From the NCBI GenBank assembly GCA_947646735.1, contig CANTFK010000943.1, forward strand, positions 434,001 through 498,000: a DNA stretch of 64,000 nucleotides, written 5' to 3'. Made by a program: the position numbers and the translations under genes. Below are positions 1-64,000 of this stretch, piece by piece (positions within the stretch are counted from its first letter, which is position 1; each line of letters opens with the position of its first letter). The notes below the pieces were generated by a model, which saw nothing but the letters and a program-made list of their open reading frames with translations, was not told the origin of the DNA and did no database searches. Origin of the DNA: Peronospora farinosa (lineage: Eukaryota > Oomycota > Peronosporomycetes > Peronosporales > Peronosporaceae).

Positions 1-587
1 ATGGGGAACCGTTCGTTGGTCTTTCCAGACCAACGATCAAGCAGATGCTTAGGTAGCATCCATGGCTTGCGATCAGGAGCAAGACGCAATACGTTACGGT
101 CTAAAGCCTCCTGCGTGGTGTCAACAGAAGTACCGACACTATGAGTATTGATGTCAGTATAGGTACTGACATCACCCTTACGGTCCCCACCCGAGTCACT
201 ATCCTTCGACTCGTTTGGTGAGTCGTCTGATTCATCAGACGACCCGAACATTTCACGGTACATTGATTCACTCAATGTACCACGATCCCTCTTCGTAGCA
301 TTAGACGACGAGGTATCACCCCGGGGAGAGCCCGGGAGTGGAATAGGTGACTTTGAGCCGGATGCGTCATCCGACTCACCAGAGTAGTCAACGACTAACT
401 CTGGGTCAACATCTTCACGTGGCGAAGCGCTACGTGAACCTGCAACAGGCGTTGCAGGCTGATGTTGACTTCCAGCAGACACTAATGTGTCTGCTGGCTG
501 AGGCTGTGAAGCCTCAGTAGCGGCTGCACACAGGCGTGCAGCCGAGCTCTTGGCTGCCTTAGCAGCGACGCGCATTGACTTTGTCAT
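1..587 (-). CDS. Gag-like protein of LTR retroelement, C-terminus beyond window
   Basis: An uninterrupted minus-strand frame starts at the ATG at 587-585, 98 nt after the LTR, and stays open for 195 codons to the window edge. The product starts MTKSMRVAAKAAKSSAARLC, is rich in Ala, Ser, Asp and Glu, has acidic Ser/Asp runs in the middle and becomes basic near the edge. I see no zinc knuckle or protease motif in the visible part. The call rests on position directly after an LTR on the same strand. The coding sequence is itself a string of short inverted repeats (for example 13-22/27-36, 150-159/164-173, 257-266/272-281, 472-482/487-497), so codon choice must satisfy pairing as well as coding. 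The exact family (Gypsy or Copia) cannot be decided here. Confidence 0.62.
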   Translation of the reverse strand, partial: MTKSMRVAAKAAKSSAARLCAAATEASQPQPADTLVSAGSQHQPATPVAGSRSASPREDVDPELVVDYSGESDDASGSKSPIPLPGSPRGDTSSSNATKRDRGTLSESMYREMFGSSDESDDSPNESKDSDSGGDRKGDVSTYTDINTHSVGTSVDTTQEALDRNVLRLAPDRKPWMLPKHLLDRWSGKTNERFP

Positions 588-684
588 AGCGAGAAAAATG
601 TTGGAATAAAAGAAAGCCCAACAAGTGCTCCTTTCCCATAGTCACTAAATAGTCACTAATGTGACTGTTGGTTGAGGGGGGTGA

Positions 685-1144
685 TGTAACGGGGTGAGCC
701 CGTTACATAATATTGACACTTATATGAAGTGTCAATAAAAATATTATTATAACTAATAATATTTGACAATATTACCTTTTCTAATAATATTGTTCCTAGA
801 TCTCCTTGAAGTTGGAGATGCCCTCTCATTGGTTGATATGGGCCATCATATCAACCAACGCGCTGACCAATGACCGATGGACGCGCGCAATGAGTGGAGG
901 GCAAGTCGTCAACATACATAGTTGTAGTTTAATATAGTTAACATAGGTTATAACAGATTAGTTTTATTAAGATAGTTAACTATATTAAATACAGTTTTCT
1001 TTTCCTCTACTTCTAAGCGTTTGTTTAGAAGTAAAGCTTCCTCTGCCTCTTGTGTAAGAGAGGTAATTGAGGCACCTGCTTTCACTGTAATCAGTGAAAG
1101 TAGACTATACTGTAATCAGTATAGTCGGAGGGTGCCCCATTACA
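685..1144 (-). repeat. Long terminal repeat, 460 bp
   Basis: Begins TGTAACGGGG and ends CCCCATTACA in plus-strand reading, so the ends form an imperfect 10-bp terminal inverted repeat. It is about 460 bp long and clearly homologous over its length to 20131-20589 (459 bp). Perfect stems inside it include 685-693/699-707, 711-721/727-737, 739-749/754-764, 829-840/847-858, 1079-1087/1092-1100 and 1103-1112/1117-1126. Several loops are the same four bases, TAAT. The minus-strand orientation is inferred from the adjacent gag-like frame. Confidence 0.82.
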
Positions 1145-2489
1145 CGTCTACAACTTCACATAAGTCTTTAGAAGAGTGCAACTCGCCAGCCGACGGGTAC
1201 ACAAGGTGAGAGAAGGTCCATACGCGGCATCGGGGTGCCCTCTCGACAGTCGGCAGTCTGCTGGAGCTCAATCAGGGTATCGTGTCGCGCGCATTTTAAG
1301 TAAGTTGGTTCACTCGAATACTGCCACTAATTGTGTGAGCTTGCAGTGCGTGTTATAACATTATGTGTTGACTTCTTGTTGATGTAAGTGTGGGGAAGTG
1401 ACTGTTTTGACGGTCTTCAGTTTGCTTACGACAAGATAGACGACCTAAACGATGCGCCTGACACCGTGTTTGGCTCGCTGATGGGGAATGCTAACGCGCA
1501 ACGTCAAGCGTCTCAACCAACAGCCATGCTTGATTTGTTACCAACGCACAGTGAGCGGTTTGAGGTCTCGTCATACAATTTTGAGAACCCACTCCACCAC
1601 AATGGCACTATGTGCGCTAGCATGGCGAGATGGAAGCCATCGTTCTAAGGAAGGTGAATGGCTGGTGCTTTTTCCAAGGCATTTGACACAAAGTTTCTTA
1701 GGTGTCGATTGCTGCTGTTTATTGTTGACAACGCTGCGTAAGTCGGCTTCCAGGGGATGGATTATGAGATCAGGTAGTTGGGAAAGGAGGTTCTAGATAG
1801 TGTCATCAGGTCGTTATGTGAAAGAGGGTATGGGAAGATGTGGTGGTGGCACCCGTTTGAATCGCTTCCGTTAATCGAGAAGTAGATTTGGGAATAGAAT
1901 GCTACTGCTATTAAGTCTTTAATCTCCTTTGAGATACTGAGGTGGAAAAACTTTTCAAAGTTGTAATATACAAAGCAACTTGTTCAATTAAGTCACGAAG
2001 CGAAATTTATTGTTGGTAGAATGATCATTCTTAAGAGGTTAATATTGTTGTGCGTGACGTGCACCAAGTAGTTGTTTGATGATTGCTTGCTTCGAGGCCG
2101 GACTACATTCTTGAGGCAGCTTGACCAGAAAGTTTGCGAATCACCTACTGATGAATCATACCATACTTATAGTATACCTTGTGAGAATTTGTACTTTTTC
2201 CATCGAATTTTATGATTTGGGCATAATTTTCCGATAAAATGCATATCTTTAGTTTAATCTTTTTTTAATGCCTTATTTTAGCAACTTTTCTTACACGTTA
2301 GCTCGTACGTTTCTGCAACATAACAATTCATCAATAAATGACCTTTTTTGTGTTTTAGCGTTTTATCAGCAATTTAATCACTTATCGACGAGCTTTATAA
2401 CTGCAAGAATTCTAACATAGTGACTATATGGTAGTCACCTCGTCCAACCAGAAAGAATATCTGTAAGTGTGGCACAAAATGTTCCAGCA
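1145..2489. other. AT-rich intergenic sequence, no gene recognised
   Basis: Short frames occur (for example 86 codons at 1388-1648) but none has a recognisable domain, and their stops and composition look random. The stretch from about 1860 to 2480 is AT-rich. A single 7-bp hairpin lies at about 2419-2438. The dense hairpins of the neighbouring retroelement do not continue past 1144. Confidence 0.6.
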
Positions 2490-2905
2490 ACTATCGTACA
2501 GCAGCACAAATAGCAGCACGAACAGGATCAGGTACAGCATACATTAGCATCCACCCTGCTCCATCATGACGCCCAGCCGCTTCTTGCGCACTCTTCGTGT
2601 TGTCAAATTTCGTGCTATGTAACAAACAGCATGCAATTCTGTCATTAGTCACTGCAACCAGCACACCCACATCGTCCATCATGTCATTAAAAAGCGGTTT
2701 TGATCCACGACTTCCGAATGAATACCATCACGAAAAAAGAATGCAACACCAGCGTCCGTAAAGCCTTACAACAAGAGCGCACGAAATGCGCAAGCGTTTT
2801 TGCCTACTACAATTCAGTTACTACCTTGCTTCAGCTGTGTGGCCTCCAGTGACAAGAGACTGATCTGCTCGTCGTTCTGCTCTTCTAGCAATCACGAAAT
2901 GTAAA
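2490..2905 (-). pseudogene. Decayed 3' part of a BET1-like SNARE gene
   Basis: The reverse complement matches the intact BET1-like gene at 5731-6210 at DNA level, including intron sequence, for example the run TTGCAGTGACTAATGA inside intron 3. That points to segmental duplication rather than retroposition. It holds the counterpart of exon 2 (EEQNDEQIS region), exon 3 (HSEVVDQNRF) and most of exon 4. The frame is broken by substitutions and small indels, and the C-terminal membrane anchor no longer reads through correctly. Exon 1 is absent, although a separate exon 1/2 fragment is present at 6878-6985. Confidence 0.75.
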
Positions 2906-3184
2906 AAAAGATCTTGGATGCAGGTGATTCAACACTTTGTCAATGCCTCAACATGATAACCTGCGTACTCCTCCGCTTTCAGTCGCACGCTGCGCTGCCT
3001 TCTGAAGCGTGCGCAGCAAGGAGAAGGCATCCCCCCTTTGTATCGACCTTACACATAAGTCCAAGAGGGCCGGGCCGACGGCTCTGCTGAGGGCGCTACC
3101 GCGTATCTTGTCGCACTTGACTGCCATTCGGGAAGTGTAGGGAGCATCCTCATACCATTAATACTATGATTTAATCCGAAAGAT

Positions 3185-3203
3185 TTGCTCACTTGTCTTC
3201 CCC
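3185..3203 (+). promoter_or_regulatory. Possible oomycete initiator of the PP2C gene
   Basis: The sequence TTGCTCACTTGTCTTCCCC about 50-60 nt upstream of the PP2C ATG resembles the oomycete initiator (GCTCATTYY-type core followed by a pyrimidine-rich or AT-rich flank). This is a consensus match by eye with one mismatch in the core. No transcript evidence is available. Confidence 0.3.
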
Positions 3204-3248
3204 TTCATAGTCCCGCAAAACAAGAAGACAGCCAAGCAGCAGCAAACT

Positions 3249-4380
3249 ATGGGCAACTTCCTTAGCACACCGATCACAACAAAGGACACGAAAGACGGGT
3301 TGGGAAATGGCCTCGAGTTTGGATTCGCCGGCATGCAGGGTTGGCGCAAAGAAATGGAGGACTCGTACGTGGCGAATCTGCAGCCAGCTGGGCTGCCCCC
3401 GAGCTGCTCGCTTTTCGCAGTGTTCGACGGACATGGCGGTCGTATGGCCGCTGACTTGGCCTCCGAGAAAGTTGCGGAACAGATGGCGAATATCATGAAG
3501 ACTGACGTGTTTCCTGCCGGACAAGCGGAGGATGCAGACCCGAACAAGATCGGTAAGGCCATGCGCGACGCCTTCATGAATTTGGATCAGAGAATTAGCG
3601 ATGTGTTCGAGAGAAATCCAAATCCAAGCGGCTGCACGGCCCTCGCTGCGCTCATCACGCCCACACACATTATCGTGGCCAACACGGGTGACTCGCGCTG
3701 TGTTATGGCCAAGGCTGGCCACACGGTCGCGATGTCCTTTGACCATAAACCTACTAATGTGAGAGAAAGGGTGCAACAAGGCGGAACCAAACACACGTCA
3801 TTCTTGGTGCTAATCGCTAACGTCTTTGTGGTGGTTACGTTACTGATTTTGTAGGTGGTAGAGCGCAAGCGAATCGAGAATGCAGGCGGGCATGTGACGA
3901 ATAGCCGCGTGAACGGAGATCTGTCAGTCTCGCGCGCTCTTGGAGACTTTCGTTATAAGTCATGCGCTACCTTGCCGGCTGAGCAGCAGCAGGTGTCTGC
4001 CGAGCCAGATATCGAAGTACACAAGATTGACAAAACGGAGGAGTTTTTGGTGCTCGCGTGTGACGGGATCTGGGATGTCATGAGCAACGACGAAGTTTGC
4101 GCTTACATCCGTCAGCTCATGAACAAAGGCGAGACGGACTTGAAGTTAATAGCGGAAGAGATCCTAGACAACTGTCTTCGGGCAGGAAGGTAAGGTTTGT
4201 ATTCTGTATTGATAACCTTGTTCTGTGCTGATATGTGTTGTGTTGTTGCGCTGCAGCCGTGATAATATGAGCGTTGTGATTGTCAAGTTTTCTGGCGCAA
4301 AGGTCGGTGAAGGCGGCGGTGTGGCTACAATCCGAGAGGAACGTGCACGCTTGGAACGTGCACGCTTGGAACAGCATTAA
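3249..4380 (+). CDS. PP2C-family Ser/Thr phosphatase (PPM)
   Basis: Three exons, 3249-3758, 3855-4189 and 4257-4380, with GT-AG introns, give a 322-residue metal-dependent protein phosphatase. Signature elements are all present: EDSY near residue 40, FAVFDGHGG (metal-binding Asp), NTGDSR, GDLSVSRALGDF, ACDGIWDV, and SRDNMSVVIVKF across the last splice junction. Met-Gly at the start (MGNFLSTP) fits N-myristoylation, suggesting membrane association; this is inference. PP2C enzymes dephosphorylate Ser/Thr residues using Mn/Mg. The C-terminus carries a 15-bp tandem duplication that repeats RARLE just before the stop. Length is typical of a minimal PP2C. The substrate cannot be predicted. The splice at HKPTN/VVERKRIENAGG restores the family sequence and was preferred to read-through. 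Confidence 0.9.
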
Positions 4381-4585
4381 CAAAACATATGTCATAAAGA
4401 TGGCGAAGTCGCAGAGGCTTCTTAGTTCGCACGAGACGAAGTAGATCCACATTTGCACGAATCCCACGCAGCATTTAAAAGCTATGCTTCTGCATATCCA
4501 CCTAGCTTCAGTGTTTTACGGCCCTTCGTCACTCGAAGAATGATAACCAATGAGACTTGCCAAAGTTTTCGCGTAGTACCCAAAC

Positions 4586-5368
4586 GTCGACAAGGTCGCT
4601 TTCACAAGTTCCACCGAGGTTGGCTACCAGATCATGCGCAAATCGCACGTAAACAATAGTAAGCGTGTAACGCATGAGCTAGGTGGTAAGTCAGCCAATA
4701 TTATCCTGGACGATGTCGACATCGACCTCGCCATCCAGCAGTCACAGCTTGGTCTGTTTCTAAACCAAGGTCAGTGCTGTATTGCCGGCACGCGCGTGTA
4801 CGTTCAAGAAGGCATTTACGACGAGTTCATGCGACGCTCGGTGGAGGCTGCTAGGTCTCGTATCGTGGGCGACCCGTTAGCTTCGCCACGGAGCAGGGAG
4901 CTCAGATCGATGAGAGTCAGTTCGAGAAGATCCTGGACTACAATGACAAGGGTGTGAAGGAGGGTGCTCGCCTGCTAACCGGTAGCAAGCGCCATGGTGA
5001 CAGGGCTGGTTCATTCATCCTACTGCATTCTTGGACGTAACGGACGACATGGTCATTTCTCGCGAGGAGATCTTTGGCCCTGTCATGGCTATTTTCAAAT
5101 TTAAGGCCATTGATGAAGCTATTGAGTGTGCTAATGATTCCGTTTATGGTATGGGTGCTGTGTTGTGACTAAGAGCATTGACAATGCAATCAAGATCTCC
5201 AACGGCATTCGAACGGGTACAGTGTATGTGAACTGCTACGACGTTTTTGATGCAAACACGCCGTTTGGTGGCTTCAAGGACTCAGGCATTGGTCGCGAGA
5301 ATGGAGAACTTAGCCTGTGCAGTTACTTGGAGTACAAGACTGTGATCATGAACGCCCGGACGACTTGA
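4586..5368 (+). pseudogene. Aldehyde dehydrogenase pseudogene, C-terminal half (left copy)
   Basis: Encodes the second half of an ALDH2-type enzyme in three different frames: [24 protein letters not shown], then the catalytic region [12 protein letters not shown], then EEIFGPVM, then GGFKDSGIGRENG to the C-terminus at 5366-5368. Single-base deletions break the frame near 4880, near 5005 and at about 5167, so no functional enzyme can be made. There is no N-terminal half. Family-like codons with a TAG continue a little upstream of 4586. Intact enzymes of this family oxidise aldehydes with NAD+. Identical lesions lie in the right copy at 7202-7984. Confidence 0.88.
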
Positions 5369-5633
5369 TGCCATAATATAGTCAAATGACTAACGGAACA
5401 ATAAGAGCTAATGCTATAAGCGATTACATGTTACTGTGTTGAAGTTGTCGCCGTGTGCGCCACATGAAAAGCCTGCAAAATGTCATACGCATGTCTTCAT
5501 ATAGTTTGGCCAATAAGGTACACTCTAACCTAATTACGTCGCCAGGTCTAAAATAGCAATAACGAGAATTCATGTACAACCGAATGTCGAACAGCAGATC
5601 CACGACGCGAGAATCCCTCTTCTCTGGTGCCTC
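4586..5633 (+). repeat. Left arm of 1.05-kb inverted repeat
   Basis: Nearly identical to the reverse complement of 6936-7984; matching coordinates sum to 12570 (12569 after a one-base indel in a run of G near 5545). The encoded ALDH fragments are identical on both arms, including the same frameshifts. The arm ends inside exon 1 of the BET1-like gene. Beyond 5633 weaker similarity resumes in exon 2, up to about 5766. Confidence 0.9.
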
Positions 5634-6210
5634 CTCTCGAGCGCAGGTAAGATCAAACTTGATTCAGGTCATGCGAGATGTTTTTCTGGGAATTCTCACT
5701 TGTATTGTTGATTGTAATGTAATCATGTAGAAGGGTAAGAATTTCGACAATGGAGAGCAGGCCAAACGATTGTTAGAAGAGCAAAACGACGAGCAGATCA
5801 GCCACTTGTCATTGCAAATCACACAGCTGAAACAAGTTAGTAGTAGAAAAAACGATTGCTGCTTTTCTTGCGCTCTTGTTGTATGGCCTTACTGACGCTG
5901 ATGTTGCATTTTTTTCTTACTGCAGCTATCAGGTAGTATTCATTCGGAAGTCGTGGACCAGAACCGCTTTCTTGATGGCATGGTGGGTGTTTTCTTTGTG
6001 TGATGTGTGTGTGCTAGTTGCAGTGACTAATGATAGAATTGCATGCTGTCCTAGAGCACGGAGTTTGACAACACGGAGGGTTTGTTGGGGGGCACGATGA
6101 AGCGCCTGGGCATTATGATGGAGCAGGGTGGAAGCAAACACATGTTGTATCTGATCCTGTTCGTCGTGCTGGTGTTCCTGCTGCTGTACTTTACTATCCG
6201 GTCTCATTAG
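5584..6210 (+). CDS. BET1: BET1-like Qc-SNARE
   Basis: Four exons, 5584-5646, 5731-5835, 5926-5982 and 6055-6210, all in phase 0, encode a 126-residue tail-anchored SNARE. After a short Ser-rich start the SNARE heptad region runs from about residue 33 to 95 (LLEEQNDEQISHLS, then HSEVVDQNRFLDGM, then FDNTEGLLGGTMKRLG). The last about 20 residues are a single membrane anchor (MLYLILFVVLVFLLLYF). Family proteins act in ER-Golgi vesicle fusion in a four-helix bundle with three partner SNAREs. Exon 1 lies in the left arm of the inverted repeat, and two broken copies of the gene flank it (2490-2905, 6878-6985), so this locus has been duplicated repeatedly. The intact frame and clean splice sites argue that this copy is the functional one. 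Confidence 0.85.
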
Positions 6211-6877
6211 TCACATTCTTTTTTATCGACAAAGGATACTACCAGGTAGTCACAATGTTAGAATGCGAGGAAAACATAAAAGAAGAGACTCAAAGTTAAA
6301 ATTGTAATTACTGGAATTGAACTATTCTCCCGGAGACGTAGACTCTTTTCAAATTTTGGCCATGTGCAAAATCTCTTGTTTCATTCATCTACCATAATGC
6401 AATCATTCTCTTCCTCGTTTTCTCGTTCGGCTGGCTCGATAGTTTAGACGTCGTGGGGGGCACACTTCCAATGACACATAAGTGGGTCCGTTAATCATGA
6501 CCGAGATTAGGAATGCACACACTTGACCGAACAGCTGGATTACACACGCGCTCAGAGAAGTCTGCTTCTAGAAGACAGGGGGACACATGGCCGGGAGTCC
6601 TGTACCACTAAAGTAATATAGCAGAGCATGGCACACCCACCATCATGACGTAATCCCTCGCCTTCGCGAGGTCGACTTGGTCTACTTTTCGGATGGAATG
6701 CAGGCTTCCAGATTCGTTTAGACACACCTCTGAACGCCACTGGACGAAAAGAGACTGGTCTGGTGCCTTCTCTACATAAAAAATCAGTCACTGTATCTCA
6801 ACAGAATTATCACGGTCTGGAGATAGTTAGTACCGGGCTTCGCGTTCTGCAAACTGGTCGACGGATTGGGGACAGAG
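6211..6877. other. Spacer within the inverted repeat, no gene recognised
   Basis: Short frames on both strands have no recognisable domain. Sequence from 6878 to 6935 already shows homology to BET1 intron 1/exon 2 on the minus strand. The rest is unexplained. Confidence 0.5.
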
Positions 6878-6985
6878 GTTTGGCCTGCTCTTCGATGTCG
6901 ACATTCTTTCCATTCTACACGATTCCATTACAATCGAGGCACCTGAGAAGAAGGATTCTCGCGTCGTGGATCTGCTGTTCGACAT
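6878..6985 (-). pseudogene. BET1 exon 1/exon 2 fragment
   Basis: Minus-strand homology starts at the ATG equivalent (6985), follows exon 1 up to about 6936, lacks most of intron 1 and resumes with the end of the intron and the first part of exon 2 (GAGCAGGCCAAAC) before stopping at 6878. It is the 5' counterpart of the 3' fragment at 2490-2905, but the two are 4 kb apart. Confidence 0.75.
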
Positions 6986-7984
6986 TCGGTTGTACATGAA
7001 TTCTCGTTATTGCTATTTTAGACCCTGGCGACGTAATTAGGTTAGAGTGTACCTTATTGGCCAAACTATATGAAGACATGCGTATGACATTTTGCAGGCT
7101 TTTCATGTGGCGCACACGGCGACAACTTCAACACAGTAACATGTAATCGCTTATAGCATTAGCTCTTATTGTTCCGTTAGTCATTTGACTATATTATGGC
7201 ATCAAGTCGTCCGGGCGTTCATGATCACAGTCTTGTACTCCAAGTAACTGCACAGGCTAAGTTCTCCATTCTCGCGACCAATGCCTGAGTCCTTGAAGCC
7301 ACCAAACGGCGTGTTTGCATCAAAAACGTCGTAGCAGTTCACATACACTGTACCCGTTCGAATGCCGTTGGAGATCTTGATTGCATTGTCAATGCTCTTA
7401 GTCACAACACAGCACCCATACCATAAACGGAATCATTAGCACACTCAATAGCTTCATCAATGGCCTTAAATTTGAAAATAGCCATGACAGGGCCAAAGAT
7501 CTCCTCGCGAGAAATGACCATGTCGTCCGTTACGTCCAAGAATGCAGTAGGATGAATGAACCAGCCCTGTCACCATGGCGCTTGCTACCGGTTAGCAGGC
7601 GAGCACCCTCCTTCACACCCTTGTCATTGTAGTCCAGGATCTTCTCGAACTGACTCTCATCGATCTGAGCTCCCTGCTCCGTGGCGAAGCTAACGGGTCG
7701 CCCACGATACGAGACCTAGCAGCCTCCACCGAGCGTCGCATGAACTCGTCGTAAATGCCTTCTTGAACGTACACGCGCGTGCCGGCAATACAGCACTGAC
7801 CTTGGTTTAGAAACAGACCAAGCTGTGACTGCTGGATGGCGAGGTCGATGTCGACATCGTCCAGGATAATATTGGCTGACTTACCACCTAGCTCATGCGT
7901 TACACGCTTACTATTGTTTACGTGCGATTTGCGCATGATCTGGTAGCCAACCTCGGTGGAACTTGTGAAAGCGACCTTGTCGAC
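6936..7984 (-). repeat. Right arm of 1.05-kb inverted repeat
   Basis: Reverse complement of 4586-5633, with an interarm spacer of about 1.3 kb (5634-6935). See the left arm for alignment details. The arms could form a large cruciform or hairpin, and their near-identity implies recent duplication, gene conversion, or an assembly duplication. Confidence 0.9.
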
Positions 7985-8530
7985 ATTCGGGTGCTGCGCG
8001 AGGTAAGGGCCAGCCGCACCTGGTACAATGTTGACCACACCCTTAGGGAATTTTAGCCTCCACAATGAGTTCACCGACGCGCAGACAGGACGACCAAACG
8101 AATAAACTGTGTTCAAGCGCAGACAATAACACTCAGACACTGGCGTGGTCTTGTGAAGAGCGTCGGTGGTATCAGCAGGTTTCAGTACAATGGAGAGCGG
8201 GGCCCAACTTTTACGATATCATCAACAACGAAAAGTTCCACGAAATAATTTGCGCGCACACATCGACAGGCTCGAACTTGTTATAGCACAGGTAAGGAAG
8301 GTCCTGAGATCGGGATAACAGGGCCATGCATTTTGTCGGGCCATCCAGCATAGTAACGGTAAGTCTTGAGCACGGAGGCCGAAGTCGGCACCCTTGGCCT
8401 CAGCACATGGCTTGCCATTATCGAGGGCCTCAAGAGCAGCCAGCTCATCGATGTTCTCCTCGATGAGGTCTGCGAGCTTGTTGAAAAGACGTCCACGGTC
8501 CGCAGGCAAGGTGCGGCACGCTGTTATCGG
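7202..8530 (-). pseudogene. Aldehyde dehydrogenase pseudogene, main body (right copy)
   Basis: On the minus strand from 8530 the frame reads [20 protein letters not shown], the LRYYAGW-type segment (here [14 protein letters not shown]), [17 protein letters not shown] with in-frame stops just after, [18 protein letters not shown], then the same C-terminal half and frameshifts as the left copy, ending at 7202. At least three frameshifts and two stop codons disable it. The segment between LKPADTT and GELIVEA is longer than in the family and may be a former intron. Its N-terminal exon is not upstream on the same strand but inverted at 8621-8907. The family is mitochondrial/cytosolic ALDH (catalytic Cys in GQCCIAG). 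Confidence 0.87.
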
Positions 8531-8620
8531 CCGAATCCTGTTTATTTTTCAATTTGCATCCTTATCGACATCTCGCCAGCTCCAGCAGCAGTCCTCGCAC
8601 CCTTTTTCATGCAGCACCAA

Positions 8621-8907
8621 ATGCTACGTCGATCTACCCGCTTCCCAGCGAGTGCCTTCGCGACGAAGACAACCGTAACTGCCATTGAGGCCTCACCGCT
8701 TGTGTTGCCACGCCGCTTTTCGTCCCACGTTTCCGTGAAGTAAACCAACCTGCTGATTAATGGCCAGTTTGTGCCTTCTATCTTGTGCAAGACTTTCAAG
8801 ACGTACAACCCCGCCACGGAAGAGAAGATTGCTGACGTCGCTGAGGCTGGTTCAGCTGACATTGACGCCGCTGTGGCTGCTGCCCGCGCGGCATTGAAGG
8901 GCGTCGA
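8621..8907 (+). pseudogene. Inverted first exon of the ALDH gene
   Basis: The plus strand carries ATG at 8621, a basic Arg/Ser-rich leader (MLRRSTRFPASAFATK) that looks like a mitochondrial targeting peptide, a single in-frame TAA at 8741-8743, then [28 protein letters not shown] and [15 protein letters not shown], the canonical N-terminus of ALDH2. Family similarity stops at about 8907. The rest of the gene is on the other strand, ending near 8530, so a local inversion of roughly 350 bp would explain the arrangement. Confidence 0.82.
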
Positions 8908-9031
8908 TAGTCAACAGCTTCAACAAGGATCTCTCATGTTCGTTGATGCGTTATGATAGTGACTCGAGTGATGTCAACGGTATCTACAGCGTATCACGCA
9001 ATATCCCACGTTTCTCACTGCTGTACATATA

Positions 9032-9421
9032 TCACTTATCAGTCCACCGGACACCATCTGCACCTGACATGATTTCCTTCACAAGAGTGATTCTTGTCAA
9101 GTTGTGTGAACGCAGCTGACGATTTGGTTGTAGGCATTTTACTGCTGCATTTGCAATGCGATGTACGTCGTATGTGGCCAAACTTTTGACACCTTGGTCC
9201 TTAGATCGGAATTGTGGGAGTACATGTAATGGTGCAATAATCGACGGACCATCGCTTACGATTTGCAGGGAGATCTGAGTCGATCGGAAAAAAACAAAGG
9301 TAATACTTGCGACTACGAACAATAACAAAAACGTGGATATAAAGTAGAGGCATCTCCATTTTACGACGATGTTAGACCGAGTCACACCTTTAAGACCCAC
9401 TCGCAGCACCGTGCTGCACAA
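9032..9421 (-). CDS. Possible membrane-anchored cystatin-like protein
   Basis: A 129-codon minus-strand frame lies only about 30 nt after the EF2 stop. It has a basic N-terminus, one hydrophobic segment near residues 24-46 (YFISTFLLLFVVASITFVFF) and a C-terminal part (IANAAVKCL, then NLTRITLVKEIMSGADG) that resembles the helix and first strands of cystatin domains (pattern FAVKEL, then LTLVKVVSA, then a Gly-rich turn). The domain would be cut short after the central loop, so either a downstream exon is missed or the gene is truncated. Cystatins inhibit papain-like cysteine proteases, and oomycetes secrete such proteins. The very small gap to EF2 is a warning. This may be a relic or a chance frame. 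Confidence 0.35.
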   Translation of the reverse strand: MCSTVLRVGLKGVTRSNIVVKWRCLYFISTFLLLFVVASITFVFFRSTQISLQIVSDGPSIIAPLHVLPQFRSKDQGVKSLATYDVHRIANAAVKCLQPNRQLRSHNLTRITLVKEIMSGADGVRWTDK

Positions 9422-9451
9422 CTCCAGAAGATTTTGCCCGAGCTAGACGCC

Positions 9452-12120
9452 TTACAGGCGGTCGTAGAAACGGTCGAGAGGAGGCACCTCAGGGGTCAGA
9501 CCCTTGCGGACACGCACACCGTTCACCAGCTTACCGGCCATGTTGTTCGTGTCGGTCGGGTCACCACCAATGACCTGGTAGTGGTCAAACACACATTGAG
9601 GGAAAGCCTTGCCACCTGTAGCCTGACGCAGATCAGCAGTAAAACCGAATGACTCGTTAACAGGCAGGTAAGCCTTCAGCTGCATCATAGGGGTACCAGG
9701 GCGCTGCTCCTCAGCGAACACATGGCCACGACGGCGGGTCAGCACGCCGTAGACACCGCCAACAGCGTCCTGGGGGACCTGAATATCGGCAAGGAAGACA
9801 GGCTCCATTAGAGCAGGCTCCGACACTAGCTGGCAAGCGTACACCACACGGCGGGTGGTAGGCAAGATCTGACCCATACCACGGTGAATGGCATCAGCGT
9901 GCAGCACCACATCCAGCAGGTTCACGCGCATGCCACGCACTACCTCCTCGCAAAGAACACCGTCCTTGGTGGCCCAGTTGAAGCCGCCAAGAACCGACTC
10001 CTTAATTTCATTCAAGTACGACACACCCTTGGTGGCATCCACGAACAAGTTAGCGCCCGTGCCGTCGGGACCATAACCCCAAATCTTACGGGCGTCGGTC
10101 ACGTCCCAGCCATGATTGTCGGCCAGGTAGCGAGCACGTAGTTTCTGGTCGTAGCGAGGACTGACCTCCTCCTTTTCTTCCTCAATTTCCAGTGTCAGTT
10201 CATCACCCAGAGGGCCAGCCTCGCAGAACAGACGGTTGTGCTTGTTCGGCGACTTGGACAGGCACGTCTTCGACGAGTTGCCCGTAATCGTTTCACGGTA
10301 AGACACAACAGGCTCAGAAATCTTCACCTCCGTGCCCATAAACTCCTCCTGCAGATCCTTCAGACAGATTTCAAGATGAAGCTCACCGGCACCAGCAATA
10401 ATGTGCTCACCCGACTCCTCTGTGTAGCACAAGACCATAGGGTCAGACTTAGAAAGACGCTTCATGCCCTCCACAAGCTTGGGCAAGTCCGAAGCGCACT
10501 TGGGCTCAACAGCCACACGCACGACAGGCGACACGGAGAACTTCATGGTACGGATGGTGTGACCCGTCTCAGACGTGGTAATCGTACCAGACTTCAACAA
10601 ATACTGGTCAACACCCACCAAAGCGCACGTGTTACCGGCCGGAATGTCGGGCGTCTGCTCGACATAACGACCCATCATGATGACCGTACGCTGAATGTTC
10701 TTCACCCACAAGTCGGTCTTCTTGCCGGGCACGTAGTTAGGGCCAAGCATGCGGACCTTCTGGCCGGTGGCAATTTTGCCGGCAAACACACGGCCAAAGG
10801 CGTAGAAACGACCCTTGTCCGAAGTCGGCACCATCTTCGACACGTACATAACTAGAGGACCATTAACGTCGCACTTGCGGATAGCCTCAGCGCACTCGTC
10901 GTCCTGAGGACCCTGGTACAGAGTGTCCACACGGTATCTCTGGGCGGTCACAGGCGACGGCAAGTGCACCACAATCATCTCAAGAACGGCATCGGCAGCC
11001 GGCAGCCAGCGCTGCATGACACGCTTCAGCAGTGGCTTGCCCGTCAGCTCCTTCTCGTCAGACTTGAGCTCAACGCCCACAGCTTTCATCATCTTCTCGT
11101 ACTTGGCTTTCTTGTCATTCATGATAGCTTCGAACATCTTGATGATGGGATCCATAATGAACTGGCAGAAAGCACGCTTGAGGGTTCCCTCAGGATTGTT
11201 CTTGCTTGTCCACTTCTTGTTTGACGCATCGAAGTACCAGTCGCCCCATAGCTTCTGCATCATCTTGTCCTCAGCAATACCAAACTTCTTCGAGTAAAGA
11301 CGAGCAAATTTCTTCAGGGTGAAACCCCACTGGTGAAGACCTGAACCAAAGGCGACCGTACCCTTCTCGGGGTACACCTGGACATCACCCAGCTTCTCGT
11401 CAAAGTAGGTGGCAATAACAACGTTAACCGTCTCAATAGCACGGGTAAATGACTGATAGCAGTCCTCGGGCTCAAGGTGAAGCTCTAGTAAAGCACGGTC
11501 AACCTTGTTTACCATGAGAACGGGCTTCACACGCTCGCTGATTGATTGACGTAGCACCGTCTCGGTCTGCACACAGACACCCTCAATACAGTCCACCACA
11601 ACCAGAGCACCATCCGTTACACGCAGAGCAGCCGTCACTTCAGACGAAAAGTCAACGTGACCAGGCGAGTCGATCAAATTAATCAGGTACGAGTTCTTGG
11701 AGATTTTCACCTCTTCACCTTCGACGGCGTTGGCATCATTGGACTCCTTAGCGATAGCGGCAGCGGTGGCTGCCTCACCGACGTCCATATCGTACTCAAA
11801 GAACATCGAAATACCGGTCGACTTAATGGTAATACAACGCTCCTGCTCATCAGCGCGAGTGTCCGTGAAACGGGCCTCACCGGCGTGCTTGGCTGAGATA
11901 ATACCGGCCTTGGACACCAGCGAGTCAGTCAGCGTGGACTTACCGTGGTCGACGTGAGCAATCACAGACATGTTACGAATGTTTGTCGTGTAGTCCATGA
12001 TCTCACGCATCTGGTCGACCGTGAAGTTCACCTGAGCAAAGCATCATAGGAAGGACGGATATTAGATTTCGTTTGATGCTCTTTTTTGTTTATTTGTTGC
12101 TTGTATTTGATACATACCAT
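9452..12120 (-). CDS. EEF2: Translation elongation factor 2
   Basis: Two exons: the ATG alone (12118-12120), then an 86-nt intron (GTATGT to CTCAG), then 9452-12031, giving 860 residues against 840-860 in the family. The start [14 protein letters not shown] is rebuilt exactly by the splice. The GTPase P-loop AHVDHGKST is at residues 26-34, the switch region with the regulatory Thr is [18 protein letters not shown], and NKVD follows. The diphthamide loop reads [13 protein letters not shown], where most eukaryotes have HRGGGQ. The C-terminus PLDRFYDRL is complete. EF2 moves tRNA and mRNA through the ribosome with GTP hydrolysis. Large antisense frames over this gene are shadows of its codon bias. 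Strong codon bias and few introns fit high expression. Confidence 0.96.
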
Positions 12121-13255
12121 GATTACTGATTGGGTGAGGGGTTATAGCGGGGGGGTTTGTTCTCTCGTTCGGCTGGATCCAAAAGAGGAAATGGCGCTTG
12201 GACTAGAGGAAGCCGAGAAAGAGAGAAAAGAGCCCACAAATGGGTGGAGCACAGCGCCCCCTCGGGTTCCTAAGATATGGCTGTACGTATGCCCCTTACA
12301 CTTAGGAAGTCATATTGAGGTTCATAGTTTCCCGAGGTTTTTTATAAAAGCGGTGATCATTGTTACTTTGTTAGCCCATAAATTGGGCACCAAATAAAGT
12401 TAACCATCATCTTGAAGGCGTTCTTGGAACTCATGGCCATCACTACCCAACCACACGGCTGCACGTCAGCAACAAATTGCTTCAGCAGCAAGCCATTGCT
12501 GCAATCTCAGTTTGTCTTCAATGGGGTTTTCTCAATTTTTGGCTCTTGCTTTGGCTTCTTATTATTAGACAGAATCTGCCGACTTGGCCAGGAAAATACT
12601 TTGCTGTACGACAAGCGGAATTTGGCTAAGAGCCGTTTCAGCTGCGATATGTGTTAAAGTGGTTAAAACAGTCTCCCTGGTGACCTAGTATAGAAAATGA
12701 GGATTATAGGAAGATAAGCCGCCACTTCCTATGATCTTTGCGCTTGAATGTAGTGGTGGAAATGGAGCAGTGTTCGGGAGGATTAGTGATTTCTGGGAGA
12801 GAGATAATGTTATTCCAAACTGGCGAGCAGGATTTGTTCTTGTTTTCATGTAGCATGTTTGGCATTATGAATTCACATCTGGCGCTTAGAACTTTAGTTT
12901 GAATAGAAGGACGGCTTAGCTTCATCATCAATGTGGGGGGAGGTGGGCGGTGTATTATAGTCTAGTAAGATCCACCAGCGCTCCTGCGAGGCGGTGTTTA
13001 CCACAATACAAGTGAGCTGATTAGAAGACATTACTGTATTGTAAGCGGGACAGTGAAAGCAAATATAGATAGAAGCAAGTGCTATCAGCAAAGGCTGCCA
13101 TTTATTTATCTAGTGCTCACTCTGGTTTCTCCCCTGTAGCAACAGCACCGACATGATTTCAGCAGCTACAAGCAGAAAAGATTCCCCAAGTATCGGGCCT
13201 CATCGTAGTCGAGAAAGCGCTGGCTTGAGCTCGTGTTTCGTCATAATCTTCAGCT
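12121..13255. other. EF2 upstream region and CHCHD downstream region, no gene recognised
   Basis: This 1.1-kb gap holds the EF2 promoter next to 12121 and the 3' flank of the twin-CX9C gene next to 13255. Frames up to about 100 codons are present (for example 12086-12397) but contain no domain and do not splice into anything sensible. Confidence 0.5.
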
Positions 13256-13717
13256 CTACATGAAGGCGCTCTCTTGGTGCAGCTGGCATTCCTTAAACCG
13301 GTCAAGGAAGAACTGGCACGAGCTGATGTCGTTGCTGTTGGAGTTGAGACAATCCAAGAAGGCCTTCTGGTCAACGCCGCACTGGTTCTGCTGCGGTGGC
13401 TGCGCAGCCTCATGCGACGCCGAAGCAGACTCCTGCTGCTGCTCCTGCTGCGGCGCATCTGAGCTGCTCGAGAACGAGCCCGCCACGGCGCCGACAGCAC
13501 GGTGAGCAACGGCGCTGCCCGTGCCGAAGGCCATACCCTGCGCCATCGTGCTCATGAGGCCGCTCATCATGCCGCCACCACTACTGCTCTGGTGAGCTGG
13601 AGCGGGTGCAGCCTGCGTGCGTGCCGGAGCAGGGGCTGCCCGACGTGGCTGGGCAGGGGCAGGGGCGCGGCGGGCGGCCGGACGAGCGGCGGGGCGAGAA
13701 GAACGGGAACGACCCAT
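13256..13717 (-). CDS. CHCHD2/10-like twin-CX9C protein (MIX17 family)
   Basis: Single exon, 153 residues. The N-terminus (MGRSRSSRPAARPAARRAP) is rich in Arg, Ala and Pro, as in mitochondrial-targeted members. The middle has a Gly/Met/Ala hydrophobic stretch (MMSGLMSTMAQGMAFGTG, then AVAHRAVGAVAG). The C-terminus has a CHCH domain with two exact CX9C motifs, CGVDQKAFLDC and CQFFLDRFKEC. Such proteins are oxidised by Mia40 in the mitochondrial intermembrane space and affect cristae and respiratory function. The Gln/Ser-rich linker before the CHCH domain is low complexity. The assignment to the family is firm; which paralogue it corresponds to is not. Confidence 0.9.
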   Translation of the reverse strand: MGRSRSSRPAARPAARRAPAPAQPRRAAPAPARTQAAPAPAHQSSSGGGMMSGLMSTMAQGMAFGTGSAVAHRAVGAVAGSFSSSSDAPQQEQQQESASASHEAAQPPQQNQCGVDQKAFLDCLNSNSNDISSCQFFLDRFKECQLHQESAFM

Positions 13718-13740
13718 GTTGTCTGTCTGTCTGTCTGTTT
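13718..13740. repeat. TGTC tetranucleotide repeat in CHCHD 5' UTR
   Basis: About five units of a TGTC-type repeat lie directly upstream of the ATG at 13717 (read as GACA units on the coding strand). Length variation here could change the leader, but no function is shown. Confidence 0.7.
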
Positions 13741-13985
13741 GTCTTGGTCTCCTGTTGTCACTTTTGATTCTGACGGTCCCAGACCGTGTGAACGGGTTCT
13801 TACCACATCAAGTGCACACAAAGAACTATCGAGAATCATGGTACTTATGATTTAAGTGTAAAATATGATGTACAGTAATATGGCTACATTGCAAGATTAT
13901 TAAGTTGCATCAGGGTGGTAAAATCAGTCCTTAGGTATTACATGTAGGCTTGTATGCATATCGTTTTCTGACAAAACCGAGACAA

Positions 13986-16308
13986 TTACTTGTTTCTTGT
14001 GCTGTTCCGTTCGAGCTGTTCCATACGAACCATCAGCTGTAGCAACTTCTTGTCCACGTCGTCGAAGCGGGTGTTCAATTGGTTCTGCATAGCCATCACG
14101 TTTGCCAAAATAAGATCCAGTAGGTCCTTATTCTCACCGCCATTGTGTTTGTCTTCACCGAGGCTGCCAATAATGTTATCGACAGCCATTGCAGTCGGTT
14201 TCTGCACTATATCGATTTGCTTGACAGTAGGTTTAGTTGATTGTGGACGCTGGGGCAATTTAAAATTGGACAGGTAGACCGGCAGTGGTTCCATGTTCGC
14301 AACGGCGTGAAAAAATGTAGCACGCTTGCACTTCTTCGTGGAGGCAACGCCCACAAACGAAGACTTCTCGGCGAGATAGAGTCCTCTGCATACGTGCATT
14401 GGTGGCAATTCCTAACGGCATGCAAGCAACAATATACAGATAAAACTTAATGCTGCATGATTATGTTGCTAGCGGATGTGCGATATCGTACCAGTTCGCC
14501 AGACACCAAAGCCGTCCACTGCATGTGATCGGAAACATCCAATTGCGCAACAATTAGGCGCGGGGACAAACTGCTTCCGACAATGGCTCGCATCTCCTGC
14601 GCACTCACTTACGATGTTAGTAGGACTGCGACGAATTACATTTCAACGGCAGTGTATATGATGAACCTGAACAACGAGGACGTCGGGGGAGGTCAACTGA
14701 GGTAGATCGAGAATCAAACTGACGATCCACTTCCCGGCTTTGTATTCGACAATCAGCAGGTGAGAGCATGGTTTTACATGCGGCGCTATCTCGCAAGGCG
14801 CAGTATCCTAAAAATAGGTAGCATCACGAGACCACAAAATCAGCCAAACTCTGTTCCAGCATGTGCTATGGCTTCTGGTTTCGTACCTCAATGTAGTTTA
14901 GAATTTGAAGCGGTTTTTCTATGGAACTGGTCGAGACGCGTATGGAAGTCAAATCAAGGACATCGCTGGATGAAGCCACACCGTGCTCTCGAATTTCTTG
15001 ACAATGTGAGTTTATCGTACGTAGTAACAAGGTAGATGCAGACCCTGTTCCATTCAATTGAGGTTCCATATTTACTGATGCAGTGGCGAGGTCTGGACGT
15101 GTGATGTCTTCTACAATCAATTTCGTGTCCGTCGTAAGAATACAAACAGTTGGAGACACGCGAGCAACAGCAGCAATTGGACCAACACTAGCATTTCCGG
15201 TGTTCAGCTGATTCGTTCTGATGTCTTTCAAGGGGGTTCTTGCATCAATTTGGTCGTGCTTCGGTGATTCCGAGAGTAAAGATTTGACGTTTGTCCAAGC
15301 AAAACAATGAAGGACATGATTTTGCGCTCTGTAGTATTGTAACAAATACTAATTAGAACGAAAGTATTGAAGTGAAGTCAAGAGAAGAGCCGTACATTGA
15401 CACTTGCAATCCAGAAGGACTCCACGAACTTGCGCCCCATGTTCGGTACGTGCTGCTACTATCGGTGTAAATTTCACGGTACGATAATGCTGGTTCTATA
15501 GCAACAATTATCACAATGTCGGTCTTGGAGCAAGCCTACAAAACGTGAAAAGGAAAACGTAAATGCGTAAGTGCACTAACTAAGGAGAAAAGCCAAACTC
15601 AAATTATGCCTTTACTTACAAGCAGAACTTCGTTGCAGGGATTCCAAGACATCCATTGTAAATGGTCAATGTCCACAGATCCCTTCAAAGTTGCAGAGAT
15701 TCCCCTGTACGCGTGACAATTCACAGCATACTATCGTAAAGTAAGTGAGGCTAACCTTTGTGATTGCGCCGAACAGTACCTTGAAACAGTGACCTCCCAG
15801 ACCTCCACTTGATACGATGAAGCAATCGCCAGCAAGCTCTTCTCCCGCGATCCTTGAGACCAAGCAACCAGCCGATAATGCGACGTCACATCATTCTAGC
15901 CACACGATGCAATGCCATGGTTTAACACGAAACAGTTTCCTCCGCAAGTAAATATCCACGCTCACACTGTTTGAGCCATCCTGGTGAAGAATCAAAGTTT
16001 CGGTTGGTTGGTCCAACACATATTGCGCCAAACCCGGATTGCCGTCAGTGTCTTTGTAGCGCGTGATGACTACTGTCGGGCCAAGCGACATCGCTGACAC
16101 TTGCATCTTCGGATTGTATCCTGCGCGTGTGAGGACCATGAGCAAAAGTAGCTCGATATAATTGAGCTAATTTGGTCGTACCATTCTGTAGCAGGTTGGT
16201 CTTGATGCCCGTTGCAAACCACGCCTCGCTCCATTCTACTGACCCTTCGATACGCATTTTGCAATAGGTGCTTTTGCTTTTAATTCGTGGATATTGTATA
16301 AACTCCAT
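13986..16308 (-). CDS. WD40-like beta-propeller protein with C-terminal coiled coil, family unknown
   Basis: Nine exons fit GT-AG rules and one frame: 16182-16308, 15966-16120, 15780-15895, 15620-15704, 15396-15535, 14887-15328, 14667-14807, 14492-14596 and 13986-14411, giving 578 residues. Propeller-type strands are visible: YRLVAWSQ, LLAIASSYQVEVWEV, HLQWMSWNPCNEVLLACS, SWSPSG, VLHCFAWTNV, PIAAVARVSPTVCILTTD. The last about 50 residues (DLLDLILANVMAMQNQLN, then DVDKKLLQLMVRMEQLER) form a coiled coil. Canonical WD dipeptides are rare, so repeats are diverged. I considered Mediator subunit 16, APC4 and EDC4 but found no decisive motif. A transposase relic inserted about 170 bp upstream of the start. 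The exon model is consistent across all junctions; function is unassigned. Confidence 0.72.
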
Positions 16309-16479
16309 TACGATGTGCAGTAAAGTCTGTTTAAACTGATTTCAACGTGACTATTTGACTTTTTATTAAATAACACTTCCAAACACCGACCACATCAATA
16401 ATCGATTTTCAACTGACACACATGACCACACAACAATCACATCCAAAACTTGCCCCAACGCGGTGTTCAGCACACGACA

Positions 16480-17640
16480 ATGACGGACAAGGTCCGCATT
16501 GTTTTGTGTCAGTACAAAGAGGACAACCTCAAAGTGACACAAAAGGAGATCCGAAAATGTTCGAGAAGGAACACAACGCGAAAGTGGCCCAGTCGACTAT
16601 CTCAGGCACTCTCAAAAGCTCCACTAAGCTGCTCCATATGACGTACAACACCAATCTCAGCCAGAAACGCTAGCGCACGGTGAATTAACCGCAGATGGAG
16701 GAGGAATTGGCGGAGTGGCTCCATTAAAATCAGGCTCGCATCAACATTAGCGGCGATCTTCTCAAAGAGAGCGCAGGGAAGATCCTGGGCCGTCTGTAGC
16801 CTGACCACGCTCCTTGTCAGTTCTCCAACGGTTGGCTTGAGTCGTTTAAGACCGCCACGGGGTCCAGTCTCATCGCCGCTTCGGAGAAAATGGATCTGCT
16901 GACATGGAACTCATTGAGGACGAGAGGCTGAAGAGCGGGTCATCCTGGATCAGCACGAGCTCACGGACATTTAAAATATGATAGAATTGAAACTGCTCTA
17001 TAGGATGCAGGTAAGCTCATAAAAATGCGTACATTTTTTCCTCCACGTAATGATAAAGCAAAGCTTCAATCACTAGGCGGACCACGACCACTCTCTTGCA
17101 ACCAAGCAGCTGAAAGGTCGGAAGCAACACAAAGCTCGCCTAAAACTTGATGTCTGCTGCAATGGTGACGATTACAACAATATTGCATTAGTTCATCGGG
17201 AAAGCCTAGAGTCCAGTTTGCTTCACGAATATCAACCTCAACAATTTCGGTTGCGTTTTCGCAACAATGCGAAGGCTTGGATGGGCCAGCTTGACTTTCT
17301 TGGTTGGATCAAATCATTGTATCTTCTGATGGGTAATTAACTACGGTCCTCTCATCATGGACAATTGCAGTGCACACGTCCTACTAATCGAGTTTCCCGC
17401 TCGCATCCAAATGAAAAACACAACCGTCTTTTGCCTCCCGCCGAACACTACATCTGTAGACGGGCACTTCGAAAGAAGCTGCCACGTGCTACGAGCACAC
17501 ACCTTCGAGAAGCGTGAGGAATCGGTTAAACCGTCTTACCTTTGCGTGCGGTGGTGTTGGTCGGCGCTTATAAACGCAGTACCAACCGTTGACGGTCGCT
17601 TTGGAGCAAACCGCGTAACGAACAACTAACAAGTGTCTAA
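16480..17640 (+). pseudogene. pogo/Tigger-type transposase, dead
   Basis: From the ATG at 16480 the frame reads MTDKVRIVLCQYKEDN, then after a one-base shift FEKEHNAKVAQSTISGTLK, the CENP-B-type helix-turn-helix of pogo transposases. Further frames give ARINISGDLLKE, FSNGWLESFK, ATKQLKGRKQHKARLKLDVC and MDNCSAHV with CLPPNTTS, matching the DDE_1 catalytic core around the second Asp. Many frameshifts and stops break it. I could not find convincing terminal inverted repeats. It marks an old DNA transposon insertion just upstream of the WD40-like gene. Confidence 0.82.
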
Positions 17641-18047
17641 CTTACGTCACGCAGAAACTTATTCAGCTTCTCGTGCGCAGTAGACGGTAATTAGCAAACT
17701 CAAGACTGACTTATATTTGATAGAATTTAACTAAAGATAACTCTATCTACTAATGGTTCAAAGTAAAGATCGGATACGCGTCTCTTTTTTAAAGGGGTTT
17801 CCTTGCGTGCGAGCTTAAAATATATATTAAGCTCGCTGATGACGTCTGTCTGAAGCGTACTAATGACGCCTAGTCCAAACTGGGCGTCATTTCCGATAAA
17901 TGTGAATCCATCCATGGATGTCACATTCACGAGGTTGGGTCACATTGAAGTGCCGCACCCAAGTAAACGAATAAATGACTCACAGCGACGGTAAAGTCTT
18001 ATGAACGGAAGAGAGGGAGGATTGTAAATGACATCGTTGCGGTTGAC

Positions 18048-18338
18048 TCAAAGCGCCCAAAGAACACAGCATCGAACGATGTGGAAGATAAAAGATGTAG
18101 CAACGCCCCATAAGTATGGCGTTGAAATGACGGAACGGAGATCCCGTGAAGAAATAGAAGATGAATCCATAGAATCGAAGTCCAAAAAATTCGGCGAAAA
18201 GGTGGCAGAAATAACTACCCAAAGACGACTAGCCAGAAAACAGCGGCTGAAGAGATGGTGAGCCGTTTCAGGATCATTACACCAATGGACACAGTGAATA
18301 TACGAAGTGAGACAGCCATATTTATAGCAAAAGGCCAA
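18048..18338 (-). pseudogene. LINE C-terminal zinc-finger tail
   Basis: The frame reads CYKYGCLTSYIHCVHWCNDPETAHHLF...RC..ASRLW, matching the Cys/His cluster (CX3C region followed by ETAHHLF..C) found after the reverse transcriptase in many LINE ORF2 proteins. It is isolated from the RT frame by stops and shifts. Confidence 0.65.
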
Positions 18339-19505
18339 GCCATTACGTTGGAGACGAAAAAGAAGATCATTTTAAGCTGGAAGAGTGTCATGTTGGAAGG
18401 CGCGTTCCGTACGCCAAAAAGAGTCCGGTATTGTCACTCCATCAGCGTCAAGGCGCGACAGTGGTAAAGCTGGGGGAGCCGAAAATTAAGTAAGCCACGA
18501 ATAACCTAGATAAGAACATCACAGATATCAACCCCGTCAAGAGTCCAGATATGAAGCGCAGCAACCATATCGTCAAGTGGAAGAGGGTAAATAGTGAAAG
18601 TACTATAGTGGGCCGGAATCGTCAATCGGGGAGCCAAAGAGCGAACAACTGAAGTTATGGAACTACCAATCCTGATTGAGAACCCAGTAAGCGCCTCACG
18701 AAGTGTATGTTCATCTGGGAGAGATATCTGAAACAGCAGCAAAAGTCGAAATTCGCACAACCTCTTGATGACTCAGAAAATTACATGCCTTACGATGAAG
18801 TATGGCAAGAGGTCTTCTTCCACCGGTAAACCGTTAAAACGTATTGATCCATATGGGCCATGTCAGCTTCGTAAGTACTGGATATAATTCAGTAGGCGGG
18901 GAAGAACCTTATTGCCCCAAGTAGCCAAAGCAGCCCGTCAATAAAAAGGGACATGATTCCTACGGGAATAGTGTGCTCCAAGCGATAAGTTTATGTAAAG
19001 TAAGTCAAGACCAAAAACTTGACCTCGAAAAGCTACGTTAAAAGAAAATAAAGCAGGGATAAACCACTTAGGAGGCGATGAAAAATCTGAGCGACAATGG
19101 CGAATTAATTGCCGTATCAAGTTGACTTCCAAAACTACGGAGGCGGTAACAGAATGCAAATTTATTCCTCCAGAATCGGAAGCCCCCGCATGCCAAATGC
19201 TGGGAAAGGTACCACGGACCGGCGAACCTTCGACGCGAGCCGACGAATTGTTGTTTTATAAAATTCCGGATTAAAGGGTTAAACTTAAGTAAGTCGAGAC
19301 GTGACACAGTTGAGTACCTAAAAATATTATATAGTCGAAAGTACCATAGTTTTAAGCAGCAAAACGCGGCCGCGTAAAGTCCGGGCTCGCTAGCGCCATT
19401 CAACACAAAGTTTTTGGAAACGTACCAGCAGGTGGTGGAGTTGAGAAGTGGGACTACAAGCCGGGCTGACCGCGAGACCCAAAAGTGTAGTTAGTTCGGA
19501 GTTGT

Positions 19506-21093
19506 TTAACACCGTACACTACACGTCGAAAGGCGTAAACGAAGGTGGTCGTCATCAGCAGTCCAGGGGCGAAATGCAAGAGCTACTGTCTTGGCAACAT
19601 TAAGCCGCATTCCCGTAGCGGCGCGGAAATCGTGGATACGAGCGAGAAAAGCTGGAGTATGGTAAAGATTGTTGATAAAGCCAGTGACATCATCAGCAAA
19701 GCTAAGCAGATGGTGTGACGTCCCGAAGTTTGATAGCAAAACCGTCATTAACTGCGCGAATATAACACAATAGCGGTTCTACGAAGAGCACAAAAAGACC
19801 AGGAGAAAGAGGGAGGATCACCTTGCCAAACCCCAGCTCCCAAACAAAAAAGTCCGACCGAGAGTTGTTAATCACAATCTGCACCATTGTTCTCTTGAAA
19901 AGGGTACGAACCCAATGCCGAAAATTCGCCTTAAAAACCTCAGTGTAAAAGAACTTTGTCAAGTGCCTGCCAGTTAACATTGTCAAATGCCTTAGCAAAA
20001 TCTAGGCAAATGGCAACGGCAGGATCACGAAAGGGTGTACGTTTGCAGAGATCCTGCAAGTCTAAGAAGTATCGAAGAGCGTGGCGAATTTCTCGACTAG
20101 AAACAAAACCAAATTGGTCCACACCGAGTATGTAACGGGGTAAGCTAGTTACATAATACTGACACTTATATGAAGTGTCAATAAAAATATTATTATTACT
20201 AATAATATTTGACAATATTATCTTTTCTTATAATATCGTCATCGCATCTCCTTGAAGTTGGAGATGCCCTCTAATTGGTTGATTGGGCCATTATATCAAC
20301 CAAGGCGCTGACCAATGACCAATGGACGCGCGCAATGAATGAAGGGCACGAAGGTAGCATACATTTGTATAATTTAATATAGTTAAGACAAGGTTATTAA
20401 TGATTTAGTTTTGTTACATAGTTTAACTTATTAAATACAGTTCTCTTTTCCTCTACTTCTAGCGTGTCATTTAGAAGTTAAACTTCCTCTACCTCTTGTG
20501 TAAGAGAGATTTTGAGGCACCTGTTTTCACTGTCATCATTGAAAGTAGACTATACTGTTATCAGTATAGTTGGAGAGTGCCCCATTACACATTAGGGAGG
20601 CAAAACATAATTAAGACGATAAGCCAGAGCCTTGGGTCCAAGCTTGACATCTTGGATTAGTAAGACCAATGGACGAAAATTTTAGGATCTGAACGAGAAC
20701 CTCTATTAAAAAAAGCGAGAGGTAGGCACGGCGTTGGAACTTCGACATACGTCGCTTCCGAAATTGGGCAGCATAAACAAGTTTCAGTACCATATCCTAC
20801 TGGCGGGGGAAAAGTTGGTAATTTTTCAGCCGGCAAGCCATCGGACCCGGCGATCTCCTACGAGCAGTGTGTTTGATGGCGTGATAAAATTCGTTGGAAG
20901 TCATATGGGCATCAATCATGGCTGAGTGGGACGATGACAGCCTCCGGACGCTGTGGCTCAAAATTGACTTGAGTTTGGTTGGGTCAAATAGTACAGGTTT
21001 CACTGAGAGATCCCGGGAATCTGATTGACAAAGCTTCCCCCAGTAAGCACTATGCGTGGCCTTAATAATGTGAGGGTCCTTATGGTGTGTCAA
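19506..21093 (-). pseudogene. LINE reverse transcriptase, interrupted by a solo LTR
   Basis: Fragments in order are: RRRSPGPMACRLKNYQLFP; DVKLGPKALAYRLNYVLP just before the LTR; GVDQFGFVSSREIRHALRYF just after it; AICLDFAKAFDNVNW with the first catalytic Asp; LPLSPGLFVLFVEPLL; and FADDVTGF carrying the second and third catalytic Asp residues. Several frameshifts and stops separate the blocks. The LTR at 20131-20589 splits the domain between LPP and LGVDQ. Confidence 0.85.
20131..20589 (-). repeat. Solo LTR of the hairpin-array retroelement
   Basis: 459 bp, homologous end to end with 685-1144 and in the same orientation: begins TGTAACGGGG, ends CCCCATTACA. No internal retroelement sequence is attached, so it is a solo LTR left by recombination. 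The flanks do not give a clean 5-bp duplication. Most stems survive relative to the other copy while loops differ (TAAT to TTAT, TAAC to TTAC, TAAT to TCAT). Confidence 0.85.
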
Positions 21094-22017
21094 CCGAGTT
21101 TTTTTTCAGATTTAGCTTAGCAGAAGCAGGAGCCCGAAAAAAATGACGAGAAGATTGTTCAGCATTACCAACGGCCCAAGTCGAATGCGGAGTGAGAGTT
21201 CTGGTCTCGAAGAGCCGAGTCAAAATCATCAAACGCTTGGCGAGACTCTCTTAGTCGACACTCGTTTGCGTCGCTCGAGTCTAGTGCAAAAAGGCATTCT
21301 GAGTCACGGAAGGCAGCCAAAAGCTGGCGAAGCTGGGAAGCAATCGCACCTTTGCGCCGAAGATATTCCTTACTAATATAGATGCGATCACGCCATTTGT
21401 GTTCGTCCAAAATGCACTCTTAGTTCTGGTCGGGATCGAGGGACGCCATAAGCCGAAAAAGGTAGTGCTGTAACTGGGCTTGAACAAAAACGCAGCGTAA
21501 AAGCCATGTGGGACATTTGAAAAGCAACCTATCGCCAGAAGGGTTGTCATTTGAGGAGGCAAAAAACCCAACCGGGATGTGGCCGCTATGCCTGAACTTA
21601 TAGCGGGAGCTAGAGCGAACAAACTTATCGTAAAAGTCCACTGACGCAAGACAAAAATCAACACGGTTCTTGAATTTAAAACGTCTAAATTTTAAGCGGG
21701 TAGGATTCTCCAAACGCCAAAGTTGAGAATACTTAAGGTAATCACCCAATCAAACATTTTCGCCCGATTAGAGTTGTGGTGGGTGGAGGTAGGAGAGGCT
21801 TGATCAAAGTCTGTGTCCATGGTTATGTTAAAGTCGCCCAAAGAAATATGAACCGCGGAATCTTTAAACTGCCGGGGTAATGCAGAAAAGATAGCCGTCC
21901 AATCCCCTGCTTAAACCGTCCCATACAGCACGTGAAAATAAATGGAAAGAGATCCTAGACGAGCGGCCACTACTAAGCACCTATCGCCCAGCACGGGGGT
22001 GGAAGCATATTCGGAGT

Positions 22018-22270
22018 TCAGATCGCGAAGGTCGTGAAAAGTGTGGTCTTCACTAAATATGAGAGCAACACCATTACGAGGCCTGTACGCGCCAGCAGCA
22101 TGAAGGAAATAATCATTATCAGCGAGAGATGTAGAGCTAAAAGCTTGGTCTCTTGTAAAGCAATGACTTGGTAGCGCGTGAGAAGATCGTGGTATAGTTT
22201 TATGGTTGGTCGATTAAGACCATTCACATTCAGTGTAACAGCTTTAAAGGCCCATGCGGCCGGCCTAGAA
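22018..22270 (-). pseudogene. LINE apurinic-type endonuclease domain
   Basis: The frame reads AVTLNVNGLNRPTIKLYHDL then YQVIALQETKL, matching the first two conserved blocks of the LINE endonuclease (Asn in NVNGL and Glu in QET). Later blocks are diverged and shifted in frame. It is the N-terminal part of ORF2. Confidence 0.75.
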
Positions 22271-22799
22271 GCGAAGGCGAGGGGTAAAACGCCAGTCGCT
22301 GACGGCTTCAGGGTTTGGACTTCCTGAACCAGTAGTTTAAAAATTCGGGAACATTCTGAAAAAAAGCAGGTCTGAAGCAAAGGAGACAAAGCCAAGCGAC
22401 CATAGTATGTAGCGGAATCTTAAGATTGGTGAGAAATTTGGGATTATCACCAACTAAGACGTGAATTTTGTAGGGGTCTTGATACACCGTAGGTGCCATA
22501 GTGTGAAGCCGTAGCCGAAGACTGAGAAACGTAACGAAAAAGACTTTGTAAACGATAAGACCCCGTTTCCGTAGAATGAAGAAGTTTGAGGCACGCCGTG
22601 CGCTCAGTACTATTACCAGGTGGAGAATAGGCCAGAAGATGACAGAGTGCCCGAGAAAGAGCAAGAGCATCAAGACGGCCTTTAGTCGTAATGGCCCAAA
22701 GCATAATACCAGGATTGGCTTCAATAGTTGCCAATTGGTCTAAAGAAGGTCGATCCTTAAGCGTGTCCACAAACGCAGAGATGTAGGTAGTCCCGCATC

Positions 22800-23351
22800 G
22801 TGTCCAGTGAGTCCGGATCGTGAGCTCCGGACAAGTCGCACAGTGATCAAGGTATGAGTTGCCGCGCCATGATGTTGGTTGTTGCACTCCCTCTGATGGT
22901 GCGTGGGAGTGCTGCTGGATTGGGTGTTGGGTCTCCGGACATTGCTTGTTCGTTTGTGAGCGATGGAGTTTCGACAGTTGAGCACTCACAGTTGGTGAGT
23001 GCTGTCTTGAGAACGGGGTACTGTAATGGGCTACATTACACACACAGTTAACACAAGTAAACAATTACATATGTAGACAGGTGCTGGGCCCGAATAGCGG
23101 GTACAGCGTGACAATTTATTATTGGGGCTTAAAAGTCCCAATATGGGCCAATGATAAATCAACCTGAAATTGTGTGGTTCCCGAAAGGCGGGAACACTGT
23201 CGTATTTATTACGACCAAAATCTTCGTAATTAGTACGAATTAAAACCAAAATAAAAATTAGAGTGAATTTTACTTAATACCTAATATTTGGGTTTGAGTT
23301 TTCCTCAAGCGCACGTGTAAGCTAGTGACGGTACATTCTAGCCCCGTTACA
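22800..23351 (-). repeat. Second hairpin-rich LTR-like segment with adjoining internal sequence
   Basis: Positions 23022-23351 begin TGTAATGGGCTA and end TAGCCCCGTTACA, giving matching inverted ends like those of an LTR, but the interior is unrelated to the 685-1144 family. Stems include 23022-23028/23034-23040, 23177-23183/23189-23195, 23199-23204/23210-23215 and 23223-23228/23234-23239. The 22800-23021 part would be the leader and gag start of the same element and also has perfect stems (22811-22817/22826-22832, 22884-22891/22905-22912, 22981-22989/22995-23003). It interrupts the LINE after YYVDF of ORF1. No clear target duplication was seen. Confidence 0.55.
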
Positions 23352-24103
23352 AAGTCCACATAGTAGCGAGATTCATATTTAGAATATCGTGCAATCTGGA
23401 TATGCGTGCCAAATGCATTGAGCTGGACCAGGCTAAGTTTGGACGCCATATCGTAAGACGCACACGTAAAACGGACTCCAGAATTCGGTATGAGCTTGAA
23501 TTCTTGAAGCAGACGAGCTTGGCGTGCGTCTTTCCAAATCTGGGGTTGCAATTCTTTCGAAAGTTCATCAAGTACATCAGTCAAATGTTTCTGCTTAAAG
23601 ACGCCAGAGCAAGGAATCCACATGCGATGGAGTTCCGAGGACGCCGCCGGCATGGGGGCCAGCTGTTGGGCGTTGGAACGAAGCGCATCCAAGTTGTTCG
23701 AGGCCAAGTCCACCTCACTTGCCTCCAACAGAGAATCGGTTGGAAGATGGCGAGAATACTCGGGGCGTCTAGGCGTCTGTCGAAGGTTAGGCATGGTGCG
23801 TGAAAACCCAGTCGCTCTCTCAAGGGACTCATACCACGTGCAAGATGCAGTAGCCATCAGAAAAATAGTGAGGTAGACCCGAACGGAGAGCAAAAGAGGG
23901 GTCGTACAATTAACAACAGGAGCAGCAAAGCGAAGCGATGCGAGGCGCGCAAATGACCGAAGAACGAGCGCAGCAAGCAACGAAGGGTGACAAGGCACAC
24001 TGGGCAGGTCGGCGTTGGGGCGAACTGAGGCCGGAGGCGAAGTCGAAGACTGGGGATGAAGGCGGGTGGACGACGGTCGAGCAGGGCAGGAACCTGGTCG
24101 CAA
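23352..24103 (-). pseudogene. LINE ORF1-like region
   Basis: An open minus-strand frame of about 250 codons. The likely protein start is MATASCTWYESLERATGF near 23857. A basic, amphipathic region follows (KQKHLTDVLDELSKEL, then GVRFTCASYDMASKLS, then IQIARYSKYESRYYVDF). Position upstream of the endonuclease on the same strand supports ORF1. The frame ends where the LTR-like segment begins at 23351. Confidence 0.55.
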
Positions 24104-24160
24104 GGGTTGGCTCGTTTCTGGGCACTTGCGCTGAAAGGAGCAAATTGGGAGGATGATAGT

Positions 24161-24799
24161 TTATTTGATAGGTTCCACTTTCAGTATGAGATCGTACTCG
24201 GACCGTAAAATTTTGATAGTTTAGACAGGGTATCAGTTGAGGCAGTTTTCTTTTAGACAGGTGCTACTGTGTTTACATTGGTATCTAATGATAGTACCAA
24301 TGTTATGTACTGGCCACACCGTCACAAGACCAAGCAGTGTTTATAGCCCTTCGTCACATCCCAATAAAAATATATTTTTCCTTGGCTTATACCGAATTAC
24401 GGTGGTTTCCATTCTCATGATATAAATTTGACACTGCGATGTTATAGGAGATTCCTCCTACCGCACCAACCTGAAACTGTCAAACAAACTTCAGCACATT
24501 TTGGTCCTTTTCAATGCAGAATACATTACCTTAGAAGGGGCTAACATGTACTATTTGCATAATGATGTCGACTATCGCAAGTTATAAGTAAAACATCTGT
24601 GTATTTTCCTGTTTCAATGTTTCATATAATTCTCCTGCTGCACGACCATCTGACTTGCAAACCTTGACAGTCGAATCCAGCCCGTTAAAAAGAAAACGGG
24701 ATGGCACACGTGTGCTCCTGAGCGTACTTGTACACTTTCATGACGTTCTCGCTGTCAAAAACCTGCCAGCGTGAAAATATCCATATATGCATGCGATAG
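24161..24799. other. Intergenic, no gene recognised
   Basis: AT-rich sequence between the LINE 5' end and the 3' end of the UXS gene. Only short frames without domains are present. Confidence 0.5.
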
Positions 24800-26106
24800 C
24801 TAGCGAAGAGCTGCATGAGTCTGGTTCGCCATTTCACTCTTTCGATGCGCTGTGTTGTTAGTTGGCGGCTTGTGCGTGGATAGGTCCAAGTTCTGAAAAT
24901 ATGCGATAGTGCGCTTGAGCCCTTCTTCGATGCACACATGAGGAGTCCAATCTAAATGCGTTCTGTAGTTGCAGTAACAAGGTCAAACAAAAAGTAAGTA
25001 TCCTTGACACATATGTCAACAACACAGCCAGACACGTACTTGGCAAGGGTAATATCAGGTTTGCGCAGCTTGGGATCGTTGTTCGGGAGATCTCGGAACA
25101 CCAATCGGCTCCTAGAATTTGTAAGACGAATGATCATTTCGGCAAGTTGACGAATAGTCATATCGTGCGGGTTGCCCAAGTTCATAGGCCCCACACACGT
25201 GGTGCAGCTCATAAAGCGGACGATAGCTTCCACCAAGTCATCCACAAAACAAAATGAGCGCGTTTGATTGCCTGAACCATAAATTGTAATGTCCTCGTCC
25301 TGCAGAGCCTGCATGATAAAGTTGCTCACAACACGTCCGTCATGGGGGTGCATCCCAGGACCGTACGTATTAAAGATACGTGCCACTCGAATATCCACAT
25401 CCAGTGTCCGGTGGTACTCAAAAAATAGCGTCTCAGCCACGCGCTTGCCTTCATCATAGCACGCTCTTACCCCAGTGCAGTCTACATTGCCTAGATACGA
25501 TTCCACTTGTGGTGAAACTTCCGGATCGCCATAAACTTCACTCGTTGAAGCTTGGAACACGCGAGCTTTCACGCGCTTGGCAAGTCCAAGGACGTTAATT
25601 GCACCCAGGAACGACACTTTGGTAGTCTTTATGGGATTGTACTGGTAATGAACTGGTGACGCTGGACACGCTAAATTGTAAATCTGGTCCACTTCACAGA
25701 TATACGGCTCTGTGATGTCGTGACGCACAAACTCAAAGTTCGGGTAGACGGTCTGTAGCTCCAGTACATTCGAACGTTGACTTGTAAAGAAATTATCAAG
25801 ACAGATAACCTCGTGGCCTTCCTCCAGCAATTTACGACACAAATGAATGCCAATGAATCCAGCGCCACCTGTCACGAGAATGCGCTGGATAGTACATTCT
25901 TTTACTTGGCGAGGGAGCGACAGGAGTTGACGATGCTGTGGCTCCGTCACTTTCTCGCGCGAGACGATGGTGACCGGTAAGACAGGCGTGGCTGGTGGTG
26001 TGTCATGGTCCACGAGGTCGTCGGTTTGTGTGATCTCGGGCGAAGCGATGGGGGTCATGAAGTGTCGAGTAGTTATTAGTGCTGACGCAGGAGAAGTCGT
26101 CTTCAA
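24800..26106 (-). CDS. UXS1: UDP-glucuronate decarboxylase (UDP-xylose synthase)
   Basis: Two exons, 25040-26106 and 24800-24962, with a 77-nt intron, give 409 residues. It is an extended short-chain dehydrogenase: NAD-binding [20 protein letters not shown] near residue 77, acidic [20 protein letters not shown], substrate STSEVYGDP, catalytic YDEGKR (YxxxK), [10 protein letters not shown] and [10 protein letters not shown]. It converts UDP-glucuronate to UDP-xylose with internal NAD+ recycling, in cytosol or Golgi. The first about 75 residues are Pro/Thr-rich and unconserved. No clear signal anchor is visible. The intron restores the family ending [20 protein letters not shown], which read-through destroys. 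It is divergent from the zinc-knuckle gene with 184 bp between start codons. Confidence 0.92.
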
Positions 26107-26290
26107 TTGTGGTCTTACTTAACACGTGGTAAATTATGCTCTCACATACGTACTGCACCCACCTCCTGTCTCTTTTTACTTGATATTTGTATGAGTTAGA
26201 AATACAATCATTTTATTTTTAGAATATACATTATTTTTTTAGAATCATTATTGTTTAAAATCATTATTTGTAACAACAGATCCGACCCAG
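26107..26290. promoter_or_regulatory. Shared promoter of UXS and zinc-knuckle gene
   Basis: Only 184 bp separate the two divergent start codons, so both promoters lie here. The right half is AT-rich and has TCATTTTATTTTTAG and TCATTATTGTTT, which resemble the oomycete initiator plus AT-rich flank on the plus strand. This is motif matching only. Confidence 0.4.
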
Positions 26291-27201
26291 ATGCCGGCGA
26301 CTTCGGGACGCGTGCGTATGCCGCACAATAACCGCATGCACAGTAGTGCAGCACTCAAGATGACAGGTATATGGAAGAACACGATCGGCTATGACCCGTA
26401 TGCAGCTGAGGATGAGAAGAAGGAGACGACTGAAACCTCGTACGAACAGGCAAAGGGGCTCATGACCCTCGCAAAACTCTCAAACAAAGGGGTAGGTGGT
26501 GACAATTGGTATTTTTTGTTTGAAAACAGGGTATATAATTTTGATTTTTGCTTTTTTCTAGAGCGATGTCCGTGGTGCCTGTAAAAAAGTATGGAAAAAG
26601 GTACTTTTTTTGATTATTATTTTCTCTAACTGACTATTTTGTCTATTTTAGTGTGGTAAAGTAGGACATTTGACATTTCAGTGTCGGAATCATTTGGGTG
26701 AGCTGGAGAAACGTGTGGCATCGTCGGACTCGTCTTCGTCTTCGGTACAGCTTTAAGTGGAAGTTGGGAATCGTCTGGTGTAGAAATTGTGTTTACATGA
26801 TGTTGTGTTTGACCGTTCAGGATTTTTCAAGTGAGGAAGACAGCGAAGATGAGAAAGAGAAAAGAGTGTCCTCCCACCGTCCGTCATCACGTAGACGTAG
26901 CCGAAGTTGTAGTCGTAGTCCGAAAGAACGACGTTGCAGACGGTCGGAGAGTCGTAGTCGCGGCCGTGGTGCTAGACGGCGTCGCCAAGAGAGATCGCCG
27001 AGCAGAAGTCGAAGTCGCAGCTCGAGTGTTGATTCTGACAAGGCAAATGGTAAACGACGCCATAGTGAAGTTTCTGTGTCGAAGAAGGACAAGAAGCGCA
27101 AGAGGTCGTCGAAGACACACAAAAGTAGCAAGGAAAAGGACCGAAAATGTCGCTACCGCGACTCGAAAAAGTTGCACGGAACGAAAAAGCGGCGTCAATA
27201 A
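26291..27201 (+). CDS. Zinc-knuckle, Arg/Ser-rich protein (SREK1IP1-like splicing factor)
   Basis: Four exons, 26291-26491, 26562-26588, 26652-26744 and 26821-27201, encode 233 residues. Residues about 74-87 form a CCHC knuckle, CKKCGKVGHLTFQC. Then comes a Ser/Asp/Glu tract (SSDSSSSSDFSSEEDSEDE), followed by long RS/RR repeats and a Lys-rich end typical of splicing regulators that bind SR proteins. The N-terminus has a conserved-looking YDPYAAEDEKKE. The second exon is only 27 nt, and the intron after it falls between the first two zinc ligands' motif (CKK/C), so correct splicing is needed to make the finger. Nuclear location is expected. Orthology to human SREK1IP1 is by architecture only. 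Confidence 0.82.
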
Positions 27202-27421
27202 GAAGATCGCAGAAGGCAAATGACAGTCTATTGAATCGGTTCAAGAAGAGGCCGCGCCATAGTCAAGTCTAACCTAGCTTTATACATCATCTTGTAGCGT
27301 TACGGTCCCGTCTTCATTAATTGCCCTGGAACCACTTCTCGTGGTAGATTTTGCTAAACCCGCCCTTGTTGATGGTCTACTACACACACGCAAGTCATTA
27401 TTCTGCTGCTGACAATTTCCG

Positions 27422-30400
27422 CTACGGCAAAATGCCGTTTGAAATCTTCTGAAACCAGTCGTATTGTCTAGTGCCACGATGTCCATTACTCTTATCCACG
27501 ATGCGAGCGGCAGTGCGCTTAACGTCGTGTTCACTCCAGCCAGTACATAAGCGATGACTCAGTCGTCGAACAATTCGAGCTCGGGATTGACCTTTAAAGC
27601 ACGGGAAGCATGAGTCTTTGGACGACAAATATACAAGAGACAACAACTGGGAAGCTTCCAGATGAAGGGCAAACAATCCTTGAGCCACGAGCTGCCGATA
27701 GCGATCAAAACCCTCCGCGCCCATGATCTCCACCATCTCGGGCGTAAGCTTGAACGGAGCTGTCTCGAGACTGAAGGTGTTGCCGGGCGCAATGCCAAGC
27801 ACGAAGCCAAAATCAATGTGCACGACATGGCCTTCAGTGCTCAGCATGATGTTGCCGTTGTGACGATCCTTCACTAGAAATATATAGCAAAAAAGACTGT
27901 ACGCAGCCATGCTTGTGATGAAGTTCGCACGAGCTAGTTCCAGGCGAACAGGATCATAGTCACCAGTAATGGGATCTCGTCCACACGCCCGCTCGAAAAT
28001 TTTGGGTAGCGAGGTGCCAATGCCATTAATGTTTGTACCCTTTTTCTTTAAGCCATCCAACGACTGTGCATCCGTGATCACTTCAAGCAATCCACAGTCC
28101 TTACCTGCACACACGATACTATAGTAGCGCATCCAAAGATCGAGGTTATGCTTGCGGAAAAAAAGCTGGAACAACTTGAGCCCTTGTAACACGAAGACCT
28201 CCTGACGCATATCATCGAAGCTCTTTGCAATTACAGGAACTAACGCCCAACCATCGTAGTGCGAAAAAGTGCTATCCTCTCGAACACGCCTTTGCGTATC
28301 AGCAAAGCGTTCTCCAAAAAACGGACACTTGAAAGCTGCTGATGAGCTTGTTGAGGAGGAGCTTTCACTCTTGTTCGTACCATCGTTACCGTTTAACTCA
28401 TCATCAGCAACTTCATCAATTTCGTCGCCAGAGAACCTGTCATCATCTGCCGTCTCACTAAGTGGCGTGCAGCCCGTCGGTACTACATGGTCAAGGTCGC
28501 CTTGATCTTCCGAGATTGAAGACCGGAACGACGCTTGAGGTGCGGTTCGACTAACGGGGATCAAGTCTGCCACGTAAGTTTGAACGAATTCGCCATCGAG
28601 ATAGTTGATAATCTCTTGTTGGTGTGGTTCTAGCACACCCTCCATCTCATTTGTCATGTCCACGGCAACACCCACTAAAGCGTCAAGGTTGCTATCGTAA
28701 TTAGCCCGACCGTTTAGTTCGCAAGAGTCACCGTCGCATTCTAATGATGAAGAAACAATTTCAAAGAAAACCAAAGTTGGTGCGCGGGCCTTCGTAGAAA
28801 AAACTGTACCTTCGTTTATAAGTACGTTGACCACGCGGTGTGAGTGAGCCACGGCCCCTGACAGCGGCAATGCAGCCTCAGGCCGAATATGCTTCCCGCG
28901 CAGCATCTCCTGAAGCAATGTTGGAAGCTTCTTCTTTCTCTGCGAAGGCTCGGGTATATTTTCTTTCAAATATGTGCACAAGTCCACAAGAAATCGCACA
29001 AGCCGCACTTCGTCACTAAAAATGTGTTGAGCGGGTTTGTTCCACATCCGCTGTTTGGTTTCCACGAGGTGTTGCGTTCCCGATTGCCGGCGTTCTAGTA
29101 TGAGGAGTTGGGTTTCCTCATGGTAACTAGTTGGAAACGGGTCCAAAACTCCATCACAAGCACGAAGCTGCTTTCGAACATTACGAGAACTGACCACGAC
29201 TTCTTCTTTGCTGCGCGCGAGAAGCCACTCAAAGAAAGGAGACTCGCGCTGAGAGATAGCGTAGACACGACGTACGTATTCATACAATTGTTTCAGCAAC
29301 TTTTCAAATGATTCGCGCTGGTGTTTTGGTGCTTGCGGGAACAGCAGTTGTGGCAGTACGCTTCGAGGTTCTCCGAAGTTGACATTTGTCACGAAGAACA
29401 ACATAACCACGATTCCGTTACCACGCTTGTAACGCCCTCCTGCCATTGCATCCCAGTGAGCAGCGATGCATTCCCACGTCGCCTTTAGCGCAAGATTCAC
29501 GCTACGGCGAGCAGTCGCAGCCAGGAAAAAGAGGTAGAAGACACGGACACTAGGTGAAGCATTCGAAAGATTGACAAAACCCCAGTGCAAAAACTGCGGC
29601 CAGTAAAAGTCCATCGTTTCGAGACAGTTCTCGACGTTCTGCACGAGCTGTGCTAGCACTACCACGAACATAAACGGTTGCTGTTGATACTTGAACATTG
29701 CCGAGAGGAGACTCAAAGGACCGAGGCTTCGAGCACGTATATGAGCTTCAATCTCAAGCTTTGGGCCTTGATCAAAATACTTCCAACGCACTAGACGTGA
29801 CAAACCACCAGCTTCGTCAACGACAGATGCATAATACACTCCAGCTTCTTGCAGCGAAATTACCAACTGCTGTCGCACAAAACAATCCATGCACACACGT
29901 CTCAATTCAGATGCTGAGGCAGCTCTTGCGACTTCTTGAGATCTCATCATTTCCTGAGTTGGCAGTGTGATCGTTTCGGGAGTTGTTAGGACTGTCCGTT
30001 GGTTGCAGTGATCACGACAGAAGTGGTACAAACAGGACGCACACATCTTCGGTGTATGTATAAGGCGTCCAAATCGCTTGCTGCAGCGCAAACACTCACC
30101 CATCGAGCTAAAAGACGAACCAAACGCAGCACCCATACTATTCCGTCGACTCTTTATACCAGTATAAGGCTGTCGGACCACATTTGAGCTATGAGAGTAT
30201 GTAGCGTGGCTGCATGAGCGCTCACGGCTTTGTCGTTGCCGTGATACCAGCCACGAAGACGGATCCACTGCAGTATCCGCGGCACAGTCGAGATCTGTAT
30301 TCGCGACACTAGCGTCGCTGTCGTTTGCATCTTCGATATCGTCTTCCTGTCCTGTTCCCTCTGTCAACCCAAAATGATCCATAGCAAACATCCCAGGTGC

Positions 30401-31147
30401 AGGATTGGTCGTCGTCGTTTTGAATGAACCCAGCGCTGACGTTTTGAGCGACAGTAATCCAAACGGATCTCCTTCTTCCATCAAATTCTTTGACTTGCCT
30501 TGATGCAGCATCGACCGCGCTGATATAGAAGAACTTGGCGACGATATGGACAACGTCGGCGCTGGTAGCAATTCGAGGTCCTCCACCACGTCGTCTCCAG
30601 CTTCTTGAGTGTCGACCTCTTGTTCTAGTTTGTCCTCCATTTTGGACAATAATGTCCCTAAAAACTGCACCCACTCATCTCTCTGCGTCTGCGTCTCGGT
30701 CTCAATCAAGAGCACGACTCTCAGCACTTTGTCCTCCACGTAGAATGAGCAGCTCTCGAGTTGACTGCGCTCGTGAGAACCTAATGGCAAACTTCCAAAC
30801 GCTTCAGGCAACTTCACATGCTCTCCGTCCACAGCCTTAACGCTCGAGACGTTTGTAGTAGCCACCAACGTGGCACCTCCTAAACCTGAACTTGTAGAAG
30901 GCGACCAAATGTCTTCCTCTTCGCTACTCTCCGTACCAGCGTCGACTGTAAACCACTCGAGTGTAGCAGAAGACGCACGGGAGATGCAAAAGTACCAGAC
31001 ATTGTCGCTTAAGCGGCCAAAGTGTCCATCAAACGAGGAAAAGGACGCTTCTTTTACATTTTTATTCAACTTGTGGACACTAGAAAATGAATGGAATACA
31101 ACACGTTCACGGATACACACGAGGCCTTCACACTGTGACGTCCCCAT
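27422..31147 (-). CDS. PI4KB: Type III phosphatidylinositol 4-kinase beta with PH and FYVE-like domains
   Basis: One exon, 1241 residues. The N-terminal 30-180 looks like a PH domain split by an acidic Ser-rich insert (ends VLRVVLLIETETQTQRDEWV). Residues about 346-430 hold a FYVE-like finger: CLRCSKRFG, CASCLYHFCRDHC, then RRVCMDC. A helical PIK region spans roughly 480-720. The kinase has ATP Lys in VIAKSFDDMRQE near 972, KDRHNGNIML near 1092 and HIDFGFVLG near 1110. It ends QYDWFQKISNGILP like PI4KB. It makes PI4P, probably at Golgi or endosomal membranes. The usual RRHHL motif of FYVE is not obvious, so PI3P binding is uncertain. It is convergent with the zinc-knuckle gene and divergent from the DPP8/9 gene. 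Confidence 0.92.
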   Translation of the reverse strand: MGTSQCEGLVCIRERVVFHSFSSVHKLNKNVKEASFSSFDGHFGRLSDNVWYFCISRASSATLEWFTVDAGTESSEEEDIWSPSTSSGLGGATLVATTNVSSVKAVDGEHVKLPEAFGSLPLGSHERSQLESCSFYVEDKVLRVVLLIETETQTQRDEWVQFLGTLLSKMEDKLEQEVDTQEAGDDVVEDLELLPAPTLSISSPSSSISARSMLHQGKSKNLMEEGDPFGLLSLKTSALGSFKTTTTNPAPGMFAMDHFGLTEGTGQEDDIEDANDSDASVANTDLDCAADTAVDPSSWLVSRQRQSRERSCSHATYSHSSNVVRQPYTGIKSRRNSMGAAFGSSFSSMGECLRCSKRFGRLIHTPKMCASCLYHFCRDHCNQRTVLTTPETITLPTQEMMRSQEVARAASASELRRVCMDCFVRQQLVISLQEAGVYYASVVDEAGGLSRLVRWKYFDQGPKLEIEAHIRARSLGPLSLLSAMFKYQQQPFMFVVVLAQLVQNVENCLETMDFYWPQFLHWGFVNLSNASPSVRVFYLFFLAATARRSVNLALKATWECIAAHWDAMAGGRYKRGNGIVVMLFFVTNVNFGEPRSVLPQLLFPQAPKHQRESFEKLLKQLYEYVRRVYAISQRESPFFEWLLARSKEEVVVSSRNVRKQLRACDGVLDPFPTSYHEETQLLILERRQSGTQHLVETKQRMWNKPAQHIFSDEVRLVRFLVDLCTYLKENIPEPSQRKKKLPTLLQEMLRGKHIRPEAALPLSGAVAHSHRVVNVLINEGTVFSTKARAPTLVFFEIVSSSLECDGDSCELNGRANYDSNLDALVGVAVDMTNEMEGVLEPHQQEIINYLDGEFVQTYVADLIPVSRTAPQASFRSSISEDQGDLDHVVPTGCTPLSETADDDRFSGDEIDEVADDELNGNDGTNKSESSSSTSSSAAFKCPFFGERFADTQRRVREDSTFSHYDGWALVPVIAKSFDDMRQEVFVLQGLKLFQLFFRKHNLDLWMRYYSIVCAGKDCGLLEVITDAQSLDGLKKKGTNINGIGTSLPKIFERACGRDPITGDYDPVRLELARANFITSMAAYSLFCYIFLVKDRHNGNIMLSTEGHVVHIDFGFVLGIAPGNTFSLETAPFKLTPEMVEIMGAEGFDRYRQLVAQGLFALHLEASQLLSLVYLSSKDSCFPCFKGQSRARIVRRLSHRLCTGWSEHDVKRTAARIVDKSNGHRGTRQYDWFQKISNGILP

Positions 31148-32055
31148 TCTTGTTTAGACCTTTTCGTTTGTGTGGCATTTATTTCGTGGCATTTATTATT
31201 GGTGTGACATGTCGAGAGATGGCAGACGAGTCGAATTAAGTTGCAGATGGTCTAGTAGATCCTACGCCTGATTAGCAACGCCGGTATCCGAGGTTAAGGA
31301 GCTGATCATCTGAGGTGATGGCTGTTCGAATTGTCTTGCTATGGAACGTTGACATAGCATCTGATGGATTCCTTGTAATTTTGTCGGATCACTGGCACTC
31401 TTGCGTCGCTGTGGCTCGAAGTTACTTCATGCTGGTTTCTTACAATTCATGAACGCTGCCGGCGATGGTCACGTCCGCTTGCTAGAACGTCATTCGAGTG
31501 CGTTGTATTCACAAGCTGGTGATGCAAACACTGCTCAAAATGTGCCATATGCATATCCATACGGCGGCGTATGCGGTCACCTCATCTGGGTGGTGTCAGG
31601 TGAGCTGTTATCTAGACCATTAGGATAGTCCTGGCGCGCGTCTGCTTGCATTGTATGCAAGAAGTTTTGAAGCCGTCCAAAAAAGCTTCCATCATTCTCC
31701 TGTCCAGTGGCAAATGAGCTGCTGCCAGCAGCGTGACATGTCGGTTATGGGTTGGAATGTAAGAAATCAGAAATTACGGATGACTTCTGTATGTCAGCTG
31801 ACAGTGGGAGCAATATCTTGACGCATGAGGTGGTGGATGGAGAGAATCCGTCCACATTTCTAACGTTTATAGTGGTGTGCAGTGCAATCAGAGCTAGTAT
31901 CGTAGGGTGTTCCGTGAGATGATGTCAATCGGTCACCAAAGACATCAAATATGTGACCAACGTGTCTTAATAGTAAAGAGAAAGTCACGTACGAAGGAGC
32001 TGTCGTTGCAGTAAGAACAAAATGATGTTGACTGCAACACCTGCAGCGCATATAC
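31148..32055. other. Divergent intergenic region between PI4K and DPP8/9 genes
   Basis: About 900 bp with no convincing frame. It must contain both promoters. I did not find a strong initiator match or an RNA gene. Confidence 0.5.
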
Positions 32056-32220
32056 ATGGATGCTCAGCTCAAAATGTGCTTGATAACCTGCTTCATTTAC
32101 CATGTCGTAAGATACTCTACTTATTTTCTCTTGCTTTCAGTATGCCCTTGTAATCCCCCTCACTCATATCCAAAACCTACTGTATCTTCAAACCACGTCC
32201 GAGTTCAATCGCCCCACTCG

Positions 32221-34662
32221 ATGCTAATGGCCGTACGCGAGCCCATATCACTCGAAGACGTAGCAAAGATGCCCGCACCGGGTCTCAACTCTCCCGTCAA
32301 CGTAAGCTTCAGTCCGGACGGTCGTATCGTGGCCTTCTTGCACGCTCCAGGGCCTCAGAGCAGTCTCTCGCGTCAATTATATGCACTGGACGTGGCCTCT
32401 CGCCGCGTGTCGCTTCTTGCGGCATCACCGGGTAAAGGAAACACAGAAGAAAATATGAGCTTTGACGACAAGCTTCGACGTGAACGTCAGCGTCAAATGG
32501 GGGTCGGGATCACGTCCTACGCGTGGAATCCGTCACCTCATTCCCAGCGTCTTCTATACCCTCTACAAGGTGATATCTATATTCAAGAGCAACCGGGGGC
32601 CGAGCTTAAGTTGCTTTTTGAAAAGACGTCTACGGGCGCCATAGGGGGCGCCATTGACCCGCAATTTTCGCCGGACGGACGATGGGTTGCTTTTATACAG
32701 GACAAGGAGATTTACGTCATCTCTAGTCAAGTAGCAGATCAACAACAAGCAGTACAAGTGACGACGGGAGCAAGAGAAACAGATGGAAAATCCAATGGCT
32801 TGGCCTGTTTTTTAACACAAGAGGAACTTAGTCGCTTTCGAGGCTTCTGGTGGTCTCCCGACAGCACAAAACTCGCCTTTGAAGAGGTTGACGAGAGTCA
32901 TATTCCGAAATTTTGGATCATGCACTCGGGTAGTGCCGAGCCGACGGGAGACGCATCACAGGAAGATCATCGCTACCCTTTTGCCGGTGGTGCCAATCCA
33001 AAGAGGAGGTTGGGGGTTATTACATTGCCACATGCAGAACAAGATCAGAGAGTGCAGCATTCCCACCAACAGCAGCAGTACAAAATTCCTACACCGGTGT
33101 GGATGGACTTTGCATCGGTAAACCCAGACCAGGATTTTTATATTTCAAGAGTGAATTGGCTGCCAGATCAGTCGCTAGGTGTGCAGAGACTGAATCGACT
33201 TCAGACAGAGCTTATGTTTCTGCGGTTTGATGTACAGACTGGACATGCGACCGTATTGATTCAGGAGACGAACCCGGTGTGGCTGAATGCTAGCTACTTG
33301 TTCCGTAACATCGAAGTGGAGAGCAAGAACACGTTCCGTTTCTTATGGGCGTCGGAGCGAACTGGCTTCATGCACTTGTACCTGTACGAATACGCAGCGG
33401 GTACACACGCAGCTCGACTTCTTAATACTGTAACGAGCGGCAAATGGAGCGTGGAATCTGTCGAGGGTATTGACTTGGCACAAGGACGTGTGTTCTTTTG
33501 CGGTACTGCGGACTCTCCGCTAGAGCGTCATCTATATGTGACGCCTCTCTTTCCGTCTAGTGACCCACCGCTTCCTCCCATCAGACTGACTGGTGCAGAG
33601 GGTATGCACAACATCGTCATGGATAGCAGTTGCCGTGTGTTTGTAGATGCGTATAGCAACCTAACGACACCACCGCGTGCACAAGTGTGTGCTGTGCCTT
33701 CGCAGGCTCGGATTGCAGAAGTGAAGCCGATTGAACCTCGAGACCCGAGTATGGCAGCGGAGGCAGCAGCCCCGCCGCCAGCGGATCTTGCTAAACTTTT
33801 TAAGGAAATCCAAGATTCAGCATATTTACTGACCACGGAGCAGGAGGACCTTCGTGTTGCAATATTTAAGGCTCAAAGCAAGCTATGCGTGCCCAAGATC
33901 ATATCAATCCCAACCCGCGATGGCAAAGAAACACTGTACGGTGCAGTATACTTACCGGATCCGAAGGTGCATGGTAAAGGGCCATACCCGACAATGGTGA
34001 GTGTATATGGTGGGCCTCATGTGCAGCGCGTTGCACGCAACTGGGCAATGACCGTCGACATGCGAGCGCAGCGGTTCCGTGATATGGGGTATGCCGTATT
34101 GAAGGTAGACAATCGTGGCAGCTATCGTCGTGGGTTGGCCTTCGAGGGCGCCATTAAACATTGCATGGGCACTGTGGAAATTTTGGACCAAGAAGATGGC
34201 GTCCGCAAATTAGTGAGTGAAGGTGTTACGATTGAGGGGCGAGTGGGAATTTACGGCTGGAGCTATGGTGGCTACATGGCAGCTATTTGTCTTTTGAAAG
34301 CTCCTGAAACGTTCAGTCTTGCTATCGCCGGGGCCCCGGTGACGAGCTGGGACGGCTATGATACTTGCTACACGGAGCGCTATATGTCAACACCCCAGCT
34401 GAATCCGACGGGCTATCAAAATGCTTCAGTAATGGAGGCTGTTGGCAACATGCACGACAGACAGCAGCTACTACTGATCCATGGACTGATTGATGAGAAC
34501 GTGCACTTTCGCCATACTGCTCGTCTCATCGCATCTCTTATCGACGCTCGAAAGCACTATGATTTGCTTCTCTTCCCTGGCGAGCGCCACTCACCGCGCC
34601 ACTTGGAAGACCGGATTTACATGGAGCAGCGCATCGCCAAGTACGTCGGAGAGCGTCTGTGA
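32221..34662 (+). CDS. Prolyl dipeptidyl peptidase of the DPP8/9 type (S9B)
   Basis: 813 residues from the ATG at 32221. The frame is open from 32056 and would add 55 residues (MDAQLKMCLITCFIYH start), but those look unlike the family, and the start was set where homology begins (REPISLEDVAKMPAPG). An N-terminal beta-propeller carries the N-terminus-binding Glu pair in LAFEEVDESH near residue 220, the hallmark of DPP8/9. The alpha/beta hydrolase has nucleophile motif GWSYGGY near 680, the Asp in GLIDENVHF near 758 and the His in ERHS near 790. It removes X-Pro dipeptides, usually in the cytosol. A 34-nt GT-AG stretch at 32107-32140 is too short for a confident intron. Confidence 0.9.
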   Translation: MLMAVREPISLEDVAKMPAPGLNSPVNVSFSPDGRIVAFLHAPGPQSSLSRQLYALDVASRRVSLLAASPGKGNTEENMSFDDKLRRERQRQMGVGITSYAWNPSPHSQRLLYPLQGDIYIQEQPGAELKLLFEKTSTGAIGGAIDPQFSPDGRWVAFIQDKEIYVISSQVADQQQAVQVTTGARETDGKSNGLACFLTQEELSRFRGFWWSPDSTKLAFEEVDESHIPKFWIMHSGSAEPTGDASQEDHRYPFAGGANPKRRLGVITLPHAEQDQRVQHSHQQQQYKIPTPVWMDFASVNPDQDFYISRVNWLPDQSLGVQRLNRLQTELMFLRFDVQTGHATVLIQETNPVWLNASYLFRNIEVESKNTFRFLWASERTGFMHLYLYEYAAGTHAARLLNTVTSGKWSVESVEGIDLAQGRVFFCGTADSPLERHLYVTPLFPSSDPPLPPIRLTGAEGMHNIVMDSSCRVFVDAYSNLTTPPRAQVCAVPSQARIAEVKPIEPRDPSMAAEAAAPPPADLAKLFKEIQDSAYLLTTEQEDLRVAIFKAQSKLCVPKIISIPTRDGKETLYGAVYLPDPKVHGKGPYPTMVSVYGGPHVQRVARNWAMTVDMRAQRFRDMGYAVLKVDNRGSYRRGLAFEGAIKHCMGTVEILDQEDGVRKLVSEGVTIEGRVGIYGWSYGGYMAAICLLKAPETFSLAIAGAPVTSWDGYDTCYTERYMSTPQLNPTGYQNASVMEAVGNMHDRQQLLLIHGLIDENVHFRHTARLIASLIDARKHYDLLLFPGERHSPRHLEDRIYMEQRIAKYVGERL

Positions 34663-34821
34663 TCAATACACGGAGCGCAAGTCGCTTATCAAGACGACCA
34701 TGGAGAAAACCCAGTGCGCGAGCGAGTAGCGCGATGCGTGGTACTGAATGAACTCGTGTTTAAGGACTCTTTGCCCGTTTTTCGCCGTTCACAAAACTAC
34801 ATGTTCAAGAACCACAAGTTT

Positions 34822-36845
34822 TTAGGATCGCTCCAGTGAAGCTTGAATTGCACGTTGGAGCTCATCCATCTCGTCTATGTTTCCCGAATCATCACCGCCC
34901 AATCCAAACACCTGCGATGGGGGTGCATATTCTTGAGCTGACAGCTCTATGGCACGACGCAGCTGTTCGTCGTAGTCTCCGGCAAAAACGCTTGCTCCAG
35001 TATCTCCTAGGGAGGCTTGAATTGCTGCTGATACTTGTGCATCAAAGTTGCCATCACTTTTCGGAGCATTGCCGCCTAACGATGCTTGAATAGCAGACAT
35101 CAACTGCTCTTCTTCCGACTCAGCCTTTGCCTTTGCCAGTAACTCAGCCTGGATTGCAGCGATCTCACTTGCACGGGTAGTTTCTTCGATCTCTTCAGAC
35201 TCTAGATGTGCCTGTGCCGGCAAAGCCTCTCCGCCGTGCTCTGCAAGCGACAGCTTTAGTATCTCCTCTAAGCTCGTATCCATGGCGTCAAACTCGCTTC
35301 GTGATAGCTGCGCATATAACCGAGTTTAGTTCGCGAGTACTCACCATCAGCAACCTAGAAGACATAATGCATACCATGAGAATGTGTTCCAACTGCTTCA
35401 CATCTGTGCGTTCACGATCAGACTGAGCCTGCACCTGTTGCTCCACACCAGCGACACCATCACGTATATCACGTGAATTAATTCGTCGAGAATACCCGAT
35501 ATGCCGCTGCTCCCACAGGCCTGGGGTCTCTCGAATTAAGTTTACTTGATGATTGTGCCCAACAAGTGAATCGTAGTGGCCTCCTCCATAATAGCTTAGC
35601 CTACGCCAACAGTGCATTTCACCTGTAAGGACTACGTAAAAAAGCGTTGTATCACTCGTTCCCGTATAAACGCACCGAATAGGAGGCCTACAACGAGAGA
35701 GGGCACTGTTCTCGTGGTAGCACCGCAGCTTCCGGAAGCCCTGGACTGGGTCGTACGCAAACACTTCAGCAGGACGATCGTATAGCTCGCACATTGCCTG
35801 GAGCTCTGGATCATCTCCCCAGACACCATCACGCCTTTTGTGACACAAGTAGCGCATGAACGCTGCCATGTCGCCCACCACATATGGCTCAAAGTACTCC
35901 TTCTCGCTCTCCATATAGTCCATGCAAGCCGCACGTACAAGGGCATGATGACTATCGTTACCATATATTTGGTGGCTAACCGAGCGGAAGAGACAATTGC
36001 CATCTCCTTCAATATCATAAATTCGAAGTCCGAGGGTACCCAGCAGTGAGTCGCGGTAGTGTGTAAATCTTGGGTTTTGAGCTTGAATAACACGACGATG
36101 TGTCACGTTTACAGCCATTTTCCTCTGTTCCAACGTATTGCCACGTCCACGAAGTTGCAAGTGTTCTCCAGCAGGTGCTACCGTTGCTGGAGTGAACGGA
36201 ATCCACTCGTCAAATTTCTGATCGCGTCCAGCATAACGCACCAGCATTTTTCCTCCAAGTGCTCGAACTGCAAATGCTTCCTTCCATAAGGAACTGTTTG
36301 CTCCACCAGGACGCACTTCAATCTGCTGAGCCTGACGAACCGGTACACTGTCATTCTGTACCTATTATCCATTACCACGACATAAGAGAGACATAATAAC
36401 ATAGACACAGAGAACAATCAATGCTTTTTCATTGTACCTTAGTACCAGCTTGTGCCAGTTGACCAGAATCAAGCTGCAGCCATTGTCTCCAGGTCTCGTG
36501 CATAGTGAGAAATTGTAGCAGTACTTCCCCATCTGCAACTTGCAAAATTTTGGCTGTACACCAATTGCCAAAGACATTTTGAGCGTCCACTTGATCTCCT
36601 ACATGCAATTGACATCTCCATTCATAGTCGAAAACGTTTACACGCATCATTTCTATTGTAAATAAAATAAATGTGAATGGAAAAGAGAAAAATGAGCAGC
36701 TACGATAAGGGTTTTTGGTATCAAACGGATAAGAATTGCATGCACCTTCTTCTAAGTCAGAGTCCTCACTTACTGCGCGATGTCTTCCATTCATTGGATC
36801 ATCTAGATGCTCTCTTGGAGACGCAATATTCCGCTCGCATACCAT
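34822..36845 (-). CDS. OTU deubiquitinase with Tudor-like region and C-terminal UIMs
   Basis: Four exons, 36746-36845, 36438-36652, 35375-36355 and 34822-35307, give 593 residues. Residues about 40-170 contain two Tudor/chromo-like segments (GDQVDAQNVFGNWCTAKI, then MLVRYAGRDQKFDEWIPF). The OTU domain follows with catalytic IEGDGNCLFR near 220 and His in GGGHYDSLV near 364. The C-terminus has about five ubiquitin-interacting motifs (for example EEILKLSLAE, QVSAAIQASLGD, LRRAIELSAQE, LQRAIQASLERS). It resembles OTUD5/OTLD-type enzymes that cut ubiquitin chains. The 93-nt first intron is a multiple of three and its removal is inferred from its pyrimidine-rich end. A 53-nt GT-AG segment at 35623-35675 sits inside the OTU domain, but removing it would cause a stop. 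Confidence 0.87.
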
Positions 36846-37608
36846 ATCAGAATCAATCAATTCCTTCCTTCTCGAAGCTTTTGATTTAAAAAATTATAGA
36901 AACTGCAGCAACATAACGGGTCTGTGTGGCGTATTTAATGTAGGCTCAAAAATAATGTACTACTGCTCAAATTGCAACATTGTGGCAGATGGGCGCTATG
37001 AACTGTCGCGACGTAACGGTTGTATCGCGCCGTAGAGGTGGTGTGTTATCATCGATACTATAGACCGAGCGCTTCAACAAGGTGGCACGAAGCGATCGTC
37101 CTTTAAACCTACGCCTGCCTACGCCAAGGAGAGCTGCGACGCGTATTGAAGCGGTCACTGTTCTGCCTAGTCTCCTTCGCACTGCTGTCAGTTCTCTTCA
37201 GCTTAAGCGCGGATAACCAGGTTGCTGTCGTTCAGTCTACTAACATACAAATCACTCAATCGCGTGCCACCGGAATCCAGATCGAAATCTGTTCATAACA
37301 ATACACCAGACAAGTGCAGCGACTGATGATCAACCAGGCTCTCGCACGTATTCCACGACCTTCAACACCATCCTTAACTTGTCTTTCAAACTGATTGCGT
37401 GTTTCTCGCTGCCCAGAAGGTAAATCTGCACAGTCACTGCGGCTAGCTCCTTTTTTGCTAGCCTTAATGAGAGCTAGATACGAATGAGCCCACTAAAGCA
37501 TCGCATGCTATCGTCCGACTAAATCATGAACGGCATCATGCCAACCTCACTGCAATCTTCATCATGATCTTGACGACAGCGGAGCTATGGTATTGCTCTA
37601 CTTTCCAT
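36846..37608. other. Intergenic, no gene recognised
   Basis: About 760 bp between the OTU gene start and the PSMA1 3' end, both on the minus strand. It should contain the OTU promoter. Only short frames without domains are present. Confidence 0.5.
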
Positions 37609-38606
37609 TTATTCTTCCATCTTGGCATCACCGTCCTCGTCCTCCTTCACATCCGACACCTCCACGGCATCAATCTGCAGATAGCATCAAAAACCATCAG
37701 CATGATACAGCCACATACCATCACCCAAATAAAACACAACGTCATCTTCGTACGTAAGGCTGCAGCTCGGTGCCCTCAATAATCTTGAAAGGCTGGTCTA
37801 CTCCCACGACAGCAATAGTGATATTGCTAGCCGTCAGTTCCTGGTCTCCCTGAAGACAGCCACGCACGCCCTGCAGTGCGTGATGAATGAGCTCCTCCTT
37901 GCTCACTATCACCAAACAAACAGCAAAAATACCCTCGTCACCAATTCATTCTCTCTTGACATGACACACTTCACTTACAATTGGGAAAGCTTTTAAAGTG
38001 CTTTTCCAGATACGTGCGTGCCGACTGCGATCGTGCACCAATAGCAATGCCCTTGTACTCGTAGTAATTGCCCGATGGACACGTCTGGTACAAATGCACT
38101 CCTTTTTTCTAGAACAAAAGGACAAGAAAACAAGAAGAAACACAATAAGAACTTTCTCTATAGGTCCAACTAGTTACGTCTAGTATACGTACATCCACAC
38201 CAGCCACTAGAAGCCCCACACCGTACGGACGACGGATGTAGGATTGCGTACACTCCTGTTTCTTATCGGCCACGTCCGACACTAAACGCCCCACGGTAAT
38301 GGCGCTTCCGTACACAAACTTGTGGTTGAGACTCTCTGTGCGCATAAAACGTGCCAATGTGCGTGCATCCGCCGTAAGTCCAGAGATAGCAATGCCCATG
38401 TGCTCGTCAATCTTGAAGACCTTCTTCTGGTGTTCGGCCAATTCGAGACTCTGGCGTTTGATACCGCACAACACTGCAACTTTGTTGGACGTTAATCCTA
38501 GACACGCACTGCCTTGTTTTACTGCTTCCATGGCGTAATCAATCTGGTGGAGATGGCCCTGTGGAGACCACACCGTCACGTCCGTATCGTATTGATTGCG
38601 AAACAT
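37609..38606 (-). CDS. PSMA1: 20S proteasome subunit alpha (PSMA1/alpha6)
   Basis: Four exons, 38193-38606, 37979-38108, 37754-37905 and 37609-37674, give 253 residues. The N-terminus [17 protein letters not shown] and the alpha signature [15 protein letters not shown] are diagnostic. [29 protein letters not shown] and [14 protein letters not shown] follow, and the acidic tail [16 protein letters not shown] is typical of this subunit. Alpha subunits form the outer, gating rings of the 20S core and have no protease activity. The exon 1 end was set at [14 protein letters not shown] because the TAG acceptor keeps frame. It is divergent from the NAXE gene with 176 bp between start codons. Confidence 0.94.
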
Positions 38607-38782
38607 CTTGAATTATGGGCGATAATTAGATTGGATCCAAAAGAAGGGGGAGAAACGTCATTATTTCGAATGAGTGATGATATGCACTGTTTCCAATGAG
38701 TGATATCACTGTCTCGAAGAAAAGTGACGAGTTTGGGATTATTCGTTTGCACAGTTTTGAATTATTCTCCGATATTTTGAAG
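38607..38782. promoter_or_regulatory. Shared PSMA1/NAXE promoter with two initiator-like motifs
   Basis: On the minus strand (PSMA1 direction) two copies of ATCACTCATTSGAAA occur at about 38690-38704 and 38661-38678 (one continues as AAATAA). CTCATT followed by an AT-rich flank matches the oomycete initiator plus flanking promoter region. The copies are about 28 bp apart, so there may be two alternative start sites. Confidence 0.42.
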
Positions 38783-40104
38783 ATGCTCAAGCAGATGACG
38801 CGCGTAGGATACTTTTTCTTGTTGTTGTTGCAGTATTGACGTTGATGCAGTGAGATTTAAGCTTTTATTAACATTGTATTGTTATTATTTATATTATGAA
38901 TACACTGATAGTACTTGGGACAACGTGAGGCGCAGCGGTTTGATGAGCAACTGATGAGCAGTAGACACGGCTTCTCCATTGACCAACTCATGGAGTTAGC
39001 AGGGCTCAGTGTGGCTGAAGCAGTCGGGAAAGAGTTCCCCAGTAATGTAACAAGCGATGGAGGATGGAAACGCTTGCTGGTTGTTGCTGGGCCGGGGAAC
39101 AACGGGTTAGTATTGACCAAAGCAGGGGGGGGGGGGGCTATCGATCGTGGCTTTGAACCGTTGTTATATTCTTTTCACGACTAATCATTGCATTGTGACT
39201 GTTGATAGAGGTGATGCGCTGGTTGCAGCTCGTCATTTAGTGGTGTGGTGATACACTGTGGTGAGGGTAGAGTGAAGGTGGATGAATGCTGGCTAATGGG
39301 TGAAATTGCTGCAGCATTTTGGCTACACACCGAGCATTTTGTACCCGAAGCGCAGCGAAAATCCGTTATTCCAGGTAAGGTGGTATGTCGCATCTAGGAA
39401 TGGAGAGGGGGTTGTGTGGAGGTGTTTAACGAGGTTATGTGGTTTTGAAGTAGGGACTAGTCACTCAATGTGAGCAATTGAAGATTCCGTTCATTGAAGA
39501 CATTCAGGACGCGTAAGGAGGAGACCAGACTGTTCATGCTACGGTAGTCATAGACAGTGTAACAGATACACTTGTTTTTTGTTTTTCTCGTTGTTGTAGT
39601 TCGAGTGTGGACGCGGCGTACGACTTGATCTTGGATGGGATTTTCGGCTTCAGCTTTTCTGGAAGTATCCGTCCGCCGTTTGACCACATTGTCGGGACGC
39701 TGCAAAAATGCGAAACACCAATTGTCTCGATCGACATTCCGTCAGGGTGGCATGTTGAGAATGGTGTGCTTTGGTTTATTTTGCTCGCTCATTCTCTTGC
39801 TTATTGGTGCTGTTCTCGAATGCGTTCCGACGTCAACAGGAAACGAAAGTGGAAACGGCTTGGAGCCACAGATGCTGATATCCCTGACAGCGCCGAAGGT
39901 CTGCGCAAAGTACTTTACAGGGACTGACAAATCTCACTACGTTGGCGGGCGATTTGTGCCAATGTAAGTACTGTTATTTGTAGCATCACAGCCTCAGCAC
40001 GATTTAACAGCGTGTTATGCAGGTCGTTGGCGGAAGAGTTTAATCTGGAGCTGCCCGAATATTCCGGTGTAGCACAGTGCATGAAGTTACCGATTCCATA
40101 TTGA
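38783..40104 (+). CDS. NAXE: NAD(P)HX epimerase (YjeF_N)
   Basis: Eight exons fit: 38783-38803, 38912-39105, 39209-39239 (or 39242), 39315-39374, 39454-39512, 39600-39763, 39840-39963 and 40023-40104, about 244 residues. The family core is clear: QREAQRFDEQLM, FSIDQLMELAGLSVAEAV, VVAGPGNNGGDALVAARHL across a splice, YPKRSENPLFQ, DLILDGIFGFSFSG, IVSIDIPSGW, LISLTAPK, and GGRFVP near the end. It interconverts R and S forms of damaged NAD(P)H hydrates so the dehydratase can repair them. The first exon (MLKQMTR) and the exact end of exon 3 are the least certain parts. No long targeting peptide is seen. Seven introns in 1.3 kb is unusually many for this window. Confidence 0.88.
39125..39137 (+). 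repeat. Run of 13 G in NAXE intron 2
   Basis: A 13-base G homopolymer sits about 20 nt after the exon 2 donor site. It may be length-unstable or a sequencing weak point. No coding effect is expected because it is intronic. Confidence 0.8.
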
Positions 40105-40621
40105 TCGCAATTTGGAGACAAGCTGTTTCGAAATGTGAGATGGATGTTATGATAACAACTTCACATTTCTTCACAGTGGCAATAAGCCAACGTGTCTCAT
40201 CATTGCACCACCTGGACGAAGAGGTCTTTGGTCCACTATGTTTCGAGAGTCTTTGCGCCGATACATATTCTTCTATTTTGGACGTGAGCTGGCAACCTCT
40301 GGAGGATTCAACTAGTACGATCTATCTTTCTCCTACATGTTCCTGAATACGTTTATTTAGAGAAGGTACAAGTCATCGCTGAATAGTAGATGTATCCCGA
40401 AAACGTTTGTGGTATTATTGTTTGCTTCATGAAGCATCTTATTTTGTACCGATTGAGGCATCATCATACATCGCTGCGATTAAGCTTGAATCAAATTTGA
40501 AACTTCTCGAACCAAACTCGAGAATCCTAAAGCGATGCAATTGAAGTAAAGTTCATATAGATGCTACAGCACTTGGTAGATACATATGTATATTCACGTA
40601 CAAATGTAAAGCCACGAGCAC
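40105..40621. other. Convergent 3' region between NAXE and FAS, no gene recognised
   Basis: About 500 bp containing the 3' ends of both genes. One short frame on the plus strand overlaps the NAXE end and is a shadow. No hairpin terminator is expected for polymerase II genes. Confidence 0.55.
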
Positions 40622-43600
40622 TTACTCCTGTTGAAAGTTGGCCACTGCCTGCGAGACAGCAAAGTCGCCTGAGTGGCTGATAGACACGCTTAGCTTCGAC
40701 AAACCAAGGCGGTTGAACACTTGCAGCGGGTAGCCCGATAGCAGCACGGACGGAGCACCCGACGCTGTCATGAAAATCTCGATCTCGCGCAGCGGGGCGC
40801 CAGCACCCTTCCAAAGGTTAGGCTCCGTAGGCGTAGAACTCGATATGGCCTTGATCACTGCCTCTTTCGCAGCCCAGCGACCCGCAAAGCTCGCGGCCGG
40901 GTGAGGCGCGCTGTAGCAATACGCCATCTCCTGGTCCGTGAAGTTGCGTCGGATAAAGTCCTCGCGGCCGTTCAGGTTCTCGAACGTGGCCACAGGCTCC
41001 ACGTCCACACCCATGCCCATATTCTTCGACGCCAAACCCAGGTCGCTCGCCGCTTGGTTAATGGCAGTCAACAGCGTCGACGACGAGTCAGCCTGATTCG
41101 AGTCCGAAGTCCTCTTCGACGACGACGCTGCAACTCCCGTAGCAGTCTTTGCCTTCTTCGCGCGCTTCTCGACACGCAGGCGGCGGTTCGCCTCCGCAGT
41201 GAGCGAGTCCGCACCGCCAAATCGCCATGTCTTTGACGTCGCGTCGTACTCGGCACGAGCAGTAGGGTCCAGGTACACGCTGCTCTCCTGAGCCGAAGAA
41301 TACGGCGCCTCGTTCTTCACCTGAATGTGCAACTGCTTGCTGGTGACTACGCTTTGAGCGTACGTGTTCATCTTAATCAGGCGCTTCTCGCGAAGAGCCG
41401 AGTAGTGATGAAAATCGGCAGTAGATAGCGTAGACAGAAGGTAATCCGGGTGCACCAGCAACACCTCACCACCGGCCTGACCAAAGCCAAAACTCTTCAT
41501 TATCACGGCTTTGACACCCACGGTCTGGTAGCTACGGTTCGGGTACACGAGGTGATCATACTTACGCAGCGTCTGGCATGTGTTATCCAGCTGACGGTTG
41601 CCCGGGATCAATCCCGTGTTCAGCACCTGCAGCAGACCGTTGAGCATCCACGCAGCCGCAGCACCCTTTGGATGGCCCGTTAAATTCTTCTGACAGATCA
41701 CCGGTAGAGGATTACCCGCTGAACGGCCAAGGTGGGCCATTTGCTTATGTGTGACTTCGCTTTCATTCTTATCATTGGCGGTGGTACCCGTACCATGGAA
41801 GCTTGCAGCACCCACGTCGTCAATGTCCAGGTTCCACGCGCTCAGCGCACCACGAAGAGGAGCGATGTCTGTACGGCCGCGGTAAAAGCTGTCTCCCCAC
41901 ACGGACTGTGCCGATTGCACCTTGCGCACCTTCATCTCATCGAGGAAGGCAACACGAAACTCGTCTCCTTCGATCAAGGACTTCTCGCGCGCATACCACT
42001 TCTCGATGCTTTCCAGCTCGTCGTCGAATTGGCGACGACGGTACTCCACGTCAAGCAGCGGCGAGGGCTGTAAGTTCCCCGTCGGTGTCTCACGAGCCGT
42101 CGTCAGAATCCCTTGACCAGGAGCCGGCACTGATCGACCGTTCTTATCTGTCGCTGTATTCGAAAGCGCGATGATACCATAAATCGGCAGACCCATTTCT
42201 AGCGCAAGCTGTGCGTCCATCAGCAGTTGCATACCCGCACCATGACTCTCCATGAATCCGCCTCGCGTGGTCGAGCACGGGCGACACATTTCCTTTGGTT
42301 CACGACCCATACCGATCTCCTTTACCGAATCACTTGTAGCTTTCATCTGTGCGAATTCAAACGCACCCTCCTCACCAAAATCGTCATAGCCACCAACTAT
42401 GCAAACACGGGCCTTGCCGCTCTTGATGGTCTCAGCACCTATGTCCACAGACTCAGCAGCTGTGGCACACGCACCAACAGGAGTCTTAATCGGGCCGGAC
42501 GAACTCAGCAGCAGCATGTTTACCCAGGCAGGAGGCGTATTAATGAAACATTCTTGCAGCGCGTCGCTCGGAGCGGCCTTGCCCATAAAGCGGTCCCTGT
42601 AGATCTGCGTGAACGCACGCATACCACCCATACCGCCACCGGAAGCGTTGCCGATCTCCGAAACGTGCACATATTGGTAGAACTCGTACGGATCCGTCAC
42701 ACCGGCCGCGACGAATGCGTCCATCGTCGACGCGAGTACATAAAGCGTAATCGGATCCACCGCATCGGCCAGGTCCTTGGACAGGCCAAGGCGCTGGGTA
42801 CTCCAGCCTGTCGGGATCTGACCAGCCACAAAGCGGTCGAAGTTGAGAGCACGAGGAATGTTCAAAATGGATCCCTTGCGCAGACGAATCATCCAAGCGC
42901 CAGACGCGTTTTGGAACACATCCACGTTCTCCTCGCCCAGCTCCTTACGGAACTGAAGAGCCTCCTCACGGTCAGCCACCTCAATTGGCGACATTTTCTT
43001 GTCGATAGCCACCTGATGCAGCACCATCTTTTTCTTCGGGTCGTAGCCGTCAAATAGCTCTGGCTCCACGATGCGAATACCTGAGTGTTTCATGATGTCC
43101 TCCTCGTAGCGAGGTTTTACCTGGTGGTCTGGCACGATCTCCTTCGTCTTGGCATCCACCCAGTTGCCCTTCTCGAACAGGATGCGGCCCGTCAGCCATG
43201 CTAGCTCAATACAGCCTTCCAATGAGAACTCGCCGTATGACTCCATCTCCCAGCGCGTCCGCGAGTTTCCCCACGGTCCCACCTCACCAAAACCAGTCAC
43301 AACAACGACCTGGCGCAGGTCGATCATGCCACGCAACATTGTTTGCTTCGCCGAGGTTGACAACTCAGACACACACGTTAGCTTCGGGAACGAGTTGCAG
43401 TAGTAGGTCGACATGTTCGCACGAGGAGCAAAATTCTTCGAGCTGGAAGAAGACAGTAGCTTCATCGAAGGCAGAGCCAGCATTTTCTTGTCATTCTCGA
43501 GCGCGGCATGAATAGAAGCTTGGAGCTTCGCCTTCCTCATGATGTCCGACCGAATTTCGTCTACCTGATCCTTCAGGTCACTCACTTGAGCCATGCCACC

Positions 43601-46600
43601 AGTGAGGTCAGCGAAGATCGGTGTCTCGGCCGCACGATCCACAATGATAGGGTGCATAAGCGCGCTCAGGTTGAAGCCCATTTCCGTCGTGCTAAACGTG
43701 CGCATCCCCATCTTCTCCACACCAGCAGCCACTACATTGTTACCAGACATGAGACCCGTGCCGCGAGTCCAGCCGATGATGGCGCCGACAATCGAAAGCT
43801 GATCATCCCAGCCCTCCGAGTACCATTTACCCATCAAACTCTCCACGCCCAGCTTCGACTCAGCGTAAAGACCGTCTCCGCCAAAGTTGCCATGGTTCGG
43901 CGACATTGGAAGAATCACCAGCGCAGGGCGAGTGGTGATGTCACGGGCCTTCTTCGCTATGACAACTTCGCCCAACAATCGCATTGTGTTCGTCAGCATG
44001 ATACGATGGGCCAGCTCCGAGCGCGAGTCAATGTCTGTGATCGTACGTCCGACTTCCGACAGAGCCGCAAACGGGATCACAAAGTCTAGATCCAGCTTGT
44101 GCACGTTGTAAATGTGCGCCACCAGGTTTTGCACGTCCATCTTCGATGCCTGGTTGAACGGAAGAATAATGAGACGGCTGCCGCGACTACCATGCTGCTC
44201 GTAGATCTCACGGAACAGGGTAGTCGTCTTCATGCCAAAGCTACTCGTCGTCACGAACACAGTAGCGCCACCCTCCAAAAGCGCCTTTACGATTTCTGCA
44301 CCAATGGAGTTCTTGCCACAACCAGTCAGTAGCGCCGCCTTGCCAACGAACGAAATACCCGTTGAGGCCATTTCACGCATGCACGACAACAGCATACAGG
44401 TAGACTCAACATCATACAGACGGATCGTCGGGTCCACATCAGATGGTTTGCGGATATGCACATGCGGCAGCACGATCTGCTTCAGATTCTCATTGAGACC
44501 GTAGCGTAGCGAGGACGAGCGAGCAAACAACGACTTTGCAGATTCACGCTTTGCACGCTTACGCAACGAGTCACGAAGCGCATTGAGCTTGGCCCCCTCG
44601 GCAGGCGCAACCTTTTTGGCCTTAGTTAATCGTATCTTGGACATCAACTTCTCCTCATCAAATCTGCGATCATCGTCGCTGTCAGGCTCATCACCGCTCA
44701 TGCTGCCATTGTCGTTGAGAGTCGACTCAAACCCAACAGCACTAGTCATACCCGCAGTGACATCAGAGCCTGCAACGTTGCCAGTTTCAACCGCATCGTT
44801 ATACTCAAGCCCGCGAGCAACCTCGTCAACGTAGTTAATGGAGTCTGCCACACCTTCACGAGGAACCTCAGCATATTCGAGCTCGCCATTTTCAAGAATG
44901 CGAAGCTGCGGCTGCGTCGGCTTAAAAATCTGCATGTTCACAGGGTTTGTGTTCAGCCACTCTTCCATTTGCTCCACCAACAGTTGGACCGCCTGAGCAA
45001 GCTCGGGGCTGCTTTCTTCTTCAGCTCGTGACACGAAGAACTGTGTGCATCGCAAAAGTTCCGGTGTGGCACGATTGCACAGGTACGGTTTAAACCACTC
45101 GAGCGGCGGAAGTGCCGACTCATCTGCAATAGTGTCCACGTTCTTGTTGATAAAGCGAGTCATCGCCTCAAAGTGCGTACTTAAACCCTCACTCACTGCC
45201 AGCTGCGGACTCGTAGACAAGCCTTTGGCCGCTACTACAGTGCGGTAGTACAGCTCCATTGCATCCTGGACGGCCCAGTTCCAGTAACTATCATACTGAC
45301 GCTCCTTCTTCGCATCAAACTTGCCTGCAATGCCAGCGCCATAGAACTCGCCGTGCTCCGCCACCCACTCAGAAACTGACGACTCAAGGTCCTCACGCAT
45401 ATCCACTTCCGTTTCAATTTTGCGATGCCAGTCAAGTTGGTCATCACCTAGGTACGAGCTCAGAGCATCGATCTGGTCCGCGATCATAGTCTTCAAACGC
45501 TTCTCAAAATCGCTTGGGAGAGAGCTAGACTGTATCACCTGCTGGCCCATTGCTGGACCAGCCATTCCGCCTCCAAGCTTCGACAGATAAGGAATGTCGA
45601 TTCCAGCGTACTTCGCATAGTCGTCCACAACGTCATCTAGCCACTTCTTCGTCGTACTGTCATCAGCAAGGCGCTGCTTTGGAGCCAGCGTCAGACCGTG
45701 GAGCAGCACACTTTCGATACGACCACTCGGTAGGCAGCGCTCGCTCGACAGGTAGTCCTTGATCGCCGACAGACCAAACCCACCAGGCATCTTGCTAGCC
45801 AGCATCTTCGCGATCAGAGCGCTGGTTACCTTGCCTGGGGATGCATAATCGGGGAATTTACCCGCCAGCTCAACCAACTTCATTTCTGTCGCATCGTCAG
45901 GACCAGAGCCAAACTCCTTCTCCAGGTCGCCAACGATCTCGTTTTGCACAGCCGACTTACCGGCACACAGTTCCTTGATGGTTGCCGTCTCCGAAACTTC
46001 GTTGAGGGTCTTGTGGAACTTTACCGCGAGCATCACTAACAGAGCGTGTTTGGCTTCCACAAGCTTATCACTCACCGTGGGGATCGATACCGGAGCAAGG
46101 TTAAAGGACATGCCCGACGTAGAAGCCATCGTAGGACGATCAAGAGAGATACCAGCAAACGAAGCATATCCGCTCACGCTGTCGTCCAGCCACTTGCGCG
46201 CGTCCGCATCGTTCTTCAGACGAGTCTGCGGGGCAAGGAGCAATGCGTGTGCCAACACGCTCTCCATGCGACCAGCACCCAGACCCTTCTCAGCGCTAAG
46301 GTAATCTTTGATGCTCGACATCGTAAAGCCGCCAGGCATTTTGCTCGCCACCACCTTGTTGATCAGGCTGTTAGTCACCTTGCCGAGACTGTTGTAGCCA
46401 GAAAACTTCGAAGCCAGCTCCTTCAGCGAAATTTCACCAGCACCCTCGGGCACACCTCCACCGAACTCCTTTTCAAGATCACCAAGAATCTCGTTCTGAA
46501 CAGCAGATTTTCCAGCGCAAAGCGTCTTTACGTCCGTCTCCTCCTTAATATCAGCCAAGCTCTTGTTCAAGCGCACGGCGATAATGACACGAAGTACGTG

Positions 46601-49600
46601 CAGGGCAGCAACTGGAGCATCACCGGCAGCGGAGGAAGCGACGACAGGAGTAGGAGCCGGAGCAGGTTGCATCTGCTGAACAGGAGCAGCGACAACTGCA
46701 GCGGCAACTGGAGTCGGGACGGCAGGAGCAACAGCCACCTTTGCAGCAGACATAGCAGCGTTCGCGGCAGCGGCAGCCTCCGCAGCCAAATTACGAGCAT
46801 ACTCAGATGCAGAAATGTTCGACGTCACCTCTTCAAAATGCACAACCTCACGGTCACGCTGGTACCACAGAATCTCACGGGGTACATCTGGGAAGTCTCC
46901 AACCTGAAGAGTGCCCAACGCCATGTTTGTCAACGTCGGAGCAGGACCAATCTCCACAAAGCGGCGAACACCACCCTCCGAAAACAATAGCGCCTGAGTC
47001 TTAATCCATTGGACAGGCGATGCAAACTGGTACGCCAGCAGCTCCACAACAAGTAAATGTGCCAGTTGAGCCTTCGTCGTCAACTTCCACTGCATCGGGT
47101 CCAAAGCCTCTGCGAGGTACGGACTCTTGGTCGCTTCATATACCTCCTCAACGTACGAGCGTTCAAGTGAGAATGGAGTAGCCACTAGATTAGGGATGTA
47201 TCGGTTCACTAGAAGCGGCAGTTGGCGCTCAAGTACCTGCGGATCAAACTTGGTCCGCAACAGCGCACGAAACGAAGGCACGCCACCAAGTAGCTCACGC
47301 GAGTGGAAAGGCACATCAATACCCACCAGCGGTATCGTTGCTAGGCCTCTCGCCAGTGTAAACGGACGGCCAGTCAGCTCGCACTTCTCCTTGCGGGCAC
47401 GAGCTTGTGCCAATGAATCGGTAATTACCTTCTCCACATCCTCAGTAGCCGCCGACTTCAGCGTCTTAAAAGCAGATAGCGACAGCGACAGCGTCTCTAA
47501 ATTCACATTCTCACCAGCAACGACGTACTGACGCTGCTGGATGTTAAAGTTGACTACTTGCAGCAGCTTGCCCGAAGCAGCTTCCACACCATCAACAATC
47601 TTGTACATAACTTCTTCAGTGAGGTGGGGACCAACTCGCGTGGGGTTCATTGCCACCATACCGTAGTCAGAGCGTCCCTCAGCGTCGCGCTTAACAGCTT
47701 TTTGCATGATCAAACCACGCAAGAATACAACTTCCACGACATCCTCAACAGCCAGAGCTCCAGCAAAAGAGCTGAGACCGGCGTACTCACCAAGCGAATG
47801 ACCAGCGAAGTGAGCATCGTCCGGAATCAGTTGTGCCGCTTCAATTTCAGAGAACATGGCCTTCTCCAGCAGTACCAATGCAGGCTGGCTGAACTGAGTC
47901 GCAAACAACAAACCCTCTGGCGCGGAAAAGCTGAAGCTCTGCGTACGAGCATTAATCTCTGGCAGTAAAGGTGCAATTTCACCAGTCACCGGGTCTTCAC
48001 ACGTCAAACTCATGTACTTCTCGCGAATAGTACGGCCCTTTTTGCCGCCAAAATGCACTGTAACAGACTTGGGGTTCGTTCGCACCATCTCGAGTATAGA
48101 GAAACCAAATGTCTTGCGCAAGTGAACATCACCACGGTTCCAAATATCACGGGCCACCGAGGATTCCTTATAGCGGTCCATGCCCATGCCTACCGCTGCA
48201 GAGCCCTGGCCAGTGAAAACAAACGCCATCGGCGCCTGCTTTACCACAGCGCGTGCGCTGACTACACGTTCACCGGAATCATTCACAACCTCAACTGACA
48301 AAACCTTTCTGCCGTTGTCGAGACCAATGTGGCGCGCCTGCATGAACAGCTTGTCACCGGGATACACCATGCCATCAAAGTTCACGTCGTAGTCCACGAC
48401 GTTACTGTCGAAGCCAAAACCGAAGCTCTGGATCACCAGGTCGCGCACCTTAGTCGCTGTCCACAAGCCGTGCATAATCGGCTTACCGTTCGGGAGGTGA
48501 CCCAGAATAGCGGCGTACTTGGAGCGATGGATAGGGTTCAGATCACGGGATGCCACCGCGTACGCCAAAGCGCTCGTCGGAACGTTGATCTCCAGCGGTT
48601 TCTCCAGCATGTGAGAGCCACCGCCCTCGAACATACCGCTTGCCTTCGCGTCCACGGGTCGCACCTGACGCAAGAACGCCACAACCGGGCTCTCATTCAC
48701 CTCTTTGCTAGTGAAATCAACTACGCCGATCTCCACATTCGAGCCAGCTTCCTCACGGAGCAGCCTGCCCGACACTTCCACGGAGCTTAGCGAGCCAATT
48801 GAAGCATACTGCTTTTTCATCGTCAATTGGAACACCAGCCGATCGCCGACATTCACCGAGGCGTCGGCAGCAAGCTTTAGCCATGGCTTCACCTTGAGAA
48901 TTTCCACGTCCTCCTGGCGACTAGGCACAAACTCGTCCATCGACTTGTCGATAGAGAAGGTGGATTCGAAGTCGTTGAAAGAGCCACGAATCAGGAACTC
49001 GCTATGTAGCTCCACAAGAGGCTCCAGCACCTCTACCATCTCCTTATCTACCGTCTTGCGTGAGATGATGGCTACACCGTGCACTATCTTGCCGCTGTCG
49101 ATAATGCGCAAACTACCGACGTTTGACGTGCTCACGATGTCGTCACCAGGCAAAAAGGTAGCAGAAGCCTTACGCGAGGAGAGCAACTTGTATGAGTGCT
49201 TCAAGTGCACCAGGTCAAACAGGTTACCCTTTACCTCGTTTGTGAACACCGACTGGATCAGCGGGCGCCACGATACGATCGTCGAAAAGTCTGCTGGAGC
49301 ACCGACCTCGTCGTCACTTAGACCGAGCGCAGCACGGTACGCAACGATGTCCTCCGTCGTAATGGAGAATTCGGCAGTAAAAGGGGACATCACACTCTCC
49401 GCGCACGCAGCTTTGCACGACTCCTCCTCCTTGCCATCAATTGCCACCCAGAAGCGAGCGTAAAATGCCTTTACCTTGTCGATAAGACCGCTGCCTTCAG
49501 CATGAATCGAGCAGGGCAGTTCCGGGTGGTACTGGAATGTCATCTCCAGTGCTACAACACTACCCTCCAGTTCGGTCACTGCCGGACGCACTTCATTCAC

Positions 49601-52600
49601 AACGACCACAATGGCCGCGCCATTCTTCTTGATTTCGATCACAGGACCAGAAATGTCGATGGAGCTGTCGAAAACACATATGCCTGCACCGTCGATCACA
49701 TACTTCTGGCCAGCCTGCGGGACAAGCAGCTGTCTGACAGGGTTTGCGAGCCACTTTTTCTCTTCAACAACTTGAGGCGACGAAATAAGCGCGTTCAGCC
49801 AGTCCTTGTCATTCACGGACGAGGCAAGAGCAGCGAGCCACTCGTCAGCAGAGGGCAAAGCGCTTTCTCCTGTAACGATCGACATCTCCACGTTGCTTTC
49901 GTTCTCCGTGACCTCGACGCCGGCAATGACCACAGTCCGCTTAGCAGGTGCAGACGTCACAGCAGCAATGGCGCCGCTTTCCTTCACAATGTTGGTGAAG
50001 CCAGCCACAATGCCCTCCAAGATGTCCGCGACAGGCTCGTTCACTATTGTGCTGTGGCGAACAGCCACGGGGCCCTGAAGGATGAACACGCGCTGCGCAT
50101 CGTGTTCCGGAACCGCATCCAAATCCTCCGAGTACCATAACGAATCCTTCATAAACCAAGTCTTGAACTCAGTGTCAATCACAGGCACAAAGTTCACAGG
50201 CTTACCGCCAGTGCGGCACAGCTCCAGGAAAAAGTCACGATCCGGGACGGACAGCAGCGTCGACACGATCCGTGGGTACTTCGCGATAAACGCGCTCATC
50301 ACGTCCCTCGGGTTCGTCTTCAGCTCCGACTGGTCAAACAGGTCACCAACGCTATCGCGGCGGAAACGCTCCTCCGTACGCGTGATGAACTTGCTCACAC
50401 GCGAGAAGAAGGTGTGGTGCACCCAACGACACGGCTTGCCTTCGACCTCCACGTACATCAAGTCAATCATACGCGCCAAAACGTCACCGTACGACATCTC
50501 CTCCAGATCAGCCGGAACGCTCTTGCCAGTCTCAAAATCGCGCTTGCAGCCAAAGTACGGCTTCTGATAGTCCGTGTTGAGACCAGCAATTATAGCTTTC
50601 TTATTAAGGCGAAGGGCCAACTCTACCTGCTCGCGCGGGATGTTAAAGTACTTGTCGTCAAATTCCTTCCATAGCACACCGCAGCGATTTGCCACCACGT
50701 GGATGGGCTCGCCCAACTCTGACGTAACCGTAACCACACCACCCACAACGCCCGTGTAGCTCGTTTCCCACTCCAGCTCCGACTCAATACCAGGAGTGTC
50801 CACAAGCAGCTTCTTCACGTCCGGTGCGGTCGCAGCTTCCTTTGCAACCATAACGCGAGAGCCCAATAAAATACCATCCATAGGCATCTTGTGCAGGTGG
50901 CCGCGAGCCAGACTCCATTCGCCCGTGATGTACTGCTTTGAATCCTCCCAGTTACCGAAACCTGATCCGACAACTAACAGCACGTTCGGTACACGACGAA
51001 TCGCGGCATACGACTCTTCCAATGGCTGGTGGAAGTCTTCAAAGCTGTGGTGGCCACCAGCGCGGCCACCGGTCCACTGCATCATCACGTTCATGCTTGG
51101 CGTCGCCGCAGCAATCTCCAGCACCGCGTGAATACCGTCCACCGAACCCGGCTTGAAGCACACCAACTTGATGCCGGCGGCTTCCAGCTGCGACATAATT
51201 TCAAGTGCGCGCTCCGTCGTCGGAATACCGGCGCCGATCGTAATACTCTCGATAGGCACACCGCTACGACGCATACGTAGCACCATCGGAAACTGGAAGC
51301 CCCACTGCTTCGCGTTCAGATACAACATGTTGATCGCAATGCCAAGGCCGGGCTTGATCTTGGAAACAAGCTCATTCACCGCGTTTTCGAAGATGTCGGG
51401 GCGTGACAGACCGCCTGCAGCTAGCTCACCATGGAACCCAGCGTTCTGGATGGCCGCAACCAGATCGATACCCTCCAGGCTGGTGGTTGGTGTCATTCCT
51501 GCCACCATAACCGGCGGTTTGTTCAGCACGCGCGTGAATCTGTTGCAAAGCTTGCCGGCCTTGGTCACCTGCGGACCAAATTTCTTCACCCACGTCTCGA
51601 CTGGGGCGAATGTCGGTGCAGTATCAATGAATTGCTGCAAGCTGACAAGAGGAGCGCCCTTCGTCGACAAGCTTATAACCGGGTGCTTGGCAGTCGCGAT
51701 CACAAGTTTAATACCCAAACCTTCCGCAAATCTGACACTCAGCTTTGCCACACCGAGATCCGGGCCAAACTCCAGAATGTGCGTTGCGTTCGAGTGGTGC
51801 TTCGCAATCTTGGTCCACGTCGCAGTCCAATCTACTAGCTGCAGTAGCTGCATGCTAATTAGTTCATCAACTACGTCGTCGACCGTCTGCAAATTTACAG
51901 CCTCTGTGTTGGTAGCGTATACTGGCACCTGCAGTTGCCTGCCCTTGATCGCGCACTTGACGCGCTGCACGTCCTGCACCAACTTTGGCTTGGCCGCAGT
52001 CAGCAGTGATGTGTGGAAGGGCGCCGAAAGTGGCAAGAACGAGAGCGAGCCCGTGGGTTTCCGCTGCGAAAATGGAATGCGTGTTTGATTGGCGTCAGGC
52101 TTGGCGAACTGATCCTCGAGCGACTGCTTTAGCAACGTCAGCGTTGCGGGGAAGCCCGTCACATTCATCATGTCGGGCGCATGGATGAGAGAGAGCTGCA
52201 GGTCGGGTGTCTTGGTCCGGCGCTGAACAACTTCGATGGCCGTAAGAACGTGCTCTTTCTTGAGCCCCCGCACGACCAGCATTGGGCCGGCGTTTTCAAT
52301 CTTCTTGTCATCCTGCTTGTGCTGCGTCAGGAGCTCCTGATACGTCTCTTGTGCGCGCAGTCCCTGCCAGAACATGTAGCGCAGGACGGAGATGCTGACC
52401 TCGACAAACTCCTCCACCGTCTTGGCCACTGAGAAAATGACGGCGCTCACTACACCCTGGCTGTGGCCCAAAGCCGTGGTGGAACTCTTGACTACACTCT
52501 CATGGGTCGCGCCCGTGATCTCAAGGAAATGAAGGTAATTGGCACATTGCGTCAGCAGTAGCAACGGCATACTGAAAAAGACACGATCCAAATCCAAGTC

Positions 52601-52975
52601 GGCCGGTGTATCGCCGACCTCCAGGCTCTGCAGCCAGTTGTGCACGTCGATGGTTGTCTCAAAGGCGACCGAGGCCTTGGCCTCCTCGGTGCTAGACTCC
52701 TTCAGCAGTGCCTGCGCGGCAGCATCAATGAACTCGCGGATGGTGCTGGTCTCGGACGCGGCGTAGAGTTGCTGCAACTCGGTCCAATAGGAGATGCCCT
52801 GGCCACCAAATTCCGGGATGAACGTGTACTTGCCCGCGTCGATTGCCATTGCCAGTGCAGACACGGCCGTCGTCTCCTCGGTCGTTATCTTCTCGGTTGT
52901 CGTGGTCGTCACGACCGTCTTCGTCTGCCCGCTCTCCATTGTTGTAGTTGTGTGGCTTTCCGTCATCTCGCTCAT
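40622..52975 (-). CDS. Fungal-type fatty acid synthase fused into one chain, two ACPs
   Basis: A single 12.35-kb exon, 4117 residues from MSEMTESHTT at 52975. The frame is open to 53206, but the extra 77 residues look like leader. Domain order: acetyltransferase (GHSQG near 171); enoyl reductase (about 475-740, PPVMVAGMTPT, WTGGRAGGHHS); MaoC-type dehydratase (SRDLNPIHRSKYA near 1480); malonyl/palmitoyl transferase (FVFTGQGSAAVGMG near 1580, GHSLGEYAG near 1726); Ala/Pro linker; two ACPs with CAGKSAVQNEI near 2153 and 2337; ketoreductase (LTGCGKNSIG near 2880, Tyr in GLYAESK near 3042); ketosynthase (GACATAAES near 3502, HGTGTT, GHPKGA); phosphopantetheinyl transferase (MGVDVEP near 3993, WAAKEAVIKA). 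This is fungal FAS beta plus alpha in one protein, making cytosolic palmitoyl/stearoyl-CoA. All key residues are present. Confidence 0.96.
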   Translation of the reverse strand: MSEMTESHTTTTMESGQTKTVVTTTTTEKITTEETTAVSALAMAIDAGKYTFIPEFGGQGISYWTELQQLYAASETSTIREFIDAAAQALLKESSTEEAKASVAFETTIDVHNWLQSLEVGDTPADLDLDRVFFSMPLLLLTQCANYLHFLEITGATHESVVKSSTTALGHSQGVVSAVIFSVAKTVEEFVEVSISVLRYMFWQGLRAQETYQELLTQHKQDDKKIENAGPMLVVRGLKKEHVLTAIEVVQRRTKTPDLQLSLIHAPDMMNVTGFPATLTLLKQSLEDQFAKPDANQTRIPFSQRKPTGSLSFLPLSAPFHTSLLTAAKPKLVQDVQRVKCAIKGRQLQVPVYATNTEAVNLQTVDDVVDELISMQLLQLVDWTATWTKIAKHHSNATHILEFGPDLGVAKLSVRFAEGLGIKLVIATAKHPVISLSTKGAPLVSLQQFIDTAPTFAPVETWVKKFGPQVTKAGKLCNRFTRVLNKPPVMVAGMTPTTSLEGIDLVAAIQNAGFHGELAAGGLSRPDIFENAVNELVSKIKPGLGIAINMLYLNAKQWGFQFPMVLRMRRSGVPIESITIGAGIPTTERALEIMSQLEAAGIKLVCFKPGSVDGIHAVLEIAAATPSMNVMMQWTGGRAGGHHSFEDFHQPLEESYAAIRRVPNVLLVVGSGFGNWEDSKQYITGEWSLARGHLHKMPMDGILLGSRVMVAKEAATAPDVKKLLVDTPGIESELEWETSYTGVVGGVVTVTSELGEPIHVVANRCGVLWKEFDDKYFNIPREQVELALRLNKKAIIAGLNTDYQKPYFGCKRDFETGKSVPADLEEMSYGDVLARMIDLMYVEVEGKPCRWVHHTFFSRVSKFITRTEERFRRDSVGDLFDQSELKTNPRDVMSAFIAKYPRIVSTLLSVPDRDFFLELCRTGGKPVNFVPVIDTEFKTWFMKDSLWYSEDLDAVPEHDAQRVFILQGPVAVRHSTIVNEPVADILEGIVAGFTNIVKESGAIAAVTSAPAKRTVVIAGVEVTENESNVEMSIVTGESALPSADEWLAALASSVNDKDWLNALISSPQVVEEKKWLANPVRQLLVPQAGQKYVIDGAGICVFDSSIDISGPVIEIKKNGAAIVVVVNEVRPAVTELEGSVVALEMTFQYHPELPCSIHAEGSGLIDKVKAFYARFWVAIDGKEEESCKAACAESVMSPFTAEFSITTEDIVAYRAALGLSDDEVGAPADFSTIVSWRPLIQSVFTNEVKGNLFDLVHLKHSYKLLSSRKASATFLPGDDIVSTSNVGSLRIIDSGKIVHGVAIISRKTVDKEMVEVLEPLVELHSEFLIRGSFNDFESTFSIDKSMDEFVPSRQEDVEILKVKPWLKLAADASVNVGDRLVFQLTMKKQYASIGSLSSVEVSGRLLREEAGSNVEIGVVDFTSKEVNESPVVAFLRQVRPVDAKASGMFEGGGSHMLEKPLEINVPTSALAYAVASRDLNPIHRSKYAAILGHLPNGKPIMHGLWTATKVRDLVIQSFGFGFDSNVVDYDVNFDGMVYPGDKLFMQARHIGLDNGRKVLSVEVVNDSGERVVSARAVVKQAPMAFVFTGQGSAAVGMGMDRYKESSVARDIWNRGDVHLRKTFGFSILEMVRTNPKSVTVHFGGKKGRTIREKYMSLTCEDPVTGEIAPLLPEINARTQSFSFSAPEGLLFATQFSQPALVLLEKAMFSEIEAAQLIPDDAHFAGHSLGEYAGLSSFAGALAVEDVVEVVFLRGLIMQKAVKRDAEGRSDYGMVAMNPTRVGPHLTEEVMYKIVDGVEAASGKLLQVVNFNIQQRQYVVAGENVNLETLSLSLSAFKTLKSAATEDVEKVITDSLAQARARKEKCELTGRPFTLARGLATIPLVGIDVPFHSRELLGGVPSFRALLRTKFDPQVLERQLPLLVNRYIPNLVATPFSLERSYVEEVYEATKSPYLAEALDPMQWKLTTKAQLAHLLVVELLAYQFASPVQWIKTQALLFSEGGVRRFVEIGPAPTLTNMALGTLQVGDFPDVPREILWYQRDREVVHFEEVTSNISASEYARNLAAEAAAAANAAMSAAKVAVAPAVPTPVAAAVVAAPVQQMQPAPAPTPVVASSAAGDAPVAALHVLRVIIAVRLNKSLADIKEETDVKTLCAGKSAVQNEILGDLEKEFGGGVPEGAGEISLKELASKFSGYNSLGKVTNSLINKVVASKMPGGFTMSSIKDYLSAEKGLGAGRMESVLAHALLLAPQTRLKNDADARKWLDDSVSGYASFAGISLDRPTMASTSGMSFNLAPVSIPTVSDKLVEAKHALLVMLAVKFHKTLNEVSETATIKELCAGKSAVQNEIVGDLEKEFGSGPDDATEMKLVELAGKFPDYASPGKVTSALIAKMLASKMPGGFGLSAIKDYLSSERCLPSGRIESVLLHGLTLAPKQRLADDSTTKKWLDDVVDDYAKYAGIDIPYLSKLGGGMAGPAMGQQVIQSSSLPSDFEKRLKTMIADQIDALSSYLGDDQLDWHRKIETEVDMREDLESSVSEWVAEHGEFYGAGIAGKFDAKKERQYDSYWNWAVQDAMELYYRTVVAAKGLSTSPQLAVSEGLSTHFEAMTRFINKNVDTIADESALPPLEWFKPYLCNRATPELLRCTQFFVSRAEEESSPELAQAVQLLVEQMEEWLNTNPVNMQIFKPTQPQLRILENGELEYAEVPREGVADSINYVDEVARGLEYNDAVETGNVAGSDVTAGMTSAVGFESTLNDNGSMSGDEPDSDDDRRFDEEKLMSKIRLTKAKKVAPAEGAKLNALRDSLRKRAKRESAKSLFARSSSLRYGLNENLKQIVLPHVHIRKPSDVDPTIRLYDVESTCMLLSCMREMASTGISFVGKAALLTGCGKNSIGAEIVKALLEGGATVFVTTSSFGMKTTTLFREIYEQHGSRGSRLIILPFNQASKMDVQNLVAHIYNVHKLDLDFVIPFAALSEVGRTITDIDSRSELAHRIMLTNTMRLLGEVVIAKKARDITTRPALVILPMSPNHGNFGGDGLYAESKLGVESLMGKWYSEGWDDQLSIVGAIIGWTRGTGLMSGNNVVAAGVEKMGMRTFSTTEMGFNLSALMHPIIVDRAAETPIFADLTGGMAQVSDLKDQVDEIRSDIMRKAKLQASIHAALENDKKMLALPSMKLLSSSSSKNFAPRANMSTYYCNSFPKLTCVSELSTSAKQTMLRGMIDLRQVVVVTGFGEVGPWGNSRTRWEMESYGEFSLEGCIELAWLTGRILFEKGNWVDAKTKEIVPDHQVKPRYEEDIMKHSGIRIVEPELFDGYDPKKKMVLHQVAIDKKMSPIEVADREEALQFRKELGEENVDVFQNASGAWMIRLRKGSILNIPRALNFDRFVAGQIPTGWSTQRLGLSKDLADAVDPITLYVLASTMDAFVAAGVTDPYEFYQYVHVSEIGNASGGGMGGMRAFTQIYRDRFMGKAAPSDALQECFINTPPAWVNMLLLSSSGPIKTPVGACATAAESVDIGAETIKSGKARVCIVGGYDDFGEEGAFEFAQMKATSDSVKEIGMGREPKEMCRPCSTTRGGFMESHGAGMQLLMDAQLALEMGLPIYGIIALSNTATDKNGRSVPAPGQGILTTARETPTGNLQPSPLLDVEYRRRQFDDELESIEKWYAREKSLIEGDEFRVAFLDEMKVRKVQSAQSVWGDSFYRGRTDIAPLRGALSAWNLDIDDVGAASFHGTGTTANDKNESEVTHKQMAHLGRSAGNPLPVICQKNLTGHPKGAAAAWMLNGLLQVLNTGLIPGNRQLDNTCQTLRKYDHLVYPNRSYQTVGVKAVIMKSFGFGQAGGEVLLVHPDYLLSTLSTADFHHYSALREKRLIKMNTYAQSVVTSKQLHIQVKNEAPYSSAQESSVYLDPTARAEYDATSKTWRFGGADSLTAEANRRLRVEKRAKKAKTATGVAASSSKRTSDSNQADSSSTLLTAINQAASDLGLASKNMGMGVDVEPVATFENLNGREDFIRRNFTDQEMAYCYSAPHPAASFAGRWAAKEAVIKAISSSTPTEPNLWKGAGAPLREIEIFMTASGAPSVLLSGYPLQVFNRLGLSKLSVSISHSGDFAVSQAVANFQQE

Positions 52976-54373
52976 AGTGATGATGATGATGATTGCTTTC
53001 GTCGAATATCGTATGGAAATGGCGTCCAATACTCTTTGTCTAGAGCCTTTCTTTCTTGCTGTGGTTTCCTGTTTCGGACGAGTGAGCGATGAAAGGCAAA
53101 TGTTCCAGTGGACGAGGACTGATTCAGGACCATTCGCACCGATTATGCAGTTGACGAGGCAGTTTTTGGCGATCTGCTGACGCGCATCAGAGAAATAGCC
53201 TATCATTAATCAAGTAAGGATAACAAGTGGGCTAGGGGTCGTGACGAGCTTTCGCCATAGTCCCCTCTCTCGTCGACGTCACTTTGGTGCGTTTTATATC
53301 GACTGGTCTCACGCCTGTAACCGAAAAAGAGCTTGATGATGGCAGAGGGAACACTACCACTTTGATGTCAGCTGCTGGCATGCAAGTGTAGCCGCACGCA
53401 TTGAGGCATTAAATGGAACCGAGAGATTGCTGACTTAGCATGTGCACAGCACAAACATCAAAGTGCTGACGAAACCGTTTCAAAAACACAGCTCTCTTGC
53501 GCAGAGGCGTCGGACAGCTCTATGATCAAAGGCCGTGATCATTACTGAGTGACGCGATGACGTTGAGTGCATGTATCCATATCACAACCACTTTATAGTG
53601 CCAAAAGAGGCGGATAGTTTGAACAGCGATCTCGGCAATAACTTGAGCTTATGTTGTCGCTTAATGCCCGTGCGTCATTTGTGATGAGGCTGTGACAGAG
53701 GAATTCGGAGGTTAGAGCGCTCTCAAACACGTTTGGAACGTGCTGCTGGTGCGATTTGCTGCCTGTTAAAATAGAACCGATAAGTAGAAACACGGTCCAA
53801 TGCCCCGCCGCCAGGTCACTTCGTGCGACAGCTTCCAAAGAGGTCTTACGACTGCGACCGCCAGGATACAGACAGTCTGTGGTCCATGGAAGCGTATGCG
53901 CTGGCCCCCATCACTCGTGCGCTCCGACTTTCAGTGACAGTATTAGTATATGTTTTATGCAGGTTTTAGGTGCTGTTCGTCACGTGAGCGCTGTTAGGTA
54001 CAGTTGTAACGTATATTAGTACATGTATCGCCAATTTACTAAGAATCGCACGTTCGGCCACGCCGTAATTAATGTACCGGATGCTTTGTCAATTATCAGC
54101 GAGTGACGTTGTGCAAGGGATGACGACGATGGCGCGTCGAGACGTGTATGTATACCCAAAATAAAACTTCTTTGGTATTGAAACCTATTTTTGATACTCT
54201 TTTAAATTTCTATTTTAATTTAAGAAAGCGTTATTCATCATACCTACTTGTTTGTATATCTCTTCTAAATTGGCTATGGTTTTTGTTTAATGTAAACACA
54301 GTGTGGTACATGGCTTTAATTATGTAAGTTTTGCAATACAAAAGTCGAGGTACGAATTGTTGTTTAAACCGTT
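52976..54373. other. Divergent promoter region of FAS and STRIP genes
   Basis: About 1.4 kb, the longest gap in the gene-dense half. It should contain the FAS 5' UTR and promoter and the STRIP promoter. Frames are short and domain-free. The 54150-54370 part is AT-rich. Confidence 0.5.
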
Positions 54374-56668
54374 ATGGAGCTGCTTCGGGGGCTGTCGCTT
54401 CAAGAGAAGCTAGCGTACTTCTATTGCTCGTTTGTACACGAAGAGACTGTAGACCCCGAGGTGGATGGTGATGCCGTACGTCGTTGGGAAAAGATTACGA
54501 CGTCTCGCCGTAAATCCCGTGAACGCGTGTGCATTCTACTGAACCAGATGGAGAACACGTCGGCGGTGAATGTGCGTATGCTGGACAAAAGCTACCGCGC
54601 TAAGCGCGAGCTGCTTTTTTTATCAGAGGGAACTATACGTGCGGTGGCCAGCAGTAGTAGCGTCTCCCGTGGTGGCATCTTGGCGCAAGTAGACGCCGCT
54701 CGAGCAAATAACGAGTTGCTGCAGGAATGTGGTGCTCTTTCAGTATTCACCGATCGTTTGATGCGCTCAATTCATGCATTCCGTGGACTGAACTTCCAAC
54801 ATTTGGATTTGGATCAAGTTGACGCACTCATTAACGATCTGCAGCAAGACATGGTGCTAGTGTACATGCTGATTGTCTTTAACTCACACAAAAAGAACGT
54901 TGTGTTCGACCGCCAGCTTATGATGATTGGCATCATGAATCCATCGTACTCGCTGGTATCCATTCTAGACTGTGTGAGTCAGCTGAATGTGCTGCCTGGT
55001 TTTCCAATCAAGAGACTGCTTTTACTGTTCTACGAATGGTTCTCTGCTGTGATGGGGAGCTTTGACGATCTTGCTGCACTCAAGCGACTGCGTCGTGAAC
55101 GGAGCGATATCGACCCATCTATTTTGAAGGATGATGCAGAAGGTGTACTGCACTGCAAGACGTTCAAACCGTATTATGATATGATTCAACTGGATCCGCA
55201 GGACCCGTACTATTTGCAAAAGAAAAAGTTTGCGAAGAAGCGTGAGGCCATCCACAACAAGTACTTGCATAAAGCAAATTATGAGCTCAAAAGTCACCAG
55301 TCTAGTAATGCTGATCTAGCTACAAAGCCGCTGGACGCCCTCGATGACGAATGGGAAGAGCGTGTGGAAACCTTGTACCAGCTCCTTCTGCCCTGCATGC
55401 GCGACTACACTACGTTTCTGGGAAATCTCGTGACACTGTCCTGTGGAAGTGCACTAAATGCGCGCGATAAGAAGACGTTCTACTCCCGACGACCGTCTGG
55501 TGCTGATCAATACAGCATGGCAGATTTCTCTGCTCCTGGCGGCGAGAACAGTAACGACAATCTGTTTTGGAAGTGGATTCTCCGCGAAAAGACAATCGTT
55601 TTGGATGTATCGAACTTAATTATCTTGCTACTTTACAAGCATTTCCGTGCAAGCCATGCGTGCAAGGCAGAGTACTTTATGCAATTTTTCCTGGAAGCAA
55701 ACGTGCTGGCGACACTGACCAAATTCATGAATAAGGATATTGGCACGTATCTTCAGGTATCCCGTCAAGAATCAGACGAGTCTAAGACGGGGTTCGCTGC
55801 GCTTGAAAAGGAGCTGGACAAGCATACTATCCGTTTCGAGGAAGACATGAACGAATACGCTATTCAGTCTACACGGACGATTACGAGCATTTTGAGGGTT
55901 TTGCAGAAGCTGACAAAAAGGAAGCCCAACATTATCAAAAATGCTCTTTGTCGAGGGCAAACAATTGTCTGGTTAAAGGTACGCCAGGCGTGTTGTAAAT
56001 TGTGGCAAGTACTCCTTGGCTGGCACTTGGCTTTTGCGTCTGTTTACGTGTTCATTGTGTTTATACAAACAGCGTGTGGCAGCTCTTCAGATCCCATTGC
56101 CACGCTTGTATGCCTTAAAATTGGTGAAGTCACAAGCGAAGTATCTAGGTCATCAGGTTTGTTGCCCTGTATTGTTTTGTGGTATTTAGTAAGCTTTTTC
56201 TTCCAGCACAAGCTGATTTAACTCTCGTTTTTGTTGCTTTGTATGCAGTGGATAAAGAAGTACACGTGTTTCAGCATGCTTACGGAAGTGTATCTGTACG
56301 TGCGGCCAGAATTAGATGATGACTGGTTGCACTACGAGGATGAGGACTTGAACAAGCCTCCATCACAGGATTCGGTGGAGAGGATCAATTTTGGCGAGAT
56401 GCAAGCGTATCATCACAAACATTACTTTGATTCTCCATTTGGAGGCATTAAGCCACTTCCGGGTGGAGTCTCGTTAATCTGCGAGGACCGCAAGGAGCTC
56501 GGCTCAGACTTGTTCATCCCAGATGGTGGACGCTTGGTAAAAATGTACAGCGGTATTAAGCTAGACCCGGTCAACTTCTGCAAACAGTATGAAAGCTGGC
56601 TTGACGCTGAGAAAGTCACACGTGACTTGAAGGCGGATGCGGCATTACTTCCCATTTCGTTCCAGTGA
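54374..56668 (+). CDS. STRIP1/Far11-like STRIPAK subunit
   Basis: Three exons, 54374-55978, 56073-56156 and 56249-56668, give 702 residues. The C-terminal half matches the DUF3402 part of striatin-interacting proteins: IVLDVSNLIILLLYKHF, then AALQIPLPRLYALKLVKSQA, KYLGHQ joined to WIKKYTCFSMLTEVY and DDDWLHYED. The N-terminal half is helical and corresponds to the N1221 region (FPIKRLLLLFYEWF). STRIP proteins scaffold the PP2A-striatin-kinase complex that controls growth, polarity and septation in fungi and cell shape in animals. The second intron donor was set after CATCAG because that choice alone joins the two family blocks. It is convergent with the acetyltransferase gene, 123 bp apart. 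Confidence 0.85.
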
Positions 56669-56791
56669 CAACTTCAATACAGTAAGTAGCGCAACCCAAG
56701 CATGTCTCCCACGCAACATCGATTCCCATATATTTTCTGTTTCTCTTTTTGTACACGAATACTAGTGAAGTCTTGGACATCGACGCAAGAG

Positions 56792-59479
56792 CTATTGAGC
56801 AGATCGCTGCGTCGAAATCTGATAGATGAGCATCATTGTCGAGTACTTCGCACGGCGAAAGCTGTCAAACTGGTAGTGGCGCTCTTCGCAATTCTTAAGC
56901 ATGTTTGGACGGTAGTCCAAGAACGGGCAAGACATGCCTGCCTCCTCCGTCTCCCTATAGCAGCATGCTTCCGCAAAATTGGGTGGGGTCACTTTGGTAA
57001 GTGACGCCACTTGCCCAGTAGCGGCTACTGCTGCTGTTGCTGCTGTAACTTGGCACTTGGCGCAGTAGTATGTGTCTACAGCTTCTATTTTGCTCGCTCG
57101 CCAGTAAGCAGCATTAACTATCAGCTGCTTACAGGCAGCGCACGTTGGTTGCAAGGCGATAACAAAAAGTGATTCGCGAGCCGCTTTCACCGACTCGCCG
57201 ACTCGCTTGCGGAACTTTGCACTGCACGCGCTCGCAGTATTCGCTTCCTTTCTTCCTCTCTTTGAAGGTGAGGCGGCAAGTCGCTCGGCTTCACAAGGCC
57301 AGTAGTCGCCATCAAAATAGGGAGGAAGCTGAGTGTGAAGGGTATCTTCCAGCATCTCGAATTCACGAGCGTACAAGTCGTCGCATGCATAAACGACGCC
57401 TACGTCCTTTGCCTTTTTAGCCATGCTCAGATACCACTGAAGAAGGCGCTCTTTGCCAGGGTTCTTTTGAAAAGGAGGATGGCACCAATAAATAAAATCG
57501 CCTCCGCGCGTTGTAGGACATGCCCAAATGTGCGCGTATTCATACCCTTTTCCTTTACAGAAAGCCAGGTACGAGATGAGAATCTGGTGAAACAGGCTCG
57601 TTCGCACGTGGCGCGGGCGCATGTACACCAGACTATCCAGATATGCAATGTACGTCCGCTTACGGTTCGTGGGCAACTCGCAGTGCTTATCATACTCCTG
57701 AACATACCTGATAAAGCACCAGCAACGTTAGTTTGTCACACAGGTTACTTCAGCGGATGCAGTAAATGTGCTGCGTATAAATGCAAGGTACTCACATTGA
57801 AAAGATGCAAACTTCGACGCCGTTGATCATCTGAAAGACAAAAATGGCCTTTGATGTGTAGTTGATGATTTGTGGGTACTAAAGCATCAAACACAATATT
57901 TAGCTGGGGAACTCTTTCATCCGACCCAGCAAATAATGCGTACCTCCTGAGATGCTGATCGGAAGTTTTTGCGCACAACCGAACTGACGCGACACGAGGT
58001 CTTGATCGCAGACACTACTTTTACGACAACAGATTGAGCTGCTTCGTGCTCATCAAGAACTTCCAGGTGCTGCCGCACCCATTTTTGCATAAATCGCGAC
58101 AGAGCACACGACTGCAGGCTTTGGCTCTTCATGAAGCCTGTCGAGGTACTGACGTCCACAGCATCCAACTCAACTCGGGACAAAGAGTCAAACTCCTCAC
58201 CTTCACTTTCCGTATCAAACCCAAGCGCACGGGTAAAATCTTTAGTGTACGACCTACGCTTTAGCACAGGGCTGTGTGACTGCAAATAATCTTTCTCCAT
58301 TTTCACTGGAAAATTCTCGACGGAAGTTTCAATCGGAGACATGCCGAGCTCGTCTTTCTTTTCTTCAGCTTCAAGCTCCTGGAGACGGCATAACGGGCAC
58401 GTGTACATCACTTCTTCGTCTGCGTTTTCACAAACATTGAACAACGCACAGATCTGGTGTACCCATCCCTTACATCGGTCACACTGTACCCATGGCTCCG
58501 TGAGTTCATCCGTAAACTTGGCCTTTAGTAGTCCAAGCTTGGACATTGTATACTCCGCTGCAATAGCTGTCGTATGGTCCTGATCTGGTGCAGAAGATCC
58601 AGCTGCCTTTAGCGTTAGCATCTTTGGCAACGACGTAAAGCACTTGGAGCACCAATGATACTGTCCATCTGGACTCTTGTAGTACACTGCATGACGTTTA
58701 ATGCGCTGATGACATGCACCCGAACACACGACGAACGGTGGCTCAAAATTAATGCACTTCTCATCACAAATACCACACACATTGTCCAGACAATACGGAC
58801 ACGAGTGGTCATTACGCCGTTTCGTCCTAATTTCCATCTTGGTTTTGTACTTGATATAGTCCGTTTCAAACTCTTTCAGCAACATTGCTGCCGACTCGTG
58901 CACAATGTGTCCAGGAGGATTAAAGAGACACGCATTATAAAAAACGAGACGTATCTCATTCGCACACTCGTCTGCGGTCGCATATTCAAGATTCAAACAC
59001 TTGTTCTTGACAAGTGCTAGATCCATCGGCTGCTTCACTATTTCAAAATAATGTGGAATGTTCCACACGACGGGATCGACCCGTACATTAAAAAAGCCGT
59101 GGTTTCCCTTGTGAAACATGAGCTTCGAGATAATTGCCAATAGCGGACGTAGGAATACTTCACGTCGCAGGTCACGCAGATGCTGTCGAATCTGTTCGAC
59201 CGATGCGGTACTCAATGGGGACAGCACCGGGCCATTGCGCATAGAAAGGGAACGTTGTCGACCGATTACAACGGTGTCCATCTCCTCTGCGTCATCACAA
59301 GTCGTCGTGCCCTCGTCGTCATTCTCGTGCTTCAATTTCTTGTCGCATGGCGTACAGGACTGTGCGTCAACCAGAGCACGCTTTCGACCATGTGGTGTAG
59401 CCGTGATGTCGGTAGGTGCGTGGGTGCCACGTGGCTCGAGCGTGGGCGCGGCCAGAGTTTGTCTGTCGTTTGAACCCAT
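56792..59479 (-). CDS. p300/CBP-type histone acetyltransferase (KAT11 domain)
   Basis: Three exons, 57944-59479, 57796-57878 and 56792-57707, give 844 residues. Residues about 98-215 form a bromodomain (HYFEIVKQPMDLALVK, FNPPGHIVHE). A Cys-rich region follows (CPYCLDNVCGICDEKC) and a PHD finger near 330-370 (WVQCDRCKGWVHQIC, CPLC). The KAT11 catalytic domain spans about 455-690: KAIFVFQMINGVEVCIF, RTYIAYLDSLVYMRP, YEYAHIWACP, DYIYWCHPP-like FIYWCHPP and YFDGDYWPCEAE. The C-terminus has another zinc cluster and FDSFRRAKYSTMMLIYQ, as in plant HAC proteins. No TAZ domain is visible. It acetylates histones as a transcription co-activator in the nucleus. It is divergent from the sacsin-like gene. 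Confidence 0.93.
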
Positions 59480-60030
59480 GCAGACAGCCGCTGCCACGGA
59501 ATGTTGGTTTTGTCTTATCGTTTGTATGTGACACTGGAATTTGGCGCGCGGTGCTCAACTTACTTCAGAGGGTTGGCATCCAAATGTGAGGCAGGCAGTA
59601 GCGGATGGCGGGAAAATGACCTGCTTACAAAAACCAAGTCAAACGAGAGAAAGATTTTCTCGAAAAGATCTTGTGGGGGCGCTGATTGGCGCAACTTACG
59701 TGGAACCGTACTTTGGATACTGGCACCCGCTGATTCGACGAAAAATAGAGCAAAATCGAAGTTGACAGAATGGGTCCGCGATCTGTTACCCAATTTGAAC
59801 ATTCGCCACAAATAGTAAAGTAAGATATTGAACGGAAAAGAAGGCCCTAGCCATATAATTTTACCCATAAAAAGGAATCGCACTCACCGTAAAAATAAAT
59901 ATTGTTTTTCCCATGGGGTTACTTTTAGAAAGTACCTAAACTTCGATACATCTGAGTCAGGTTGTAATTTTAGCAGTTAATTCCTAGGCAAAAGATCCTA
60001 CCACCGAATTCTGAACGACCTTGCCATCTA
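59480..60030. other. Divergent promoter region of KAT and sacsin-like genes
   Basis: About 550 bp. A plus-strand frame of 74-104 codons (59501-59815) has a readable stretch (VEPYFGYWHPLIRRKIEQN) but no known domain and no splice link to the next gene. It may be a chance frame or a small uncharacterised protein. Confidence 0.45.
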
Positions 60031-63000
60031 ATGAATGAGAACGTGTACTTTGGCGATGATTTTGGCCAGAAGATTGATTTAACAGTCCGTATACGTGAGA
60101 TCCTGCGCAATTATCCTGGTATGTGTCATCTCTTTGAGTCGTAGATACGAAGACGTACGTTATCCTCTCATATGGAATACTTTTCTTATCATACGCAGAG
60201 GGCACATCAATTTTCAAGGAAATGGTCCAGAATGCCGATGATGCCGGAGCCACGGAAGTGAATTTGTGTCTGGATTATCGCCAACATGCGACTACGAAGC
60301 TCGCATACGAGAAACTTGGGCCGTTCCAGGGTCAGTAGAAGATTGTTTAGGCGGAATGATTGTAGTCTACGTCTATTTTAATGGACTCCGTGACGCTTGG
60401 TTTGGTTGCAATTCGTTGCAGGTCCGTCGCTGCTCGTGCACAATAACGCTACGTTTACTGATGCCGATTTCCAGTCCATTCAGGTCTGAAGTATTGCTGT
60501 ATCTTATGCTCATGTGTATGGATGGAGCTGATACTTGAGGCTGTTGATTGGATGTATAGCGGATTGGCGATTCACTCAAGAAGGACAACTCCAAAGGGTG
60601 GAAAACTGGACGCTTTGGCGTCGGTTTTAATTCTGGTACGTCCAGATTCTACTGTTTATTGTATTGATGTATTGATATCAGCGACGTTAAACGCGTGTGA
60701 TCTTGTTTGCTACTACGTAGTCTATCATGTGACCGATCTACCAGCGTTTGTTAGCGGCTCCCAATTGGTTTTCTTCGACCCTCAGGTGCGTCAAGTGCAT
60801 CATCGTTTGGATTGTTTACCTTTTTTGAGAACAATTAACGTTAAAGTTGTCACGTCTACTTGTCTTCTCTACCATGTCGATCAATGCTTAGGCTTGTCAT
60901 TTGCCAAACGTCAACCCAAGCAACCCAGGAAAAATGATTGACTACATAGCGCATCCTGATCTTGTGAACAAATTTCCTGACCAAATTTCTCCATTTCAAT
61001 GTTTTGGGTGTCATTTTACTGCGCCGTTTTCGGTAGGCAATTTGTTTGGCTCTTGACGCTTTCCAACTTTGTGTAACCACTCTTCTACATAACTATTTTC
61101 TTAAGGGAACAATTTTCCGCCTTGCGCTTCGAACGGTAGAGCAAGCGCAGCGGAGCAAGCTCTCTCATCGCGCCCAAACGCCTGCACAAATGGCAGAAAT
61201 GCTCAAAGAGTTTGCAGACAGCTTGCCGACTGTGCTGCTGTTTTTGCGCCACGTGTGCAAAATATCGATTTGGGAATGGAGAGTGGGTGAAGAAACCCCA
61301 ACCATTTTGCAAGAAGCTTCACTTAACAATATGACGTTCGAGATCAAGGCGAAGCGGTCATTGCAACACGCTACGCTGGCATCGTCTGGTCAATCTACCC
61401 AGAAATTTTCCACCAAAGGTAACATTACGTTGCTACTACCCTTAAAGCTTCAGACGTATTCACATCTCTCCGCACTCTTCACCCAGGAATTATCTGCGAC
61501 TATCCATTGAAAATCGTAGCTCGTGATTGTACCGCGAATTTGTCGAAGGAGTACGAGTACTTGATTATGAATCAGCTAGGTGGTGGAGAATGCTCAAAGA
61601 TTGCTTGCAATCCAGCCAATGTCGATCAGCGTTTAGTTCCATGGGGTGGAGTAGCTGTTTCCACCACCGCTGATTTCACAATTGGTGCTACTTCTGGCTT
61701 GGCTTTTTGTTTCTTGCCATTGCCAACACATACGTACTTGCCTGTGCATGTAAGTGCCATCATCCTGGGGTACACTATACACAAGTACGAAGCACTAACG
61801 AACCATTTGGTAATTTCATTAGGTTAACGGTTACTTCGAGCTCTCATCAAATCGTCGCGACATTTGGTTTGGCGAGGGTCTAAGCGGGGAAGGGCTGCTT
61901 CGAGCTCAGTGGAATCTTGCATTGCTTCGCAATGTGATTGCACCGTGCTATGCTCGAGTGATCTTGCACTTGGCTAGTGAGCAACTTATGGCTCCTGACC
62001 AACATGTCAAGTTGCTGCCGAAAGCACTCCCACCAGCACCTTGGGACTGTCTAACGTACTCGTTTTTCTCATTGATTCGCAGTGAACCGTGTCTATACAG
62101 CGAAGTTGGAGGTGGTCGATGGGTGTCTCCCACGAAAAGCATGGTAGTTCGCAGTAGTTGTCCGAATTCAAAGGAGCTCGAGCAGCTAATGATCGATGAC
62201 GGCTTCCCTATTGTCAGAAACTTGGCAGAAGATCTTGAGCGCGTTCTGGTTAAGACGACAACAATACCGTCGTACGTTGAACCACAGACCGTGCGAGAGG
62301 CATACAAAACGAAGCATTCTGTCCACGGATGTAACCAAGATGCAATTGAGTGCCTGCTAAGCTTCATGTTGAGCGATCTAGAGACATGCACTTTAAATGC
62401 TCTTGTCGGTGTCAAGTTTCTCCCTGTGGCCGACGGAACTCTTCGAACATTCGAAAGCCGTCCCAAGTTCGATCCTAGTGAGCTTGAATACTTGCGTTCA
62501 ATGGGATTTTCGCAACTACATGCAATTTATGCGCTTACAGTCGCCGGTGACGATGGAGTAGAAACAGCACTAAATTGGTTGCTTCAGAATCCTAATCCAT
62601 CTGTTGTATGTGGAGAAGGACCGAGTACCCTGTTTTTAATCCCTAGCCGTGAAGAATTGGCAATACTGGATAGGGCGCGTGGTCACTTAGTGAACATCGA
62701 GGCTATCCATCAAAGTGGGCTAGACCTTCTTACGTCAGACGTGGCAGGAGAGCTCCTGAATATGCAGAAGCTAGATTATCTGGGGTTTGAAGATATGCTA
62801 GCAGTGGTACTGCCTGCCACGTGGTTTGGAAAGCAATCAGTACCTTGGACTGGAACATCTGACGGGCACACACCAAACGAGGAATGGTTTCGGCAGCTCT
62901 GGAATTACATAGGTAAAAGCAAGCATCTCTCGACATTTAAGGAGAAGTGGCCAATTGTCCCAACGTCCTCAGACACATTAGCGCAGTTGAGTCGTTCAGC

Positions 63001-64000
63001 TGGTGTGCTGAGTGCCGAACTTATCCCTGACGGTTGCCTCCGGTGCTTGCAAAAGCTACAAGTTCGGCTCCTCCTACCAAATCTGTTTGCGTCTTTTCAA
63101 CCTAATCCAGACGTATGGCAGTACATTCATCAGCCTACAGCTGTCGGCGTGCTGTCTTGTATTAAAGTGATCATTGTTGTAGGAGACAGCTTGGCAATGC
63201 CAACTCGGGTGAACGAGTTGTTTGAACACACTACTAGATCAGATAGGGAGCACCTGCTTACGTTTCTTTTGTCCGCAGTACTTGAAGATGTCGACTCGGA
63301 CCTCAAGCACATCTGCTGCAATCTACCAATTTTTTCGGGATTTCGAGATGTTTCTCGCGTCGAACGGCGCGACGTTCGGTGGATAAGTAGCGACGATGAT
63401 CTCGAAACCATGGATAGTGGTTTTTTTCCTACGTTTGTTTCAGTTGCAGAGATCAAGGCGCGCTGCCACGAACCGCTGTTATGTATGGGAGTTGCTCCAA
63501 AGTTTCTCGACGACAACTTCATTTTTGTAAGTGAAGGTGATACATTACTATCAAGTTTTTTGGCTCACTTAGGCGTTCTTCGGATTTCAAAAGTGGAGTT
63601 TTTTGCAAAGTACTTGATTCCTCGCTTCAATCGCATTGAACCCAATGTACGCGTGAAATTCGTCTACGAACTACTGGTGGAACTATCTACTTTGCTATCG
63701 CAGGATAGTGATGGGATTTTGCTAAACATTATCGAGACCGCGGCAATATTTCCTACAATGACGGGAGACATGAAGACCATTAATGACTTGTATGACCCAG
63801 AGATTGATGAATTTATTGAAATTATGGACGAGTCATTTTTTCCGGCCCTTGAGCTTCAAGATCCACAGCCCCTTTCTGCATTAAGATCGATTGGTCTACA
63901 GCGCGCATTGTCACGCCGATCCATTTTGTCGTTAGCAGTGTCAATAGAGCAGGACCAAATGAAAATCTCGGCAGCTAGTCCTGAGCTACAGCAAAACAAG
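60031..64000 (+). CDS. SACS: Sacsin-like protein with internal UBA domain, C-terminus beyond window
   Basis: Nine exons are visible: 60031-60118, 60199-60330, 60422-60483, 60560-60635, 60721-60785, 60892-61032, 61106-61418, 61487-61749 and 61823 to the edge, all joining in frame. The N-terminus is the HSP90-like ATPase of sacsin repeats: FGQKIDLTVRIREILRNYPE, TSIFKEMVQNADDAGATEV (N-box), FTDADFQSIQRIGDS, KTGRFGVGFNSVYHVTD, NGYFELSSNRRDIWFG. In the last exon, residues encoded at about 62471-62600 form a UBA domain (SELEYLRSMGFSQLHAIYAL, then TALNWLLQNPNP). Sacsins are large co-chaperones. The last exon is open for 726 codons, so only the first repeat and more are seen here. The start was chosen as the first ATG before the conserved block; an upstream exon is possible. 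Confidence 0.88.

Follow-up and report, generated by a model that had tools for sequence, protein, structure and literature searches.

The first 1,144 bases of the window, by which we mean the whole 64,000-nucleotide stretch of Peronospora farinosa DNA analysed here (C248:434001-498000), belong to a Ty3/Gypsy chromovirus of 8.1 kb and form its 3' end. This LTR retrotransposon carries a perfect short inverted repeat about every 70 bases over its whole 8 kb, genes included. Each strand of the element is predicted to form a chain of small hairpins, and comparison of the copies found in the genome (46.85 Mb searched, 274 contigs) suggests that this folding is kept up by selection acting on the replicating element.

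The whole element begins 6.9 kb to the left of the window (L009 2056, corresponding to contig position C248:427056), and two near-identical LTRs flank it, with their outer ends 8.1 kb apart. The features of the element in and near the window, together with a second trace of its family (fam1), are:

L009 2056-2516 (from C248:427056): 5' LTR, 99.4% identical to the 3' LTR over 465 bp
Window 3-587, minus strand: N-terminal 195 codons of an antisense ORF, which continues to the left of the window
Window 674-684, plus strand: purine-rich tract resembling a polypurine tract, adjoining the 3' LTR, its function suggested by its position
Window 685-1144, plus strand: 3' LTR of 460 bp, TGTAAC...TTACA, its ends read from the sequence
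Window 20131-20589, plus strand: decayed solo LTR of fam1, the family of the window element, recognised by by-eye comparison with window 685-1144

The coding sequence at 3-587, which the first-pass annotation had described as gag-like, thus belongs to an antisense ORF located close to the 3' LTR; gag-pol lies on the plus strand in the order Gag, protease, RT, RNase H, integrase, chromodomain; the purine-rich tract at 674-684 is in line with plus as the gag-pol sense strand. Along the copy L018, PF03732, PF08284, PF00078, PF17917 and PF17921 follow one another in Gypsy order above the Pfam cut-off, and a chromodomain (PF00385, E = 1e-13) lies at the C-terminus. The integrase core (rve) scores below the cut-off of 32.6 bits in L018 (18.7 bits) and above it in the copy L011 on contig C42 (43.9 bits), and Gag has a CCHC-type sequence (zinc knuckle) that scores below the Pfam cut-off. 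As to a target-site duplication, the bases flanking L018, TCGCT on the left and CCGCT on the right, match at four of five positions, and the window copy has CGTCT to the right of its LTR, with the identical five bases 11 bp before the 5' LTR. The best named match of the pol protein is 99% identical and comes from Peronospora effusa; among the best 120 of 2137 matches, Peronospora matthiolae reaches 79%, and Globisporangium and Phytophthora about 59-70%.

All 16 inverted repeats that had been named in the first 1,144 bases are present, and their density is well beyond chance, as had been claimed. With loops of 3-10 nt allowed, positions 1-1144 contain 14 perfect stems that reach 9 bp or more, whereas 100 dinucleotide shuffles average 0.04 and never exceed 1; at a minimum length of 8 bp the count is 16, against 0.12. 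For this stretch we compared 25 copies, out of 40 long matches listed, and dropped stem families present in fewer than three of them; the stems, followed outside the LTR by the number of copies in which each keeps at least 8 perfect bp, are:

13-36: perfect, 10 bp, loop of 4 nt; 24 of 25 copies
149-174: perfect, 11 bp, loop of 4 nt; 24 of 25 copies
222-243: 10 bp with a loop of 2 nt (or 9 bp with a loop of 4 nt); 22 of 25 copies
257-281: perfect, 10 bp, loop of 5 nt; 22 of 25 copies
439-458: perfect, 8 bp, loop of 4 nt; 24 of 25 copies
472-497: perfect, 11 bp, loop of 4 nt; 23 of 25 copies
498-517: perfect, 8 bp, loop of 4 nt; 23 of 25 copies
521-544: perfect, 9 bp, loop of 6 nt; 24 of 25 copies
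599-624: in the gap that separates antisense ORF and LTR; a 9-bp stem in the majority of copies (21 of 25), not in the perfect-stem list of the window copy
648-669: 9 bp in most copies (22 of 25); the window copy has 6 perfect bp here, at 651-666
684-708 (beginning one base before the LTR), 711-737, 739-764 and 766-793: perfect stems of the LTR
829-858, 1008-1033, 1079-1100 and 1103-1126: further perfect stems of the LTR

Of the 19 stem families in this stretch, 17 are perfect over at least 8 bp in 21-24 of the 25 copies, and the other two in 4 and 11; since these copies lie on many contigs, an assembly artefact is ruled out. The chain does end at the right LTR border (1144), as the first-pass annotation had it, but it does not start at base 1, because stems fill the whole element. 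The full-length copy L011 (8,177 bp) holds 101 perfect stems of at least 8 bp against 0.9 in shuffles and 115 of at least 7 bp against 3.5, and the copy L018 holds 87 and 102, respectively. Perfect stems of 7, 8, 9, 10, 11 and 12 bp number 14, 32, 33, 22, 9 and 5 in L011, with a peak at 8-10 bp and none longer than 12 bp, and this copy also carries 35 perfect stems of 6 bp; interrupted helices do exceed 12 bp, reaching 13 pairs plus one mismatch among those listed. Two finer points of the first description do not hold: the stems are spaced irregularly (coefficient of variation 0.80) instead of every 30-60 bp, and TAAT, reported as a frequent loop, closes only five of the 40 four-base-loop stems of a whole copy, four of these five in the LTRs. 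TAAT is nevertheless the commonest tetraloop there, with GNRA counted three times and UNCG once; no loop motif is common to the stems, which speaks against a recognition loop.

Predicted folding changes abruptly at the borders of the element. On the right, 200-nt segments inside the element have folding z-scores of -5.8 to -12.5, the border itself gives -1.9, and the segments outside range from -1.9 to 0.7; at the left LTR border the z-score is -1.2 to 3.0 outside and -2.5 to -9.2 inside. The rest of the window is at chance, with two stems against 3.5 expected between 24 and 64 kb and three against 2.8 between 3 and 20 kb, and the sole other cluster (four stems in 20-21 kb) is explained by the decayed solo LTR at 20131-20589, which belongs to the same family.

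The stems are not a by-product of the encoded proteins. When synonymous codons were swapped so that protein and codon usage were preserved, stems of at least 8 bp fell from 18 to 0.58 in gag, from 36 to 0.74 in pol and from 27 to 0.72 in the antisense ORF; over gag, pol, the pol C-terminus and the antisense ORF, each reading frame holds 13-36 stems against 0.3-0.7 in codon shuffles. Coding constraint is thereby ruled out as their cause, by folding energies as well as by stem counts. The first-pass annotation was right that this is an LTR retroelement and that its coding sequence is at the same time a hairpin string. In the RT-integrase core, codons within stems are less conserved in protein (mean identity 0.56 against 0.71 elsewhere, 118 homologues), and the pairing phase that sets wobble opposite wobble positions is rare in pol (5 of 36 stems); in the remaining frames of the element this wobble-phase bias is less marked or lacking (4/18, 3/13, 11/27). 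The stems thus seem to be placed where the protein sequence permits.

Predicted folding energies agree with the stem counts. L011 exceeds its dinucleotide shuffles by 49.5% on the sense and 49.4% on the antisense strand, with z below -2 in 80 of 80 segments on each strand; cut into 350-nt fragments the excess is 48.3%, and all 45 fragments show it. Against codon shuffles the excess is 41.5% for gag, 42.3% for pol and 39.2% for the antisense ORF. The corresponding values for two host genes are 4.1% (dinucleotide) and 1.6% (codon shuffles) for EF2 and -1.7% and -0.2% for FAS, and three Copia pieces of the same genome give 1.2, 9.4 and -0.1% against dinucleotide shuffles, with only one or two stems of at least 8 bp against 0.3-0.6 in shuffles. 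Chance and base composition are thus ruled out by the shuffle controls, and a genome-wide or retroelement-wide property is ruled out for the two host genes and two of the three Copia pieces, the third standing at 9.4%. Predicted accessibility is reduced in L011 relative to its own shuffles (8-mers with more than 10% open probability: 6.0 against 14.4% sense, 7.1 against 14.5% antisense). In absolute terms, L011 is hardly less open than host genes (FAS 7.8%, EF2 9.3%), and the mean open probability is 0.031-0.033 in L011, FAS and EF2 alike.

The test for selection drew on 30 copies of the RT region (L019-L048), a part of pol (L011 1730-5278) that the antisense ORF does not reach, and on the 36 stem families present in 19-30 of these copies, 14 others found in one or two copies being dropped. 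Variants in a single copy were taken as mostly post-insertion, and variants in at least three copies as passed on through replication. Shared third-position variants occupy 4 of 226 sites in stems, 11 of 58 in loops and 46 of 891 in spacers, a depletion in stems relative to loops and spacers (Fisher, p = 0.007) and to spacers alone (p = 0.029), whereas singletons (69 of 226, 18 of 58 and 214 of 891 sites) affect stems, if anything, slightly more (p = 0.049). The folding cost shows the same pattern on both strands: shared third-position variants (n = 62) cost 0.55 kcal sense and 0.51 antisense, and singletons (n = 338) 1.50 and 1.48 (p about 1e-4 per strand), a difference that holds when stratified by mutation type (p = 2e-4). 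In the same 30 copies, first and second codon positions, as well as transitions pooled over all positions, showed no difference between shared and single variants. Since shared third-position variants avoid stems and singletons do not, we take the pattern as a sign of selection on folding. In the window stretch, the 25 copies hold few shared variants (LTR stems 3/166, spacers 3/252; antisense-ORF stems 2/183, spacers 11/366).

Covariation gives a different picture. Compensatory changes between copies, suggested as a check on the hairpins, are not in excess within the family, where eight pair cells are compensated and 14 are not. Gypsy relatives of fam1 with an RT identity of 66-70% are present in the same genome, and the strongest of these, L056, which belongs to a large family of at least 150 matches, has an energy excess of 30.6% sense, 35.3% antisense and 27.8% over codon shuffles. 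Perfect stems of at least 7 bp with short loops are less numerous in it: 2.6 kb of L056 hold 6 and the adjoining upstream 2.7 kb hold 13, while 2.6 kb of fam1 hold 28. Its relatives L080 (90% identical by BLAST) and L079 show an excess of 21-24% and 12-17%, respectively. L049 and L051 carry 17 and 16 stems of at least 8 bp against about one in shuffles, and their energy excess of 8-14% is barely above that of the one Copia piece at 9.4%. By reading, six of 60 stem centres are common across families (278.5, 533, 987, 2218, 2413.5 and 2550); three of these (987, 2218 and 2413.5, the last over the integrase HPETDGQT motif) have compensated pairs between families, and the stem at 533 is extended. 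Overall, pairing is kept in 29/71, 56/141, 61/149 and 65/150 double changes between families (40-43%), where random expectation, reckoned by hand, is about 4/9; between L056 and L080 it is kept in 3/4 and 2/5, based on very few changes. The test for one defined structure is accordingly negative overall, both within fam1 and between families. As predicted pairs are not conserved between families beyond chance, the property under selection looks like folding itself, as proposed for GORS, rather than one fixed structure.

The two strands are hard to tell apart in these data. Predicted energy and constraint are equal on both, and G-U pairs make up only 4-6% of the predicted pairs on each strand of L011 and L056, compared with 10% in L049 and 14-17% in the two host genes. 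Mismatches inside L011 stems, read on the gag-pol strand, are more often A-C (17) than G-T (6; p = 0.035), which is the reverse of what selection on the sense RNA predicts; stem-breaking shared variants lean the opposite way (seven G-T against three A-C, not significant). The simplest reading, though not proven, is that both strands are required to fold.

A candidate source of a second RNA strand is the antisense ORF, which lies between pol and the 3' LTR, spans 590 aa in L011 (5902-7674) and shares about 0.7 kb with the 3' end of pol. Its protein has 49 matches, most of them 37-50% identical; every named source is Peronospora or Hyaloperonospora, and the single match without a source perhaps comes from the Peronospora farinosa genome itself. 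The protein gave no Pfam match at E <= 0.01, and its predicted structure (mean pLDDT 58) had no match in a PDB search at E <= 0.001; a long C-terminal helix (509-570) is predicted in the protein (P0121). L056 also has a long antisense ORF (518 aa) across the pol 3' end, so that fam1 and L056, the two strongest folders, both carry one, and the weak folder L049 has antisense ORFs at the pol 3' end as well. The similarity between the fam1 and L049 antisense ORFs (E 0.006, probability 6%) is only suggestive of homology.

Our favoured interpretation, offered tentatively, is that the hairpin folding, which selection appears to keep on both strands, protects the complementary RNAs of the element from mutual pairing and from host silencing. 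Transcription of the element would yield genomic RNA in sense and an mRNA in antisense orientation; annealed to each other, the two would form long dsRNA, a substrate for Dicer. Should the strands each collapse into perfect stems no longer than 12 bp, annealing would be slowed, as each would fold on itself faster than it meets its partner; the stems themselves would stay below the length that Dicer needs, perfect stems of at most 12 bp being too short for this enzyme. Less single-stranded target would be open to the RNA-dependent RNA polymerase of the host and to its Argonaute-siRNA complexes, and protein synthesis would still be possible from the folded RNA. Watson-Crick pairs would be preferred over G-U pairs, because wherever one strand pairs G with U, the other is left with an A-C mismatch. 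The genome encodes RNAi-type genes with which such RNAs could interact, namely one RdRP locus, four Piwi-domain loci and two frames with paired RNase III domains. With somewhat less assurance still, we consider that two-strand chains of Watson-Crick hairpins below Dicer length may be the armour of a clade of LTR retrotransposons against dsRNA, letting an antisense gene persist despite silencing. Among the four roles that the first-pass annotation had offered, a block to RNA silencing fits best, by way of a step from folding to silencing avoidance that we infer. Two results constrain the model: host genes are about as closed as the element, which weakens the step of less single-stranded target, so that the speed of strand pairing, rather than the closing of single sites, may be what matters; and the selection test was performed in pol outside the antisense ORF, so that long antisense transcripts would be needed. 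Furthermore, a maize study reports that such structures correlate with small RNAs (PMC10760457), a correlation that may run against shielding.

A rather unlikely explanation is that only the sense RNA is selected to fold, in the manner of GORS, and that the antisense strand folds merely through the symmetry of Watson-Crick stems. Coronaviruses show genome-wide folding without conserved positions (PMC7642675), on the sense strand the variants that break stems in several copies tend towards G-T, and an antisense transcript in pol would not be required. The equal energies and constraint on both strands, the excess of A-C over G-T mismatches on the sense strand and the rarity of G-U pairs all speak against it, yet none of these is decisive, because stems of high stability would likewise contain little G-U. 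The two-strand symmetry across pol would also be accounted for, again with no need for antisense RNA, if the stems served the minus-strand or double-stranded cDNA, for example in compaction or by blocking annealing to other copies. This we regard as improbable, as no precedent was found and reverse transcriptase would need to read through the same stems.

It is only marginally less improbable that the stems are functionless products of fold-back mutation, in which the growing strand copies itself during reverse transcription and turns near-palindromes into perfect short-loop palindromes. Such a process would yield what is seen, namely perfect Watson-Crick stems with short loops, strand symmetry and limited tract length. 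In 21 stems (raw values), the arms of fam1 diverge more unequally than the background relative to L049 (2.29 against 1.80) and L051 (2.48 against 1.71), and show no asymmetry relative to L056 (1.70 against 1.83); the arm test thus gives slight support to fold-back copying as the source of stems in the comparisons with L049 and L051, but not in that with L056. However, a fold-back hotspot would be expected to leave stems free of constraint, and third-position variants avoid stems only if shared among copies, which disfavours the mutational process of the first-pass annotation as the sole origin. In addition, the predicted folding of L056 is strong (28-35%) on a smaller number of perfect short-loop stems, and Copia pieces of the same genome have few stems. 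A mutational process may still be the way in which stems first arise, and fold-back copying could act together with selection. Least probable of all, and very unlikely in our view, is packaging by nucleocapsid binding, in which Gag would bind dispersed hairpins singly and condense the genome. The CCHC-type sequence of Gag, albeit below the Pfam cut-off, and the presence of hairpins along the whole genome of the element are in its favour; the lack of a shared loop motif, which disfavours the packaging role proposed earlier insofar as it involves a recognised loop, the irregular spacing and the equally strong predicted folding of the antisense strand are against it.

Protection of complementary RNAs by two-strand folding, the reading favoured here, has partial counterparts in known systems. 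Genome-wide RNA folding has been linked to the persistence of RNA viruses, with a cause that is hard to isolate (PMC7642675). As in GORS viruses described there, the folding energy is above shuffles throughout the genome, coding sequence included, the pairing positions are poorly conserved among relatives, and stem-loops are chained, several hundred consecutively in coronavirus genomes. The difference is that the host element here is an LTR retrotransposon, GORS-like in working and not a virus, whose folding is equal on both strands and built largely from perfect 8-12 bp stems. The excess in 350-nt fragments (48%) also compares with about 15% for SARS-CoV-2, 7.5-10.7% for HCV and 23.4% for the highest vertebrate RNA virus given in PMC7642675, about twice this highest value, where the shuffling program is related to ours, not identical. 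For RNAs of Qbeta replicase, which follow a 'fewer unpaired GC' rule, internal structure has been proposed to prevent dsRNA between template and complement (PMC6913131); those RNAs are copied by an RNA replicase, whereas the complementary strands here would be the LTR transcript and the antisense mRNA. The extra ORF resembles in position, orientation and lack of a known domain that of the aORF-3R retrotransposons Grande, RIRE2 and Retand (PMC7264820), which are found in plant hosts and not, as here, in an oomycete. According to PMC7264820, the antisense transcript of the plant elements may yield dsRNA and siRNA, and the part of that review on which we draw does not mention a hairpin string.

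None of the listed open-licence papers describes, by title or opening of the abstract, a hairpin-string or GORS-like LTR retrotransposon, which does not imply absence from print. What is new here is GORS-like folding in a new class of replicon, predicted to be strand-symmetrical. The multi-copy element shares one nucleus with Gypsy and Copia families whose folding ranges from strong to weak, and with RdRP, Piwi and paired-RNase-III genes, so that a sparing of folded families by small RNAs is directly testable. A protein-coding genome would here stand under a second, strand-symmetrical code, for which annotation, phylogeny and selection tests on such elements would have to account. Against the oomycete Ty3/Gypsy chromoviruses, known here by protein matches only, fam1 has the same set of domains from Gag to chromodomain and may be set apart by its hairpin string and antisense ORF. 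Scans of viral contigs with the pol protein and with alignment A1 found no relatives in other species at the DNA level, and a scan of genome contigs recovered a single Ty3-like sequence, L076, filed under a bacterial MAG, with an energy excess of 7.5% over the matched part.

The downy-mildew chromovirus carries a conserved ORF antisense to its gag-pol, found in L011 (a whole copy of the element) and, as its N-terminal 195 codons, in the window:

L011 5902-7674; window 3-587, (-) strand: conserved antisense ORF, about 590 aa.

The predicted structure of the encoded protein combines a low-confidence N-terminal half with a helical core and a long C-terminal helix. Automatic annotation gives two relatives the labels core-binding domain and RxLR candidate, which look like misannotations of a retroelement protein. 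The 3' stretch of the chromovirus measures 1144 bp in the window (1-1144) versus approximately 1175 bp in many of the further copies (L060-L075), a difference that, judged by eye, corresponds to a short direct duplication within the antisense ORF rather than to a hairpin.

A decayed solo LTR of the family lies at window 20131-20589, surrounded by other repeat-like sequence, and in two copies inverted LTR pieces (L011 8176-8467 and L016 1551-2002) adjoin the 3' LTR or lie at most ~34 bp away. In another Gypsy family of the same genome (L049), the protease and RT of pol are separated by a region with peptide repeats of the VVEPGFPSSPTVVEPRFPHG type arranged in tandem (L049 1692-2303). Furthermore, a contig assigned to a Phycisphaerae MAG (L076), perhaps eukaryotic contamination, encodes a Ty3-like RT within a frame of 2843 aa (45-8576).
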